Shown here: piece after piece, positions 1 through 46,747 of the stretch
Numbering within the stretch: position 1 is the stretch's first letter
Layout of the letters: every line of letters begins with the position of its first letter
Virus record (IMG/VR): IMGVR_UViG_3300012936_000028
Span: 1 to 46,747 of that record
Reading direction: 5' to 3' (one strand)
DNA length: 46,747 bases
From: a virus
Notes under the pieces: model-generated
Databases searched by the model: none
What the model saw: the letters and a program-made list of their open reading frames with translations, nothing else
What the model was told of the DNA's origin: nothing
Made by a program: the position numbers and the translations under genes

Positions 1-513
1 TCCTTCTTTCATCATAAAGGCTCCAGGAGTTGAAGGCTCACTAACAAAGTCCCAACAAATAAGTTGAAAATCGTCTTGAACTATTTGCATATTACCTTCA
101 GTTCTTGTGCTACCGACACCTCGAGAAGATATACCTAGCGTTACTCCACTTTCAACCAAAGATTGTAAGATTTTACCACTAGGAGTGTTAAGTATCTCAA
201 CAGTTCCGTAAACAACATTACCTTCCATATAAGCTTCTTTTATATTATGAGAAGCATTTTTAAGTTCAACTACTGAAGAGTCTGGGTGGTCAAGTTCACC
301 AAGCGCTCTATTTTCTTTAATAAATTTTTGATAATTTCTAATTTCTCTTTCGAGAATAGCTTTTGGATAAACTCTACCGTTTTGATTAAGAGTTTCAGCT
401 TTTTGTAATATACCTTTCATTATTAAAGGTTGACCAGGTTGTCTTTGCTCTTTAATTACTTTTGGGTCGTATTCAAAATTAACCCATTCTGTAATAAGTC
501 TTTGTGCTCCCAT
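1..513 (-). CDS. 21: Prohead core protease, gp21-like (3' end cut by window)
   Basis: Serine protease of the T4 gp21 (peptidase U9/S80) type, which cleaves scaffold and capsid proteins during head maturation. Only the first 171 residues are in the window; the frame is open to base 1. Visible family signatures are ALGELDHP at about residues 70-77 (catalytic His76) and GISSRGVGS at 127-135 (candidate catalytic Ser130). Both match the ALGELNHP and GVSSRGLGS blocks of T4 gp21 as I recall them. The ATG at 513 follows AGGAG at good spacing and lies one base after the stop of the preceding gene. The position just after the portal gene and one unknown gene matches the T4 order 20-67-68-21. The catalytic assignment is by family analogy. 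Confidence 0.9.
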   Translation of the reverse strand, partial: MGAQRLITEWVNFEYDPKVIKEQRQPGQPLIMKGILQKAETLNQNGRVYPKAILEREIRNYQKFIKENRALGELDHPDSSVVELKNASHNIKEAYMEGNVVYGTVEILNTPSGKILQSLVESGVTLGISSRGVGSTRTEGNMQIVQDDFQLICWDFVSEPSTPGAFMMKEG

Positions 514-514
514 T

Positions 515-1342
515 TTATTCTCCTACTAACTCTTCTTTTAATTTTGCAACAATTAAAAACTTTTGAAGATTTTCTTTTGTAAGATCGTTGCTATCTAAAT
601 TGCTAATCTTAGCTTTTATGTTTTGGTTTTTTTCAACAAGAATATTGTTATTACATGTTCTTATATAGCTATCTAGCTTTTTAATACAACTTTCTTTTAA
701 TAATTTATAATTGTCGCTTATTAAATCAGCGTCGTCTTTAATAAAATTGCTAATTAATTTTTGTTGTGACTCATTTAAGATAGGATTATACTTTTCATTA
801 AACTTTTTGTTCATTATTCTATAAGTTAATGGGTCAACCTTGATTGGAATATTAGGCCTGTCTTCTTTTTTGTTTTCTGTAAGCCTGTTATGAAGCTTTA
901 TTTCATACTCAGTAGTTTTTTCAAAGTTGCCATCAATATCTCTCCATTCATTTAAAAGAGTTTGAATAGTTGCAAACATTCTATAATCAGTAATTTTTTC
1001 TTCAAAAATTGTACCTTTTCCAAAACAGTAATTTAAATCTTTTATTAATAAAGATTTTTCTTGCTCCAACTTTTTACTATCAAACATGTTATTACACGCT
1101 TTTTTTGCTTCAGAAATAATGGATGACGCAAGTTGATCTGATACGTTGGACGTGTTTAATAATGCCTTAAAAAGCTTATGTTCTTTATATAATTGAGTAT
1201 TTTTTTTAAAATGCTTGGCAATTATATTAGTTGCTAACTCTGCATCTTTTTTATTTTCTTCTAACAGTTTATTACAAATAAAAAGAACAATTTGCTCGTA
1301 AATAATACCAACGTTTCTTTTTTTATTATGAGATCTAGACAT
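515..1342 (-). CDS. Unknown 275-residue protein between portal and protease
   Basis: I do not recognise a characterised family. The protein is 275 residues, strongly charged (Lys, Glu and Asp rich) and reads as mostly helical, with no membrane segment or signal peptide. Its ATG overlaps the portal stop by one base (TAATG), with a GGGGA sequence upstream, so it is probably translationally coupled to the portal. In T4 the slot between portal gp20 and protease gp21 is filled by the small prohead core proteins gp67 and gp68. A core or scaffold role is therefore a reasonable positional guess, but the protein is larger and no sequence similarity to them is evident to me. Confidence 0.75.
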   Translation of the reverse strand: MSRSHNKKRNVGIIYEQIVLFICNKLLEENKKDAELATNIIAKHFKKNTQLYKEHKLFKALLNTSNVSDQLASSIISEAKKACNNMFDSKKLEQEKSLLIKDLNYCFGKGTIFEEKITDYRMFATIQTLLNEWRDIDGNFEKTTEYEIKLHNRLTENKKEDRPNIPIKVDPLTYRIMNKKFNEKYNPILNESQQKLISNFIKDDADLISDNYKLLKESCIKKLDSYIRTCNNNILVEKNQNIKAKISNLDSNDLTKENLQKFLIVAKLKEELVGE

Positions 1343-3381
1343 TAGTCGTTATCCCCTTCTTCAAATAGATTGTCATCTATAACTATATCGTAATCGTTGT
1401 CATTTGATTCACTTAATAATTTATTTTTACTGCCAATATTTAGCTTATTTGACATGTTTTCCAAGTCTTTTGTCATTCTCATATTAAGTTGTTTGTTTAT
1501 ATATTCACTAAAAACTGGACTTTGAGGAAGAATGCCATCCATCAAATCAGAAGATTTTATTACAGAAACTGGGTTTGAATAATTTCCTCTAAATGCATGA
1601 ATTCCTGTGTCTTGTGAACCTAAACCACCAAGTTTAGGATTAAGATCTTTTGAAGTAAGACCAGTACTGTTTGCATTCGCTTTTATTGGTTTAGTACTTT
1701 TATCTTTCTTTTTATCATTATCTTCTTCGTCTTCAGAATCATCTTCTAAAAGTTTATCATATTCAGCAAAGTCTTTTTCAGACATTAAACCACCTTTTTT
1801 AATTTCACTTGAAAATAGGTCGCCTAAGCCTCCACCTGCATCATCTCCTCCACCTGCATCATCTCCTCCGCCTGCTTCATCTCCTCCACCCCCAAACAAG
1901 TCTGCGCCTCCGCCTGCTTCATCTCCTCCACCTGCATCATCTCCTCCATCTTCGTCGCCAAACATTATATTATCTTTTTGAGGTAATTGCAAACCTTCAA
2001 GTTCCATATCTCTAATTTTATCTTTTTCTCGACCTTTTTCAATTCTAGCAATTTCATCATCATTTAGATCAATTATATGTTTTCTAATCCATTCTTTGTC
2101 AACAAAGCCTTCGGGGGCTGCGCTTGCTATGTCAAATTTAGTTCTTATTAACTCAAGCTTTTGTTGTTGTGCGATACTTGAAGGATTGCTTAACCTTAAA
2201 TCAAAGTCTAACAGAGTTTCATCTGAGTAACCATGTACGTATAGATGAATCATTGCAATTTTATTTAATTCTGATACGATTGTTTTTTGAATTCTTTGAA
2301 TTGTTCTACTAAATCTTATATCTTCTTGCGCGAGTGTTGCTTTAGCTCCAATGTCTTCATCATAACCAAGGTATGCTTTAGGTATTTTAAGTGCTGCAAA
2401 TAGCTTTTTTTGTATATATTCTACATCTTCAATTGCAGTTGTATTTGAACCACCCGCAAGAGTATCAATTCTTGTCCCAGTATCTCCTCCTCTAACTGGC
2501 AAGAAATAATCTTCGTCAACAGAAAGTGGATTATATCTTAAGTCTACTTGACCTGTTGTCTTATCAATTACTGCATTTCTCTTCAAAGAAGTCTGGGCTT
2601 GTTCCAAATAATCAGCAATATTTTCAGGAGGAATATTACCTACATCAATATAAAAAACTCGTCGTTCAGGCGATCTAATTACTCTATAAACTAACATTGC
2701 ATCTTCGATAAGTATGAGCTGTCTCCATACTCTTCGGGCTCCTTCTAAAACAGATGAACCGTAAGGTAAAAATGCATCATTACCTAAAAGTCTAAAGTGA
2801 GAAATTTGCCAGTTTTCAAGCATCTTATTTCCTTGAGTCACCCACCTAAATCTAACCGCACCTGGGTCTTCTGGATCAAAACCTTCTTCACGTTCCATTT
2901 CAGAAATAGGTATCGGAAATACGTTGACAACGCCATATTCTGGGTGAATATCATTAAATAAGAAAAAGTCACCGTATTTGCAAAGATTTCTAACCCACAT
3001 TGCTAAGTTAAAATCAATGTTTAACGTGTCATAAAAAAGTTCATGAAGAATTTTCTTTATCATTCTATTCTCTGAATAAATATGTAAGACATTACCTTCT
3101 ACATCTGGTGAAACACATTCTTCCGAGTAAATATCCAAAGCTGAAGATATTTCAGGCGTTGCTTCCATTTCTGAAAAGTCTGAATATCTTGCCATTCTGT
3201 CGTAAGAGCCATAAGCACTTAAAGTTGAGTTATAAACATCACTATGCGCTTTTTTAAAAACTTCCAAAGAAGATCTTGTATTAGACTTTGTATTTAAGTT
3301 TTTAATTTTTCTTCGAACAACTGGGCCTGATCTAAAAAGATCTGTTAGTTTTTTAAATAAACTAGGATTTTCTTTTGCCAT
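1342..3381 (-). CDS. 20: Portal protein, gp20-like
   Basis: Portal vertex protein: a ring at one capsid corner through which the terminase pumps DNA and to which the neck attaches. The 679-residue product starts at an ATG two bases after the terminase stop, with AGGAAG upstream. The N-terminal half carries the segment YSDFSEMEATPEISSALDIY (from about residue 66) typical of T4-type portals. It also follows the large terminase and precedes the protease. T4 gp20 is about 520 residues; the extra length is C-terminal and includes an acidic, Gly-rich block of six-residue units (GGDDAG or GGDEAG) at about residues 475-525, followed by a charged tail rich in Asp, Glu and Lys. The block is encoded by 18-bp DNA repeats. 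It probably forms a flexible surface segment; its function is unknown. Confidence 0.9.
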   Translation of the reverse strand: MAKENPSLFKKLTDLFRSGPVVRRKIKNLNTKSNTRSSLEVFKKAHSDVYNSTLSAYGSYDRMARYSDFSEMEATPEISSALDIYSEECVSPDVEGNVLHIYSENRMIKKILHELFYDTLNIDFNLAMWVRNLCKYGDFFLFNDIHPEYGVVNVFPIPISEMEREEGFDPEDPGAVRFRWVTQGNKMLENWQISHFRLLGNDAFLPYGSSVLEGARRVWRQLILIEDAMLVYRVIRSPERRVFYIDVGNIPPENIADYLEQAQTSLKRNAVIDKTTGQVDLRYNPLSVDEDYFLPVRGGDTGTRIDTLAGGSNTTAIEDVEYIQKKLFAALKIPKAYLGYDEDIGAKATLAQEDIRFSRTIQRIQKTIVSELNKIAMIHLYVHGYSDETLLDFDLRLSNPSSIAQQQKLELIRTKFDIASAAPEGFVDKEWIRKHIIDLNDDEIARIEKGREKDKIRDMELEGLQLPQKDNIMFGDEDGGDDAGGGDEAGGGADLFGGGGDEAGGGDDAGGGDDAGGGLGDLFSSEIKKGGLMSEKDFAEYDKLLEDDSEDEEDNDKKKDKSTKPIKANANSTGLTSKDLNPKLGGLGSQDTGIHAFRGNYSNPVSVIKSSDLMDGILPQSPVFSEYINKQLNMRMTKDLENMSNKLNIGSKNKLLSESNDNDYDIVIDDNLFEEGDND
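1835..1948 (-). repeat. 18-bp tandem repeats inside the portal gene
   Basis: Five near-identical 18-bp units (plus-strand form CCTGCATCATCTCCTCCA) occupy 1835-1852, 1853-1870, 1871-1888, 1913-1930 and 1931-1948. A 24-base non-unit insert separates the third and fourth. Differences between copies are single bases. Read on the minus strand, each unit encodes Gly-Gly-Asp-(Asp/Glu)-Ala-Gly, and the insert encodes a segment containing ADLF. The unit length is a multiple of three, so copy-number change would keep the frame. The block is visibly more GC-rich than its surroundings. Confidence 0.95.
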
Positions 3382-3383
3382 TA

Positions 3384-5006
3384 TTACTTCCTAATTAACC
3401 AATCTAAATTACCTAATGGGTTATTTCTTGTTATTTCACTATTTTTATCTGTAAATTTATTGCCTGGCATAAAAACTGGTATCATTGGATTTACAGAGCT
3501 TTGATTATTTCTATAAAAAGGTGATATTATTGTATTATCAACTTTCGTATTGTTAACTTCCATGCCTTTTAAAATAGCATCAGCTTGCTGCATTTGTGCA
3601 ACATTATAACTGCTCGAATTACTTCCAGCTAACCAGCAACCAATAGCAATCGACATAATGAGGTCATCATTATAACCTTTCATAGCTGTTATTTTTTTAC
3701 CATTCCATATAAATGTTTTTAATTCTGAAAAAAGTCTGTGAGAGTAAGTTTTTACCACGCCGTTTCTAAGACTTTCTTCAAGATTAGCAAGAATCTTATC
3801 TCTACTTTCTTTACTTGTAGTAAATCCTGCTTTTCCTATGTTGTTTGATCCACCGTAAAGATATTCGTATTTTTCTTTTTCTTTTGCAAAATAAATATTT
3901 TTATAGCCTAAATCAGATAACTTAACAAGCATTGTATAACCATAAGCGTTATTTTCTGGGCAAACCATCGCTGTATTGAATCTCTTGGCAATATCGTAAA
4001 CTAGTGAAGCAAATTGATCCGGAGGTATTTTGCCTTTAAACTCTGAGGATATCGACATGTTTTTTGTGTTTATTACATGAAATGTTGAATAGTCGCCACT
4101 GTCACCTCTAGCAATGTCAGCTGATAGTATGTAATTTACTCCTTCAACTGGATATTCCCAATACCATATATTATTATTAGGCCCGCTTTTTTCAATAGGC
4201 TCTTTAGTTAAAACTCTAATTTTGTCTAAAACATCGTTTGTTAAAAACGTATCACCAGATGATGCAAAATCACAAAGAAGCTCTTGCGCAACTTGTTTTT
4301 TAGACATATTCTTGGTTTCTTTTTCAAACCAACTATCATTTCTTTCTGGATGAACATCCCACATAAGCTTTATAGAATTAAATTCATTTTCTTTTCTTTC
4401 AGCTTTTGTGTATATTTCATGATACTGTCCACCAACGCCATTTGGCGTTGAAAGAAGAATAGCTCGGCCGCCAGTGGACAATGTTGGGTATAGACCCATC
4501 CAAAGCTCGTCAAAATTTCTAACAAATGCGGCTTCGTCGACTATCAAAAGAGATAAAGCTTCTGAACGTCCGGCATCTTCTGACGTGGGTACTGCTTTAA
4601 TTTGTGATCCATTGGAAAATTCAACCTGCTGCTTGTTATTAGCAGTTATAGTAGGTACTAATAGCCATTTCGGCATTGATTTTATATAAGTCTTAACTTT
4701 TCTTATAAAATTTTGAGCAACTGCTAATTTTGTTGCAATAATCAATATGTTTTTTTCTTTATAAAAAACGGATTGCCAAACAGCATATGCAGCAACTAAA
4801 GTTGACAAACCTAACTGTCTAGACTTTAATATGATATTAAATCTATGCTCATTAAAGTCTTTAACACAATCATCTTGAAAAGGAAATGTATTAAACTTAA
4901 TTAATCCACGTAACGGGTGTTGTATTTTTAAATACTTGTTCATAAAGTAGACAGGATCTTTGCCACACTTTATTATTTCATTAATTTGCCCGTTTCTAGT
5001 TTTCAT
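3384..5006 (-). CDS. 17: Terminase large subunit, gp17-like
   Basis: ATP-driven DNA packaging motor with a headful nuclease. The 540-residue length is close to the T4-type norm (610 in T4). Visible motifs are the Walker A-type SRQLGLST at 62-69, Walker B LLIVDEAAF with Asp157 and Glu158, the ATPase coupling motif LLSTPNG, and the RNase H-like nuclease core. The nuclease core shows Asp297 in SADIARGD, an acidic block around CPENNAYG, and a C-terminal YNDDLIMS. The usual Walker A lysine is replaced by Leu67 (T4 has SRQLGKTT); Lys61 or Arg63 may serve instead, as in other deviant terminase P-loops. The ATG at 5006 lies 7 bases after the upstream stop and has no strong Shine-Dalgarno, but a TATAAATA box sits 20 bases upstream. 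The portal gene follows after two bases. Confidence 0.95.
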   Translation of the reverse strand: MKTRNGQINEIIKCGKDPVYFMNKYLKIQHPLRGLIKFNTFPFQDDCVKDFNEHRFNIILKSRQLGLSTLVAAYAVWQSVFYKEKNILIIATKLAVAQNFIRKVKTYIKSMPKWLLVPTITANNKQQVEFSNGSQIKAVPTSEDAGRSEALSLLIVDEAAFVRNFDELWMGLYPTLSTGGRAILLSTPNGVGGQYHEIYTKAERKENEFNSIKLMWDVHPERNDSWFEKETKNMSKKQVAQELLCDFASSGDTFLTNDVLDKIRVLTKEPIEKSGPNNNIWYWEYPVEGVNYILSADIARGDSGDYSTFHVINTKNMSISSEFKGKIPPDQFASLVYDIAKRFNTAMVCPENNAYGYTMLVKLSDLGYKNIYFAKEKEKYEYLYGGSNNIGKAGFTTSKESRDKILANLEESLRNGVVKTYSHRLFSELKTFIWNGKKITAMKGYNDDLIMSIAIGCWLAGSNSSSYNVAQMQQADAILKGMEVNNTKVDNTIISPFYRNNQSSVNPMIPVFMPGNKFTDKNSEITRNNPLGNLDWLIRK

Positions 5007-5013
5007 ATTAAAA

Positions 5014-5385
5014 TTATTTTATTTCGTATTTATATGTACAAGAGTACTTAAGTTTTCTAAATGGGCTGTAAGGACTTATTGTGAGTGTTTCTATGTCATC
5101 ACAAATACCTAGTTTTTTTGTTGCAAGTGGTCTCCCAGATTTATCTTTAAATTCTTTTTTAATTGTTCTAAGTCTTGAAGTAATCATTTCATTTGACTCT
5201 TTTTTAAGACTTTTCATTTGATAATGTAAGTCTGATTCTCTTGATGAATTCAATATAGTTACATATGTAATATGCATTTCTTCACCAACAAGTCGTGTCT
5301 TTGTTTTTCTAGAACCATCTTCTGAGCTACAGTTATATACGTTATCTATAGCACTTGATAGTCCGTCTATTAAATCGTATTCCAT
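5014..5385 (-). CDS. Unknown 123-residue protein upstream of large terminase
   Basis: I do not recognise a family. The protein has 123 residues, is basic and Ser-rich, and has no membrane segment. The middle (about residues 60-85) reads as a charged helix, and the end SPYSPFRKLKYSCTYKYEIK looks like beta strands. The ATG at 5385 follows AGAGG with good spacing and comes after a 40-base gap containing a tandem AT-rich repeat. It lies directly before the large terminase, where T4 has the small terminase. However, a better small-terminase candidate is at 41007-41378, so I do not assign that role here. A head or neck accessory role is possible, from position only. Confidence 0.7.
   Translation of the reverse strand: MEYDLIDGLSSAIDNVYNCSSEDGSRKTKTRLVGEEMHITYVTILNSSRESDLHYQMKSLKKESNEMITSRLRTIKKEFKDKSGRPLATKKLGICDDIETLTISPYSPFRKLKYSCTYKYEIK
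5027..5034 (-). promoter_or_regulatory. Candidate T4-type late promoter box before terminase
   Basis: The minus strand reads TATAAATA here, the exact T4 late -10 consensus, ending 20 bases before the terminase ATG at 5006. It lies inside the last codons of the 123-residue gene. The spacing equals that of the box before the gp25-like gene (39000-39007), and the window encodes a gp55-like sigma factor. The AT-rich background makes chance matches common, so this is tentative. Confidence 0.4.
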
Positions 5386-5404
5386 TTTAAACCTCTTGAA
5401 AACA

Positions 5405-5425
5405 TAATTATATACTAATTATATA
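5405..5425 (-). repeat. Tandem 10-bp repeat in intergenic gap
   Basis: Two perfect copies of TAATTATATA (plus strand) lie at 5405-5414 and 5416-5425, separated by one base, so the period is 11 bp. On the minus strand each copy reads TATATAATTA and contains a TATAAT hexamer. They fill the first half of the only gap between the zinc-ribbon gene and the 123-residue gene, upstream of its AGAGG ribosome binding site. They could be duplicate -10 boxes or a paired protein site one helical turn apart. Confidence 0.6.
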
Positions 5426-5695
5426 TTACGCTTTGATATTTGGTCGCCAGCCTTTTTTCCATTTAACTTTATTATGATAATAGTAAGTTATATAACAATT
5501 TTCACAAACGTTAGCCTCTTTCATTGCTTCAACATCTTCTACAGTAGAAATTAGTGTATCACAAAAACTACATGAAATGTCAACAGGCTTATAACCTATT
5601 GGTCTAACAAAACGTATGCCGTTGTATTTTTTTTCTTCTAAATTTTTGTCAATTTTGTGCCATTTATCGTCATCATTATTATCTACAGTTAACAT
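5426..5695 (-). CDS. Small zinc-ribbon protein
   Basis: An 89-residue protein with two Cys pairs, CSFC and CENC, about 25 residues apart (residues near 43 and 68). This is a typical four-cysteine zinc ribbon. The C-terminus is rich in Tyr, Trp and Lys. The ATG at 5695 lies inside the end of the Mre11-Rad50 gene (17-base overlap), so the two are probably co-translated. Zinc-ribbon proteins of this size are common in phages and may bind nucleic acid or host transcription factors. No specific function can be read from the sequence. Confidence 0.8.
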   Translation of the reverse strand: MLTVDNNDDDKWHKIDKNLEEKKYNGIRFVRPIGYKPVDISCSFCDTLISTVEDVEAMKEANVCENCYITYYYHNKVKWKKGWRPNIKA

Positions 5696-8600
5696 AAGAG
5701 TCTTGACCTTTCATTGAAATCTCTATATTTTTATCTACAATATCTTTTATCGCATCAACATGTGATATTATCAGTATAGTCTTAAAATATTTTTTTAAAC
5801 TATTAAGAAGTCTTGCGCAAGCTTCTATGTTAGTATCATCAAGGGCTCCAAAACCTTCATCAATAATAAATATGTCAGACTTTGGAAGATAAGATATGTT
5901 AATTAGTGCAACTCTAATAGCAATAGAAGCAATCATTTTTTCCATTCCACTAGCACATTCAATAATTCTTTTTGAATCACCATAGTCTATATAAACGTTT
6001 AAATTGTTGTTAAAAGATTCTTCTTGAATTTCTATTTTAAAAGAAGTCACGCCATTGAGAATATTATTGATTTCTTTGTTAATTCTAGGTAAACAAGAAT
6101 TAATAAGAACAGCAGGTATACCTTTTTTTGAAACTGCGTATGTAAACATATCATAAAGTTTCCATTCTGAAATTATTTTACTATAATTTTCTTGACGGCT
6201 TTTTATTTCTTGAATACTTCTTTTCAGTCTAAATAATTCAAATTGTTTTTCTTTGTTTTTTCTTTCTAAGGAGAATATATCATCTTGTACTTTATTTAAT
6301 TTTGTTTTGCCTTTTTCAACTTCTTTAATTATATTGTCATTGTTTGATTCTTTAAGCTCGCTAAGAATAATTTCTAAATTTTCAAGTTCTTTTTTTAAAT
6401 TTAAACTTTTTTCTTTGCAAATTAATTCTTTTTCTAAAAGTCTTTCTAGATCAAGTTTAAGACGATATTCAGAGTTTAGTATTGAGTTGTATTTTTTTAT
6501 TTTTTTATCAATTTCTTGCCCTTTTAACTTATTAATAACACTTCTGATCTCAAAAATTGAACCTTCTATTTCAGATATGTTATTAGACATTTCTTTGCTA
6601 TTGTTTTTAGCTTCGTGGGCTTTCTTTATAAACTTACAATTTAAGAAATGGTCACCGCATGGAACTTGGTCGAGTATCTTAATTTCTCGATTATCAGATT
6701 TTTGTTGATTAATAAGATTTTTTTTCTCAAAATTAAACTTTTTAATTTTGTTTAGAAGATTGTCTAGTTTTTGCTTGTCACTTTCAAGATCACTGATAGT
6801 GTGATTCAACTTAAAGTTTTTAATTTTTTCTAATTTTTCTTTTATTAAATCTAAATTGTTTTTTATATCTTTAACGTTTATTGTATTTTTATCAATTTTA
6901 CTTTCAATAAATTGTATTTCTTTGCTACACGAATCCATTGTGTAGCCTGATGGGTGTTTATTAATATTTTTGTCTAAATTTGATATATTAATATTTATAG
7001 CTAATTCTTCAGATCTTAAATTTGATATTTTTTCTTCATTTAACTCTATTTCTCTACTATTATTTAAAATATCTTTATTTACATTTTCAATTAAAAAGTC
7101 CCAATTTTCTTCGTTTATTGATTTTAATTTATTTTTTAATACAATATAGTCTTCTCTAGAGTTTTTATGTAAATTTTCAAAAATATCTAGATTAAGAAAT
7201 TTTGATAAAACAGCTTTTCTTGCACTAGACTTTTCTTTAATAAACGTATTCATTTCTCCTTGTGAAGCAAAACTTGTATAAAGAAAGTCTTCAGCAGAGC
7301 CAATTAAGTTTTTCAATATTTTATCAGTTTCTCTTCTCTGCTCTTCAGTTTCATCAAAATCAATATCGTTTCTTTTAAGTTCTAGACTTGTGCTAGCGGA
7401 AGTTATACCTTTTTTATTTGTTTTTTTAATAGTTTTTCTGATTACATCGTAGTTTTTAGAACCAACTGAAATATTAACATTAGCAGTACAATCGCCTTTT
7501 CTAATGTTAACAATATCTTGATTTTTTATTGAACCTCTATCTGATGTGTTAAAAAGAGTGTACATTAAAGTACCAGGTATTGAAGACTTACCTGATCGAT
7601 TGTTACCAAATAACCCTACTACACCTGAAAGATTTGAAAAATTAATATGGTTATCTTTCCCGTAAGAAAAGGTGTTACTAAAGCTCATTGAGTTAATTGA
7701 CCAATTATCTTTAAACATAGATAAAGTCTCTGGTATCTCATCTAATTTAACCTTAAAAATACTATTAAGACTGTCAAGAGTTTTTTTGTCAATATCTTGA
7801 TATAAACTTTTTAACAATAAATTTCTTTCACTACATTTTCTTATATCAAAATTATTTTCTTTAATAATGTTGTTGTTCGATCTAGCATGTTCAGGTATGT
7901 TGCTTAAAACTTGATAAACAATTTCTTTTGCTTCTTTATCGTTCTTTAAGTAATAATGTAATAATTTTATTTCTGCCTGAGAGATATAATTTTCTGATTT
8001 TACTCTAAACCTTGTTTTCTTTTTTATTCTTTCACAAAACTTTATTGTTTTTTCAACAGAATCTTTCCAGTCAATTGTTATAAAAGGATGAGGGTTATCT
8101 ATTTTAATAAACCTACTGCTAAAGTCATATTTGTTTTCAATTTCCCATATCAAGTAACCTTTGAGAATATCTTCACCATAGTTTTGTTGTATAGTTGATC
8201 CTGGATAGGCAACTCTTTTTTCTGAATCTAGATACTGCATTTTGTGAATATCACCTAAAAATGCAAAGTCGTATTCATCAAAAAAGTCTAGTCCCACTTC
8301 ACCATCAAGCTCCCAGTCGACATCTGTCTTAGAACCCCATACTGCGCCGTGAAAGCAAGCAATATTAATCTGATTTTTAACAGGTTTAACTAAGTCCCAG
8401 TTTTTCTGGTCAAAACAAGAAAAAACTGCCCAATTCATATCAGTATTAGGTATCGGATATACACCACTTTTTTTATAGAGAAATATGTTGTCGTTATTTA
8501 ATGCTTCCACTATCGGCGTTATCGCATCTTGTCGATTTTCATTTAAAATTAATCCATCATGATTACCTAAAATTACATGAGTAGGCGATATCTTAGCTAG

Positions 8601-8807
8601 TTCTGTAAACCACCACGTAAGATTTTCTATCAGCTCTGGGGTGATACCTTGTGTTTTAGAGTGTACTATATCGCCACCGATGAAGATAATATCAGGATTT
8701 TCTTTTTTTAAGCTGTCAAACAAAGATCTGAAGACTGTTTTATATTCATCATGTCTTTTTAAACTTCTCCAATGAATGTCTGATATGTGAGCAAATTTTA
8801 CTGCCAT
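5679..8807 (-). CDS. Single-chain Mre11-Rad50 (SbcD-SbcC, gp47-gp46 fusion)
   Basis: A 1042-residue protein joining the two subunits of the recombination nuclease that T4 encodes as gp47 and gp46. Residues 1 to about 340 are a calcineurin-like phosphoesterase with Asp10 and His12 (SDIH), Asp46 (GGDIVH), Asn82-His83 (LGNHD), a later FHG motif and GDIH. From about residue 375 comes a Rad50/SbcC ATPase: Walker A GNNRSGKSS at 401-409, Q-loop ASQGEMNTF, long charged coiled coils, signature ASGMEK (about 949), Walker B IIDEGFGALDD with Asp983-Glu984, and H-loop ISHVDA. The coiled-coil apex has Cys717 and Cys724 (CX6C) instead of the canonical CXXC zinc hook. Its likely role is DNA end processing in recombination-dependent replication. 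The ATG at 8807 follows AAGG, 9 bases after the primase stop. No internal stop or frameshift separates the halves. Confidence 0.93.
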   Translation of the reverse strand: MAVKFAHISDIHWRSLKRHDEYKTVFRSLFDSLKKENPDIIFIGGDIVHSKTQGITPELIENLTWWFTELAKISPTHVILGNHDGLILNENRQDAITPIVEALNNDNIFLYKKSGVYPIPNTDMNWAVFSCFDQKNWDLVKPVKNQINIACFHGAVWGSKTDVDWELDGEVGLDFFDEYDFAFLGDIHKMQYLDSEKRVAYPGSTIQQNYGEDILKGYLIWEIENKYDFSSRFIKIDNPHPFITIDWKDSVEKTIKFCERIKKKTRFRVKSENYISQAEIKLLHYYLKNDKEAKEIVYQVLSNIPEHARSNNNIIKENNFDIRKCSERNLLLKSLYQDIDKKTLDSLNSIFKVKLDEIPETLSMFKDNWSINSMSFSNTFSYGKDNHINFSNLSGVVGLFGNNRSGKSSIPGTLMYTLFNTSDRGSIKNQDIVNIRKGDCTANVNISVGSKNYDVIRKTIKKTNKKGITSASTSLELKRNDIDFDETEEQRRETDKILKNLIGSAEDFLYTSFASQGEMNTFIKEKSSARKAVLSKFLNLDIFENLHKNSREDYIVLKNKLKSINEENWDFLIENVNKDILNNSREIELNEEKISNLRSEELAININISNLDKNINKHPSGYTMDSCSKEIQFIESKIDKNTINVKDIKNNLDLIKEKLEKIKNFKLNHTISDLESDKQKLDNLLNKIKKFNFEKKNLINQQKSDNREIKILDQVPCGDHFLNCKFIKKAHEAKNNSKEMSNNISEIEGSIFEIRSVINKLKGQEIDKKIKKYNSILNSEYRLKLDLERLLEKELICKEKSLNLKKELENLEIILSELKESNNDNIIKEVEKGKTKLNKVQDDIFSLERKNKEKQFELFRLKRSIQEIKSRQENYSKIISEWKLYDMFTYAVSKKGIPAVLINSCLPRINKEINNILNGVTSFKIEIQEESFNNNLNVYIDYGDSKRIIECASGMEKMIASIAIRVALINISYLPKSDIFIIDEGFGALDDTNIEACARLLNSLKKYFKTILIISHVDAIKDIVDKNIEISMKGQDSYVNCR

Positions 8808-8816
8808 TTTTATACC

Positions 8817-9818
8817 TTAAATTAACGCTATTTTTGACAATAGCTTTGATTCTTTGTTATATAGTTTTGCTGTTTCTAAGCAGCTCTGAAATTGTGAGAA
8901 TGTCATGGCGCCTACATCATCAGCGCATCTTGTGTCTAAAATATTTACCTTGATATTGTATGAAGATAACAAATCTGCTATAGCAATAGTTTTATAATAT
9001 ACATCACTGTCTAAAGCTAAATTAATTTCAGTAGAGTTTCTTACTATTTTTTTAAATAATAACATATCCTCTGTTAATGAGGATCCTAGCAGACAGGTTG
9101 CATTATCATTTGTTTTAAGTAAGTCTAGTGGACCTTCAACTATTGTAAGAGGTAAACTCCAATCAATATTTATATCATTAAAAATTATTAATTTTTTTTG
9201 AACGCTAGCATTTTTATATTTATAAGAATCTTTAGAGCTGACATCGATTTTTCTTGATGTATAAAAATTAACTTCACCGTTTTCGTCTAAAGAAGGTATT
9301 ATTAACGATCTTCTAAAATCATTTTTATGAGAATAACCAACTTTCAAAAGCCAAAGCTTATGTTTAGATATTCCTCGACTAAGTGCATATTTAAAAATAT
9401 CTCTTACGTCCGGATCATTACTATTATAGTCTGTTGCAAGAAGTCTAAAATCTTCAGGAAAGTCAATAGGTTCTAAAAATTCTGAATTATTTTGCGTAAA
9501 AGTCCAGTCATTGTCAAGATTACTGAGTATATTGTCAAAATCACTTAGTTTTTTTGTAACAGATTTAAATAGATTAGATGCTTTCTCTTTTTTACTTGGA
9601 TTAATTTTAGAAACAAGATATGAAACATTTGATCCTTTTTTATCACAAAGCCAGCAATGATAAATATTTTTTTCCAAATGGATTGCTAATTTTAGCTTGT
9701 TTTTATTGTTATGTTTGCAAAAAGGACACCAAATGTTAATGTTTTTACCATCTTTTGATAATGATGTGTTTAAAAAGCTTTCTAGAAAACTTATTTTTTC
9801 ATTGATTGTTATTTTCAT
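8817..9818 (-). CDS. DnaG-type primase, gp61-like
   Basis: A 333-residue primase that makes RNA primers at the replication fork. The N-terminus has a CHC2-type zinc ribbon: Cys31, Cys34, Cys55 and Cys58 (CPFC and CWLC). A Toprim domain follows with TIVEGPLDLL (Glu228), a DSD motif near residue 266 (LALDSD) and TRCADDVG. The length matches T4 gp61 (about 340). No helicase domain is attached, so the partner helicase must be encoded elsewhere. The ATG at 9818 lies inside the end of the RuvC-like gene (20-base overlap). It is one of three DNA-metabolism genes embedded in the structural block. Confidence 0.9.
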   Translation of the reverse strand: MKITINEKISFLESFLNTSLSKDGKNINIWCPFCKHNNKNKLKLAIHLEKNIYHCWLCDKKGSNVSYLVSKINPSKKEKASNLFKSVTKKLSDFDNILSNLDNDWTFTQNNSEFLEPIDFPEDFRLLATDYNSNDPDVRDIFKYALSRGISKHKLWLLKVGYSHKNDFRRSLIIPSLDENGEVNFYTSRKIDVSSKDSYKYKNASVQKKLIIFNDINIDWSLPLTIVEGPLDLLKTNDNATCLLGSSLTEDMLLFKKIVRNSTEINLALDSDVYYKTIAIADLLSSYNIKVNILDTRCADDVGAMTFSQFQSCLETAKLYNKESKLLSKIALI

Positions 9819-10377
9819 AATTATAAATTAATGCCTTACAGATTACATATGCGTCAGACATATCATAACAACATTCATGAAATTTTACAACACCTTTGTT
9901 TGGGCCAGACTTTAAAGTTTTCATAGGCCAATTAAAGTTTTTAATATTATTTTGTGTCCATTGAAATACTTGTTCTTTTGTGTTAATATTTAATTTTTTA
10001 TTAATTTTTATTTGTAAATTTTTTCTCGCGCTATTAACATTTATATAGACAGGTACACTATTAAATACTTCATAGCACTGATAAGATACTATGCCATTAA
10101 ATCTACTAAGTTGTGACAAAGTTTTTGCTGAAGAGAAACCTTTACTAAAGCTTTGAAATGCTTCTTCTATAGAAATATTAACACTATCAGCAAAATCATA
10201 ATTCTTTTTAAAGCTTAAAAGTTTTTCTTTTACAAGTTCAGACTTTTTAAACATACATTTAGTTTTTCTTAAGTCTATATAATCTAATAAAACTAAATCT
10301 TTTTTGTAATTTATTAAGCAAAAGCCTACAATTGAAGTAGAAATATCTAACCCAAAATAACAAACTTTATTTTTCAT
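9799..10377 (-). CDS. RuvC-like Holliday junction resolvase
   Basis: A 192-residue protein with the RNase H-like core of RuvC resolvases. Asp11 sits in FGLDIST on the first strand, Glu71 and Glu72 are in ISIEEAF, and the C-terminal acidic pair Asp172 and Asp175 is in DMSDAYVICKA. These are the positions of the catalytic carboxylates in RuvC. It is expected to cut branched DNA before or during packaging, a role filled in T4 by the unrelated endonuclease VII (gp49). The ATG overlaps the stop of the 1091-residue tail gene by one base (TAATG). The family is clear; its precise substrate is inferred. Confidence 0.85.
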   Translation of the reverse strand: MKNKVCYFGLDISTSIVGFCLINYKKDLVLLDYIDLRKTKCMFKKSELVKEKLLSFKKNYDFADSVNISIEEAFQSFSKGFSSAKTLSQLSRFNGIVSYQCYEVFNSVPVYINVNSARKNLQIKINKKLNINTKEQVFQWTQNNIKNFNWPMKTLKSGPNKGVVKFHECCYDMSDAYVICKALIYNYENNNQ

Positions 10378-13300
10378 TAAAAATCCATCTTAACTCTAAA
10401 CAAAACGTTATCACTATTCTTTTTAGCAAAAGGTTGAGCAAGCTTTACTGAAGCTATTACGTTTAAGTTTTCGTCATGCAAGTCTATATCTGTAATATAG
10501 ACAAAATCCTCATCTGCGTTAAATGCAGATTTATCAAGCCTCAAGTCTTCTATATAAGATAAGTTATTAGATTTGTTTGTCTCACCACTATGAGCAGGCA
10601 AATTTAATTCAAAAACATTTAAATTAGTATGATTAAAAGACTTTAAACTAAAGTTAGTTTGACCAAAATTAAACATGCTTGGATGAATTATTGAAATAAA
10701 ACCTTCATTATAAAGAATATTTCCTGATGTGTTCCAAATAGCAGGTGAGGTTAACGAATCACATCTGTATAGACTTCCAAGATTAGAGTCTTTAAAAGTT
10801 ATTGATAAACCTGAACTAATACTCATATCAGCATCTTTTAATTCTAAAGTCTCTCTTTTAATTTTTTTATTAAAAAGCTGAGTTGATATGGCAAATAAAG
10901 TAGAAGAATTTTCGTTAAAATTACTATCTAATTGCTCTAGAGGCATTAATATTTTTTTATACGATATGTTACTACTTTCTTCTATTTTTTTGAAATCATA
11001 AATTTCTTTATCTGAAACTGTATTATCATATGACGAATAATAACTTCTTTGTGCAGGATTTGATAGAGTTTTGTAAAAACCTACATTGCTTTCTAAGAAT
11101 TCATATTGATTTTGCGAAAGGCTACCGTTGTTTTTAAAAATACTATTTTTTAATACACTTTGATAATCTTGATCATTAATGTAAGAAGTATTTTCAAGAT
11201 TATGAAAATTAGACAAAGATATGTTTTTTAACTTATCAGGATTTTCATAAAACTTAGGAAATAAACCACCGTAATTTTCATCTCGTCCAGATATTTCTTC
11301 TAAAAGACTATTATCAAACCTATATTCACTACGATCAGTTTCAGTTTTAACTTCTCCATCAATCCTATTGTCAATAAAACTTTCCCTGATTAATAAACTT
11401 GTTTTATTGATCAGATTTTTCAAACTATGTTTTTTATCAATATTTTTCATTGAAACAAAACTAAAGTCTATGTTTCCCAAATCATTTTTATGTATATCTA
11501 AATAGTCTTCATCGTCGTAAACAAAAACATTACTATTATAATACTGTCTTTGCATTCCGTTATCATTAGGAAGAATCATGTAGTTTCTGTAAGAAATGTT
11601 ATTGCTCTGATAGTCAATATTAATATTGTCCAAATCATCAGAACTTAAATTATTCATTATAAGTTCATAAAGTCTAAAGGGTGTGTTTCCTTTTTTAGTT
11701 AGATCATTAAAACCTTTATTGTTTAAAACAATGCTAGGCTTTCCGAGAAAACAATCTTGATATCTATCTTCTTTAAGACTTCCGCCAATAGTTATATTAG
11801 GCTGTGTATTTTTAACAAATTCTCTTAGAAAATGTTCAGTAGAAACATCTGTACCACCAGTAAAATTTAAGAAAAAAGGATTAATAGGGAAATTGTATGA
11901 TATGTTTTCTGTCTTTATTTTAAATTCATCTTCAGCATCTGGCCAATTACTAGAATCGTTGTTATTAGGAATAGGATACGTTCCTTGAAGATTTTCGTCT
12001 ATACTAATAAAAACTTTGTTGCCCGCCAAGTCTGTGTAAGGTTTTTCATAAGGTGCTGATAAGTTAACCAGCCCTTTTTTTCTTACATTCTGTGATCTAT
12101 AATAAACAGGCAAATAAAAAGACAAGTTAAAATTATCAATTTCTTCTTGAATATTTTTAACCCCGTTTTCTGAAATTTCTTTAGCTTTATCTTTACTGAT
12201 ATACTCTGTATATATTCTTATATCGCATAACTCTGCATTCAATGCTAAACTTGTGTCTTGATCAATGTAACCAGAATCGACCTGTTTTAAAGTATTTCTA
12301 AAAGAATAGTTTACACCGTCATCTGAACCTGTGTTTAAAACAGAGTCAATATCCGATCCATAAAGTATATGCTTATTAACATACGGGCCTTTGTTATCAT
12401 CAAGAAAGTTATCATCCTTAGAAAAGCAGTGCAAAACAAAGTCAGAAACTTGATTAGTTTCTAGTGGTATTTTATTGCCTATTGCAACAAAACTATTAGC
12501 AGTTACATTTTGAATTTTATTTTCAAAGTCATATTGAGAAATTAATTTTCCGTCGATATACAAACTAACGTCTGAATTGTTACTATTTAAAGTATCATTG
12601 CTTTTATAAGATATACTAACATTATGCCAATTATTAAAGCTTAAAATATTATCTTCACTTAATAAACAAAAACTTGATATCTGTTTTGTTGTTTTATCTA
12701 TATTAAAATTATTAAAATTATTAAAATTATTTTCTATAGAAGAATATGTATCGTTTCCAAACTCGCAAAAAAGTCTAAACTTATCTGTTTCATTGTTTTC
12801 GTTTTTACTACTCCCTTTAACAATATAGATTGAAATTATCCCAGGAATATTTAATACACATCCTGGATTATAATGAAAGTTACTATTTACTGTTCTTTTT
12901 GGATTTATATAAAATGAAAAAGTATACTCATCAGAGTTAAAATTATAAGTTGATTTTTGACTTTGATATAAATTAGGATAAATTAAGCAATTTTTATGAG
13001 TTATATTATTACTAAAACTGCTGTTAAAGTCATCATATATATTGAAAAAATTTAAACTGTTGTAATTTTTAAATCCCCAATTTAAGTCATAATAATTGTT
13101 ATGTTTAATATTTTCTTTATAGAAACTATACAAGTTTTTAACTGAATTTTTCTTCAAATAAGCGTCGTTATCAATGATAAATTTTTTATCTATTCTTTCA
13201 ACTTTAAAACTTCGTGAAAGATTAAACTTTTTCAAACCTCTTTTAGAAAAACTGAGTTTTAATCCTTTTGCAACATAACCATCTGCAATAGATATTCTCT

Positions 13301-13652
13301 CATTTTGTTCTTCTAAACTCAAACTCGGATCATCTTGTATATTTACGACAAAATCTTCGTAAGTTTGTATTACTTCTTTTTCATCATTTTTTGCTCTCGC
13401 TAATTTTTCTGTACATATGTCTAAAGATTCAAAAAATTTATCACTAACGTGATATATTCTATCTGTTTTTCCTGATCCTGGTTCTCTTATTTTAATACTA
13501 TTAGCACTTAAGTCGCCATAAATACCAGGAATATCAACCCCTAATCTACTTAAAAAATGACAATCATTAGACGCTGAAACGTAGTTAATAGCAGGTTGTA
13601 GTTCAATGTTTGTTTGAACTATCATTTTTTTTTCGATAGGCTTCAATATCAT
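10377..13652 (-). CDS. Large LamG-domain tail protein (1091 residues)
   Basis: A structural protein, probably part of the baseplate or a fibre. Residues from about 235 to 485 look like a LamG/concanavalin A-type jelly roll: strand YTFSFYINPK, then NNWHNVSISYK, SLYIDGKLISQYDF and the closing AELCDIRIYTEYISKDKAKE. Such folds often bind glycans. The last 45 residues (from about 1047) match the end of the upstream 438-residue protein: YIT, then an IDLHD block, VKLAQPF, and FRVKMDF at the terminus. The rest is Asn, Ser and Asp rich and unrecognised, including an NFN triplet repeat. The first ATG at 13652 has only a weak ribosome binding site; Met10 is an alternative start. Confidence 0.8.
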   Translation of the reverse strand: MILKPIEKKMIVQTNIELQPAINYVSASNDCHFLSRLGVDIPGIYGDLSANSIKIREPGSGKTDRIYHVSDKFFESLDICTEKLARAKNDEKEVIQTYEDFVVNIQDDPSLSLEEQNERISIADGYVAKGLKLSFSKRGLKKFNLSRSFKVERIDKKFIIDNDAYLKKNSVKNLYSFYKENIKHNNYYDLNWGFKNYNSLNFFNIYDDFNSSFSNNITHKNCLIYPNLYQSQKSTYNFNSDEYTFSFYINPKRTVNSNFHYNPGCVLNIPGIISIYIVKGSSKNENNETDKFRLFCEFGNDTYSSIENNFNNFNNFNIDKTTKQISSFCLLSEDNILSFNNWHNVSISYKSNDTLNSNNSDVSLYIDGKLISQYDFENKIQNVTANSFVAIGNKIPLETNQVSDFVLHCFSKDDNFLDDNKGPYVNKHILYGSDIDSVLNTGSDDGVNYSFRNTLKQVDSGYIDQDTSLALNAELCDIRIYTEYISKDKAKEISENGVKNIQEEIDNFNLSFYLPVYYRSQNVRKKGLVNLSAPYEKPYTDLAGNKVFISIDENLQGTYPIPNNNDSSNWPDAEDEFKIKTENISYNFPINPFFLNFTGGTDVSTEHFLREFVKNTQPNITIGGSLKEDRYQDCFLGKPSIVLNNKGFNDLTKKGNTPFRLYELIMNNLSSDDLDNINIDYQSNNISYRNYMILPNDNGMQRQYYNSNVFVYDDEDYLDIHKNDLGNIDFSFVSMKNIDKKHSLKNLINKTSLLIRESFIDNRIDGEVKTETDRSEYRFDNSLLEEISGRDENYGGLFPKFYENPDKLKNISLSNFHNLENTSYINDQDYQSVLKNSIFKNNGSLSQNQYEFLESNVGFYKTLSNPAQRSYYSSYDNTVSDKEIYDFKKIEESSNISYKKILMPLEQLDSNFNENSSTLFAISTQLFNKKIKRETLELKDADMSISSGLSITFKDSNLGSLYRCDSLTSPAIWNTSGNILYNEGFISIIHPSMFNFGQTNFSLKSFNHTNLNVFELNLPAHSGETNKSNNLSYIEDLRLDKSAFNADEDFVYITDIDLHDENLNVIASVKLAQPFAKKNSDNVLFRVKMDF
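12702..12728 (-). repeat. 9-bp microsatellite within the 1091-residue gene
   Basis: Three perfect head-to-tail copies of ATTAAAATT (plus strand). They encode repeated Asn-Phe-Asn near the end of the LamG-like region. The period of nine keeps the reading frame, so slippage would change loop length rather than switch the gene off. Confidence 0.9.
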
Positions 13653-13653
13653 T

Positions 13654-14970
13654 TTAGTAGTCTATTCTCACGCTAATTGACAAATCAATTTCAGGATTTT
13701 TTTCTATAGGTCTTGAGGTTTTTGCTACTGCAACTAGATCCTTTCCTGAATATAAGCCAACAGTTGTTATGTATGAAAACGGATCATCTCCTTTTTCTTC
13801 TATAACTCTTATTGTACCATCTTCGTTTTTATATGTAGGATTTCTTGAGTAATTTGCTTGACTTGGAGCTACTCTACAAACGTAAATAGAAGAATTTATA
13901 AAAGTTTGGTTAACAAAGCCTACTGCGGAAGCATTTGATCTTCCAAATCTTGTTTCACATATGTGATTTAAAATATCATCAATAGATCCCGTTGCCCAAA
14001 AATTAGGAATGAAAGACTGATTAAATTCTAAAGCGCCCAAGTTAAATCCAGCTGTTCCAGATACTGCTGCTATTGAACCTGAAATTTTTTGTGATTTATT
14101 AAAAATTCTTGACGCGTCTAAAACAATAATTCCTTTTTCATAAAAAATTAGTCCAATATTTTCATCTTCACCCGATGCAACTGAATTCTTTTTAAGTGTT
14201 GCTACACTACCACCTGTCGTTGTAACTCTTAATGAATTTAAAGCTCCTGCGTCGGTTATAGTTGTCTCAGAATCACCAATAGTTCCCATGTTGGGCTGAG
14301 CAATGTTTGCTTCTTCTAAAAGTCTTAATACAAATTGCTCTTTAACAATTCCATCTCTTACAAAAAGTCTTTTAAAGTTAATAAAAATAGCTTCATCGAT
14401 TCTTTCTCTAAAACTAAGATCTCCGTTTGAATCTTTATGCAAAAAAACAGATTCTTGATCTTTGATAGAATAAGGAGAAGTAAAAAAAGAGTCAGAGTCG
14501 CCTAAGAGATATTGAGCATATTGCTTGTAAATATTGATTTTTTCTCTCATCATTAAAACATCGTTTGCAAAAAGCATTTTACCACTTGCATCAATACCTG
14601 ACAATGATCCGCTAACTTCAACTCCTCTAGTTGTATCAAGATTTTCTGTAACAAGATCACTTCCGTGATAACAACCTATAGTAATGTCAAAAAGTTCATT
14701 TGCAGTTTGGGTTTCATGATTTTGATCAAAAACAGTTTGAAATAAAGAGCTGGTTACTGGAAATATTCCTGTTCCTACTCCACCTGTAACAAAAACTTCG
14801 TACCTTTTCCTTGTTTTGATATCATTAGAAGCATCTCTAGCATTTGTATCATCACTTATGCTAGAAACATCAACTCTTAAAATATCAACTAATTGTCTTA
14901 CTTTAGAAGTTTTTCTTATTATGTCATTATCTGTAAATTTAAATGACGCATTAGTTAAATCTATTGACAT
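13654..14970 (-). CDS. Tail structural protein (438 residues)
   Basis: I recognise this only as a phage structural protein. The sequence is rich in Gly, Ser and Thr in the middle (around residues 245-320), as in beta-rich virion proteins. It ends with the module YITTVGLYSGKDLVAVAKT, SRPIEKN and a final SVRIDY, which is also present at the end of the neighbouring 1091-residue protein. There is no Walker, protease or enzyme motif and no signal peptide. The ATG at 14970 follows AAGGA. It lies between a DKGRELL-type protein and the LamG protein. It might be a sheath or collar component given the missing sheath gene, but I see no sequence motif that supports this. Confidence 0.75.
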   Translation of the reverse strand: MSIDLTNASFKFTDNDIIRKTSKVRQLVDILRVDVSSISDDTNARDASNDIKTRKRYEVFVTGGVGTGIFPVTSSLFQTVFDQNHETQTANELFDITIGCYHGSDLVTENLDTTRGVEVSGSLSGIDASGKMLFANDVLMMREKINIYKQYAQYLLGDSDSFFTSPYSIKDQESVFLHKDSNGDLSFRERIDEAIFINFKRLFVRDGIVKEQFVLRLLEEANIAQPNMGTIGDSETTITDAGALNSLRVTTTGGSVATLKKNSVASGEDENIGLIFYEKGIIVLDASRIFNKSQKISGSIAAVSGTAGFNLGALEFNQSFIPNFWATGSIDDILNHICETRFGRSNASAVGFVNQTFINSSIYVCRVAPSQANYSRNPTYKNEDGTIRVIEEKGDDPFSYITTVGLYSGKDLVAVAKTSRPIEKNPEIDLSISVRIDY

Positions 14971-14984
14971 TTCTAATCCTTTTA

Positions 14985-15731
14985 TTAACTTAATTTATTA
15001 CTTGTAATTTTAACTGGAACAACCTTAACGCTATTAGTTCTATTACCAATTATTTCGACTTGCGTTTGGATTGTTGTCTTATCTTGATCCAGCGAGAACT
15101 GATTAAAACTACTATCAGTTGCAACACCCGATGCCGTTAGTGCGATTTCACATGAAGTCTGTCCGTTAAACTCTCCTGATGTCTGTAACTGAGAAGCTCT
15201 CACAGCGTATGTTGTTATGCCGTCTTTTGACTCAATAATACTCTCTGCATTTGTTATCTTAATTAACTTGTCAAAAACTCTAACTTTAAAAAAGTCGTCT
15301 ACAAGTTTGGCATTACTTAAGTCAAAGTCTTCATCTTGATTGACTGTAGTTTTAATATTAATTCTAGGGTTAATAAAGTTTTGAGCTGATTCTGCTTGTG
15401 TTGATACGTCGACTGATGCATTTGTTTGATCGAGTACTATTCTTGGGTATGCAAAAACTCTACTTGTATCATTTGATAAAGTAACAAGCGGGTATTTTAT
15501 TGCTAGATTTTGATTTGTAATTGCTTCAAAAATAGGTGTGTTTTTTTCTATTTTTTCTTTACCTAAAGCTATACCATACTGTTCTATTATTGAATAGTCA
15601 ATTTCATCGTCTGCTAGCTTAAATTTTGATATTTTAAATGATCCGTCATTTCTTGACAAAAGCTCCCGACCTTTATCGGTTAAAACTGCATCAATAATTA
15701 TATTGTTTGTTGCATGGTTCAAAAAGCCCAT
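14985..15731 (-). CDS. DKGRELL-type tail structural protein (248 residues)
   Basis: A structural protein of a family I associate with marine T4-like phages. The N-terminus reads MGFLNHATNNIIIDAVLTDK, then GRELL and FKISKFKLADDEIDY. The remainder is beta-rich with many Thr, Ser, Asn and Val. The 335-residue protein at 26053-27060 begins with a parallel block (MAGFLNKKDRLIDYKLTENG, then RKQLASGDIRFKYYTFSDR), so the two are probably distant paralogues. The ATG at 15731 follows a strong GGAG in a 32-base gap containing an ATATTTATAA motif. The exact virion location is unknown; neighbours point to tail or baseplate. Confidence 0.8.
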   Translation of the reverse strand: MGFLNHATNNIIIDAVLTDKGRELLSRNDGSFKISKFKLADDEIDYSIIEQYGIALGKEKIEKNTPIFEAITNQNLAIKYPLVTLSNDTSRVFAYPRIVLDQTNASVDVSTQAESAQNFINPRINIKTTVNQDEDFDLSNAKLVDDFFKVRVFDKLIKITNAESIIESKDGITTYAVRASQLQTSGEFNGQTSCEIALTASGVATDSSFNQFSLDQDKTTIQTQVEIIGNRTNSVKVVPVKITSNKLS

Positions 15732-15752
15732 TTATATTCTCCTTTATTTTAT

Positions 15753-15760
15753 TATAAATA
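15753..15760. promoter_or_regulatory. Gap motif TATAAATA/TATTTATA before DKGRELL gene
   Basis: The 32-base gap holds TATAAATA on the plus strand, read as TATTTATA on the coding strand, 21 bases before the ATG at 15731. The overlapping coding-strand sequence TTTATAATA also contains TATAAT. The same octamer lies in the gaps at 27086-27093 and 38994-39007. In this orientation it does not fit a T4 late box for the downstream gene, so its role is uncertain. Confidence 0.35.
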
Positions 15761-15763
15761 TAC

Positions 15764-17398
15764 CTACTTAAAATTAACAATTGAAAATTTATTGGTTTTG
15801 TAAGCAAAATCATTTAAATTTGTCAAAGTAATTTGATAATTATCATCTAGCGATTTTTTTAAAGTTTCGTTGTCTTTAATATAAACAAAATCAGGCGTTA
15901 AATAAAGGCTAAATTTTTGTGGCTTTTTAATAATTGGCAAGTTATCGACAAAATCAGCAATATTTTCATGAAAAACCGATTTGTTTAATAAAGTATGATT
16001 AGGATACATAACAGGTGCTCCAGTTTTTGCGACCAAACTTTTTATCAAACTATTCCTCAAGATATCATAATATATACCAATTTGCTCACCGTAGTTAGAA
16101 AACATTCCATGCGCATCAATTGATCTTATAGTGTAAATACACATTTTAGTATTATCAAATTCAAAGTCAAAATAAATTTTTTTAATATCACCTGGAGATT
16201 TTTCTATATCAACGTCAGGAACATTTTCTTTAGGCTCATAAAGATCAGTAGGTAAATGAGCTTCTAGCTGTTTCACTATTACATAAGGTTCTTTGATACT
16301 ATGTCTTTTTAATATTTGATATCCTTTTACATCACCTTCGTAATTTGTCGGTTCTTCCCACGTCAAGACGAGCCTTTTTCTGTCAAAGTCGTAATCTACA
16401 TTAAGACATACAGGTTCGGGAGGAGGATCAAATTCTCTACAAACAATGTCGTTACTTATGTAAGGATGTTGACAAAGCAAATAATGTCGCAATATAAAAC
16501 GATTATCAGGTCTAACAGTTGTATATATGTAAGTATTATAACACACATATCTATATGTTTTACCGTATTTAACTGCTTCATCTTCTATTTTTGGCACAAT
16601 ATCAAAAGATGCTTTGCCTGCATCATTTAAGTAAAACTTTGAGCACAAAAAGTTGTATTTATCGTCTTCAAGAAGAAACTTTTCAACATAAACACCACAA
16701 TACAAAGCGTTTTTATTAGCATAGCTATTTATGTCGCCTAGATTAATTGTTTCAGAAAAATAATTTAAACCAGGAAGTAAATTACCTGTTTTGAATTTTT
16801 CTACATGACTTTCTTTACTTCTTTCTCTACTTATTGATTCACTATCAACTAAACTATTATAATCTTTTAAATTGTTAAAATTAAAAGATTCTGGATAACT
16901 TTTATTTATAAACTTTTTTTCATAATTCTTGTTTTTAGTTAAAGACAGTTCTCTAGAGTAATTAAGTAAACTAAAGGTATCTTCTTCTATGTTTTTCTGG
17001 TCTGAAGAATAGAAGTTGCTATATTTATTGATTTCTTCGAATTTGTTGTCTAATATTAAAGTTTTTCTGTCTGAAAAAAGGTTGTCCATTTTATTAAAAA
17101 ACTCTCTTTCTTCTTTGGTAAGGTTTTTGTTTATAAATTGCCTTAAATTGCTTGCTTCAATTTCTTCAAACGTTTGTCTAATATTAGGTATTACTGAATT
17201 TTCTTCAATATTATTTTCAATTTCTATTCTAATAAATCTATTTTTTGACTCAGCATTTCTATCTAGTATAATGTTGTCATCAAAAGTTGTTTCATTTTCA
17301 ATATAGTTATTGTATATAAATTTAAAATTAATTTCTTGACTTCTTGTCGAGTTTGTAGCTGTAGATAATATTACATCATTAATACTGTTTATATTCAT
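15764..17398 (-). CDS. Tail protein with fibronectin type III-like domain (544 residues)
   Basis: Residues from about 325 to 440 look like a fibronectin type III domain. A proline-led strand (PPPEPVCLNVDYDFDRKRLV) is followed by LTWEEP, GYQILKRHS and, after a long loop, YTIRSIDAHGMFSNYGEQ. Trp, Tyr and the final SxYG-like strand are at positions typical of the fold. The remainder is charged and unrecognised, with Asn, Glu and Lys rich N-terminal helices. Such Ig-like modules are common on phage tails and may bind cell-surface sugars. The ATG overlaps the stop of the 1809-residue gene by one base (TAATG). Confidence 0.8.
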   Translation of the reverse strand: MNINSINDVILSTATNSTRSQEINFKFIYNNYIENETTFDDNIILDRNAESKNRFIRIEIENNIEENSVIPNIRQTFEEIEASNLRQFINKNLTKEEREFFNKMDNLFSDRKTLILDNKFEEINKYSNFYSSDQKNIEEDTFSLLNYSRELSLTKNKNYEKKFINKSYPESFNFNNLKDYNSLVDSESISRERSKESHVEKFKTGNLLPGLNYFSETINLGDINSYANKNALYCGVYVEKFLLEDDKYNFLCSKFYLNDAGKASFDIVPKIEDEAVKYGKTYRYVCYNTYIYTTVRPDNRFILRHYLLCQHPYISNDIVCREFDPPPEPVCLNVDYDFDRKRLVLTWEEPTNYEGDVKGYQILKRHSIKEPYVIVKQLEAHLPTDLYEPKENVPDVDIEKSPGDIKKIYFDFEFDNTKMCIYTIRSIDAHGMFSNYGEQIGIYYDILRNSLIKSLVAKTGAPVMYPNHTLLNKSVFHENIADFVDNLPIIKKPQKFSLYLTPDFVYIKDNETLKKSLDDNYQITLTNLNDFAYKTNKFSIVNFK

Positions 17399-20300
17399 TA
17401 TAAAACCTCTATGCTAATATAATAGTTGTAGCTTTTATCACTATCACTCTGAAGAGACTCAATATTACTATTTCTTATTCTAATAGCACTTATATCGTCT
17501 GCTTTTGCAAAAAGCTTTCTATTTATTGCAATACTAAAGACATCATAATAAATATTAGGAACTAAAGACTTAGCTATGTTTGTTATTGAAGTTTCTTCAT
17601 CTAAGTTTAATAAAAACTTTTTGTAAAATTCTTGCATGTTAATCATTTTTAAATCTTGATCAAGATTAATAATGTTGTCTTTTCTAGTATTAAAATCATT
17701 AATATTTGATTTATAGTCATCAAAAATCTTTATTAAATCATCCAGTTTCAAAGAAGAGATGAGGCTAAGAGTTTTAGTGTCTATTAGATTTGATACATCA
17801 AAGTCTACATCTTTAACATTTTCATCAAGTGGACTTTGTGTAACAAAGTTTATATCTTTTAATGAAGAAGAAATTCTAGCATCTGTTACTGCTTTATTAC
17901 TAATTTGTGTAATCAAACTACTATCTATTGACAAGGATTTTCTAATCATAATTTCTTCAACAACTTTATTAACTTCAAAAAGTGCAGTGTCAATATTTAC
18001 AACGCTATATCTCTCAGATAATTTTTGAGTATCATTAAAAAATCCTATACTGTCTTGAAAAGAATCAGCATTAGAAAAGTTACTAGTAACATTTGTCAAC
18101 AAAGGACAATAATAAAAGCTTTCAGACTGGTATTCTATTTCTGGAAATTTTAAGTTTACAGGAAGTATATTTATCTTGAGTAAGCCTCTAGGGCCTATTT
18201 TTTTAGCTGTTTTAAAACTTATGGGTATTTTTATGATGTCTAGATTATTAACATTATTACCTAAAACCTTTGTTTCAGATATGTACTGCAAGCCTTTTTT
18301 AAAACTTTTAAACTTATTTTCATAAAACAATTTTTTACCATTGAACACGTTCAAGTTTTTATATTTATCTAGATTGTTTCTAAAGTTATTGTTTTTTATA
18401 AATGTTTCACTAAATAAGTTTTTATAAAATATTTTTTCTTGAATTTCTTTTGAAAGATAATTTTGATAGAATTCGTCTTTTATTAGACTAATAAAATCTT
18501 CTTTACTAACATCGAATCCTTCAATTCGATTTGCTTCTTCAATTATCTTGTCTATACTTTCATTAAATTCTTCTATGTTTTTATTTCTTGAAGTTAAATT
18601 GTCTTCAAAATTCAAAAAATAACCATGAATTATATCATGACATAAAGCATTTGAAATATCACAATTATTTAAAATTTTATAAGAATTTTGCAGCTCAACT
18701 GATCTTTTTGTATAGATTTCTTGATCACTTCTATTTTGTCTAAATTGCTCTAAATCATAAAAAAGGTTACTTTGTTTTAAACTTTTTTCTTCATCAGTTA
18801 TAATATTGAGTATTTTTTTAATATCACTGACAGCCATTTTCTTGTTGTCATTTACACCTACAAAAGTTGTAATACAATCACCACTATTTTTAATTTTATT
18901 TATAATTATTGTCAAGTAGTTTTCATAAGAATCTAAAAAGACTGAGGCGTAAGCTTTTAAAATATCTTTTACAGTTTTTATAAAAAATTCATTTTGATCA
19001 ATAAAACTTAAAACGTCACTGATATTATTAAAATTACTAGTTTCAACATTAAAAATTTTCATAATATCAAAGCAAATTTGAGTTAACAAATTAGAAAAAG
19101 TATGACTTTTCTCTGCAAGATAAAAATAACTAAAAGGTATTATCACACTATCATCTTTGTAAGGAAGGTCTGGTTCAACTCTTATTTTATTAATTAGCGT
19201 GCCATCACCAGTATATCTAGATGTAGGCTTTTTATAGTTTAAATAACTTATTTTAAGATCGCCTGTTGTATTGTTTAAGTTGTCTAAATAGCTGTAGCCT
19301 TTTCCTACTAGCTTATTATCTTCTGTTTGTTCATAGAAGCATATTCCGGTCTCTTTTTTGTTGATATAAATATCATAATCATAAGCTAAAACAGAGCCTA
19401 AAAGTGCCAATGAATCTTTAAATCTGTCTACAACATCTTCTGAATTGCTAGTTAAACTTTTTCTATTACTGGTAAATACAATGTCTTGAGGAAGATCAAA
19501 GTTGCTTTTTTTTAGCGGGAAAGTAAGTGTTGAAATAAAACCGTCAGCAATATTAAATGTAATACCTCCATCACCATCAGTTGTTGTTATACTTGAAAGC
19601 AAATTTCTGCTATCCTTAAAAGACTTTACGTTTCTAAAAACATAATTCTTCTGGCAGTGTATATTTTTTTGATTATATATTAGTCTTGTTATTTCTTTAG
19701 CAAATGATTTTGAGTAAACTTTTTCTAGATGCTTATAAAACTCATAATTTGAACTATCAGATGAGACTTTTTCTTCTTGATTTAAAGTTTCAGGTTTGAC
19801 ATTTAAACCAGAAATCTGTTCATGTAGCCCTGACATTTTCATTAATGCATTAGATAAAATCATTTTAACTATTTTATTGATATTGTCAACATCATTAGAG
19901 TTTTTGTCTAATAAAGCAGTTGCCAGTAAAACATCAAATCCAAAGTAAGAATCATCTAGATATTCACCTTTTTCAAATATTTTTACATTATCACTTATAA
20001 TTCTTTTAAATACTGTAGACTTATCCCTTGCAAAAGAGTTTGTGTATATTTTAGACAAAAATTCTCTATATCTCTCTGAAGAAAATATGTGTTTTTTACT
20101 TAACATTTCTTGATTATAATAATTACTAGAAGAATTTTTGACATCTGCAAAAGAAGTAACAAAATTATTTTTATATGATTTTTTATCAAATATAAAAGGG
20201 CTTTCTTCAAAAGTATCAATACTCGTTTCTTTATTGTTGCCATACAAAAGAACAAACTGGTATTCCGCGTTTAGTTTTGACTGGCACTTTTGAAGAAATT

Positions 20301-22827
20301 CTCTAAAAGGCTGTGTATATTCTTTACCTACTTTATCCTTAAATAAGTTGACAAAATTAGATATTGCAAAAGAAAAATTAGTATAATTAGTATTTGAATT
20401 ACTCAAGATAGTCTTGGCAATAAATGAAGTCGTACTAGTAGAAGTAGTGTCTTCAGAATTATAATTTAAAAGTCTTTCACGTACTGGTTTTAAATAGAAT
20501 ATAGTATTTCTATCATTAAAAATATCAGGTTTTCTATTTTTAAAAGAATAATTTTTTAATTCTAGAGTTTCAATAAAAGTGTTTGAAGTATTAAAAACAA
20601 AAAAGTCTTCTATTAAAATAGCACCTTGCAGACTTAAAATACTGTTTTCGTAAGCATTATTTAATTTACCTATTAAAGCCTCATTCTCTGCTCTGACTTG
20701 TGCTTGTACTGCTAATTCTCTCTGTGATTCTAAAAATTGAGAATAATAGTCACCGCCTATCTGTCTATTAAACTCATACTCTAAAATGCCTGTTTTGTTA
20801 TTTTTTATTGCAACATCAAACTTTCTTTCTTCTTCTATTAGTGTACTATTATCATTAAGACTTGTAACGTCAACTTCTAAATTAATCTGAGAGTTGCTAC
20901 TAGCGCTTCCTTTTAAACCTAATAAAATATAATATATTCCTGTGATATGTTCTCTAACGTTATTTATATAAAATGAGTCTAGCCAATCGTCATCATCAAT
21001 AGGGTCATCTTTTTTTAAAAAGAAGTCGTTTATTTTTGTAGAAAAAATTTCTTGACTAGAGTTTCTACTCGAATCATTATCACCAGTAAATTGATTTGAA
21101 AAATATCTTTCTGGGAATATAATAAAAGTTGGACTTCTATGTCTCATGTTTGTCTGCAAGTCTGTATAAAGTCTTTCAAAAACTTTTGGGCCAGGAACAA
21201 ATTCAGTCCAATTTAGTGTCTGTCTTTGTGATTTAACAATTATATTAACAACATTATTATTTTGAATATTTTGATTTCGACTAAATAATGATCCTTTGCC
21301 AGCCACACTTAATCTATTTCTGTATGTATCATTTAAATTTACAAAATCAGGACTTTGAAAAAATATATCGTTTTTATCTATAAAAAAACCATATCTTCTA
21401 TCTGTTAAATTATCAATAAAATGGTCTAAATAGTTTGTTTCTCGTATTGTAATTGTGTCACTTCTAAAAGAACCATTACTTATGTTTACAATTTCTTCAT
21501 TAAAGTTGACTGGGTTATTTAGAATTCTGGAGTTAGTATTTAGGTGAGATAACTGTACTATTGGATATCTAGTCAGTGCATTAGTGTTTATAATTTGTCT
21601 ACTATTAAATAATTCAACAGAATCAATATTGTCTGTATTTGGATAAAAACTATACATAGCAATAGCTTGATTTAACATTAACTGGCCTACTAATTCATCT
21701 GAGTTTATTATTGTGCTATTTAATAAACTCCCAAAAAAATCATAGTTTTTTTCTCTAAAAGAAAAACCTGATATGTTCTCATAAAAAATTCTTAAATCTT
21801 CTAGCGTTAACAAAGAGCTTTCTATACTACTTTGTTTATCAAAAAAAGCAATATCATCAAATCCTGACTTGTTTATTAAAAAGCTTAATGATTCTTTGTT
21901 GTTATTTTTAAATATTGCATTAATTATTTTACCATTATATTTGCTATTATTACCTACAATAAAATTTTCAACTATATTACCATAGTTTATCTCTGTTTCT
22001 AGGCGGTTTGCGAAAGTAGTAGACTTGTCAAGATTAAACATAATATTTTTAGCTTTGGAAATACTTTGTTCAGCTATGTTACTATGATCATTTACGTTTG
22101 TATATAACACAAATCTATCAAATATTGACTCACATTTATCAATTTCTCTATTTCTTATTTTATCAAAGCTGACGTCACTACTTAGCTGATCTAATACAAA
22201 CATTAAATTTGTATCATATCCGCGAATAGGTGAATTAGGCGATTTTTGTTTCTTTAACACTTTTACGTTTTCGTGGGAAAGTATTTTTATTTCTTCTTTG
22301 TTATTTAGTCTTCTATCACTTTCTAATAAAAGAGAAACTTTTTCTATAGACAGAACTTTTTGATTATTAAACAATTTATTGTTGTTGTTTAATCCAAAAA
22401 ATGCAAATCCCGGGTTTGTTGTTTGATTATTACCATATCCGAAAATATTAAACACATTTAAATCAATCAAGCCATAATCAGGAAAAACAGGATTAGTACT
22501 TGAATTATCTTGAGATCGTGTAGTAATCTCATCAGAACTAAAGTCGACTGTTGGTGCTTCTTGTGCTATTGTTTTTGCACCAGAAGCGATGATAGCTTTC
22601 GACTTCGATGATTCTGGTAAAACTGTATGTCTTATGTCGTTTTTAACTACAAACCTTTCAAAAGATTTGCGCTCAGATAAACTAAACAAGTCAGTAGACA
22701 ATTTAGTGTTTACTATAAAATTGCTTGTTTTTTCTTCGCTAGACTGATTACTATTATCTGATGTTGTATTTTCTTGTAAAGTCTGGCTAGTGTTTTCAAT
22801 GTTTTGAGTCAGTCTAGCTAATATCAT
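17398..22827 (-). CDS. Giant orphan tail protein (1809 residues)
   Basis: The largest gene in the window. I recognise no domain. The protein is very rich in Asn, Ser, Asp, Phe and Ile, with no membrane segment or signal peptide. A short Ala/Gln/Glu-rich stretch near residues 695-720 (SQRELAVQAQVRAENEALIG) could be a coiled coil. The frame is also open from a GTG at 22830, but I prefer the ATG at 22827, which overlaps the previous stop as TGATG and is preceded by GGGGG. It is co-linear with other tail genes and probably translationally coupled to the 1074-residue gene. Candidate roles are a large baseplate or tail-fibre scaffold. Tape measure is less likely because long amphipathic helices are not evident. 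Confidence 0.75.
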   Translation of the reverse strand: MILARLTQNIENTSQTLQENTTSDNSNQSSEEKTSNFIVNTKLSTDLFSLSERKSFERFVVKNDIRHTVLPESSKSKAIIASGAKTIAQEAPTVDFSSDEITTRSQDNSSTNPVFPDYGLIDLNVFNIFGYGNNQTTNPGFAFFGLNNNNKLFNNQKVLSIEKVSLLLESDRRLNNKEEIKILSHENVKVLKKQKSPNSPIRGYDTNLMFVLDQLSSDVSFDKIRNREIDKCESIFDRFVLYTNVNDHSNIAEQSISKAKNIMFNLDKSTTFANRLETEINYGNIVENFIVGNNSKYNGKIINAIFKNNNKESLSFLINKSGFDDIAFFDKQSSIESSLLTLEDLRIFYENISGFSFREKNYDFFGSLLNSTIINSDELVGQLMLNQAIAMYSFYPNTDNIDSVELFNSRQIINTNALTRYPIVQLSHLNTNSRILNNPVNFNEEIVNISNGSFRSDTITIRETNYLDHFIDNLTDRRYGFFIDKNDIFFQSPDFVNLNDTYRNRLSVAGKGSLFSRNQNIQNNNVVNIIVKSQRQTLNWTEFVPGPKVFERLYTDLQTNMRHRSPTFIIFPERYFSNQFTGDNDSSRNSSQEIFSTKINDFFLKKDDPIDDDDWLDSFYINNVREHITGIYYILLGLKGSASSNSQINLEVDVTSLNDNSTLIEEERKFDVAIKNNKTGILEYEFNRQIGGDYYSQFLESQRELAVQAQVRAENEALIGKLNNAYENSILSLQGAILIEDFFVFNTSNTFIETLELKNYSFKNRKPDIFNDRNTIFYLKPVRERLLNYNSEDTTSTSTTSFIAKTILSNSNTNYTNFSFAISNFVNLFKDKVGKEYTQPFREFLQKCQSKLNAEYQFVLLYGNNKETSIDTFEESPFIFDKKSYKNNFVTSFADVKNSSSNYYNQEMLSKKHIFSSERYREFLSKIYTNSFARDKSTVFKRIISDNVKIFEKGEYLDDSYFGFDVLLATALLDKNSNDVDNINKIVKMILSNALMKMSGLHEQISGLNVKPETLNQEEKVSSDSSNYEFYKHLEKVYSKSFAKEITRLIYNQKNIHCQKNYVFRNVKSFKDSRNLLSSITTTDGDGGITFNIADGFISTLTFPLKKSNFDLPQDIVFTSNRKSLTSNSEDVVDRFKDSLALLGSVLAYDYDIYINKKETGICFYEQTEDNKLVGKGYSYLDNLNNTTGDLKISYLNYKKPTSRYTGDGTLINKIRVEPDLPYKDDSVIIPFSYFYLAEKSHTFSNLLTQICFDIMKIFNVETSNFNNISDVLSFIDQNEFFIKTVKDILKAYASVFLDSYENYLTIIINKIKNSGDCITTFVGVNDNKKMAVSDIKKILNIITDEEKSLKQSNLFYDLEQFRQNRSDQEIYTKRSVELQNSYKILNNCDISNALCHDIIHGYFLNFEDNLTSRNKNIEEFNESIDKIIEEANRIEGFDVSKEDFISLIKDEFYQNYLSKEIQEKIFYKNLFSETFIKNNNFRNNLDKYKNLNVFNGKKLFYENKFKSFKKGLQYISETKVLGNNVNNLDIIKIPISFKTAKKIGPRGLLKINILPVNLKFPEIEYQSESFYYCPLLTNVTSNFSNADSFQDSIGFFNDTQKLSERYSVVNIDTALFEVNKVVEEIMIRKSLSIDSSLITQISNKAVTDARISSSLKDINFVTQSPLDENVKDVDFDVSNLIDTKTLSLISSLKLDDLIKIFDDYKSNINDFNTRKDNIINLDQDLKMINMQEFYKKFLLNLDEETSITNIAKSLVPNIYYDVFSIAINRKLFAKADDISAIRIRNSNIESLQSDSDKSYNYYISIEVL

Positions 22828-25800
22828 CACGATACCCCCATGTATATAATATCAGGCATAAATATGTCAAGTCTTTCATCTAAAAAGTTAATATTTAAGT
22901 AATCTTCAACATAGTTTATAGCATTTCTTTGTGAATATTCAATTAACTTATTCTTAGGTATTATTGGAATATTTTTTAATATTGTATAATCTATGTTGTC
23001 TATATTTAAAACTATACAAACTCTAAAAATTATGTTTTTGACTACTAAAGGAACTTTTCTTACTCCCGTATTTCTGAAGGTGCCTCTATTTCGAAGTGTT
23101 GTAGAGTTTAAAAGCATTGAAAGAAAACTGTAATATTCACTATCAAATCTTTCAAAATTTATTTCTCCCCTGCTTATATTTGCAATAATTCTATTGTTTT
23201 CAATTTTTATATTCAGGCTTTGTGCGTATTTTTCTAGAAAAGATTTCTTAAAAGTAACGTAAGCACTTTCTTCATTAGAATAAAATATAAAGTCACTATT
23301 TTGATTCTGGCTTCTTGTAGTGTAATCAGGATTAAATTGTAAGTCTGCATAAAAGAATGCTTTTTTAACAACTTTGTTTTGACTATTCAAGTATTTATCA
23401 GTTAATAACGAAATATTTTCATCAAAAAGAACAATGTCTCTATTAATATCATTTTTTGTCAAAATAATTTTATTTCTAAACAAGTCTGCCTTGATTTTCG
23501 TAGAGCAATATTTTACGTTTTCCTTTAATAAATTAGTAAAAACATTGGAACTTAAGTCGTATATTTGTTCAGAAGTATTAAGTCTTTGTCTAGAATTATT
23601 TAAAATAGAAGACGGTATTCTTAACAATGAGCTGGCGAGGTCACTTGAGTCTTGTTGATTTTCAAAATTATCTTCTTGGTTTAAAATAGTTGTACTGTTT
23701 AACACAAACAAGTTGTTAATATTTGATATATCAATTATCCTTTTAGTTAAAACAGGGATATTATCATAATATTGAGGTGAAAATAAATTGTTTATTAGTT
23801 GTGTTAGTCTTGTTAAGTTATAATTAGGGTTACTAGTGTTTACAAAGTCTATAAAATTTCTTTTTTCTTCTTGATTATTTTCACTTTCTCCAAACATTGA
23901 AACAACACCGTTTTTCATTAAAACATAGTTTATCTTTTCTTCATACACAACTGTAAAGTCTTCAGATGAAATATTTTCAAAGTTATTAGTAGTAATAGAA
24001 TTAATAACTTCAAGAACTCTGCTTTCACTTGCAATTCTGTCTGAAAGTCTGATTCCTTCAAAAAGACCCGGAATATCATTGTTTTTAATTTCTACGAAAA
24101 AGTTGTTGTTTTCTTTTATAATATTAGAAATATTTTTCATCATGTTATAAAAAGTCCTACTGCCTACCTCGATGTCATTTATAATAAGTGACTTTTTACA
24201 TACTACAATTATATTGTTTAAAAGATCTCGTATCTCATCTTCAGTACTCAAAGTGTTTAGCACACTAAAATAGCCTAAAGTTTTAAAATTACTATTTAAA
24301 ACAATATTGGACATATTAATTTTATATGATAAAGGAGAGTTTTTATTTAAAACATCACTAATTAAATTTAAATCATTTGAATCCTTTATAATTCTAGTTT
24401 GGTCGCTTATATCCCTAGAGCAAACATTATATAGATCTAACAACTGAATATTTGTCTGTCTTGAATTGTAAAATAATCCTTGTATGTTAAACGGACCAAT
24501 TTCAATAAATGAGTCTGTAACGCTTTCATTAAAAAACATAATACTACAAGAAATAATACTGCCACTATTAGTAGGAGAATTAAAGTAAAGATTTAAAGAT
24601 TCACCACTAACAAAGTAATTTTTTAAAATATTTTCTGAATTGATAAATATAGAATTGCCGATGGTCAAACTGTCGTCAAAATAAAATTCGCTAACATTAA
24701 ATTCATCAGCTTCAGTCTGAAACTTTAAAGATATTCTACTTTCAAAAATATCTTCAATCAAATAATTTTGACTATCTATATTAATTGTTAATTTATATAA
24801 GCCACCTAACATAAAGTCTGTATATATGTTACCTGATGTCATTTTATTTAGTGTAGCTGTTATTACTCTTTTCTGTCTAACATCTATTTCAAATCTATAT
24901 TTCAAAAAGTCTTCATAAAGTTGAACTATTTCGCTTAAGCTAACATTAAGATCTTTGTTAATTACAAATTCACGACTTTCATATTCTAGACAAAAAACAA
25001 TATTTAATTTAGTTTCCTCTAATCTATTATCTTGCATATACAACATAATTTGTTGAATAGTTGTAAAAAGGTTAATATTGTTAATTGAAGAATAGGCAAA
25101 ACTACTTCCTTGGTCTAAATCCTCAAAAAATGAACTATCCTCAGTAGAATTTAGATTTATTATATTCAGAAAACCGCCTATTTCTTCATGTTCAAATCCA
25201 ATTCGAAGACTAGTTGCATTTTGATCTTGATTGCTGTTTTCAAATATCCTTTGCCAATTAGAATTAAATCTAATATTGAAACCTAACAGTGTGTTATTAT
25301 TAAAGTTTTCTTCAATTGGAAACTGGTACCTATTAAATAAAATATTAAAGCTGTCCGCAAAACTATTTAAAGCAGTTTCTACATTTATTAAGTTTAAATC
25401 AATACTACTACTTACTACATATTGATCAATTGGTTTTGACTCTATACTAGTATTATCAATAACTTCTTCATTACTGTTTCTAGCGTAAACCTTTATAATA
25501 AATCTTTTAAGAATTATATATTCGACAGGTGTAGGTGATTCTTCATCTGTCGATGTCATTATTATTTGCTTGCTAGTAGTTTTTCTTTTAATTTCAGTCA
25601 AGTCTATTTTAATTGTAAAATTTTTATTTCTTAATTCATCTTCTTCGTTGAAAAAAATTGGAGCTGTAAAATCTAAAAAATCTTCTTGCCCTTTAGTAGA
25701 AACTATATTTTTAGCGTATATGCTTTTAAATAAATTGCTATTTGAACTTTCTGTTACTATATCGTTTAATTTTAATACGTCACTATTGATTACACTGTCT

Positions 25801-26051
25801 TTAACAAATAAAGGTTTTTCAGCTAGAGTAAATCCGTTATTTAGCTGATTGTTTTCTTCTGAAGTTTCATTAGGAGACATGCTTTTTATAAAGTTTACAG
25901 GAACAATTGTCGCACACAAGTCTTTTATTTTAAACAGCAAGCTTGCAGACACATTAACCTTGACAGGAACATATAGGTAATTCTCGTCTTTTTTTATGTT
26001 TTCTGAGTCTATTTCTTTAATTACTTGGTTTTTGTTTGCTTTTCTTAACAT
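22827..26051 (-). CDS. Large orphan tail protein (1074 residues)
   Basis: No recognised domain. The composition resembles its downstream neighbour: Asn, Ser, Ile and Phe rich, with many predicted beta segments and few hydrophobic runs. The C-terminal 100 residues contain a strand-like stretch VPLVVKNIIFRVCIVLNIDN. The ATG at 26051 follows the previous stop by one base; the ribosome binding site is weak (AGAG). The stop TGA shares its last base with the ATG of the 1809-residue gene, so the two are likely made in fixed ratio and may interact. A baseplate or fibre role is inferred from position only. Confidence 0.75.
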   Translation of the reverse strand: MLRKANKNQVIKEIDSENIKKDENYLYVPVKVNVSASLLFKIKDLCATIVPVNFIKSMSPNETSEENNQLNNGFTLAEKPLFVKDSVINSDVLKLNDIVTESSNSNLFKSIYAKNIVSTKGQEDFLDFTAPIFFNEEDELRNKNFTIKIDLTEIKRKTTSKQIIMTSTDEESPTPVEYIILKRFIIKVYARNSNEEVIDNTSIESKPIDQYVVSSSIDLNLINVETALNSFADSFNILFNRYQFPIEENFNNNTLLGFNIRFNSNWQRIFENSNQDQNATSLRIGFEHEEIGGFLNIINLNSTEDSSFFEDLDQGSSFAYSSINNINLFTTIQQIMLYMQDNRLEETKLNIVFCLEYESREFVINKDLNVSLSEIVQLYEDFLKYRFEIDVRQKRVITATLNKMTSGNIYTDFMLGGLYKLTINIDSQNYLIEDIFESRISLKFQTEADEFNVSEFYFDDSLTIGNSIFINSENILKNYFVSGESLNLYFNSPTNSGSIISCSIMFFNESVTDSFIEIGPFNIQGLFYNSRQTNIQLLDLYNVCSRDISDQTRIIKDSNDLNLISDVLNKNSPLSYKINMSNIVLNSNFKTLGYFSVLNTLSTEDEIRDLLNNIIVVCKKSLIINDIEVGSRTFYNMMKNISNIIKENNNFFVEIKNNDIPGLFEGIRLSDRIASESRVLEVINSITTNNFENISSEDFTVVYEEKINYVLMKNGVVSMFGESENNQEEKRNFIDFVNTSNPNYNLTRLTQLINNLFSPQYYDNIPVLTKRIIDISNINNLFVLNSTTILNQEDNFENQQDSSDLASSLLRIPSSILNNSRQRLNTSEQIYDLSSNVFTNLLKENVKYCSTKIKADLFRNKIILTKNDINRDIVLFDENISLLTDKYLNSQNKVVKKAFFYADLQFNPDYTTRSQNQNSDFIFYSNEESAYVTFKKSFLEKYAQSLNIKIENNRIIANISRGEINFERFDSEYYSFLSMLLNSTTLRNRGTFRNTGVRKVPLVVKNIIFRVCIVLNIDNIDYTILKNIPIIPKNKLIEYSQRNAINYVEDYLNINFLDERLDIFMPDIIYMGVS

Positions 26052-26052
26052 T

Positions 26053-27060
26053 TTACTCTGCTACCAATGTGAATAAGTTTATAAAGTAATAATCACTTAT
26101 TTCTTCAAACTGATATGTTTTATTTTCTTTATTAATAACTTCTTTTATTTCGTTTTTTTTAAAAAACTTACCTATTAAATAAACATTAACATATCTTCCT
26201 TTTTTATTATCAAAAAAGTTTCCTAAATTGACTACGGGAAGCTTTTTTAGTTTATCTTGACTATCTATGTTGTGAATTTCAAAGCTAAAAACGTCGTTAT
26301 TTGACATGTATGAGTTGTTTAATTCAAAATCAAAGCAAAATATCTTGTCTTTGTTTTCTTCAATTTTATTGACTGACTTTATAATAACATCTTTTCTTGA
26401 GTCTGTTGCTTTAATGTTATTTTTTAAGTCTAAAGTTTTAAATATAAAATCAATAGAACTTACATTGCTTTTTTCGATGTCTTCTATAATTTCATTGCCT
26501 AAAGATGATTGTGGTATTAGTTTTTTATTTTTAATATAGTCGCTAAACCTTTTGTCTTTTTTAACACTTTTAAGATTTTTGACGCTTTCTTCAACAAACT
26601 TTATTGTCGGGTATCTTCTTGTAAGTTGTGAATCTATAAAGTCAATTTCAGATCTAAATTTAATATTACTAAAAGACAGACCATTGTTTTCAACTACAGA
26701 ATTGTTAGTAATCTTTTTTGTTGTTAAATATCTTTGTGAAGAAAGTATTTCTGCGAGTGTTGACTGTGTTCTATTTGTTTGAAATAAATTATTTTCAATA
26801 TTATCAAAAGTTAATTCACTAGACAAATAATACTCAGGATTATTAACTAGCCCAGGATTTGTTGTAACTTCAAAAGGAAGATAATAAAACTCAGAGTCTG
26901 AAACTATTTTATTATCTTGTATCGAAGCTTCATAATTAATAGATCTATCAGAAAAAGTATAGTATTTAAATCTTATGTCACCAGATGCTAATTGCTTTCG
27001 GCCATTTTCTGTAAGCTTATAATCAATTAGTCTGTCTTTTTTATTTAAAAAACCTGCCAT
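26053..27060 (-). CDS. DKGRELL-type paralogue (335 residues)
   Basis: The first 60 residues parallel the 248-residue protein at 14985-15731: a short Gly-Phe-Leu-Asn start, a hydrophobic-Asp strand, a Thr-(Asp/Glu)-x-Gly-Arg turn and then a Phe-Lys strand. Beyond this it is longer, more charged (Lys, Asp, Asn) and unrecognised. The ATG at 27060 follows TTAGGT. A 52-base gap precedes it, the longest within the tail block, and contains the ATATTTATAA motif. It is probably a virion protein; duplication followed by divergence from its shorter relative is inferred from the N-terminus alone. Confidence 0.7.
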   Translation of the reverse strand: MAGFLNKKDRLIDYKLTENGRKQLASGDIRFKYYTFSDRSINYEASIQDNKIVSDSEFYYLPFEVTTNPGLVNNPEYYLSSELTFDNIENNLFQTNRTQSTLAEILSSQRYLTTKKITNNSVVENNGLSFSNIKFRSEIDFIDSQLTRRYPTIKFVEESVKNLKSVKKDKRFSDYIKNKKLIPQSSLGNEIIEDIEKSNVSSIDFIFKTLDLKNNIKATDSRKDVIIKSVNKIEENKDKIFCFDFELNNSYMSNNDVFSFEIHNIDSQDKLKKLPVVNLGNFFDNKKGRYVNVYLIGKFFKKNEIKEVINKENKTYQFEEISDYYFINLFTLVAE

Positions 27061-27085
27061 TTACTTTACCTAACTAAAATACTTT

Positions 27086-27093
27086 TATAAATA
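27086..27093. promoter_or_regulatory. Gap motif TATAAATA/TATTTATA before 335-residue gene
   Basis: TATAAATA on the plus strand (TATTTATA on the coding strand) lies 25 bases before the ATG at 27060. The surrounding coding-strand sequence ATATTTATAA is identical to that in the gap before 15731. A promoter serving the genes from 27060 downwards is possible, but the orientation is ambiguous and no -35 element is evident. Confidence 0.3.
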
Positions 27094-27112
27094 TCATTGT
27101 TTAAAACTTGCT

Positions 27113-29734
27113 TTATGTTATATCGTTAATAAAATTATCTGAAAATGGGCTCGGCGTAGAAATTTTGCTATGTGGATCTTTATTGTAAGATAAATCAGGC
27201 ACTTGAATTTCTTCTAGAAATACATTTTTAAATTTTTTCTGAACTGTATAGAATATTTTATTGTCACTATCACTATCTCTGTAAGGCAAATACTTGTATT
27301 CATATAACTTATCAAAAGGTTGACCAAAGCTTCTGTAACTGTATAAAGACTTATTTTTAAATTTTGAGTCTTTGACGATCGTTATACTACTTGACTCAAG
27401 ATGAAAATCAATTTGATTATTAGCATTAAGATTAATAAAAAATAATACCAAATCACTACTTAAGTTCATCAATCTTGGTTCTATTTCTATTTTTGCGCCT
27501 GACGTTCCTGACGTTCCTATATAATTAATACCTGCACCATTGTAGATAGACATATCAACCAAAAAACTCGACAGACCTAATTTAATATCATATCCTGAAA
27601 GTGAAGCATCGCTAATATCAAATATATATTTTCTGCTTTCTAGTAATTTTGCGTTAAGACAGTTCTTTTGATTAAAATAAACTATATTGAAAATTTCTTG
27701 CAATTCTACGTTAATTACTTCTAAATTGTTATCGTCTTCCAAAACTATTATTTCATTATTTTTTTCGATAACATTATAGCTTGTAAAAGTCCCTGTATCT
27801 GATGCAAAAAACAGTCTTTTAGGATTTAAGTTGTCATTTCCTGCACTAGAATAAAAATCTTCATAAACAGATAAACTTTGACCTAAAGATCCTGATGACA
27901 GTATCTCTGTTACTGTCGTGTCGTAATAGGCTCCTTTATTTAAGTAAATATTATTAAGTCCTAATTTATCACACACATTCTTATTTTCATAAAAATTAAT
28001 TTTTTTTGTATTTTTTAGATTAAAATTAGTATAATTTGCCTTGCCGTTTTTTGTTTTATATTTTCCTATTAAAGTAATTTTAATATTATCAAAAAGCATA
28101 AAAATATCTTTAGAATAGTTAGAATTATTAAAGAATTTCATACTAGGATTAAAGCTAAAGCCAAAAACTATTTCATCTTTTGGGCTTATTATGTAAGAAT
28201 TTTCTTTAAAAATATTCGTGCCTAAAGTTATTTCTTTTCCGTTTTCGTCTTGTGTAGTCTGATTGTTGATGCTTTTAGTAAAATCAGACTTCATTGATCT
28301 CTCTGTGTTATATTCAGTTCCAGATCGACTTTTAAACTTGCTATATGGGTAAATATTAGAAGATGTTATTGATTCTAAAGCGTCATAATGTACTGGCGTT
28401 CTAACTTTTCCGGACATCGTTATTGTCTTGTTTTCAAAAATACATTTTGCCGAGTAAGCGTTGTCTGGAGTTGTAAGTTCTTCGTAAAAAAAGTCAGCAT
28501 TTTTTTTAATGCTTTCGTAGTCAATGTTGTCAATACTATTTGATCCTGATGAAAAATTTACTAATGACAAATAGGTAACTAATTCTCTCTGGCTAGCTTG
28601 GCTTTCCTCGTAAGAAATATCAGTTTTACTTCCTTGAAAAATATCGAAACTTTCATTAGTCTGATTAACATTTGTTTTATTATGGAAAAAATTTAAGTCA
28701 TTGACACTATATTGTATACTAGAATTTGTAATGCTCGTTTGACCAGTTTCAGTATCAAGTGTTGATTTTTGATACGTCCCGCTTTCTAAATTTAGTTTTG
28801 TAAAAGAATTTTCGTTTAAATTTTTTCTCTGATTCAGTATGAAAAAGTTTAAAGAGTTTAATATTGAATGATTTAAGCTATTTTCAACTTCTGAAAGATT
28901 TGTACCTATAAAGCTTATTTTTACTTTTTCAAGTACAAAAGGTTTTGATATATAACTGTCTAATTTTAATAAATGCCTATCCATAGCTTTGTATCTACTG
29001 TCAAACGGAAAGCCAAAAGTATTTATCGGTATACCTAATGATTGATTTTTTATTTTTGTTTTACCAGATTCTGGTGATATAGAATTAAATGCCAAAGGTA
29101 TATCTACGAGATCTTCTTCACTTTCAAAAAAGTCTACTGCACCTTTGCCTAAATAGTCCCACTCACTATCATCAAAGTTATAATAAACAATAGGACTGTT
29201 AGAAGCTATAAAAGTTTGATTATTTATCGTTACATGGCTATTATTGTTTTTGTTAAGTGAAAGTCTACAAGGATTGTCAAACTTAAGATTGATATTGATT
29301 TTTTCTTTTTTCCCCTTCAAGTCTGATTTGTTTTCAATTACTGCGTCATCATATGAATAGAAATTTATACTTTCATCTAAAAATTGCGTTTCTAAGTTTT
29401 TATCATAAAATATAGATTTTGTTAATCTTTGAACTTTTAAAGTTGTATCAAATTCATTTGGAGTGTGTAAAATGCTGCTTTTAGACTTAAGATCATCTTC
29501 TATTGGAATAACAGGATTAACTAGTTTTTCTATGAAAATATGTGTATTGTCGTCATTATAAGGCGTAATTTTATTTTCTATTTGACGACTGTTATGGAAA
29601 GTATTTTCTTTAAAAAAAGATCGGCTATTTGTATTTTTTTTAAAAATATTTTTTAACGATCTTGTCAAGATGCCTGACTTTTTTCTATACTCACCATTAA
29701 TTTTTAAATGTTGCTTTTGTCTTATCTTTGGCAT
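27113..29734 (-). CDS. Large tail structural protein (873 residues)
   Basis: No enzyme motif. Beta-rich composition with many Asn, Ser, Lys and Phe. Residues around 150-260 contain a run SHVTINNQTFIASNSPIVYY, then NFDDSEWDYLG and FGFPFDSRYKAMD. I associate this style of segment with large structural proteins of uncultured marine phages. A further stretch near residue 405 (LSLVNFSSGSNSID) and SGTSGAKIEIEPRLM near 735 are typical of jelly-roll or fibre proteins. The N-terminal 35 residues are strongly basic. The ATG overlaps the previous stop by one base (TAATG). The exact location in the tail is unknown. Confidence 0.75.
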   Translation of the reverse strand: MPKIRQKQHLKINGEYRKKSGILTRSLKNIFKKNTNSRSFFKENTFHNSRQIENKITPYNDDNTHIFIEKLVNPVIPIEDDLKSKSSILHTPNEFDTTLKVQRLTKSIFYDKNLETQFLDESINFYSYDDAVIENKSDLKGKKEKININLKFDNPCRLSLNKNNNSHVTINNQTFIASNSPIVYYNFDDSEWDYLGKGAVDFFESEEDLVDIPLAFNSISPESGKTKIKNQSLGIPINTFGFPFDSRYKAMDRHLLKLDSYISKPFVLEKVKISFIGTNLSEVENSLNHSILNSLNFFILNQRKNLNENSFTKLNLESGTYQKSTLDTETGQTSITNSSIQYSVNDLNFFHNKTNVNQTNESFDIFQGSKTDISYEESQASQRELVTYLSLVNFSSGSNSIDNIDYESIKKNADFFYEELTTPDNAYSAKCIFENKTITMSGKVRTPVHYDALESITSSNIYPYSKFKSRSGTEYNTERSMKSDFTKSINNQTTQDENGKEITLGTNIFKENSYIISPKDEIVFGFSFNPSMKFFNNSNYSKDIFMLFDNIKITLIGKYKTKNGKANYTNFNLKNTKKINFYENKNVCDKLGLNNIYLNKGAYYDTTVTEILSSGSLGQSLSVYEDFYSSAGNDNLNPKRLFFASDTGTFTSYNVIEKNNEIIVLEDDNNLEVINVELQEIFNIVYFNQKNCLNAKLLESRKYIFDISDASLSGYDIKLGLSSFLVDMSIYNGAGINYIGTSGTSGAKIEIEPRLMNLSSDLVLFFINLNANNQIDFHLESSSITIVKDSKFKNKSLYSYRSFGQPFDKLYEYKYLPYRDSDSDNKIFYTVQKKFKNVFLEEIQVPDLSYNKDPHSKISTPSPFSDNFINDIT

Positions 29735-30777
29735 TAGTCTAAACTCTCATGAAAAACTATTGATTCTCTTCCTAACGAAATAGATAAATCAACTGTTTTA
29801 CCATTATTGGTAAAAATTTTATCTTCGTTTAATCTATTAAAAAAATTAGCATTATTTAACAGCACTTGATTTAAATTATTATCTCTTAACTTGTTTAAAT
29901 ATATTTGTTCGTCGTTTACAACTTCTGGATTGTTTCCATTAGGGTCAAAATCAAGATAAGGCATTATTTTTTGTTGTTCAAAATCTGTATATCTAGGTTC
30001 TCCAGAAATTTTGTTAATCTTTTTAAGTGTAAAAGATGTTTCTGATATTTTTGTTATTGGATTATATGTTACATTAACTTTGTCGATTACATTTTTGACA
30101 TTTTCATTGTGAAGATAACCTTCTAAAACACCATCTTCAAAAAATAAGTTATCTCTTGTATTTTTAATATAATAACTTTTTAAAACAATATTTTCATCTA
30201 AAGAATTTTTTCCACTATTTAACATAAAGCCTCTAAACCCTTTAAATCTATCAACACCTATCGAGCTTAGTGTAATTTTATTCATTATGTCAAAAACGTT
30301 AATTCTTCCTCCTCTTCGATGAAAGCTTGTTTTGTTAAATCTTAAAGGATACACATAATTCAAGACATCGTCTTTGTCTAGGTTAACAAACTCTTCTAAA
30401 TTAAGATTTGAAAAATCTTGATATTCTTTTTCATCAAATTCTAAAAAAAGCTCGTTTCCATCAAGATAGCCAAGTGTCCTGTCAAAAAACTCTGTGTTTG
30501 ATTTTATCGCTTTGTAATTAACTTTTTTATCAACAAAAGGTTCAATTTTATAGTTACTTTTCTCTCTAAAGTCTTGATCGTGTTTTTGATCAATAACAGT
30601 TTTTTTTACGTTACTGAAAAAATTGTATTTTAGTTTTATACCTATCCAGTTATTATACTTTTTAAAAATACTTGGTGAATTGTTAGTATAATTAGACTTA
30701 AACGAATAATCAATAAAATATCCTTCACCTTCTGAATAAACATGATCAGGAAAACCTGTTATTTTTACACTTTTCAT
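29734..30777 (-). CDS. Unknown tail protein (347 residues)
   Basis: No recognised family. The 347-residue protein is rich in Asn, Lys, Asp, Phe and Tyr, without membrane segments. It reads as alternating short strands and loops, for example VKITGFPDHVYSEGEGYFID at the N-terminus and TVDLSISLGRESIVFHESLD at the C-terminus. The ATG at 30777 follows GAGG with good spacing. It is coupled to the 873-residue gene by a one-base overlap. It lies between the gpI/LamG protein and the 873-residue protein, so it is probably a baseplate or fibre component. Confidence 0.7.
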   Translation of the reverse strand: MKSVKITGFPDHVYSEGEGYFIDYSFKSNYTNNSPSIFKKYNNWIGIKLKYNFFSNVKKTVIDQKHDQDFREKSNYKIEPFVDKKVNYKAIKSNTEFFDRTLGYLDGNELFLEFDEKEYQDFSNLNLEEFVNLDKDDVLNYVYPLRFNKTSFHRRGGRINVFDIMNKITLSSIGVDRFKGFRGFMLNSGKNSLDENIVLKSYYIKNTRDNLFFEDGVLEGYLHNENVKNVIDKVNVTYNPITKISETSFTLKKINKISGEPRYTDFEQQKIMPYLDFDPNGNNPEVVNDEQIYLNKLRDNNLNQVLLNNANFFNRLNEDKIFTNNGKTVDLSISLGRESIVFHESLD

Positions 30778-30791
30778 ATTAAGCCTCTTAT

Positions 30792-33700
30792 CTACTTAAA
30801 TGGTGTTTTTATAAATTTACTATTACTATTGGATGATCTATCAAATATATCTGATCTAATATCAGTTTCTTGCCAGTATACTTTTTCAAAATGACGTAAG
30901 TTATATCTTGAATAGTTTATGTCTAAGTCAATAACTGGGAAACGACTTTCTGACATCTTGTATTGATATTTGTGTCGTTCAGCAATACTTGACTCATAAA
31001 CAAAGTTAAATCCTTGATAGTTTACTTTACTTGGAACTGCATCGTGCAATAAATTCTCAAGTATATTATCAAAATATTTATAAACCTGATAAAGCTGCTT
31101 TATGTTAATTTCTTTCTCTAGTTTATCGTAAAATACATTTCTTAGCTCATACAAACTTTGATATTCTGGTTCATATAGATTTGATCTATTAGCTAAGCTC
31201 TGTGTAAAAAAGTCACCAACTAATATTAATTTAGATATTTCTTTATTTATAAAATTACTTGAAGAAAAGTCGATAGAAAGTCTTATGTCTTCGTATTTTG
31301 AAAAATCAATATCAACTTCATAACTAGGGTTAACTAAATAGTTATTAAATTCTTTTGATAGACTTTTGTCTTGGAGTGAATTTATATTTACTCTATTATA
31401 ATTTTCAGGATAATCTACACTGTTGCTTTGCTCCAAAATTACGTAGTCCATTGTTTTTATAAAATCAAATTTAGTAAACGTATTAGGAAAATACACTCTA
31501 TTTTCAACATTATTGTTTCCTAATACATCATTGTAAATTGTAACAAATCCTGCTGAAGTGTCAATATTATCATAGCTTTCTTTAAAGTTTATGTTTACCT
31601 TCAAGTCAGACAAACTTTTAAAAATATTTTCATTATTTTCATTATGCGTGCCATGACAAAAAATATCAGTTTTATGTATATTTTTTTCTTTGCTCGAAAG
31701 AACTTTCGACCATACACGTAGACCTATGATTTTTCCTTCAAAATCACTATGGAAGTCCATGTTAGATAAACTATTTATATCATTTGAATCATACATATCC
31801 AGAGGACCAACTCTAAGTCTGTAATTACTAAGATCGACACTTTTGTTAATTATGTTAACTTTACAAAATTCGCCTCTTATTGGCTGAAGTCTTGAGTTTA
31901 AATCAGAGTTAACAATTTCAATTTTATACTCTGAACAATCTATAGATTTATTTCTCTTAGTAACACATAGATAATAAATTTTTCCAGACAAAAGATTAAC
32001 GTCATCAATTTCAGCTGATTTTATTTCTGTGTTTAAGTTTACTTCATTAACAAATAGCTTAAGCTTTCCTTTTGATGACGAGTTTTTTTCTCTTTCAAAA
32101 ATAACGTTTATATAAGGAGTGAAAACATTAGAGCTCGTTTGCTCAATATCAATTCTAAATAAAGATTGTTTATTATTATAGTTTAGTTTTTTTAAGTGAT
32201 CAAATTTTACAAACGTTTCAACTGACCAATTTTCAGATAAATCAAGAACATTTTGCTCATTACTAAGATTAGACTCTAAATAAACTCTATTTGTCGGCTG
32301 AGAGCCGACAAAAACTGTCGGACTTAACATGACTTTATTTTCAAAAAAGTCAATATGCTTTAGTGAAGTTAGTTTTTCTTTAAAACCATGATACATATTA
32401 AGTTTATTTTGTGAATTGAATTCTCTAATATTAACAAATAAGTCAGGATCTAAACCAAAACTATTAAAAACTGACTTTATTGAATTGATTGTTCCTTTGC
32501 TTGTTAAGTAATCTTGTGAGTTAATTAAAAACCTTTTCCATAAATTATTTTGAATTTGTCTAATAGAAGATTCATTTATTAACTCGTCGTATTCTAAATT
32601 TTTACTATTAAGTTTTTCTAATATAGGACTAGGGAATATTTCTTCAAATTTAAATCCTAATTGTGATACTGCGTAAGGCAGTATTATGCTAGTGTGATTT
32701 TTATTTTTATTTAAATCATCATAGTTGACTTGTAAGATAGATGAAATTTGATCTATATAACATTTAAGTTGGTCAAAAAATCTAGCCCAAGTAGTAATAA
32801 GTTTTATCAAAAGACTACTTTCAGGATTTTTTACTTCTAAAAGATCGATCTCTTTGCCAGTAACTGTAGATATTCTTTCTTTCGTAACAAATATATCATT
32901 ATTTCCACTAAAATCTGAATCTTCTACAAATAAATTTTTAGGAAAAAATTTATAAAAGATATTTGGGTTGACATTATCGTATTTTCTTGCTTTTTTAAGC
33001 AATATTTCTTGATTATCTAAAATATTTCCAAACCTAGGAAACAAAACTGGATTATTATCGTCTTTTTCATAAATAATTGGAGTATTAATATTTTCTTGTT
33101 TAGCTCTAAAGTCTTTAATCTCTGATAGTGTGTAAAGTAAATTTAGATCGCTGAATTTTTTTATTTTTCCATGGGTTTTATGACCACTATTATCTAAAAC
33201 AATATGATTATTTGCATACTCACTTGAAGGTTCATTAAAAGTATAATATATGTTAAGGCCAGCCTGTGCATTTATGTTTATATTTTTACCTTCAAAAATT
33301 TCTTTGTCACTTCTAGGTGCAACAAAAAATCTAAATTCATCTATATAACCTTTTAAACCAGAATCTTTTATGACACTCAGGTTGTTATCTCTTGTTACAA
33401 TATGATTATTTCCGTTACCAATAAAAAAAACAGATTTTTTAAAATTTTCAGAAAATGTTGTATTTTTACTTAAATTTCCACTATTGTTCGAACTTGTTCT
33501 AATTCCATTTAAGTAAAACTTACAGTGCTTCTTACCTTTCGCGTTAAAAAAAGAAAAATTTATATGACTAAATTTACTAAGTGGTACGTCGCCAGTGCAT
33601 ATATGGTAATTTTTATCATGTGTAATAAGAACATTAATTTTACAGAATTTTTTGTTTAAAACTTGATCCTCGTAAAAGTTGTCAAGGTATATTGTAATTC

Positions 33701-34325
33701 CATTGTTATTGTAAAGTTTTTGAAAAACAATTTGTTTTCCTAACTGCATATTACTGTTAACACTGTTTATGTATATCCAAAAGTCAAAAGAAAACTTTGC
33801 GTTATTTATATCGATTAAACCTAATTTTTTATCATTTTCATAATCTTCAAGAATATTTCCTGTTACATCATTTACAACGACTGTATTTTCTCCATCAAGT
33901 TTTAAGTAACCTTTGTTTTTAGGTATAAAATTATCGTAAACATATTTGGTAAAACCATCTAAGCTGTTGAAGTACTGTTTAAAATAATATTCACTTTTAT
34001 CATAAGGAAATTCGTTTAAAATCTTGTCATAGGAGTAATGAACTTTGCTAACGGCTGAGTCAAAAAATACATGATTTTTAAACTCAGAGAAGTCTACACT
34101 CTCTAATTGTTGTGTAGTAAAAAGACCTTCATAATCATCTATTCTTCCAAGAAATTCTGAAACATTTTCAGAATTTTCCTCTCGATTTTGTCTATTAATA
34201 TAGCTTTGTCGTCTTGTTCTTTCAATAGAAGAAGCTGTATTTACGTTAAAAATACTTTGTTTTTTAATAATTTCGCTTCGATTTTTTATTTTTTCTAACG
34301 TGGCTGTTCCAGGTTGTCTAGACAT
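30792..34325 (-). CDS. Baseplate protein: P2 gpI-like core with two LamG-like domains
   Basis: The 1177-residue protein has at least three recognisable parts. Residues 170-390 look like a LamG jelly roll (FSFDFWIYINSVNSNMQL, FSHINFSFFN, CKFYLNGIR, GYIDEFRFFVAPRSDKEI, NIYYTFNEP). Residues 490-650 resemble the P2 gpI/tail_P2_I family. They show WARFFDQLKCYIDQISSILQ, LPYAVSQLGFKFEE, then WKRFLINSQDYLTSKGTINS followed by IKSVFNSFG, where P2-type proteins have a GT-containing helix. Residues 690-880 look like a second LamG domain (WSVETFVKFD, GKIIGLRVWSKVLSSKE). In P2-like tails gpI joins wedge to fibre. The ATG overlaps the previous stop by one base (TAATG), straight after the DNRLRE-like gene. 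The gpI match is from pattern only. Confidence 0.75.
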   Translation of the reverse strand: MSRQPGTATLEKIKNRSEIIKKQSIFNVNTASSIERTRRQSYINRQNREENSENVSEFLGRIDDYEGLFTTQQLESVDFSEFKNHVFFDSAVSKVHYSYDKILNEFPYDKSEYYFKQYFNSLDGFTKYVYDNFIPKNKGYLKLDGENTVVVNDVTGNILEDYENDKKLGLIDINNAKFSFDFWIYINSVNSNMQLGKQIVFQKLYNNNGITIYLDNFYEDQVLNKKFCKINVLITHDKNYHICTGDVPLSKFSHINFSFFNAKGKKHCKFYLNGIRTSSNNSGNLSKNTTFSENFKKSVFFIGNGNNHIVTRDNNLSVIKDSGLKGYIDEFRFFVAPRSDKEIFEGKNININAQAGLNIYYTFNEPSSEYANNHIVLDNSGHKTHGKIKKFSDLNLLYTLSEIKDFRAKQENINTPIIYEKDDNNPVLFPRFGNILDNQEILLKKARKYDNVNPNIFYKFFPKNLFVEDSDFSGNNDIFVTKERISTVTGKEIDLLEVKNPESSLLIKLITTWARFFDQLKCYIDQISSILQVNYDDLNKNKNHTSIILPYAVSQLGFKFEEIFPSPILEKLNSKNLEYDELINESSIRQIQNNLWKRFLINSQDYLTSKGTINSIKSVFNSFGLDPDLFVNIREFNSQNKLNMYHGFKEKLTSLKHIDFFENKVMLSPTVFVGSQPTNRVYLESNLSNEQNVLDLSENWSVETFVKFDHLKKLNYNNKQSLFRIDIEQTSSNVFTPYINVIFEREKNSSSKGKLKLFVNEVNLNTEIKSAEIDDVNLLSGKIYYLCVTKRNKSIDCSEYKIEIVNSDLNSRLQPIRGEFCKVNIINKSVDLSNYRLRVGPLDMYDSNDINSLSNMDFHSDFEGKIIGLRVWSKVLSSKEKNIHKTDIFCHGTHNENNENIFKSLSDLKVNINFKESYDNIDTSAGFVTIYNDVLGNNNVENRVYFPNTFTKFDFIKTMDYVILEQSNSVDYPENYNRVNINSLQDKSLSKEFNNYLVNPSYEVDIDFSKYEDIRLSIDFSSSNFINKEISKLILVGDFFTQSLANRSNLYEPEYQSLYELRNVFYDKLEKEINIKQLYQVYKYFDNILENLLHDAVPSKVNYQGFNFVYESSIAERHKYQYKMSESRFPVIDLDINYSRYNLRHFEKVYWQETDIRSDIFDRSSNSNSKFIKTPFK

Positions 34326-36604
34326 TATTCAAACCTTACTACGAGTTTATCGTCTTTGATTTTTTTACTTAAACCTGTAAGAGGGTCTGTGTATTCAAAA
34401 GTGAAACCAACTCTTAGATTTTTATAAATACTTGCTGCAAATAAGTTTGCTATATAGTCCTTACCGTTAAAAACTAACAGTGTATCATCAAAAGTTTTAT
34501 CGTTTGCTATTATACTTTTCTTAGAATCAAAATCATACATTGAAAAGCTTATGTCTCCTAAATCTTCTGAAATTATTTGATGTGGAACATTAATAGCAGC
34601 GTGCTGTCTAGCGATGTCTATAAAACTAAATTTTAGAGTTTTAATGGAATCGTCCGCAGAAATATTTTTTTGTTGTGTATCTAAAACTACTCTTATTTTC
34701 TTAAATAAATCTTCTTCGCTCGACTCAGGCTGATAAAATTTAACATCTTCAGATTTTGTTGTAAATTCAATACCTGACTTAATATCAATAAATTTAACTT
34801 TTACAACTATAAAGTTTTTATCTTGAAGTTCTTTTTTAAAAGTTGAATTAGACTCAAATCTACTAATAGTTGTGTTTGGAATAGTAAATTTTTTTATTCC
34901 TTCTAAAACAGAGCCTTTGTAGTTGTAGATAGAATTAGCAGGTATTTGCGAATCAAAGATATTCTTTTTGACAGAATTTCTAGTTATTACCAATGTTTTT
35001 TGTATATCAATATTAGTTGTAAAGATATCAGATTCTGAAGTTGTATTATTTTCAATTGTTATTGTTGAGTCCAGTGCTGTTATTGTCAAACCTTGCAATG
35101 TGGAATCATTTACTTTTGTCTGGATTTGTTGAGCTATTTTACTAATTGCGTCTGGCAGCGTGATATTACCTTGTCCAAGACTAAATAAACCAATATAAAA
35201 ATTACCAGCTGCACCATCACCAGTAATGTCATTATCATTTGAGTAAGATATTCTAATGTTAATTGATTGGCCTCTCGAGTCTGTAATTTTAAAAGACGTA
35301 TCTGCTAAAGGGTTTCTTAAGAATCTTACACTTTCTGTTTCTCTGACATTTCCTAAATATTCTAATTTCATTATTTGAGAATCAGAAGAAAAATTAACTA
35401 ATTTTTTATTAATCAAGTTTGTTAAATAAAAAGTTTCTTCATTATTTAAAAATCTTTTTTTAGTGTCATAATTGACACTTTCCAGATTTTTATCTTTTAT
35501 TTTTATTTCTAGTTTAGGTCTTTTATACTTGTTTGATAAGTTTCTACTACCTAATCTTTTGACAAAATAAGTGTAACTATCAAAAATATTTTCCAGCGCA
35601 AAATCAATAACAAAAGTTTGTGTCTTGTTACCTACTTGATTATTATCTCTAGCAGATGTTAAAAATTGGTATACATGATTAGTAATATCAAACGTTACAT
35701 CTTCGTTCCCATTAGTAAAAGAAATTTCCTGCTCAAAAGAAGTTGATGTGTCTATGTCATCGATAGTAACCATTCCTTCCGTAGACCATTTTACAGCAGG
35801 AACGACTAAAGAATTTATTATTTTAAAGTTTGCGTCCCCAACATCAGAAAATTGTATTATATCTCTCCCTAAGCCTTCGTTAAAGTCATTAACAAGAGGC
35901 CTAATTCTTAATTTGAAGTTTCTTGGGCTCGAAGAGTCAACTCCGACATCTGTTAGCCTAATATAAGCTTTAAAGTCTGCACCAGGATCTGAATTTGAAA
36001 AAGATGATTTATCTAAATCTTCAACGTGATCGTCATATATTTTTTGTAAGTCATATGTCAATAAAATAGCACTATGCTCAAATCTTATAAATTTTGTTAT
36101 AGAAATACTGTTCTCGTTACTAGGTAGCACTGGCACAGTATCACCAGAGATCCCAGGTTTGTTCTGTTGTAATAAAATTCTATCATTATCTAGTTTATAT
36201 GCTGTAATATCAAAAGTCAAACCATTATTAAAACTATTTACATTATTGATTGCGCTAATAAATCTGTCTCTTTTTTCTATAGCTGTATTTGCACCATTTA
36301 AGCCTATTTTAACTTTTTTGTTTGCGCCGTCAATCTCAACAGAACCATCAACAGTTTCTTCTAAAGTCCTTATTATAAAAGTAATACTATTACCTAATGA
36401 ATCTTTTAGTGTAAATGTATTACCATTAACAATTGTATCATTAATAGTAATCATTGCTCTAGACTTAACATTTTTATTTTCACCTACAATTTTAAAAAGG
36501 TCTAACGTTGAAGCTTGGCCAAAATTAGCTTCAATGCCTTTATTGAATTGTGTCGACATATCAGTGACAAAAGTATCTTTTAAAGCTGTTTGTATTATTA
36601 TCAT
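34325..36604 (-). CDS. Tail protein with DNRLRE-like fold (759 residues)
   Basis: The N-terminus reads QTALKDTFVTDMSTQFNKGI, then NFGQASTLDLFKI, a pattern typical of DNRLRE beta-sandwich domains of surface and phage proteins. Matching later elements are FIRFEHSAILLTYDL (about residue 170), VTFDITNHVYQFL (about 315), and YFVKRLGSRNLS followed by RPKLEIKIKD (about 350-375). A roughly 110-residue insertion of strand-rich sequence sits within the domain (residues 55-165), and a related insert-like block recurs near 430-530. The remainder is unrecognised. The ATG at 36604 lies three bases after the gp6-like stop. A baseplate periphery or fibre role is inferred from position. Confidence 0.65.
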   Translation of the reverse strand: MIIIQTALKDTFVTDMSTQFNKGIEANFGQASTLDLFKIVGENKNVKSRAMITINDTIVNGNTFTLKDSLGNSITFIIRTLEETVDGSVEIDGANKKVKIGLNGANTAIEKRDRFISAINNVNSFNNGLTFDITAYKLDNDRILLQQNKPGISGDTVPVLPSNENSISITKFIRFEHSAILLTYDLQKIYDDHVEDLDKSSFSNSDPGADFKAYIRLTDVGVDSSSPRNFKLRIRPLVNDFNEGLGRDIIQFSDVGDANFKIINSLVVPAVKWSTEGMVTIDDIDTSTSFEQEISFTNGNEDVTFDITNHVYQFLTSARDNNQVGNKTQTFVIDFALENIFDSYTYFVKRLGSRNLSNKYKRPKLEIKIKDKNLESVNYDTKKRFLNNEETFYLTNLINKKLVNFSSDSQIMKLEYLGNVRETESVRFLRNPLADTSFKITDSRGQSINIRISYSNDNDITGDGAAGNFYIGLFSLGQGNITLPDAISKIAQQIQTKVNDSTLQGLTITALDSTITIENNTTSESDIFTTNIDIQKTLVITRNSVKKNIFDSQIPANSIYNYKGSVLEGIKKFTIPNTTISRFESNSTFKKELQDKNFIVVKVKFIDIKSGIEFTTKSEDVKFYQPESSEEDLFKKIRVVLDTQQKNISADDSIKTLKFSFIDIARQHAAINVPHQIISEDLGDISFSMYDFDSKKSIIANDKTFDDTLLVFNGKDYIANLFAASIYKNLRVGFTFEYTDPLTGLSKKIKDDKLVVRFE

Positions 36605-36607
36605 AAT

Positions 36608-38473
36608 TTATCCGTTTCTAACTACGATATCATAATCTAAATGTTTAAGTTCAAAAATACCGCCTCTTTTTGGAAAAACAAAACCATTTAAAAATTCTTG
36701 TTTAGGAGAAAACATGTTATTAGAGTAAGTAATATTAATCTCGTCAAATTCATCAAAAAAGTTATCTTGAAAAGATTTTGAACGAATAATATTCTCAGGC
36801 AATGTAATTAAGCTAGCTACACCATCTGTATTTAAAGTAATATTTATAATATCATTAACATTAATTGCTTCATTTATTTGTAATGTATCAAACCTCATGT
36901 TTTCATCTATTCTTGTTATTAGATCATCTAAAACGCTTTCAACGATAAAACCTGATTTAACTGACACTGTTAAGTCAATTGAAAAATTGTATATTGGTGT
37001 ATCGATTATGTTAAAACTGTCTCCTAAAACTCTAAATTGATTAATATAAGTTTTTAAGTTCTTTTTTAATGCATCGTTTGAATTAACGTAAAAACCTGTT
37101 TGATCTTTACATACAATATAAAGATCTTTTGTTAAATTCGTAAAAGGATTTTCTAGTATTGCAATTTTATGAACTTTGCCATAATCGCTTGGCATCGTGT
37201 ATATTCTTGATATAAGATCTTTTTCATTTACTACTCTATTCTGAGAAACAATACTTGAAGGAATTTGCAACTTTAATTCTTCGATAGTTAATCTATTAGT
37301 TCCACCAATTGCTTTTTGTTCGTTGACGACATCAAGTGAACCTTCTATTTCATCTAAAATAGTATCAATATCACTCCGGCTATCAGAAACATTTGGCAAA
37401 ACAATTATTGATTTTTCTATGTTAACAATACTTTCAGCTGGAACGTTTGTTTGAATTCCTCCACCGTGTACATATGTAATAGTCACTGTCTTGCCAGCAG
37501 GGGAAACACCTAATGTATTAGACGTGATTAATTTGTTAGGGTCAAGTGATTTACTCAAGTCGTAATCTCTATGTTTTAAAGGTAAAAGCAGATCTTCAGG
37601 ATTAGTTAAAATATTATCTTCTATTTTTTTTCCTTTGCCGTTTCCAAATCTTATTACAGATGTGTTGTTATTAAAATTATTTTCTAAAACATATCTAAAA
37701 GGTGCAGTTGTTGGATATAAATAATTTTCGTTAGCATTTTCAACTTTTTTATAAATTGTGTTTTGACTTAAAAAGTCAACTTCATAATATTCATTTAGAT
37801 CGTTATCAACTACTTTAAGTATTTTTTGAACGTTTGTGTTGTTTAACTGGTATGATAAAAATAGATCTTCATTGTTTCCTGAGAAGCTTACAGTTTCTGT
37901 AGTTACTTCACCTGATGTGCATAAACCTTTTTTTTCTAAAATTAGTGTCAACGGTAAGCCCTCATCATCAGTCTCTGATACTGTTTTTTTAGGGCCTATT
38001 CTAAAATCAACATCTTCTGTAAGAATAAAGGATGGGCCTTCATTTGAAGATAGTTGTGTGCCTTTTTTAATTATAGGCAGCATAATAGGGTCTGGCTTTA
38101 ATAAATTAACGCTTTCTGCATTGCTATCTAAATCAACTTCAATATAAAAACTTACATAAGCACTTGAAGGTGAAGCATTTCCGCCTTTAATACCTGCACG
38201 TCTAAGATGACTAGTAATATTTTGATTATTTGTAGCAGTCTCAAAATTCAATTCATTAAATTGCTGTTCTGTATAAAAAGCTAATGAGTCGCCAACAATT
38301 GCTGCAAAGTCTAACAACATGCCTCCGAGAGACGCTTCAGAAAAGTCATTGATTTGATCTTTAAAATTTGATTTTGCGTAAGAAAGAAGCTCTTTCCTAA
38401 AGTCTGTAAACGTCTTGTTTACATATTGGTTTTTTCTTTGATTTTCTAATTTTTCTTCAATGTTTATGCTCAT
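36608..38473 (-). CDS. 6: Baseplate wedge protein, gp6/Baseplate_J-like
   Basis: A 621-residue protein of the T4 gp6 type (Baseplate_J superfamily), which forms the ring around the baseplate hub with gp25. The N-terminus has the usual FTDFRKELLSYAKSNFKDQI segment, followed by LGGMLLDFAAIVGDSLAFYT, a signature of this family. The centre has a Gly-rich VTITYVHGGGIQTNVPAES strand pair. The region IGGTNRLTIEELKLQIPSSI followed by VVNEKDLISRIYTMPSDYGK matches the conserved core just before the C-terminal domain. The length is close to T4 gp6 (660). The ATG overlaps the gp25-like stop by one base (TAATG), as expected for wedge partners made together. Confidence 0.9.
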   Translation of the reverse strand: MSINIEEKLENQRKNQYVNKTFTDFRKELLSYAKSNFKDQINDFSEASLGGMLLDFAAIVGDSLAFYTEQQFNELNFETATNNQNITSHLRRAGIKGGNASPSSAYVSFYIEVDLDSNAESVNLLKPDPIMLPIIKKGTQLSSNEGPSFILTEDVDFRIGPKKTVSETDDEGLPLTLILEKKGLCTSGEVTTETVSFSGNNEDLFLSYQLNNTNVQKILKVVDNDLNEYYEVDFLSQNTIYKKVENANENYLYPTTAPFRYVLENNFNNNTSVIRFGNGKGKKIEDNILTNPEDLLLPLKHRDYDLSKSLDPNKLITSNTLGVSPAGKTVTITYVHGGGIQTNVPAESIVNIEKSIIVLPNVSDSRSDIDTILDEIEGSLDVVNEQKAIGGTNRLTIEELKLQIPSSIVSQNRVVNEKDLISRIYTMPSDYGKVHKIAILENPFTNLTKDLYIVCKDQTGFYVNSNDALKKNLKTYINQFRVLGDSFNIIDTPIYNFSIDLTVSVKSGFIVESVLDDLITRIDENMRFDTLQINEAINVNDIINITLNTDGVASLITLPENIIRSKSFQDNFFDEFDEINITYSNNMFSPKQEFLNGFVFPKRGGIFELKHLDYDIVVRNG

Positions 38474-38979
38474 TATATAGACCCTTTAATTAATAATTCA
38501 ATAGTATTTGGTATATCTTCTATTCCTAAAATGTCTAAAGTATATGTAATAGTAATTAAAAAAAGATCAGCTTCACTACTCACATCTGTAGGAACTAAAT
38601 CGCTTTGAAAATCTTTTAGTTTAATACTTGGAAAGTATTTTTTTGTATTTTTTTTAATATCTTCCATTGCTATAGCTTCTTTTTCTCCTAAAGAAATACC
38701 CGTGCTATTGTAAATATTAAATATTGAAAGACCAAAATCAGGCTTGCATAAAAGCTCACCTTTCTTAGTAGATAAAAAGAATTTATAGTTATTTGAAATT
38801 TGTTTTTGTACTTCAAAATTCATAGAAAATAAGTCTTCACTAACTCTTCTACCTTTTGACAAAGGAAGTCTTATACCTAGTGGCTTTTTAGAAGTTAAAG
38901 GTAGATTTATAGCCTGATTTTGCTCTAGTAAATCTTCTTTTTCTGTTACACCTGTGTTTAAATAGTCTATTGTTGCCAT
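38473..38979 (-). CDS. 25: Baseplate wedge protein, gp25-like
   Basis: A 168-residue protein of the gp25/GPW family, which together with gp6 makes the inner baseplate ring and nucleates the sheath. Family features are the N-terminal KPLGIRLPLSKGRR loop, FEVQKQISNNYKFFLSTKKG, and the core GELLCKPDFGLSIFNIY, followed by a helix with KEAIAMEDIKKNTKKYFPSI. It is slightly longer than T4 gp25 (132). The ATG at 38979 follows a strong GAGGTG and lies 20 bases downstream of a TATAAATA box. It is the first gene after a real gap, so it may start a transcription unit covering the tail block. Confidence 0.92.
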   Translation of the reverse strand: MATIDYLNTGVTEKEDLLEQNQAINLPLTSKKPLGIRLPLSKGRRVSEDLFSMNFEVQKQISNNYKFFLSTKKGELLCKPDFGLSIFNIYNSTGISLGEKEAIAMEDIKKNTKKYFPSIKLKDFQSDLVPTDVSSEADLFLITITYTLDILGIEDIPNTIELLIKGSI

Positions 38980-38993
38980 AAATTCACCTCAAG

Positions 38994-39007
38994 TATAAAT
39001 ATTTATA
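38994..39007 (-). promoter_or_regulatory. Candidate late promoter within 14-bp palindrome before gp25-like gene
   Basis: TATAAATATTTATA is a perfect 14-bp palindrome. On the coding strand its first eight bases, 39007 to 39000, are TATAAATA, the exact T4 late -10 consensus. That box ends 20 bases before the gp25-like ATG, and a GAGGTG ribosome binding site follows. The gp55-like sigma factor encoded upstream could read such a box. The CTTGAG(G)TG sequence occurs on both sides as a direct repeat. Because it is a palindrome, the reverse strand also carries the box. Confidence 0.5.
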
Positions 39008-39020
39008 AGAAAAGCTACAC

Positions 39021-40997
39021 TCAAGATGTTTTACTAATTTTGCTCAATATTTTATCAATATTGTCTTCTATTGACCGTAATCTTTGGGACAATTCTTCAT
39101 CTCTTTTCATTTTAACATCATTAATTGAGCTCTCAAGGTTACTTTGTATAAGTAAAAATTCAAGATTAAATTCTTCTATCGCAGCTAACATATTAGCACA
39201 TAAAACTGCGACAGAAGACGTTATAGGTGCTAATGCAGTAGCAACTTGTGCTCCAGTAACTGGATTTGCTGCAGTTGCAGGTGTGCTTAAAGGTGTAAGA
39301 CTGGCTGCAGTTGCTGTTGCAATACCGTTTGCTGATGTTGTTATTTGACTTTTAAGATTATTAGTTAAAGACTCAAAACTATCAACAATTGTTCTATGTG
39401 TTTCTCTAAACAAGTCTTTGGTTTTATCCATGTCTTCCCTGTTCACATCAAGAATTTCATTTAAATATTCTTTTAGTTGATTTCCTAGCACAAGTTGCTG
39501 ACTGGTTGAACTTTCACCTAAAATTACTAGTGCACCATTATATTCCTTGTTTTCGTCTAGTTGATTAGACAGATTATTTTCTATAAGACTTTTTTTTATT
39601 TTATAATATTCACCATTTCCAATAAAAATTCTGTTTGAATCTAAAAACATATCACCGTTATTATTTATTCTAAATATTGAATTTAAATTCTTGTTAAATA
39701 TACTGTTATAGTATTCTTTAATAATTTTAACGCCATCACCACCTACCCTTGAATATAAATTAATATTACTAGAAGAAATATCAACTGTTGGATTTTTAAT
39801 AGAAGGCAATATACTGTTTCTATTTTTAATATAATAAAATGTTTTATATTCTTTTGCCTCGTCCAAGAGACTTGAATTTGTAATTTTTCCCTTAACAGTC
39901 ACATCGCTGGTTACATTTAAGTTAAAAAGTGTAGAGTAATTTTTTAAAAATAAAGATTCATTATTACCAGCTTCACAGATAGATATTTTTGAAGCATCTT
40001 CTACTATACTAAAAACACCTTCATTAACGCTTTCAGGAATTACTTCATCAGAGAAAACAGAAAACAAATTAGGATTTTTAAAATTTTCTTCTTCGCCGTC
40101 GAAAAGAAGTTTTATTGACTTATTTGGGTGACTAGGAAAATATGCATTAAAAACTTGAAGCTTAGAAGTTTCTGCTTGATTATTGTAAAAGTTACCGTTT
40201 ACTAAACTAAAAGTATTTTCTGCAAAGGCTCCTGCACCAGCAGAAATGCAAACTTCTCCACTTCCTTTCTTGTTTTTACTATACCCACTAGAATAATTAT
40301 TAGTTGTAAGCTTTAACAGCGTATTATTTGAGCCTTGAAATACTAAATCATCAGAATTAGGCATAATTGCAGGTATACATGTGTTCGGATATTTGCTTTT
40401 TAAATCTTTAATTAATTCAATTTCGTCTGTGTTAAGTTCAAAGGTTGTTTCACCAAAATCGTTTGTTGGCTTAATAATGCTGTTTTCTGCAATTTTTTTA
40501 AGATTTTTAATATCAAGCTTTTCACTCGTTGAAAAGTCATTGATGTCTATATTTTTGCTATCAACTAAGCTTTTTAAGTTAAAAGCAAAGTCTCTGTCAT
40601 TATGTGTATAGTTAACGTCCTCTGTGTAATTTAAGGCATGAACTCTACTAAGCCAGTAAGAATTAACTTTATAAGAATCAGACTTTTTGTTATATGGATC
40701 TTTAAATACCCAAACATATTCGCCAGGTTTAACAGGCATTTTAATATGTGACGAGAAAAAAGGAAGTGATACAAAAGTATTTGTGTTTTCTTGTGAGTCC
40801 AGCATTATACTTTTAGAAAAAATAGTTCCGCTTGGCAGGCTTTCTAGAAATAAAATTAAACCTAGATCAGGAGTTCCTTCTATGACTGCAGGAAAGAAAG
40901 ATGAAATAAGACCTCTATCGTTAAGGTCACTATAAATTTTTTGTGAGTTTGCTCTTTGATTCTCTATTGTATAGAGTACTCTTGATTTTAAAAACAT
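39021..40997 (-). CDS. Baseplate hub/spike protein with gp5-type OB fold
   Basis: A 658-residue protein likely to form the central baseplate hub or spike. The N-terminal 150 residues look like the OB-fold domain of gp5/VgrG-type hubs. They include FFPAVIEGTPDLGLILFLES, then LPFFSSHIKMPVKPGEYVWV and YWLSRVHALNYTEDVNYTHND. No lysozyme domain is visible, unlike T4 gp5. The C-terminal 150 residues are helical or coiled, with an Ala/Thr-rich stretch near 570-600. The ATG at 40997 follows the small terminase stop after 9 bases; the ribosome binding site is weak (AGAG). It precedes gp25 and gp6 homologues, as expected for a baseplate cluster. Confidence 0.75.
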   Translation of the reverse strand: MFLKSRVLYTIENQRANSQKIYSDLNDRGLISSFFPAVIEGTPDLGLILFLESLPSGTIFSKSIMLDSQENTNTFVSLPFFSSHIKMPVKPGEYVWVFKDPYNKKSDSYKVNSYWLSRVHALNYTEDVNYTHNDRDFAFNLKSLVDSKNIDINDFSTSEKLDIKNLKKIAENSIIKPTNDFGETTFELNTDEIELIKDLKSKYPNTCIPAIMPNSDDLVFQGSNNTLLKLTTNNYSSGYSKNKKGSGEVCISAGAGAFAENTFSLVNGNFYNNQAETSKLQVFNAYFPSHPNKSIKLLFDGEEENFKNPNLFSVFSDEVIPESVNEGVFSIVEDASKISICEAGNNESLFLKNYSTLFNLNVTSDVTVKGKITNSSLLDEAKEYKTFYYIKNRNSILPSIKNPTVDISSSNINLYSRVGGDGVKIIKEYYNSIFNKNLNSIFRINNNGDMFLDSNRIFIGNGEYYKIKKSLIENNLSNQLDENKEYNGALVILGESSTSQQLVLGNQLKEYLNEILDVNREDMDKTKDLFRETHRTIVDSFESLTNNLKSQITTSANGIATATAASLTPLSTPATAANPVTGAQVATALAPITSSVAVLCANMLAAIEEFNLEFLLIQSNLESSINDVKMKRDEELSQRLRSIEDNIDKILSKISKTS

Positions 40998-41006
40998 AAA
41001 CTTGCT

Positions 41007-41378
41007 CTAAACATTAATTTTACTAAATATATCATCATCTGATATTACTTCCGACTTTTCTTCTTCTTTGGCTATGAGTTCAGCTAATTTAAGTATTTGA
41101 TCATTTGATTTACTCATTCTTTCAACATATTTTGCCATAATACTTCCAACGTTCATATGCTCATTTGTGCCTCCTGTCATCGAAATATAAGCGTCGTTAA
41201 ATAACATCTTTGCTTTTTCTCTATCTTCTATAGCGTTAGAATAGATTTCTTTCCAGAGCATTTTTTTTTTATTCTCTAACGAGTCAATGGAGTCAAGAAT
41301 GTCTGAAAAGTTTTTTATTTGATCTTCTTTTTCGCTATTTTTATCGATTTTTTTTGATATTTTATCTATATTATCCAT
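41007..41378 (-). CDS. 16: Probable terminase small subunit, gp16-like
   Basis: A 123-residue, almost wholly helical acidic protein. The segment KAKMLFNDAYISMTGG, then NEHMNVGSIMAKYVERMSKS and NDQILKLAELI, parallels the central helices of T4 gp16 as I recall them. Shared positions are His-Met, a following Met, and Asn-x-x-Ile-Leu-Lys-Leu. The acidic tail ends DDDIFSKINV. Small terminases recognise DNA ends and regulate the large subunit. The ATG at 41378 follows AGGAAA, 8 bases after the sigma factor stop. It is about 36 kb from the large terminase in this window, an unusual separation. Confidence in the family is moderate because it rests on a remembered pattern rather than an alignment. Confidence 0.6.
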   Translation of the reverse strand: MDNIDKISKKIDKNSEKEDQIKNFSDILDSIDSLENKKKMLWKEIYSNAIEDREKAKMLFNDAYISMTGGTNEHMNVGSIMAKYVERMSKSNDQILKLAELIAKEEEKSEVISDDDIFSKINV

Positions 41379-41386
41379 TTTTTTTC

Positions 41387-42136
41387 CTAAAATAAGTCAA
41401 ATTCTTTACCATGGCCACACATTTTTCTGTAGTGCTTTCTTATTGTTGATAAACTTGAACTAAGTTCTGAGCTGTTAAGACCCGATATTTCTCTAAGATA
41501 TACAAAAACTGCTCGTTTATTTAAATAGTCTAAATTATTAGCATTTTGAAATATTTGTTTTACAGCGTTTATGCAGCGAATATCTTTTTCATCTTTGAGC
41601 TTTTCTTGAATACGCCCAGTCATCTTCATAAATTTAGGCAAGAATTCAGCTTTATCAATAGCATCAATGTATAACTGTCCGACATCAGGAGCTATTCTAT
41701 TGAGTTGTTCTTTTTCATAAGACGTAAAACCTTCATTACAATCGGTTGATATGTTTCTTTTAGCATTTTTCATAAGTCTTCTTGAGTGTATTGTAAGCCA
41801 GTTTTTTGCAACAACGTTAAAATAAGAAAAAGCTTTTGTACCGTTTTCAGGTTTCCACTTGTGTATTGTTTCAAATAAAAAAGTTACACAATCATGCTTT
41901 AAATGATTAATGTCTTCTGACGAAGACTTAAACTTGTAAACAGATACTAAGTTGTGAACAAGTTCTGAAAAGGCTGGATGAATATGACTAACATATATAG
42001 CGTCTTTTCTTCTTTTGGTTTTCACCTGCTGGTATTCTACTATTTTTTCTTGTGTTTCCATTGAAAAATAATAGTTTTTTTTCTTCTTTTTTTTCTTTAA
42101 AGACTTTTTATCAACTTCTTTTACATTTTTAGCCAA
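41387..42136 (-). CDS. 55: Late sigma factor, gp55-like (TTG start)
   Basis: A sigma70-type factor that directs host RNA polymerase to late promoters. A region 2-like block lies at about residues 55-125: FSELVHNLVSVYKFKS, then HDCVTFLFETIHKWKPENGT and KAFSYFNVVAKNWLTIHSRR. The C-terminus ends GKEFDLF, a hydrophobic-acidic tail resembling the sliding-clamp binding ends of T4 gp55 and gp33; this is inference. The only in-frame start upstream of the Lys-rich N-terminus (residues 14-20) is a TTG at 42136. It has GAGGA seven bases upstream; the next in-frame start is Met26. An out-of-frame ATG at 42141 opens a six-codon reading frame over the same site. The gene lies 15 bases after the membrane protein stop. 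Confidence 0.8.
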   Translation of the reverse strand: MAKNVKEVDKKSLKKKKKKKNYYFSMETQEKIVEYQQVKTKRRKDAIYVSHIHPAFSELVHNLVSVYKFKSSSEDINHLKHDCVTFLFETIHKWKPENGTKAFSYFNVVAKNWLTIHSRRLMKNAKRNISTDCNEGFTSYEKEQLNRIAPDVGQLYIDAIDKAEFLPKFMKMTGRIQEKLKDEKDIRCINAVKQIFQNANNLDYLNKRAVFVYLREISGLNSSELSSSLSTIRKHYRKMCGHGKEFDLF

Positions 42137-42151
42137 GACATTCCTCGTTTA

Positions 42152-42454
42152 CTAGATTTCTTCTTCTTCTTTCATTTCCTCTTCTTTTTTGTTTACTGAG
42201 TTCGAAAGAGTTGCAGCAACTTCTAAGACAATGTCTTGCACTTCTATTACTTCACTTATAATATTTTTAATTTCTGGACTATCATAAAAAACGGGTATTT
42301 TAGCTATCTGATTTAGCCTGTTATACTTAATATCTATTCTATCTAGCGCTTTTTCTATAGAATCCTGAACATTTAAAACTATTAACGCAAACTTTATACA
42401 AAAATAGCAAAAGAAAAAATTAGCTAAAATTGATAATATTAACATGTAGATCAT
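42152..42454 (-). CDS. Small membrane protein of unknown function
   Basis: A 100-residue protein with one N-terminal membrane segment (about residues 4-27, MLILSILANFFFCYFCIKFA) followed by a charged helical tail ending in a Glu-rich stretch. This arrangement suggests an inner-membrane anchor with a cytoplasmic domain. The ATG at 42454 follows the glycosyltransferase stop directly, with a weak AAGAG ribosome binding site. Small membrane proteins next to gp55-like genes occur in other T4-like phages as I recall. Lysis control or superinfection exclusion is possible but unsupported. Confidence 0.7.
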   Translation of the reverse strand: MIYMLILSILANFFFCYFCIKFALIVLNVQDSIEKALDRIDIKYNRLNQIAKIPVFYDSPEIKNIISEVIEVQDIVLEVAATLSNSVNKKEEEMKEEEEI

Positions 42455-43657
42455 TTAAAAATTGCTCTTAAAAAATTTATTATAATTATTTAATATTTTA
42501 CTCATATTAAAATTTTGTTTAATTATTTTTTGCCTGCTTGCAGCAATGTCCTTGTAAAATTTTATGTTTTCAAAGAATATTTTTAATTTATTTAACATGT
42601 CATTTTTATCAAATTCAGCCCATTTAGGGCTTTTATCTAGATCTACAAAGTTTATGTCATTTTTAAATTCTATTAAATCAAAATTAATTTTTAAAAAGTC
42701 TTCTTGCAAAAATTCTTTATAAGCTGAGTAATTTGTTGCTATTATTGGAAGACCGCAAGAAGCTGCTTCAACTAAAGGTAATCCCCAGCCTTCTGCTCTT
42801 GTTCCGGTAAGCATACAAGTTATTTTATTAGACATATACAAGTTTTTAATTTCTTGAATAGAAAAATTACCAAACAAAAAAGTAATTTTGGATAAATCTT
42901 CTTGATCAATATTTTTCTGAATACTATCCACAACTACATTTTTTAATTGCTGAGTATTTTTACCTGCGTTTACTTTAAGAATAACACCAATGTCTTTGTT
43001 TTTACAAAATTTAACAGCGCATTTAATTGTTTTTATAATATTTTTTCTATCTGCATCTGGGTGTGAAGCTGTAATCTGTCCCATTATCAATATGTTTTTG
43101 TCATACTGCAAAAAGTCAAAATAACTTGAATCTTCTTTTATGTGGTCAAATTCATTATAATACCACTCGTTTATTACTTTTATTTTTCTTTTTAGTTTTG
43201 TTTTACTGTTATTAGAAGTCTTGACAAAAGACATTCTGGTGAAATCTGAAGGTGTTATTATAATATCCATCAGATTGCATGCTTCAATCCAGCTTTCTTT
43301 AACAATATCAGCTTCAAATCCAGCAGTTACTCCTACGTTTTTGCTTGCTATGTTTGTCCATTCATTAGGCAGTAATACTTGATATGAAACATCAAAGTCA
43401 ATATTTGCAAAATTTTTTCTTGCATAGTCTAGCATTTTTTTTATAATACCGTTGTTAAACTCTTGGTTTAAAATCCACGAGGTATTACCCCAGTCTGTTG
43501 GTTGTAAAAACAAGTCAATATCATTTCTTTGTGACAAAGCTGTAAAAACTTGTCTTGAATGTACTCCGTAGCCTGAGCTTGTAAACATTGGGCCCTTTAA
43601 TAAAACTTTTTTTACTTTAATTTGACTACTTCCACATTTGTTCTTTGTTTTTGACAC
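42455..43657 (-). CDS. Glycosyltransferase, GT4-like (GTG start)
   Basis: A 400-residue GT-B fold glycosyltransferase that transfers a sugar from a nucleotide-sugar donor. The N-terminal acceptor-side loop GPMFTSSGYGVHSRQVFTAL and the donor-side motif GTRAEGWGLPLVEAASCGLP (with the E-x7-E pair) are typical of family GT4. The GTG at 43657 has a GAGGA seven to eight bases upstream and lies within the previous gene, overlapping it by 46 bases. No in-frame ATG occurs before residue 24, inside the conserved loop. The acceptor could be a virion protein, phage DNA or host surface glycan; nothing here decides this. Confidence 0.85.
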   Translation of the reverse strand: MSKTKNKCGSSQIKVKKVLLKGPMFTSSGYGVHSRQVFTALSQRNDIDLFLQPTDWGNTSWILNQEFNNGIIKKMLDYARKNFANIDFDVSYQVLLPNEWTNIASKNVGVTAGFEADIVKESWIEACNLMDIIITPSDFTRMSFVKTSNNSKTKLKRKIKVINEWYYNEFDHIKEDSSYFDFLQYDKNILIMGQITASHPDADRKNIIKTIKCAVKFCKNKDIGVILKVNAGKNTQQLKNVVVDSIQKNIDQEDLSKITFLFGNFSIQEIKNLYMSNKITCMLTGTRAEGWGLPLVEAASCGLPIIATNYSAYKEFLQEDFLKINFDLIEFKNDINFVDLDKSPKWAEFDKNDMLNKLKIFFENIKFYKDIAASRQKIIKQNFNMSKILNNYNKFFKSNF

Positions 43658-44862
43658 TTAAAATCCTCGACTGTCTTTCTTATTGATTTGTCCCATAAGT
43701 TAATTGTTTTTTCATAATTAAACGCAAAATTTGCGTAATTTATTACTTTTTCACTGAGTTTTAATTTTTCTTCAAAATTCATTTTATACATTTTCATAAT
43801 GGCAGTTGCAACATCTTGATTATCAACGTAGTCTTCAAAAATATAGGGTACATTTTGACTACCGACAAGAGACTTATTTTTTATATCTATTGCTATACCA
43901 TTTTCTGTATTGTCTCTAAAATCTATAACTTGTCTGTATAATCCTCCAGTTTTAGCAGCAATAATAGGTGTACCAGTCATCATTGATTCAAGCGTTGTTA
44001 AACCAAAACCTTCATTAAAGCTTATATTTAAACAAACATCTGAGATGTTGTGTAAAATGTTAATATGATCTGTTTCAACTTTTTCTGTAGAAAAAGCGAC
44101 TGTGTCTAATATGTCTAAGTTGTAACCGATTTCAAATAAATTGCATCCTGCAATATCCTTAGGATCCGTATGAAGTAAAAGTGTAACATTTTTTCTGTCT
44201 TTTTTGTTTAAACTATTAAGAAATAGTTTCCAAGAATTTAATACGTCCCCTGGTCTTTTTCTTTTGCAGTTTCTATTCATCCAAAGGCATACAAAATTAT
44301 TTTTTCTTTTCTCACCTAATATTCTTTTCTTTTCACTTTCTTTTAAGTTATCGTTAATTTTATAAAAAACAGACTTTGGAAAAGCATGAGGAATAAAAGT
44401 TGTTTTCTTATCATAGTTTTCTTTACACATTAAATAAGTCAAATAAGAGTGACAATTAATAGCGTCTGTTGCGTCATACATCCAATAATTAAATTTAGGT
44501 GTAGGCTTATTATCCCAAACATGCCACCATAAAATAGGACAAACTTGTCGTATTTCATCTTCAATTTGAAATAACCATGTAAAGAATCTCGGATCAGTAA
44601 ATATTAATAATGCATCAGGTTGTTCGTTTAAAATAACAGATCTTAATAGCGCTGGACTGCCAAACCCGTCTATAGGTTTTATATAGAAGTTGTCATTTAC
44701 TTTAACTGTGCTGTAATCCTGATGCTTTATTGCAGCACCTAGTTGAATAAATTCATAGTCGTTTGTTTTGAGTAAACCTTCAACTAAGAACTTTGTTTGT
44801 ACACCTACTCCGCTTGGCGATAGCGCATGGTCTGAAATTATTAAGATTTTCTTTTTACACAT
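43612..44862 (-). CDS. Glycosyltransferase, GT4-like
   Basis: A 416-residue GT-B fold glycosyltransferase. The N-terminus carries KKKILIISDHALSPSGVGVQ, the Gly-rich acceptor-side loop. The donor site has NISFNEGFGLTTLESMMTGT followed by PIIAAKTGG, the E-x7-E region of family GT4. A frame runs back to a GTG at 44901, but I choose the ATG at 44862. It has AGGAAA upstream, straddling the nuclease stop, and this gives a 7-base gap instead of an overlap. Its 3' end overlaps the second glycosyltransferase by 46 bases. The two are similar in fold but not close copies, so they probably act in sequence or on different linkages. Confidence 0.87.
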   Translation of the reverse strand: MCKKKILIISDHALSPSGVGVQTKFLVEGLLKTNDYEFIQLGAAIKHQDYSTVKVNDNFYIKPIDGFGSPALLRSVILNEQPDALLIFTDPRFFTWLFQIEDEIRQVCPILWWHVWDNKPTPKFNYWMYDATDAINCHSYLTYLMCKENYDKKTTFIPHAFPKSVFYKINDNLKESEKKRILGEKRKNNFVCLWMNRNCKRKRPGDVLNSWKLFLNSLNKKDRKNVTLLLHTDPKDIAGCNLFEIGYNLDILDTVAFSTEKVETDHINILHNISDVCLNISFNEGFGLTTLESMMTGTPIIAAKTGGLYRQVIDFRDNTENGIAIDIKNKSLVGSQNVPYIFEDYVDNQDVATAIMKMYKMNFEEKLKLSEKVINYANFAFNYEKTINLWDKSIRKTVEDFKCQKQRTNVEVVKLK

Positions 44863-44869
44863 TTGTTTC

Positions 44870-45703
44870 CTATTTGCAATAGTCAGTATTTTTAAATTCA
44901 CAAAACATACACGAGTCTCTATTTTTTAAAAAAAACTTTTTTTCTACAGTTTTAATCATACTTCTAACTAGCTTTTGTGATCTTTCTAAGTTTTTTGGAC
45001 CTGAAGAAACTTTTACAAGTTGACATGATTTTCCTGTTGTTTTAACCTTTTTAAGCAAGACAAAACCACACTGTATATCTTTCATATCTATATTATTTTT
45101 AGTTCCCCAAAAGTGTTTATAAAGTATAACTTGCGCTTGTGTTTTAAAGTCTCTTTGTTTATCTAAAGACCAACCTCTTCCATTGGAAGTTTTCCAATCT
45201 AAAACCCAATACTTATATTTGTCTTTATGTGGAACCTTTATAATGCAATCGATATAGCCTTTAAACTTTGTATCAATGTTTTCTATTCTTTCATATAAAG
45301 CTTCTTCCGCTGATTGAAATTCCCAATTAGGAAATGTTTCGTCTAAAAAACTAGGAATAGAACTAATGCTTGCTTCTGCCCACTTTAGCCAATCTTTTAA
45401 CTTGTTATGTTTATATTTCCAACCTTGTATTTGTGCTTTCTGGCTTTGCAGCTGAATAAAGTCTTCTGAATCAAAACCGTGTTCATCCCAAGCTAACTCA
45501 ATCTTGTTTTGTGCTTCTTTAATTTTAAGTTCTTTTGTTTTAAGATAGTGTTCACATGCATCGTGGATTATTGTCCCGTAATGCAAATGCGGACTTTCTT
45601 CAAACGTAGATAACTTATCTATGTATAATAATTTATGCCGCCAAGGACATTCTTTCCATTGACGAACTTCTGAATAAGAGACATGCTCTTTTAAAATAGT
45701 CAT
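44870..45703 (-). CDS. Cas4/RecB-like PD-(D/E)XK nuclease with four-cysteine cluster
   Basis: A 277-residue nuclease of the RecB/Cas4/AddB type. Motifs are SYSEVRQWKECPWRHKL with Cys19, HYGTIIHDACE with His47, a catalytic Asp in GYIDCII, Asp169 and Lys171 in VLDWKTS, and QAQVILYKHF (QxxxY). Cys265, Cys268 and Cys276 at the C-terminus (CMFCEF, DYCK) complete the pattern of a 4Fe-4S cluster with Cys19. The family degrades or trims DNA ends and acts in recombination. The frame is open from a TTG at 45721, but the ATG at 45703 with GTGAGG upstream is preferred. That ribosome binding site lies in a hairpin (45708-45745), suggesting translational control. No CRISPR genes are near, so a Cas role is not implied. 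Confidence 0.88.
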   Translation of the reverse strand: MTILKEHVSYSEVRQWKECPWRHKLLYIDKLSTFEESPHLHYGTIIHDACEHYLKTKELKIKEAQNKIELAWDEHGFDSEDFIQLQSQKAQIQGWKYKHNKLKDWLKWAEASISSIPSFLDETFPNWEFQSAEEALYERIENIDTKFKGYIDCIIKVPHKDKYKYWVLDWKTSNGRGWSLDKQRDFKTQAQVILYKHFWGTKNNIDMKDIQCGFVLLKKVKTTGKSCQLVKVSSGPKNLERSQKLVRSMIKTVEKKFFLKNRDSCMFCEFKNTDYCK

Positions 45704-45707
45704 AACA

Positions 45708-45745
45708 GACCTCACTTTCAATATTATTATAATAAAAGCGAGGTC
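45708..45745 (-). promoter_or_regulatory. Hairpin sequestering the nuclease ribosome binding site, with promoter box in loop
   Basis: In minus-strand RNA, bases 45745-45735 (GACCUCGCUUU) pair with 45718-45708 (AAAGUGAGGUC) to give an 11-bp stem with one G-U wobble and a 16-base, almost GC-free loop. The 3' arm contains the GUGAGG ribosome binding site of the nuclease (ATG at 45703). The loop contains TATAAT at 45731-45726. A start site 6-8 bases downstream would make RNA lacking the 5' arm and therefore unfolded. Read-through RNA from the fibre gene would be folded and poorly translated. No U-tract follows, so it is not a standard terminator. Confidence 0.6.
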
Positions 45746-45760
45746 AATTTATAAAACTAT

Positions 45761-46747
45761 TTAGCTGATAATTGCTTTTGAAATCAAGCACCAGTTTGTG
45801 CCATCGTATATTAAAGTTGCTGTTGACTTATTAGCGAGTGAAATATCAGCGCCATCTAGACAAAGAACATCGTTGGAGCTTGAATTACCTGCATTTGTTA
45901 AGGTAAGTGTTCCACCTGATCCACTATGTTGCAATATCAACATCATGCCCGGTTTGCCGCCTGTAATCTTAGCAATTGAGTTATTACCTGAATGAGGTGT
46001 AATTTTTTGATATCCCAATGTTGCAGCAAACTCAGTTGCACCTGATGCTAAGGCAATTGTATCTGGATGATAAACAGTTGAGCCAAGCTGAAGCATTGCA
46101 GGCGTCGAATCAGAATTATCTCCTGTAGAGCCTTCATTTTTATAGTCAAACTTAAACTTTTCTGCTGAAGGTGTTGCCATCTTGTGCCAAAGTCTAAAGT
46201 AATCAGCAGACTCATCATAAATAAGACCCAAGAACTTGTCTGAACCACCATCACGATGCTTAGCATATATACCAATATCTCTGGCAACCTCATCAATTAC
46301 GTTATTTCCAGAACTTATTAAAACTAGTGGATCAACAACTGTTAGGGTTGAACCTCCACTTTCGAGACCACTACTTACCGTTAAAGAATTGGCAACAGTG
46401 ACTGAGCCTGAAAACGCAGAAGTTCCTGTTCCTGCAACAGTAATATTACCGCCAACAGTTGTATTACCTGATGTTCCTGCAACAACAAACTTATCCTGAT
46501 TAACTTTCAAAGATCCTGAGGATGCAGCTACTTCAAACTTTGAATTGCTTCCAAAGGTTCCGTTTATGGCAAAATTTCCATCGATAGTAGTTGCGCCAGT
46601 TACGCCTAACGTTCCTCCAACTGTTGCATCATTAGTTACTCCAACTGAAGCCAGTGTGGATGCTCCAGTCACACCTAATGTTCCTCCGACTGTTGCATTT
46701 GTGCTCACTGTAGCTGCTCCAGTAACTGCTAATGTCGAACCGTTAAA
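45761..46747 (-). CDS. Tail fibre C-terminal part with GGTLGVTG repeats (5' end cut by window)
   Basis: The frame is open to the window edge and yields 328 residues. The GTG at 46708 is in the middle of the repeat and is not the likely start. The visible N-terminal part carries near-repeats of TNATVGGTLGVTGAST (about 24-residue spacing) followed by NGTFGSNSKFEV and similar turns, as in beta-helical phage fibres. From about residue 135 the repeat gives way to a globular tip (DEVARDIGIYAKHRDGGSDK). The end reads SLANKSTATLIYDGTNWCLI, a closing strand set common in phage fibre and appendage proteins. The gene ends with TAA at 45761, before the hairpin. A host-binding role is inferred. Confidence 0.8.
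   Translation of the reverse strand, partial: FNGSTLAVTGAATVSTNATVGGTLGVTGASTLASVGVTNDATVGGTLGVTGATTIDGNFAINGTFGSNSKFEVAASSGSLKVNQDKFVVAGTSGNTTVGGNITVAGTGTSAFSGSVTVANSLTVSSGLESGGSTLTVVDPLVLISSGNNVIDEVARDIGIYAKHRDGGSDKFLGLIYDESADYFRLWHKMATPSAEKFKFDYKNEGSTGDNSDSTPAMLQLGSTVYHPDTIALASGATEFAATLGYQKITPHSGNNSIAKITGGKPGMMLILQHSGSGGTLTLTNAGNSSSNDVLCLDGADISLANKSTATLIYDGTNWCLISKAIIS
46600..46747 (-). repeat. Near-repeats encoding ATVGGTLGVTGA in fibre gene
   Basis: The minus strand encodes three related blocks: LAVTGAATV, ATVGGTLGVTGAS and ATVGGTLGVTGAT. They are divergent at DNA level, so they are old duplications kept by protein structure rather than recent tandem copies. The array probably continues beyond the window edge. 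Confidence 0.7.

Follow-up and report, generated by a model that had tools for sequence, protein, structure and literature searches.

The locus studied here raises the question of whether one polypeptide of a marine phage joins the two halves of the Mre11-Rad50 complex, and whether such a fusion is unusual. The window is the whole stretch of DNA that was analysed (46,747 nucleotides, IMG/VR virus record IMGVR_UViG_3300012936_000028). The original prediction had placed the phosphoesterase and Rad50 motifs in a single 1042-codon frame with no stop or frameshift, and had proposed that a fixed 1:1 covalent complex alters how nuclease and ATPase can assemble and would make a useful simplified model of Mre11-Rad50.

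A single frame encodes both halves

5679–8807, minus strand: whole Mre11-Rad50 fusion ORF P0001 (1042 aa; ATG at 8807–8805, stop at 5681–5679)

Translation of 5679–8807 bore out the single frame. Read from 8807 to 5679 on the minus strand, it comprises ATG, 1042 codons without an internal stop and TAA, and stops are abundant on the plus strand across the same interval. The observation was thus confirmed, and the strand, which had not been given before, is minus. In addition, all of the motifs that had been quoted (SDIH, GGDIVH, LGNHD, GNNRSGKSS, ASGMEK, and IIDEGFGALDD) were found in the P0001 translation. The expected stop spacing at the base composition of the window is ~14 codons, and the probability of 1042 open codons is ~1e-34. 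This value, together with the Pfam domain matches, ruled out a chance ORF. Both the Mre11 and the Rad50 halves are complete, and the fusion is confirmed as real. In T4, as had been stated, the two halves are separate genes, gp47 and gp46.

To collect relatives, IMG/VR was searched with P0001 alone, which found one relative, and with alignment A1 (the window, L004, L001, and L003), which found at least 591 relatives among at least 599 candidate stretches. Thus, the method accounts for the single relative of the first search. The best 80 of these at least 591 relatives were kept, and the loci total 85 (L001–L085, L005 being the window itself). One ORF extended across both halves in 81 of the 85 loci in BlastP comparisons. 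The other four were L002, which is interrupted; L016, which ends at a contig edge; L003, whose 1202-aa ORF was covered by BlastP only at residues 1–638, yet aligns throughout; and L017, whose 1057-aa ORF gave only the end in BlastP, while TBlastN covered residues 1–1039 and the ORF aligns in alignment A2. Rfam gave no match in the window or in L002, and thus no group I intron that would account for the interruption of L002.

Domain order and fold

8091–8807, minus strand: Mre11/SbcD-like phosphoesterase domain, residues 1–239 (Pfam Metallophos, motif columns, SbcD 7dog_A match), with motif residues D10-x-H12, D46, N82-H83-D84, H153, and G185-D186-I187-H188
7893–8090, minus strand: capping domain, about residues 240–305 (model secondary structure; 7dog_A match to nuclease plus capping domain)
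7740–7835, minus strand: predicted helix-loop-helix, residues 325–356 (model helices 325–335 and 341–355)
7704–7739, minus strand: inter-domain linker, residues 357–368 (letters variable, 0.29; length nearly constant)
7128–7703, minus strand: Rad50 ATPase N-lobe, residues 369–560 (invariant W369, Walker A 401–409, Q-loop Q516)
6669–7127, minus strand: ascending coiled coil, residues 561–713 (model helices)
6627–6668, minus strand: hook, residues 714–727 (C717-x6-C724 where CxxC is expected)
6135–6626, minus strand: descending coiled coil, residues 728–891 (model helices)
5682–6134, minus strand: Rad50 ATPase C-lobe, residues 892–1042 (signature S953-G-M-E, Walker B D983-E984, D-loop L989-D990, H1016)

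Domain search and structure prediction, proposed with the original prediction as a check, found both halves by Pfam and by fold match. Pfam matched Metallophos at residues 4–189 (2.2e-13) and AAA_23 at residues 375–597 (2.5e-6), and PHROGs matched the SbcC-like phrog_77 at residues 250–1039. The SbcC, Rad50, and SbcD models of NCBIfam also matched, all below their cut-offs, and the PDB sequence matches were Rad50, SbcC, Mre11, and SbcD chains. Phosphoesterase motifs I–IV with their metal ligands are present, and so is the bipartite ABC head (Walker A, Q-loop, signature, Walker B, D-loop, and H-switch), which is interrupted by a coiled coil with two arms of ~150 residues each.

The AlphaFold model was made with alignment A2 (70 rows, the window and its relatives) and has a mean pLDDT of 83.1 and a pTM of 0.52; at this pTM, the relative placement of the domains and halves is unsure. 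Using VIA-align 2, residues 369–1042 matched E. coli SbcC 7yzo_D (Z 31.8, rmsd 3.0, 351 aligned, 20% identity), and residues 2–300 matched S. aureus SbcD 7dog_A (Z 24.5, rmsd 3.0, 275 aligned, 21%). In the model, the helix pair 325–335/341–355 is followed by the linker and then by the first Rad50 strand (369–377), and the two helices occupy the position of the Rad50-binding helix pair of Mre11. From this position and from PMC3175470, we infer that residues 325–356 are the Rad50-binding segment.

Gene neighborhood and proposed mechanism

9799–10377, minus strand: RuvC-like resolvase, upstream (weak PHROG match, 9.5e-6; homolog in 68 of 85 loci)
8817–9818, minus strand: DnaG-type primase-like gene with CHC2 zinc ribbon, upstream (Pfam/PHROG; homolog in 78 of 85 loci)
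5426–5695, minus strand: small Cys-rich ORF of 89 aa, downstream, overlapping the end of the fusion (homolog in 46 of 85 loci)
3384–5006, minus strand: T4-type terminase large subunit, downstream (Pfam/PHROG; homolog in 81 of 85 loci)

The gene neighborhood of P0001 is thus RuvC-like, primase-like, fusion, terminase, and portal. A 123-aa ORF and the portal gene also lie downstream, with a portal homolog in 76 of 85 loci. These counts come from TBlastN in 85 fetched loci (L001–L004, L006–L085, and L088), some of which are too short for all neighbors.

We also counted phrog_77 and Metallophos matches in 11 records, namely nine IMG/VR records and Mel-JY01, which make up the 10 with a fusion, and the split T4. 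Each of the 11 records has one strong phrog_77 match, which is the fusion in the 10 and the split gene in T4. Further weak matches occur in Mel-JY01 (two) and in two IMG/VR records (one each; best 7e-6). Metallophos likewise gave one match per record, apart from a single IMG/VR record in which another frame, of 242 aa, matched as well. By these counts, the fusion stands in place of gp47/gp46. Our best reading is that it replaces the T4 pair and would act as a homodimer equivalent to M2R2. Within the 46.7 kb linear record, P0001 would be the phage's only known enzyme of the SbcCD/gp47-gp46 type; a second, separate SbcCD could lie elsewhere in this phage.

P0001 very probably works in the way that is usual for Mre11-Rad50. 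Its chain would begin with a phosphoesterase of the manganese type, followed by a capping domain and the helix pair that binds Rad50. A short linker would then lead into an ABC ATPase of the Rad50 type, which has two coiled-coil arms and a cysteine hook. The counterpart of M2R2 would arise when two identical chains pair. ATP would clamp the two ATPase heads together and keep the nuclease sites hidden; when a DNA end is met, hydrolysis would allow the nuclease to cut and leave a 3′ single strand, which would feed recombination-dependent replication. Meanwhile, the hook would tether the arms or the DNA ends. We infer the homodimer, ATP gating, resection, and tethering from homology to T4 gp46/47 and E. 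coli SbcCD, and we consider the reading as a whole to be likely.

Conserved active site and altered hook

The conservation of the catalytic columns was counted in 82 aligned fusions (L001–L085 without L002, L005, and L016). Among the nuclease columns, D10 and H12 are found in 76 of 76 ungapped rows, D46 in 81 of 81, and N82-H83 and H153 in 82 of 82. The ATPase columns K407, S953-G954, D983-E984, and H1016 are likewise present in 82/82.

Motif V is different. The textbook GHxH is absent in all 82 fusions, which carry GDIH (79) or ADIH (3), so that the Asp is invariant (82/82); in P0001, it is D186 of GDIH, at the position of His206 of P. furiosus Mre11. An invariant Asp here suggests an active site shifted away from the textbook form. 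Seven of eight annotated split phage pairs have GHxH, and a ninth split pair, L100, has GHIH. The eighth is the Klebsiella phage SEL21 pair D12/D13, called T5-like from its gene content, which has GDLH. Thus, a strict GHxH does not define the phage family, and the use of the Asp as a mark of fusion is weakened.

An improbable alternative is that the fold was kept for a main role in DNA tethering, host DNA breakdown, or counter-defense, with the nuclease changed or lost. The replacement of the motif V His by Asp in 82/82 fusions is in line with this, as is the annotation of T4 gp46/47, which includes a need in host-DNA degradation. However, the remaining metal ligands are all conserved, Asp is able to bind metal, and the split SEL21 homolog has GDLH as well.

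The textbook CxxC at the coiled-coil apex is absent in P0001, which has C717-x6-C724 instead; judged from the sequence, a putative zinc hook is present in altered form. Among the 82 fusions, the hook is C-x6-C in 79, CxxC in two (L001 and L003), and of another form in one (L017), and H731 near the hook is found in 69. As a general feature of fusions, C-x6-C fails for the fused L001, L003, L017, and Tenacibaculum phage PTm1 (hook CPTC, motif V GDIH). That it is unique to fusions is weakened by the C-x8-C hook of a split Moorella phage protein and by the split L100 protein, which by eye has no CxxC at the hook position. With GDIH in motif V and a C-x6-C hook, P0001 could bind metal and join its arms in ways unlike those of the model enzymes. 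We found no earlier description of the C-x6-C hook in a literature search that went mostly to the depth of titles, and hence we do not claim that it is unpublished. Possibly, the C-x6-C hook (79/82) and the motif V Asp (82/82) are under-described, and they are the only parts that deserve re-examination by specialists.

The linker as a probable tether

The stretch from residue 355 to residue 369 has 12–16 residues in all 70 rows of A2, while linker residues 357–368 have a mean conservation of 0.29 and W369 is invariant. Poorly conserved letters, and a Met at residue 364 just ahead of the Rad50 half, would fit a gene with two products, in which an internal start or a protease frees the Rad50 half and the enzyme behaves like the T4 pair. 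This is very improbable, since the three residues seen most often at position 364 in 70 relatives do not include Met, and the nearly constant length (12–16) is tether-like.

Mre11-Rad50 is already a 1:1 complex (M2R2). The proposal that a covalent 1:1 link changes assembly is therefore not supported. Yoshida et al. (PMC3175470) argued that, with the C-terminus of Mre11 ~28 Å from the N-terminus of Rad50, a linker of 9–12 residues does no more than tether neighbors. The order in our model (helix pair, linker, Rad50 strand) is the same.

How common the fused form is

Another IMG/VR record, L004, has an 85% identical full-length copy in a single frame, and the junction at 7650–7750 (residues ~353–386) is in frame there. 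The in-frame L004 and the 12–16 residue linker in 70 relatives support the absence of an assembly error near 7650–7750. Metagenome contigs can in principle bear errors, but an assembly or sequencing artefact joining adjacent genes by a missed stop or frameshift at this junction found no specific support and is scarcely credible, being already refuted by homologs in one frame: L004 on a separate contig, 79 of the 80 kept IMG/VR relatives (the remaining one is cut by a contig end), and two phages in which the fusion is annotated as a single CDS, Tenacibaculum phage PTm1 and the complete Microcystis phage Mel-JY01.

The 80 relatives were picked by similarity to a fused query, and the sampling thus favors fused forms. 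For this reason, a less biased scan of IMG/VR was anchored in the ATPase, with the Walker B/D-loop (DEGFGxLD) as its only DNA pattern. It gave at least 120 stretches, from which 80 loci were taken. These included 51 fused ORFs, 27 loci that start inside the ORF, one non-Rad50 (L159), and one split pair (L100, a 374-aa nuclease adjoining a 755-aa Rad50). Of the 52 Rad50-type ORFs whose upstream part is complete, 51 were fused and one was split. This rate applies to the lineage and not to phages at large, given that the pattern picks out the lineage and that several loci share contigs with loci of the A1 search.

The isolates look different: among 50,697 phage records searched with TBlastN, full-length fusions were found in few, namely Mel-JY01, PTm1, and the uncultured huge-phage records LR756501 and LR756503. 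The fusion is interrupted in LR756508, another such record, and Listeria phage LMTA-57 has, by annotation, one 3,030-base 'recombination exonuclease'. Most other matches covered one half only, and all eight regions fetched from them were split pairs. The best matches in a viral fold library were giant-virus proteins of 969–1389 aa (Tupanvirus, Yasminevirus, Harvfovirus, and Terrestrivirus), known by length and fold alone, with PTm1 at rank 6. In addition, T4 gp46 matches positions 285–954 of the phrog_77 profile (967 long), and the fusions begin near 177–250, which suggests that PHROGs already includes fused members. A scan of GTDB gave 72 candidate stretches, of which one was a relative (L095); its contig bears the label of a Bacteroidetes MAG.

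Within a large aquatic phage group, the fused form is the normal one, and it is common in marine phages. The view that the fusion is unusual was not borne out, with 79 of 80 relatives fused, 51 of 52 in the ATPase-anchored scan, and publication in 2011 (PMC3175470). A database survey showing the fusion to be routine had been named as grounds for refuting the prediction, and the survey did show this; within that phage lineage, the fused form is the rule.

Relation to known systems

Mre11/Rad50 fusions were described in 2011 by Yoshida, Claverie, and Ogata; their report (PMC3175470) names Mimivirus R555 and a further twelve, including one from Bacillus phage 0305phi8-36. It also describes R555-like genes as abundant in aquatic viral fractions and metagenomes and suspected to be phage-borne, and notes that an Asp replaces the metal-ligand His (His206 of P. 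furiosus Mre11) in R555. P0001 is a further example of this published viral kind, neither new nor rare. Like the R555-type fusions, it has Mre11 N-terminal and Rad50 C-terminal in one chain, the Asp at the His206 position, a capping/HLH region, and a short linker. However, it is shorter than R555 (1042 versus 1351 aa), and it lies on long phage contigs near terminase, portal, and primase genes. The C-x6-C hook is carried by most of the P0001 lineage (79 of the 82 aligned fusions). The long contigs with terminase and portal turn the 2011 suspicion, that aquatic R555-like fusions are phage genes, into direct evidence.

Among phage proteins, WWT39521.1 of Mel-JY01 (1066 aa) is also a full-length fusion, 33% identical to P0001, with a primase-like neighbor and GDIH, but it has a CxxC hook and is annotated only as 'AAA domain containing protein'. 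The PTm1 protein BBI90467.1 ('DNA repair exonuclease') shares the single chain and GDIH, but is longer (1318 aa) and has a CxxC hook and other gene neighbors. T4 gp47/gp46 are the same two enzymes and likewise the sole SbcC-type gene of the phage; unlike P0001, they are two genes with small genes between them, a GHFH motif V, and a CPTC hook. SEL21 D12/D13 share the motif V Asp with P0001, but are two overlapping genes with a CxxC hook. SbcCD of E. coli and S. aureus consists of two polypeptides, in contrast to P0001; the fold of both halves is the same, with about 20% identity over aligned residues. Our literature search found no paper on the fusion gene of Mel-JY01 or Shirahamavirus. In its passages on jumbo phages, PMC7824862 treats SbcC and SbcD as partners and names no fusion of both there, and PMC12153180, as far as its stated subject goes, concerns hinge-less SMC proteins and is not relevant to the fusion.

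P0001 leaves the understanding of how Mre11-Rad50 works unchanged. Nevertheless, it would be a reasonable choice as a simple one-chain model enzyme, and its natural Mre11-Rad50 chain of about 1042 residues could suit biochemistry or cryo-EM.

Origin of the fusion

Trees were built from 19 hand-picked fusions (the window, 17 of the 82, and PTm1) and nine split pairs, and thus cover phage rows and no cellular, giant-virus, or Mimivirus rows. In both trees, all fusions lay on one side of a branch (97/92 for the nuclease, 100/99 for the ATPase head). Such a grouping accords with a single fusion event in the phage lineage, although long branches meet in the trees and there are only nine split rows. 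Recurrent fusions were inferred by Yoshida et al. (PMC3175470) from a wider range of organisms. We tentatively raise the idea, which we hold to be rather doubtful, of a single old phage lineage with one fusion origin, marked by the motif V Asp and, in a marine branch, by a C-x6-C(-x6-H) hook. If this hook binds zinc within one chain, or binds it differently across two, the joint between DNA ends would be unlike that of T4 and of cells.

Conserved motifs of the fusion proteins

The metal-ligand motif of the nuclease (motif V, textbook form GHxH) and the apex of the Rad50 coiled coil (the hook) were located as follows.

Window 8244-8255: motif V, GDIH, residues 185-188
Window 6627-6668, and in relatives: hook motif PCGDxFPTCKFI(x3)H

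The Asp of motif V was present in all 82 aligned fusions, and the split pair of the T5-like Klebsiella phage SEL21 likewise has Asp at this motif (GDLH). In addition, the hook takes the form C-x6-C, replacing CxxC, in 79 of the 82 fusions.

The match of T4 gp46 to the profile of phrog_77, the 'SbcC-like' PHROG family, begins only at position 285 of 967. Thus, this family seems to contain an N-terminal part derived from fused proteins.

Interrupted and candidate fusion genes

L002:2944-7169 (LR756508.1, phage of 484 kb): interrupted fusion gene
L213:3917-6946 (Listeria phage LMTA-57): single 1009-aa recombination exonuclease by annotation, with Metallophos_2 domain

In LR756508.1, the break lies inside the nuclease domain, 3' of the GDIH motif. 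The inserted ORF encodes 305 aa; its N-terminus is rich in Cys and Pfam detects a TnsA-like endonuclease domain (5.8e-6). It looks like a homing-type insertion. An Rfam search found no intron in this locus. The LMTA-57 protein may represent an independent fusion, or else a change of frame at the level of the strain. Furthermore, a 7.1 kb contig filed as a Bacteroidetes MAG (L095, VGGU01000046.1) encodes a partial related protein, which matches query residues 7-598 at 28%; this contig may be of phage origin.

Other genes in the window

Window 5426-5695: Cys-rich ORF, 89 aa, two CxxC pairs, overlapping the fusion gene at its 3' end
Window 42455-44901: two group-1 glycosyltransferase genes, mutually overlapping
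Window 45761-46708, at the window end: repeat-rich protein, C-terminal domain of phage depolymerase type

The Cys-rich ORF had no match in Pfam and PHROG searches, and a homologue was found in 46 of the 85 loci, some of which are too short to include all neighbours. Both glycosyltransferase genes matched the 'GT4-conflict' family weakly.

Follow-up and report, generated by a model that had tools for sequence, protein, structure and literature searches.

In a marine phage genome fragment, a conserved promoter of a Cas4-like nuclease gene overlaps an inverted repeat that would fold, in longer transcripts, into a hairpin covering the ribosome-binding site of the gene. We consider it likely that this hairpin is a silencer of read-through transcription at the nuclease gene. 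The window analyzed here is the whole stretch of 46,747 nt, positions 1 to 46,747, of the IMG/VR record IMGVR_UViG_3300012936_000028. Its source is a marine, distant relative of T4; its portal belongs to the gp20 family (protein domain search), and the nearest named phages by portal are Microcystis phage Mel-JY01 and Flavobacterium phage immuto (38 to 44% identity). The minus strand carries the main genes of the window; they make up a structural block, and four relatives (contigs of 95 to 240 kb) share its synteny. The nuclease is the first gene of this block and lies behind a tail-fibre-like gene (genes were called with a simple script on incomplete contigs). Its translation contains the motifs GYID and LDWKT and the cysteines C19 and CMFC...C, and Microcystis phage Mel-JY01 has a distant homologue, located a few genes after the DNA polymerase and clamp-loader genes. 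The features of the locus are as follows, in the direction of transcription.

45761-46747, minus strand: codirectional upstream tail-fibre-like gene, cut by the window end, with a depolymerase C-terminal domain match; presumed source of read-through
45748-45753, minus strand: -35 element TATAAA (class consensus TGTAAA); TNTA(A/T)A or a near variant at 16-nt spacing in close relatives
45732-45747, minus strand: 16-nt promoter spacer containing the hairpin 5' arm, from leader comparison
45735-45745, minus strand: hairpin 5' arm, GACCTCGCTTT, predicted to be absent from locally started RNA
45719-45734, minus strand: 16-nt loop holding the -10 element, from sequence and pairing
45726-45731, minus strand: -10 element TATAAT, kept in leaders with and without the hairpin
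45718-45719, minus strand: predicted transcription start, placed by spacing about 7 nt past the -10 element
45708-45718, minus strand: hairpin 3' arm, AAAGTGAGGTC, pairing with GACCTCGCTTT
45710-45715, minus strand: Shine-Dalgarno (SD) sequence GTGAGG within the 3' arm, from sequence
45701-45703, minus strand: ATG start codon of the nuclease; N-terminus kept among relatives
44870-45703, minus strand: coding sequence of the PD-(D/E)XK (Cas4-like) nuclease, 277 aa; Pfam PDDEXK_1, 5e-21; PHROG exonuclease families

The minus-strand leader of the nuclease gene reads TTTATAAATTGACCTCGCTTTTATTATAATAATATTGAAAGTGAGGTCTGTTATG. An earlier note on this DNA had described an 11-bp stem, TATAAT at 45731-45726 within a 16-nt loop, and the SD sequence in the 3' arm, all of which we found exactly at these coordinates, with one G-U among the 11 pairs. 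The free-energy folding that it had proposed gave a structure far more stable than expected: region 45690-45770 folds at -24.9 kcal/mol, compared with -9.1 ± 2.5 kcal/mol for 200 dinucleotide shuffles, none of which was as stable as the native sequence (z = -6.2). In the optimal predicted fold, the start-codon region is also paired, by outer pairs, and the long transcript thus has both its SD sequence and its start-codon region in pairs, as in a T4-type switch. The predicted RNA from 45719 is structurally unremarkable (z = +0.7), and opening the SD sequence is predicted to cost 18.9 kcal/mol in the long leader versus 3.3 kcal/mol in the short one. When 765 genes of five genomes were ranked by SD occlusion, nuclease leaders were placed first (G001), second (the window), and fourth (G003).

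Hairpins and palindromes were also observed at other genes. In the window, a second SD-covering hairpin (CATCTTGAGTGTA / TATACTTGAGGTG) is located in the leader (38980-39025) of the minus-strand gene at 38473-38979, with TATAAATATTTATA in its loop region; it is retained in G001, where G-U pairs have become A-U, and may be a T4-like switch driven by a late promoter. In G002, an 18-bp stem covers the SD sequence of a 1,079-aa gene without a PHROG match (93407-96646, minus strand), with TATAATAA in the loop. The region between the two genes of a conserved divergent pair forms a long, imperfect palindrome that carries both ribosome-binding sites; such palindromic regions lie at 17444-17780 in G001, 184130-184203 in G002, and 72714-72782 in G005.

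The earlier proposal that TATAAT belongs to a promoter gains support from its conservation even in leaders that lack the hairpin and from its -35 partner, TATAAA at 45753-45748, which had been missed, as had the dependence on neighbor orientation described below. The site is not of the T4 late type (TATAAATA, with no -35 element); it is instead TATAAA-N16-TATAAT, whose class precedes replication genes. The spacer between the two elements holds the entire 5' arm, so RNA from this promoter cannot include that arm; with the predicted start, the promoter is thus placed as in a T4-type switch. The sequence gTGTAAAt-N16-TATAATa occurs in the sense direction upstream of many genes in G002 (240 kb) and G005 (211 kb), and the spacing between its two boxes peaks sharply at 16 nt. 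Genes with this promoter class include those for DNA polymerase, single-stranded DNA-binding protein (SSB), helicase, thymidylate synthase, a thymidylate kinase-like protein, HNH endonuclease, and methyltransferase. A matrix built from 28 sites of the class and applied with a cutoff of 8 bits detected 57 of the 287 upstream regions that are not late, compared with 7 when their antisense strand was scored, and none of 25 late-block regions. The nuclease promoter scored 6.5 to 13 bits in all five genomes, and the scoring was repeated with two more genomes. We read this class as prereplicative (early or middle), a timing that we take from the content of the genes behind it.

Signs of late promoters were sought as well. 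The T4 late motif TATAAATA occurs 19 times in the window, versus 13 expected by chance, and is absent from the hairpin site; a search for a T4 gp55-like late sigma factor was empty, which shows little. A candidate late-promoter motif, TATTTATAA, precedes three structural-block genes. Its overall counts are nearly equal on both strands, and the antisense control only reuses these data in reverse complement; we therefore claim no late consensus.

Two protein scans and one DNA scan yielded 35 distinct nuclease leaders, of which 28, including that of the window, were comparable. Nearly all 28 carry a TATAAT-like -10 element 28 to 32 nt before the start codon and a TNTA(A/T)A-like box 16 nt upstream of it, the exceptions being a 17-nt spacer in L025 and a few weak boxes. 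Most also keep the ribosome-binding block GAAAG(T/A)GAGGTC, with or without the hairpin. A DNA-pattern scan for this SD block returned 52 stretches, 31 of which do not encode the nuclease; these 31 (L079 and 30 others) are matches to the pattern GAAAGWGAGGTCNNNNATGRC in nuclease-less contigs and probably represent chance or other strong ribosome-binding sites.

What varies is the hairpin 5' arm, which was detected (p < 0.01 against shuffled spacers) in 16 of 20 leaders with a codirectional upstream gene versus 1 of 8 with a divergent one (Fisher p = 0.002; Mann-Whitney p = 0.0004; neither corrected for relatedness). The codirectional gene is usually a tail fibre, and the divergent one is mostly of the same fibre family, reversed; among the relatives, fibre genes of one family lie next to the nuclease in either orientation, with exchanged C-terminal ends. 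Two close kin of the window (L004 and L005, approximately 87 to 88% identical) have a divergent fibre and lack the SD-covering hairpin, and the tree groups them with the window and its hairpin-bearing kin. L004 is the single divergent positive, and its AT stem stops 14 nt short of the ATG without extending to the SD sequence. Three codirectional leaders have no hairpin (L022, L025, and L030), and their upstream genes are outside the fibre family. Weaker stems were seen in L122 and L008, the latter having a shorter stem that falls below the cut by helix score and above it by SD opening. The tree implies at least four orientation changes and at least five hairpin changes, with at most four independent pairs, so that no phylogenetic (sign) test can reach significance.

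The gain in SD occlusion on the long leader was compared across 64 genes of the promoter class in seven genomes. It amounted to 7 to 21 kcal/mol for five codirectional nucleases, 0.2 and 4.8 kcal/mol for two divergent nucleases, and a median of 0.5 kcal/mol for the 57 other genes, one of which exceeded 8 kcal/mol. By this measure, the predicted switch is specific to the sole gene of the class behind a late-type gene. In four relatives (L004, L005, L033, and L027), a gene of approximately 114 to 129 aa lies downstream of the flipped fibre and has its SD sequence under a hairpin whose sequence differs from that at the nuclease (L005, for example, has CTCCAGTAATATATT / AATATATTACTGGAG). Thus, the gene behind the fibre tends toward occlusion, whichever gene it is. 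The locus had been put forward as a possible independent example of the T4 logic in a distant relative; the logic is indeed T4-like, but the case is not isolated, as it recurs across the phage group in several registers and a similar SD-covering hairpin lies at the different gene downstream of the flipped fibre.

The pairing itself is retained across the 17 hairpin-bearing leaders, in which three stem positions vary on both sides. Because the second register is misaligned in the MAFFT leader alignment, the count was made in a table corrected for register, in which 164 of the 204 core pairs are Watson-Crick, 29 are G-U, and 11 are mismatched. G-U pairs break the symmetry of the DNA and keep the pairing of the RNA, and their share therefore speaks for an RNA structure over a DNA dyad. 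Counted from the GAAAG block, the loop registers differ by subgroup (14, 13, and 18 nt), and several registers in one spacer suggest more than one origin of the arm or repeated sliding. The C-terminal ends of the fibres are nonhomologous among hairpin-bearing loci; hence, the arm is part of the nuclease leader and not of the fibre.

On the mechanism that we favor, RNA reading through from the codirectional fibre gene would contain both arms and fold, hiding the SD sequence and start-codon region of the nuclease, so that no nuclease would be made from it. Transcription from the promoter that has the 5' arm in its spacer and the -10 element in the loop would start at approximately 45719, on the border of the 3' arm; the resulting leader of approximately 16 nt would be open and usable by ribosomes. 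That read-through RNA is silent and locally started RNA translated had already been suggested, and both the conservation of the promoter and the occurrence of the hairpin mainly at codirectional loci strongly support this; the timing is probably the reverse of that in T4. The fibre, with the syntenic structural block of four genomes, is a codirectional upstream unit of another expression class, and its gene content suggests that the presumed read-through RNA would be expressed late. As the promoter class precedes replication genes and not other late-block genes, we lean toward early or middle RNA that is translated and late read-through RNA that is silent. The combination of a replication-class promoter with the fibre and the downstream structural block points to a likely purpose, i.e., keeping an early or middle gene in a late block untranslated late in infection. 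One reason could be that a nuclease that processes DNA ends would be harmful while progeny DNA is packaged. We give roughly even weight to a scenario in which a prereplicative nuclease within the late block retains its own promoter, the hairpin that shields it from late read-through arises anew in the spacer each time a neighboring fibre comes to face the nuclease, and fibre rearrangement and insulation coevolve.

The closest alternative is a sub-case differing in timing alone, namely, a switch with T4 timing, in which the loop promoter would be late and the silent read-through RNA early. T4 e, soc, and I-TevI share the geometry (PMC3014915, PMC2988022), but the -35/-10 class precedes replication genes and not other late-block genes, and upstream lies a tail-fibre gene that belongs to a structural block, which makes this timing unlikely. 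The hairpin might instead be the 3' end of the fibre transcript (a terminator or exonuclease barrier), with only incidental overlap of the ribosome-binding site, given that it follows 15 nt after the fibre stop codon in the window and that a hairpin is present at another fibre-downstream gene too. However, no terminator-like site was found in 45600-45860 and no U-tract follows the stem, the 3' arm is a conserved SD sequence present even where no fibre reads in, and the arm tracks this sequence whereas the fibre C termini are nonhomologous. We regard this explanation as quite improbable, and the hairpin may act as a barrier alongside silencing.

Stems that occlude ribosome-binding sites are common among switches responding to a ligand, a protein, or temperature, and an AT-rich TATAAAT upstream might let the nuclease mRNA start before the 5' arm. 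Such a conditional switch is very improbable: an Rfam search of the window gave no matches and hence no known leader or riboswitch, the upstream TATAAA stands at -35 spacing from the -10 element in nearly every leader, the loop apart from the -10 element is not conserved like a binding site, and loss of the hairpin at divergent loci would be left unexplained. We find scarcely any room for an inverted repeat that works as a DNA operator (a repressor dyad or nuclease autoregulation), even though the repeat spans the promoter and, in T4, the promoter of the nuclease I-TevI is repressed by I-TevI itself (PMC2988022). Against it stand the 29 G-U pairs among the 204 core pairs, the variable arm spacing (13- to 18-nt loops), the absence of the repeat at divergent loci with the same promoter, and the result that the tested genomes contain no further complete copy of the arms. 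The pairing counts, the missing terminator-like site, and the single copy of the arms led us to reject terminator, operator, and recombination-site readings and to retain the read-through silencer.

Beyond folding alone, the comparison of leaders places promoter-in-hairpin insulation in phages far removed from the T4 relatives that served to elucidate it. It amounts to a natural experiment in which the gene and its promoter are the same, the neighbor is flipped, and the hairpin is gained or lost. This suggests that the trick serves to separate genes that differ in timing class, whichever way round, and such insulation may make cassette rearrangements (e.g., fibre swapping) tolerable. In the paper collection searched, no description of an early-promoter version of the T4 switch turned up.

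Hairpins that occlude ribosome-binding sites and have internal late promoters are known from T4 e, soc, 49, and I-TevI, from segB, and from Aeh1 mobE (PMC3014915, PMC2988022). In T4 e, soc, 49, and I-TevI, the long early RNA is silent and the late RNA is translated, and for T4 lysozyme the structure cuts synthesis approximately 100-fold (PMC3014915, PMC2988022). As in these cases, the SD sequence of the nuclease is predicted to be hidden in long upstream RNA, and a promoter in the hairpin region would yield RNA that lacks the 5' strand, which is translated in T4 and predicted to be so here. Unlike in T4, the promoter is a -35/-10 promoter of the replication-gene class with the 5' arm encoded in its spacer, the read-through would come from a tail-fibre gene, the gene encodes a Cas4-like nuclease, and the timing is probably reversed. 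In IS10 and IS50, read-through RNA from external promoters hides the transposase ribosome-binding site by folding, and RNA from the internal promoter does not. The nuclease leader resembles these elements in that outside read-through RNA would fold over the ribosome-binding site and internal-promoter RNA would be open. The arm in IS10 and IS50 is part of the end of a mobile element, whereas here the gene is a resident phage gene and the arm comes and goes with the orientation of its neighbor.
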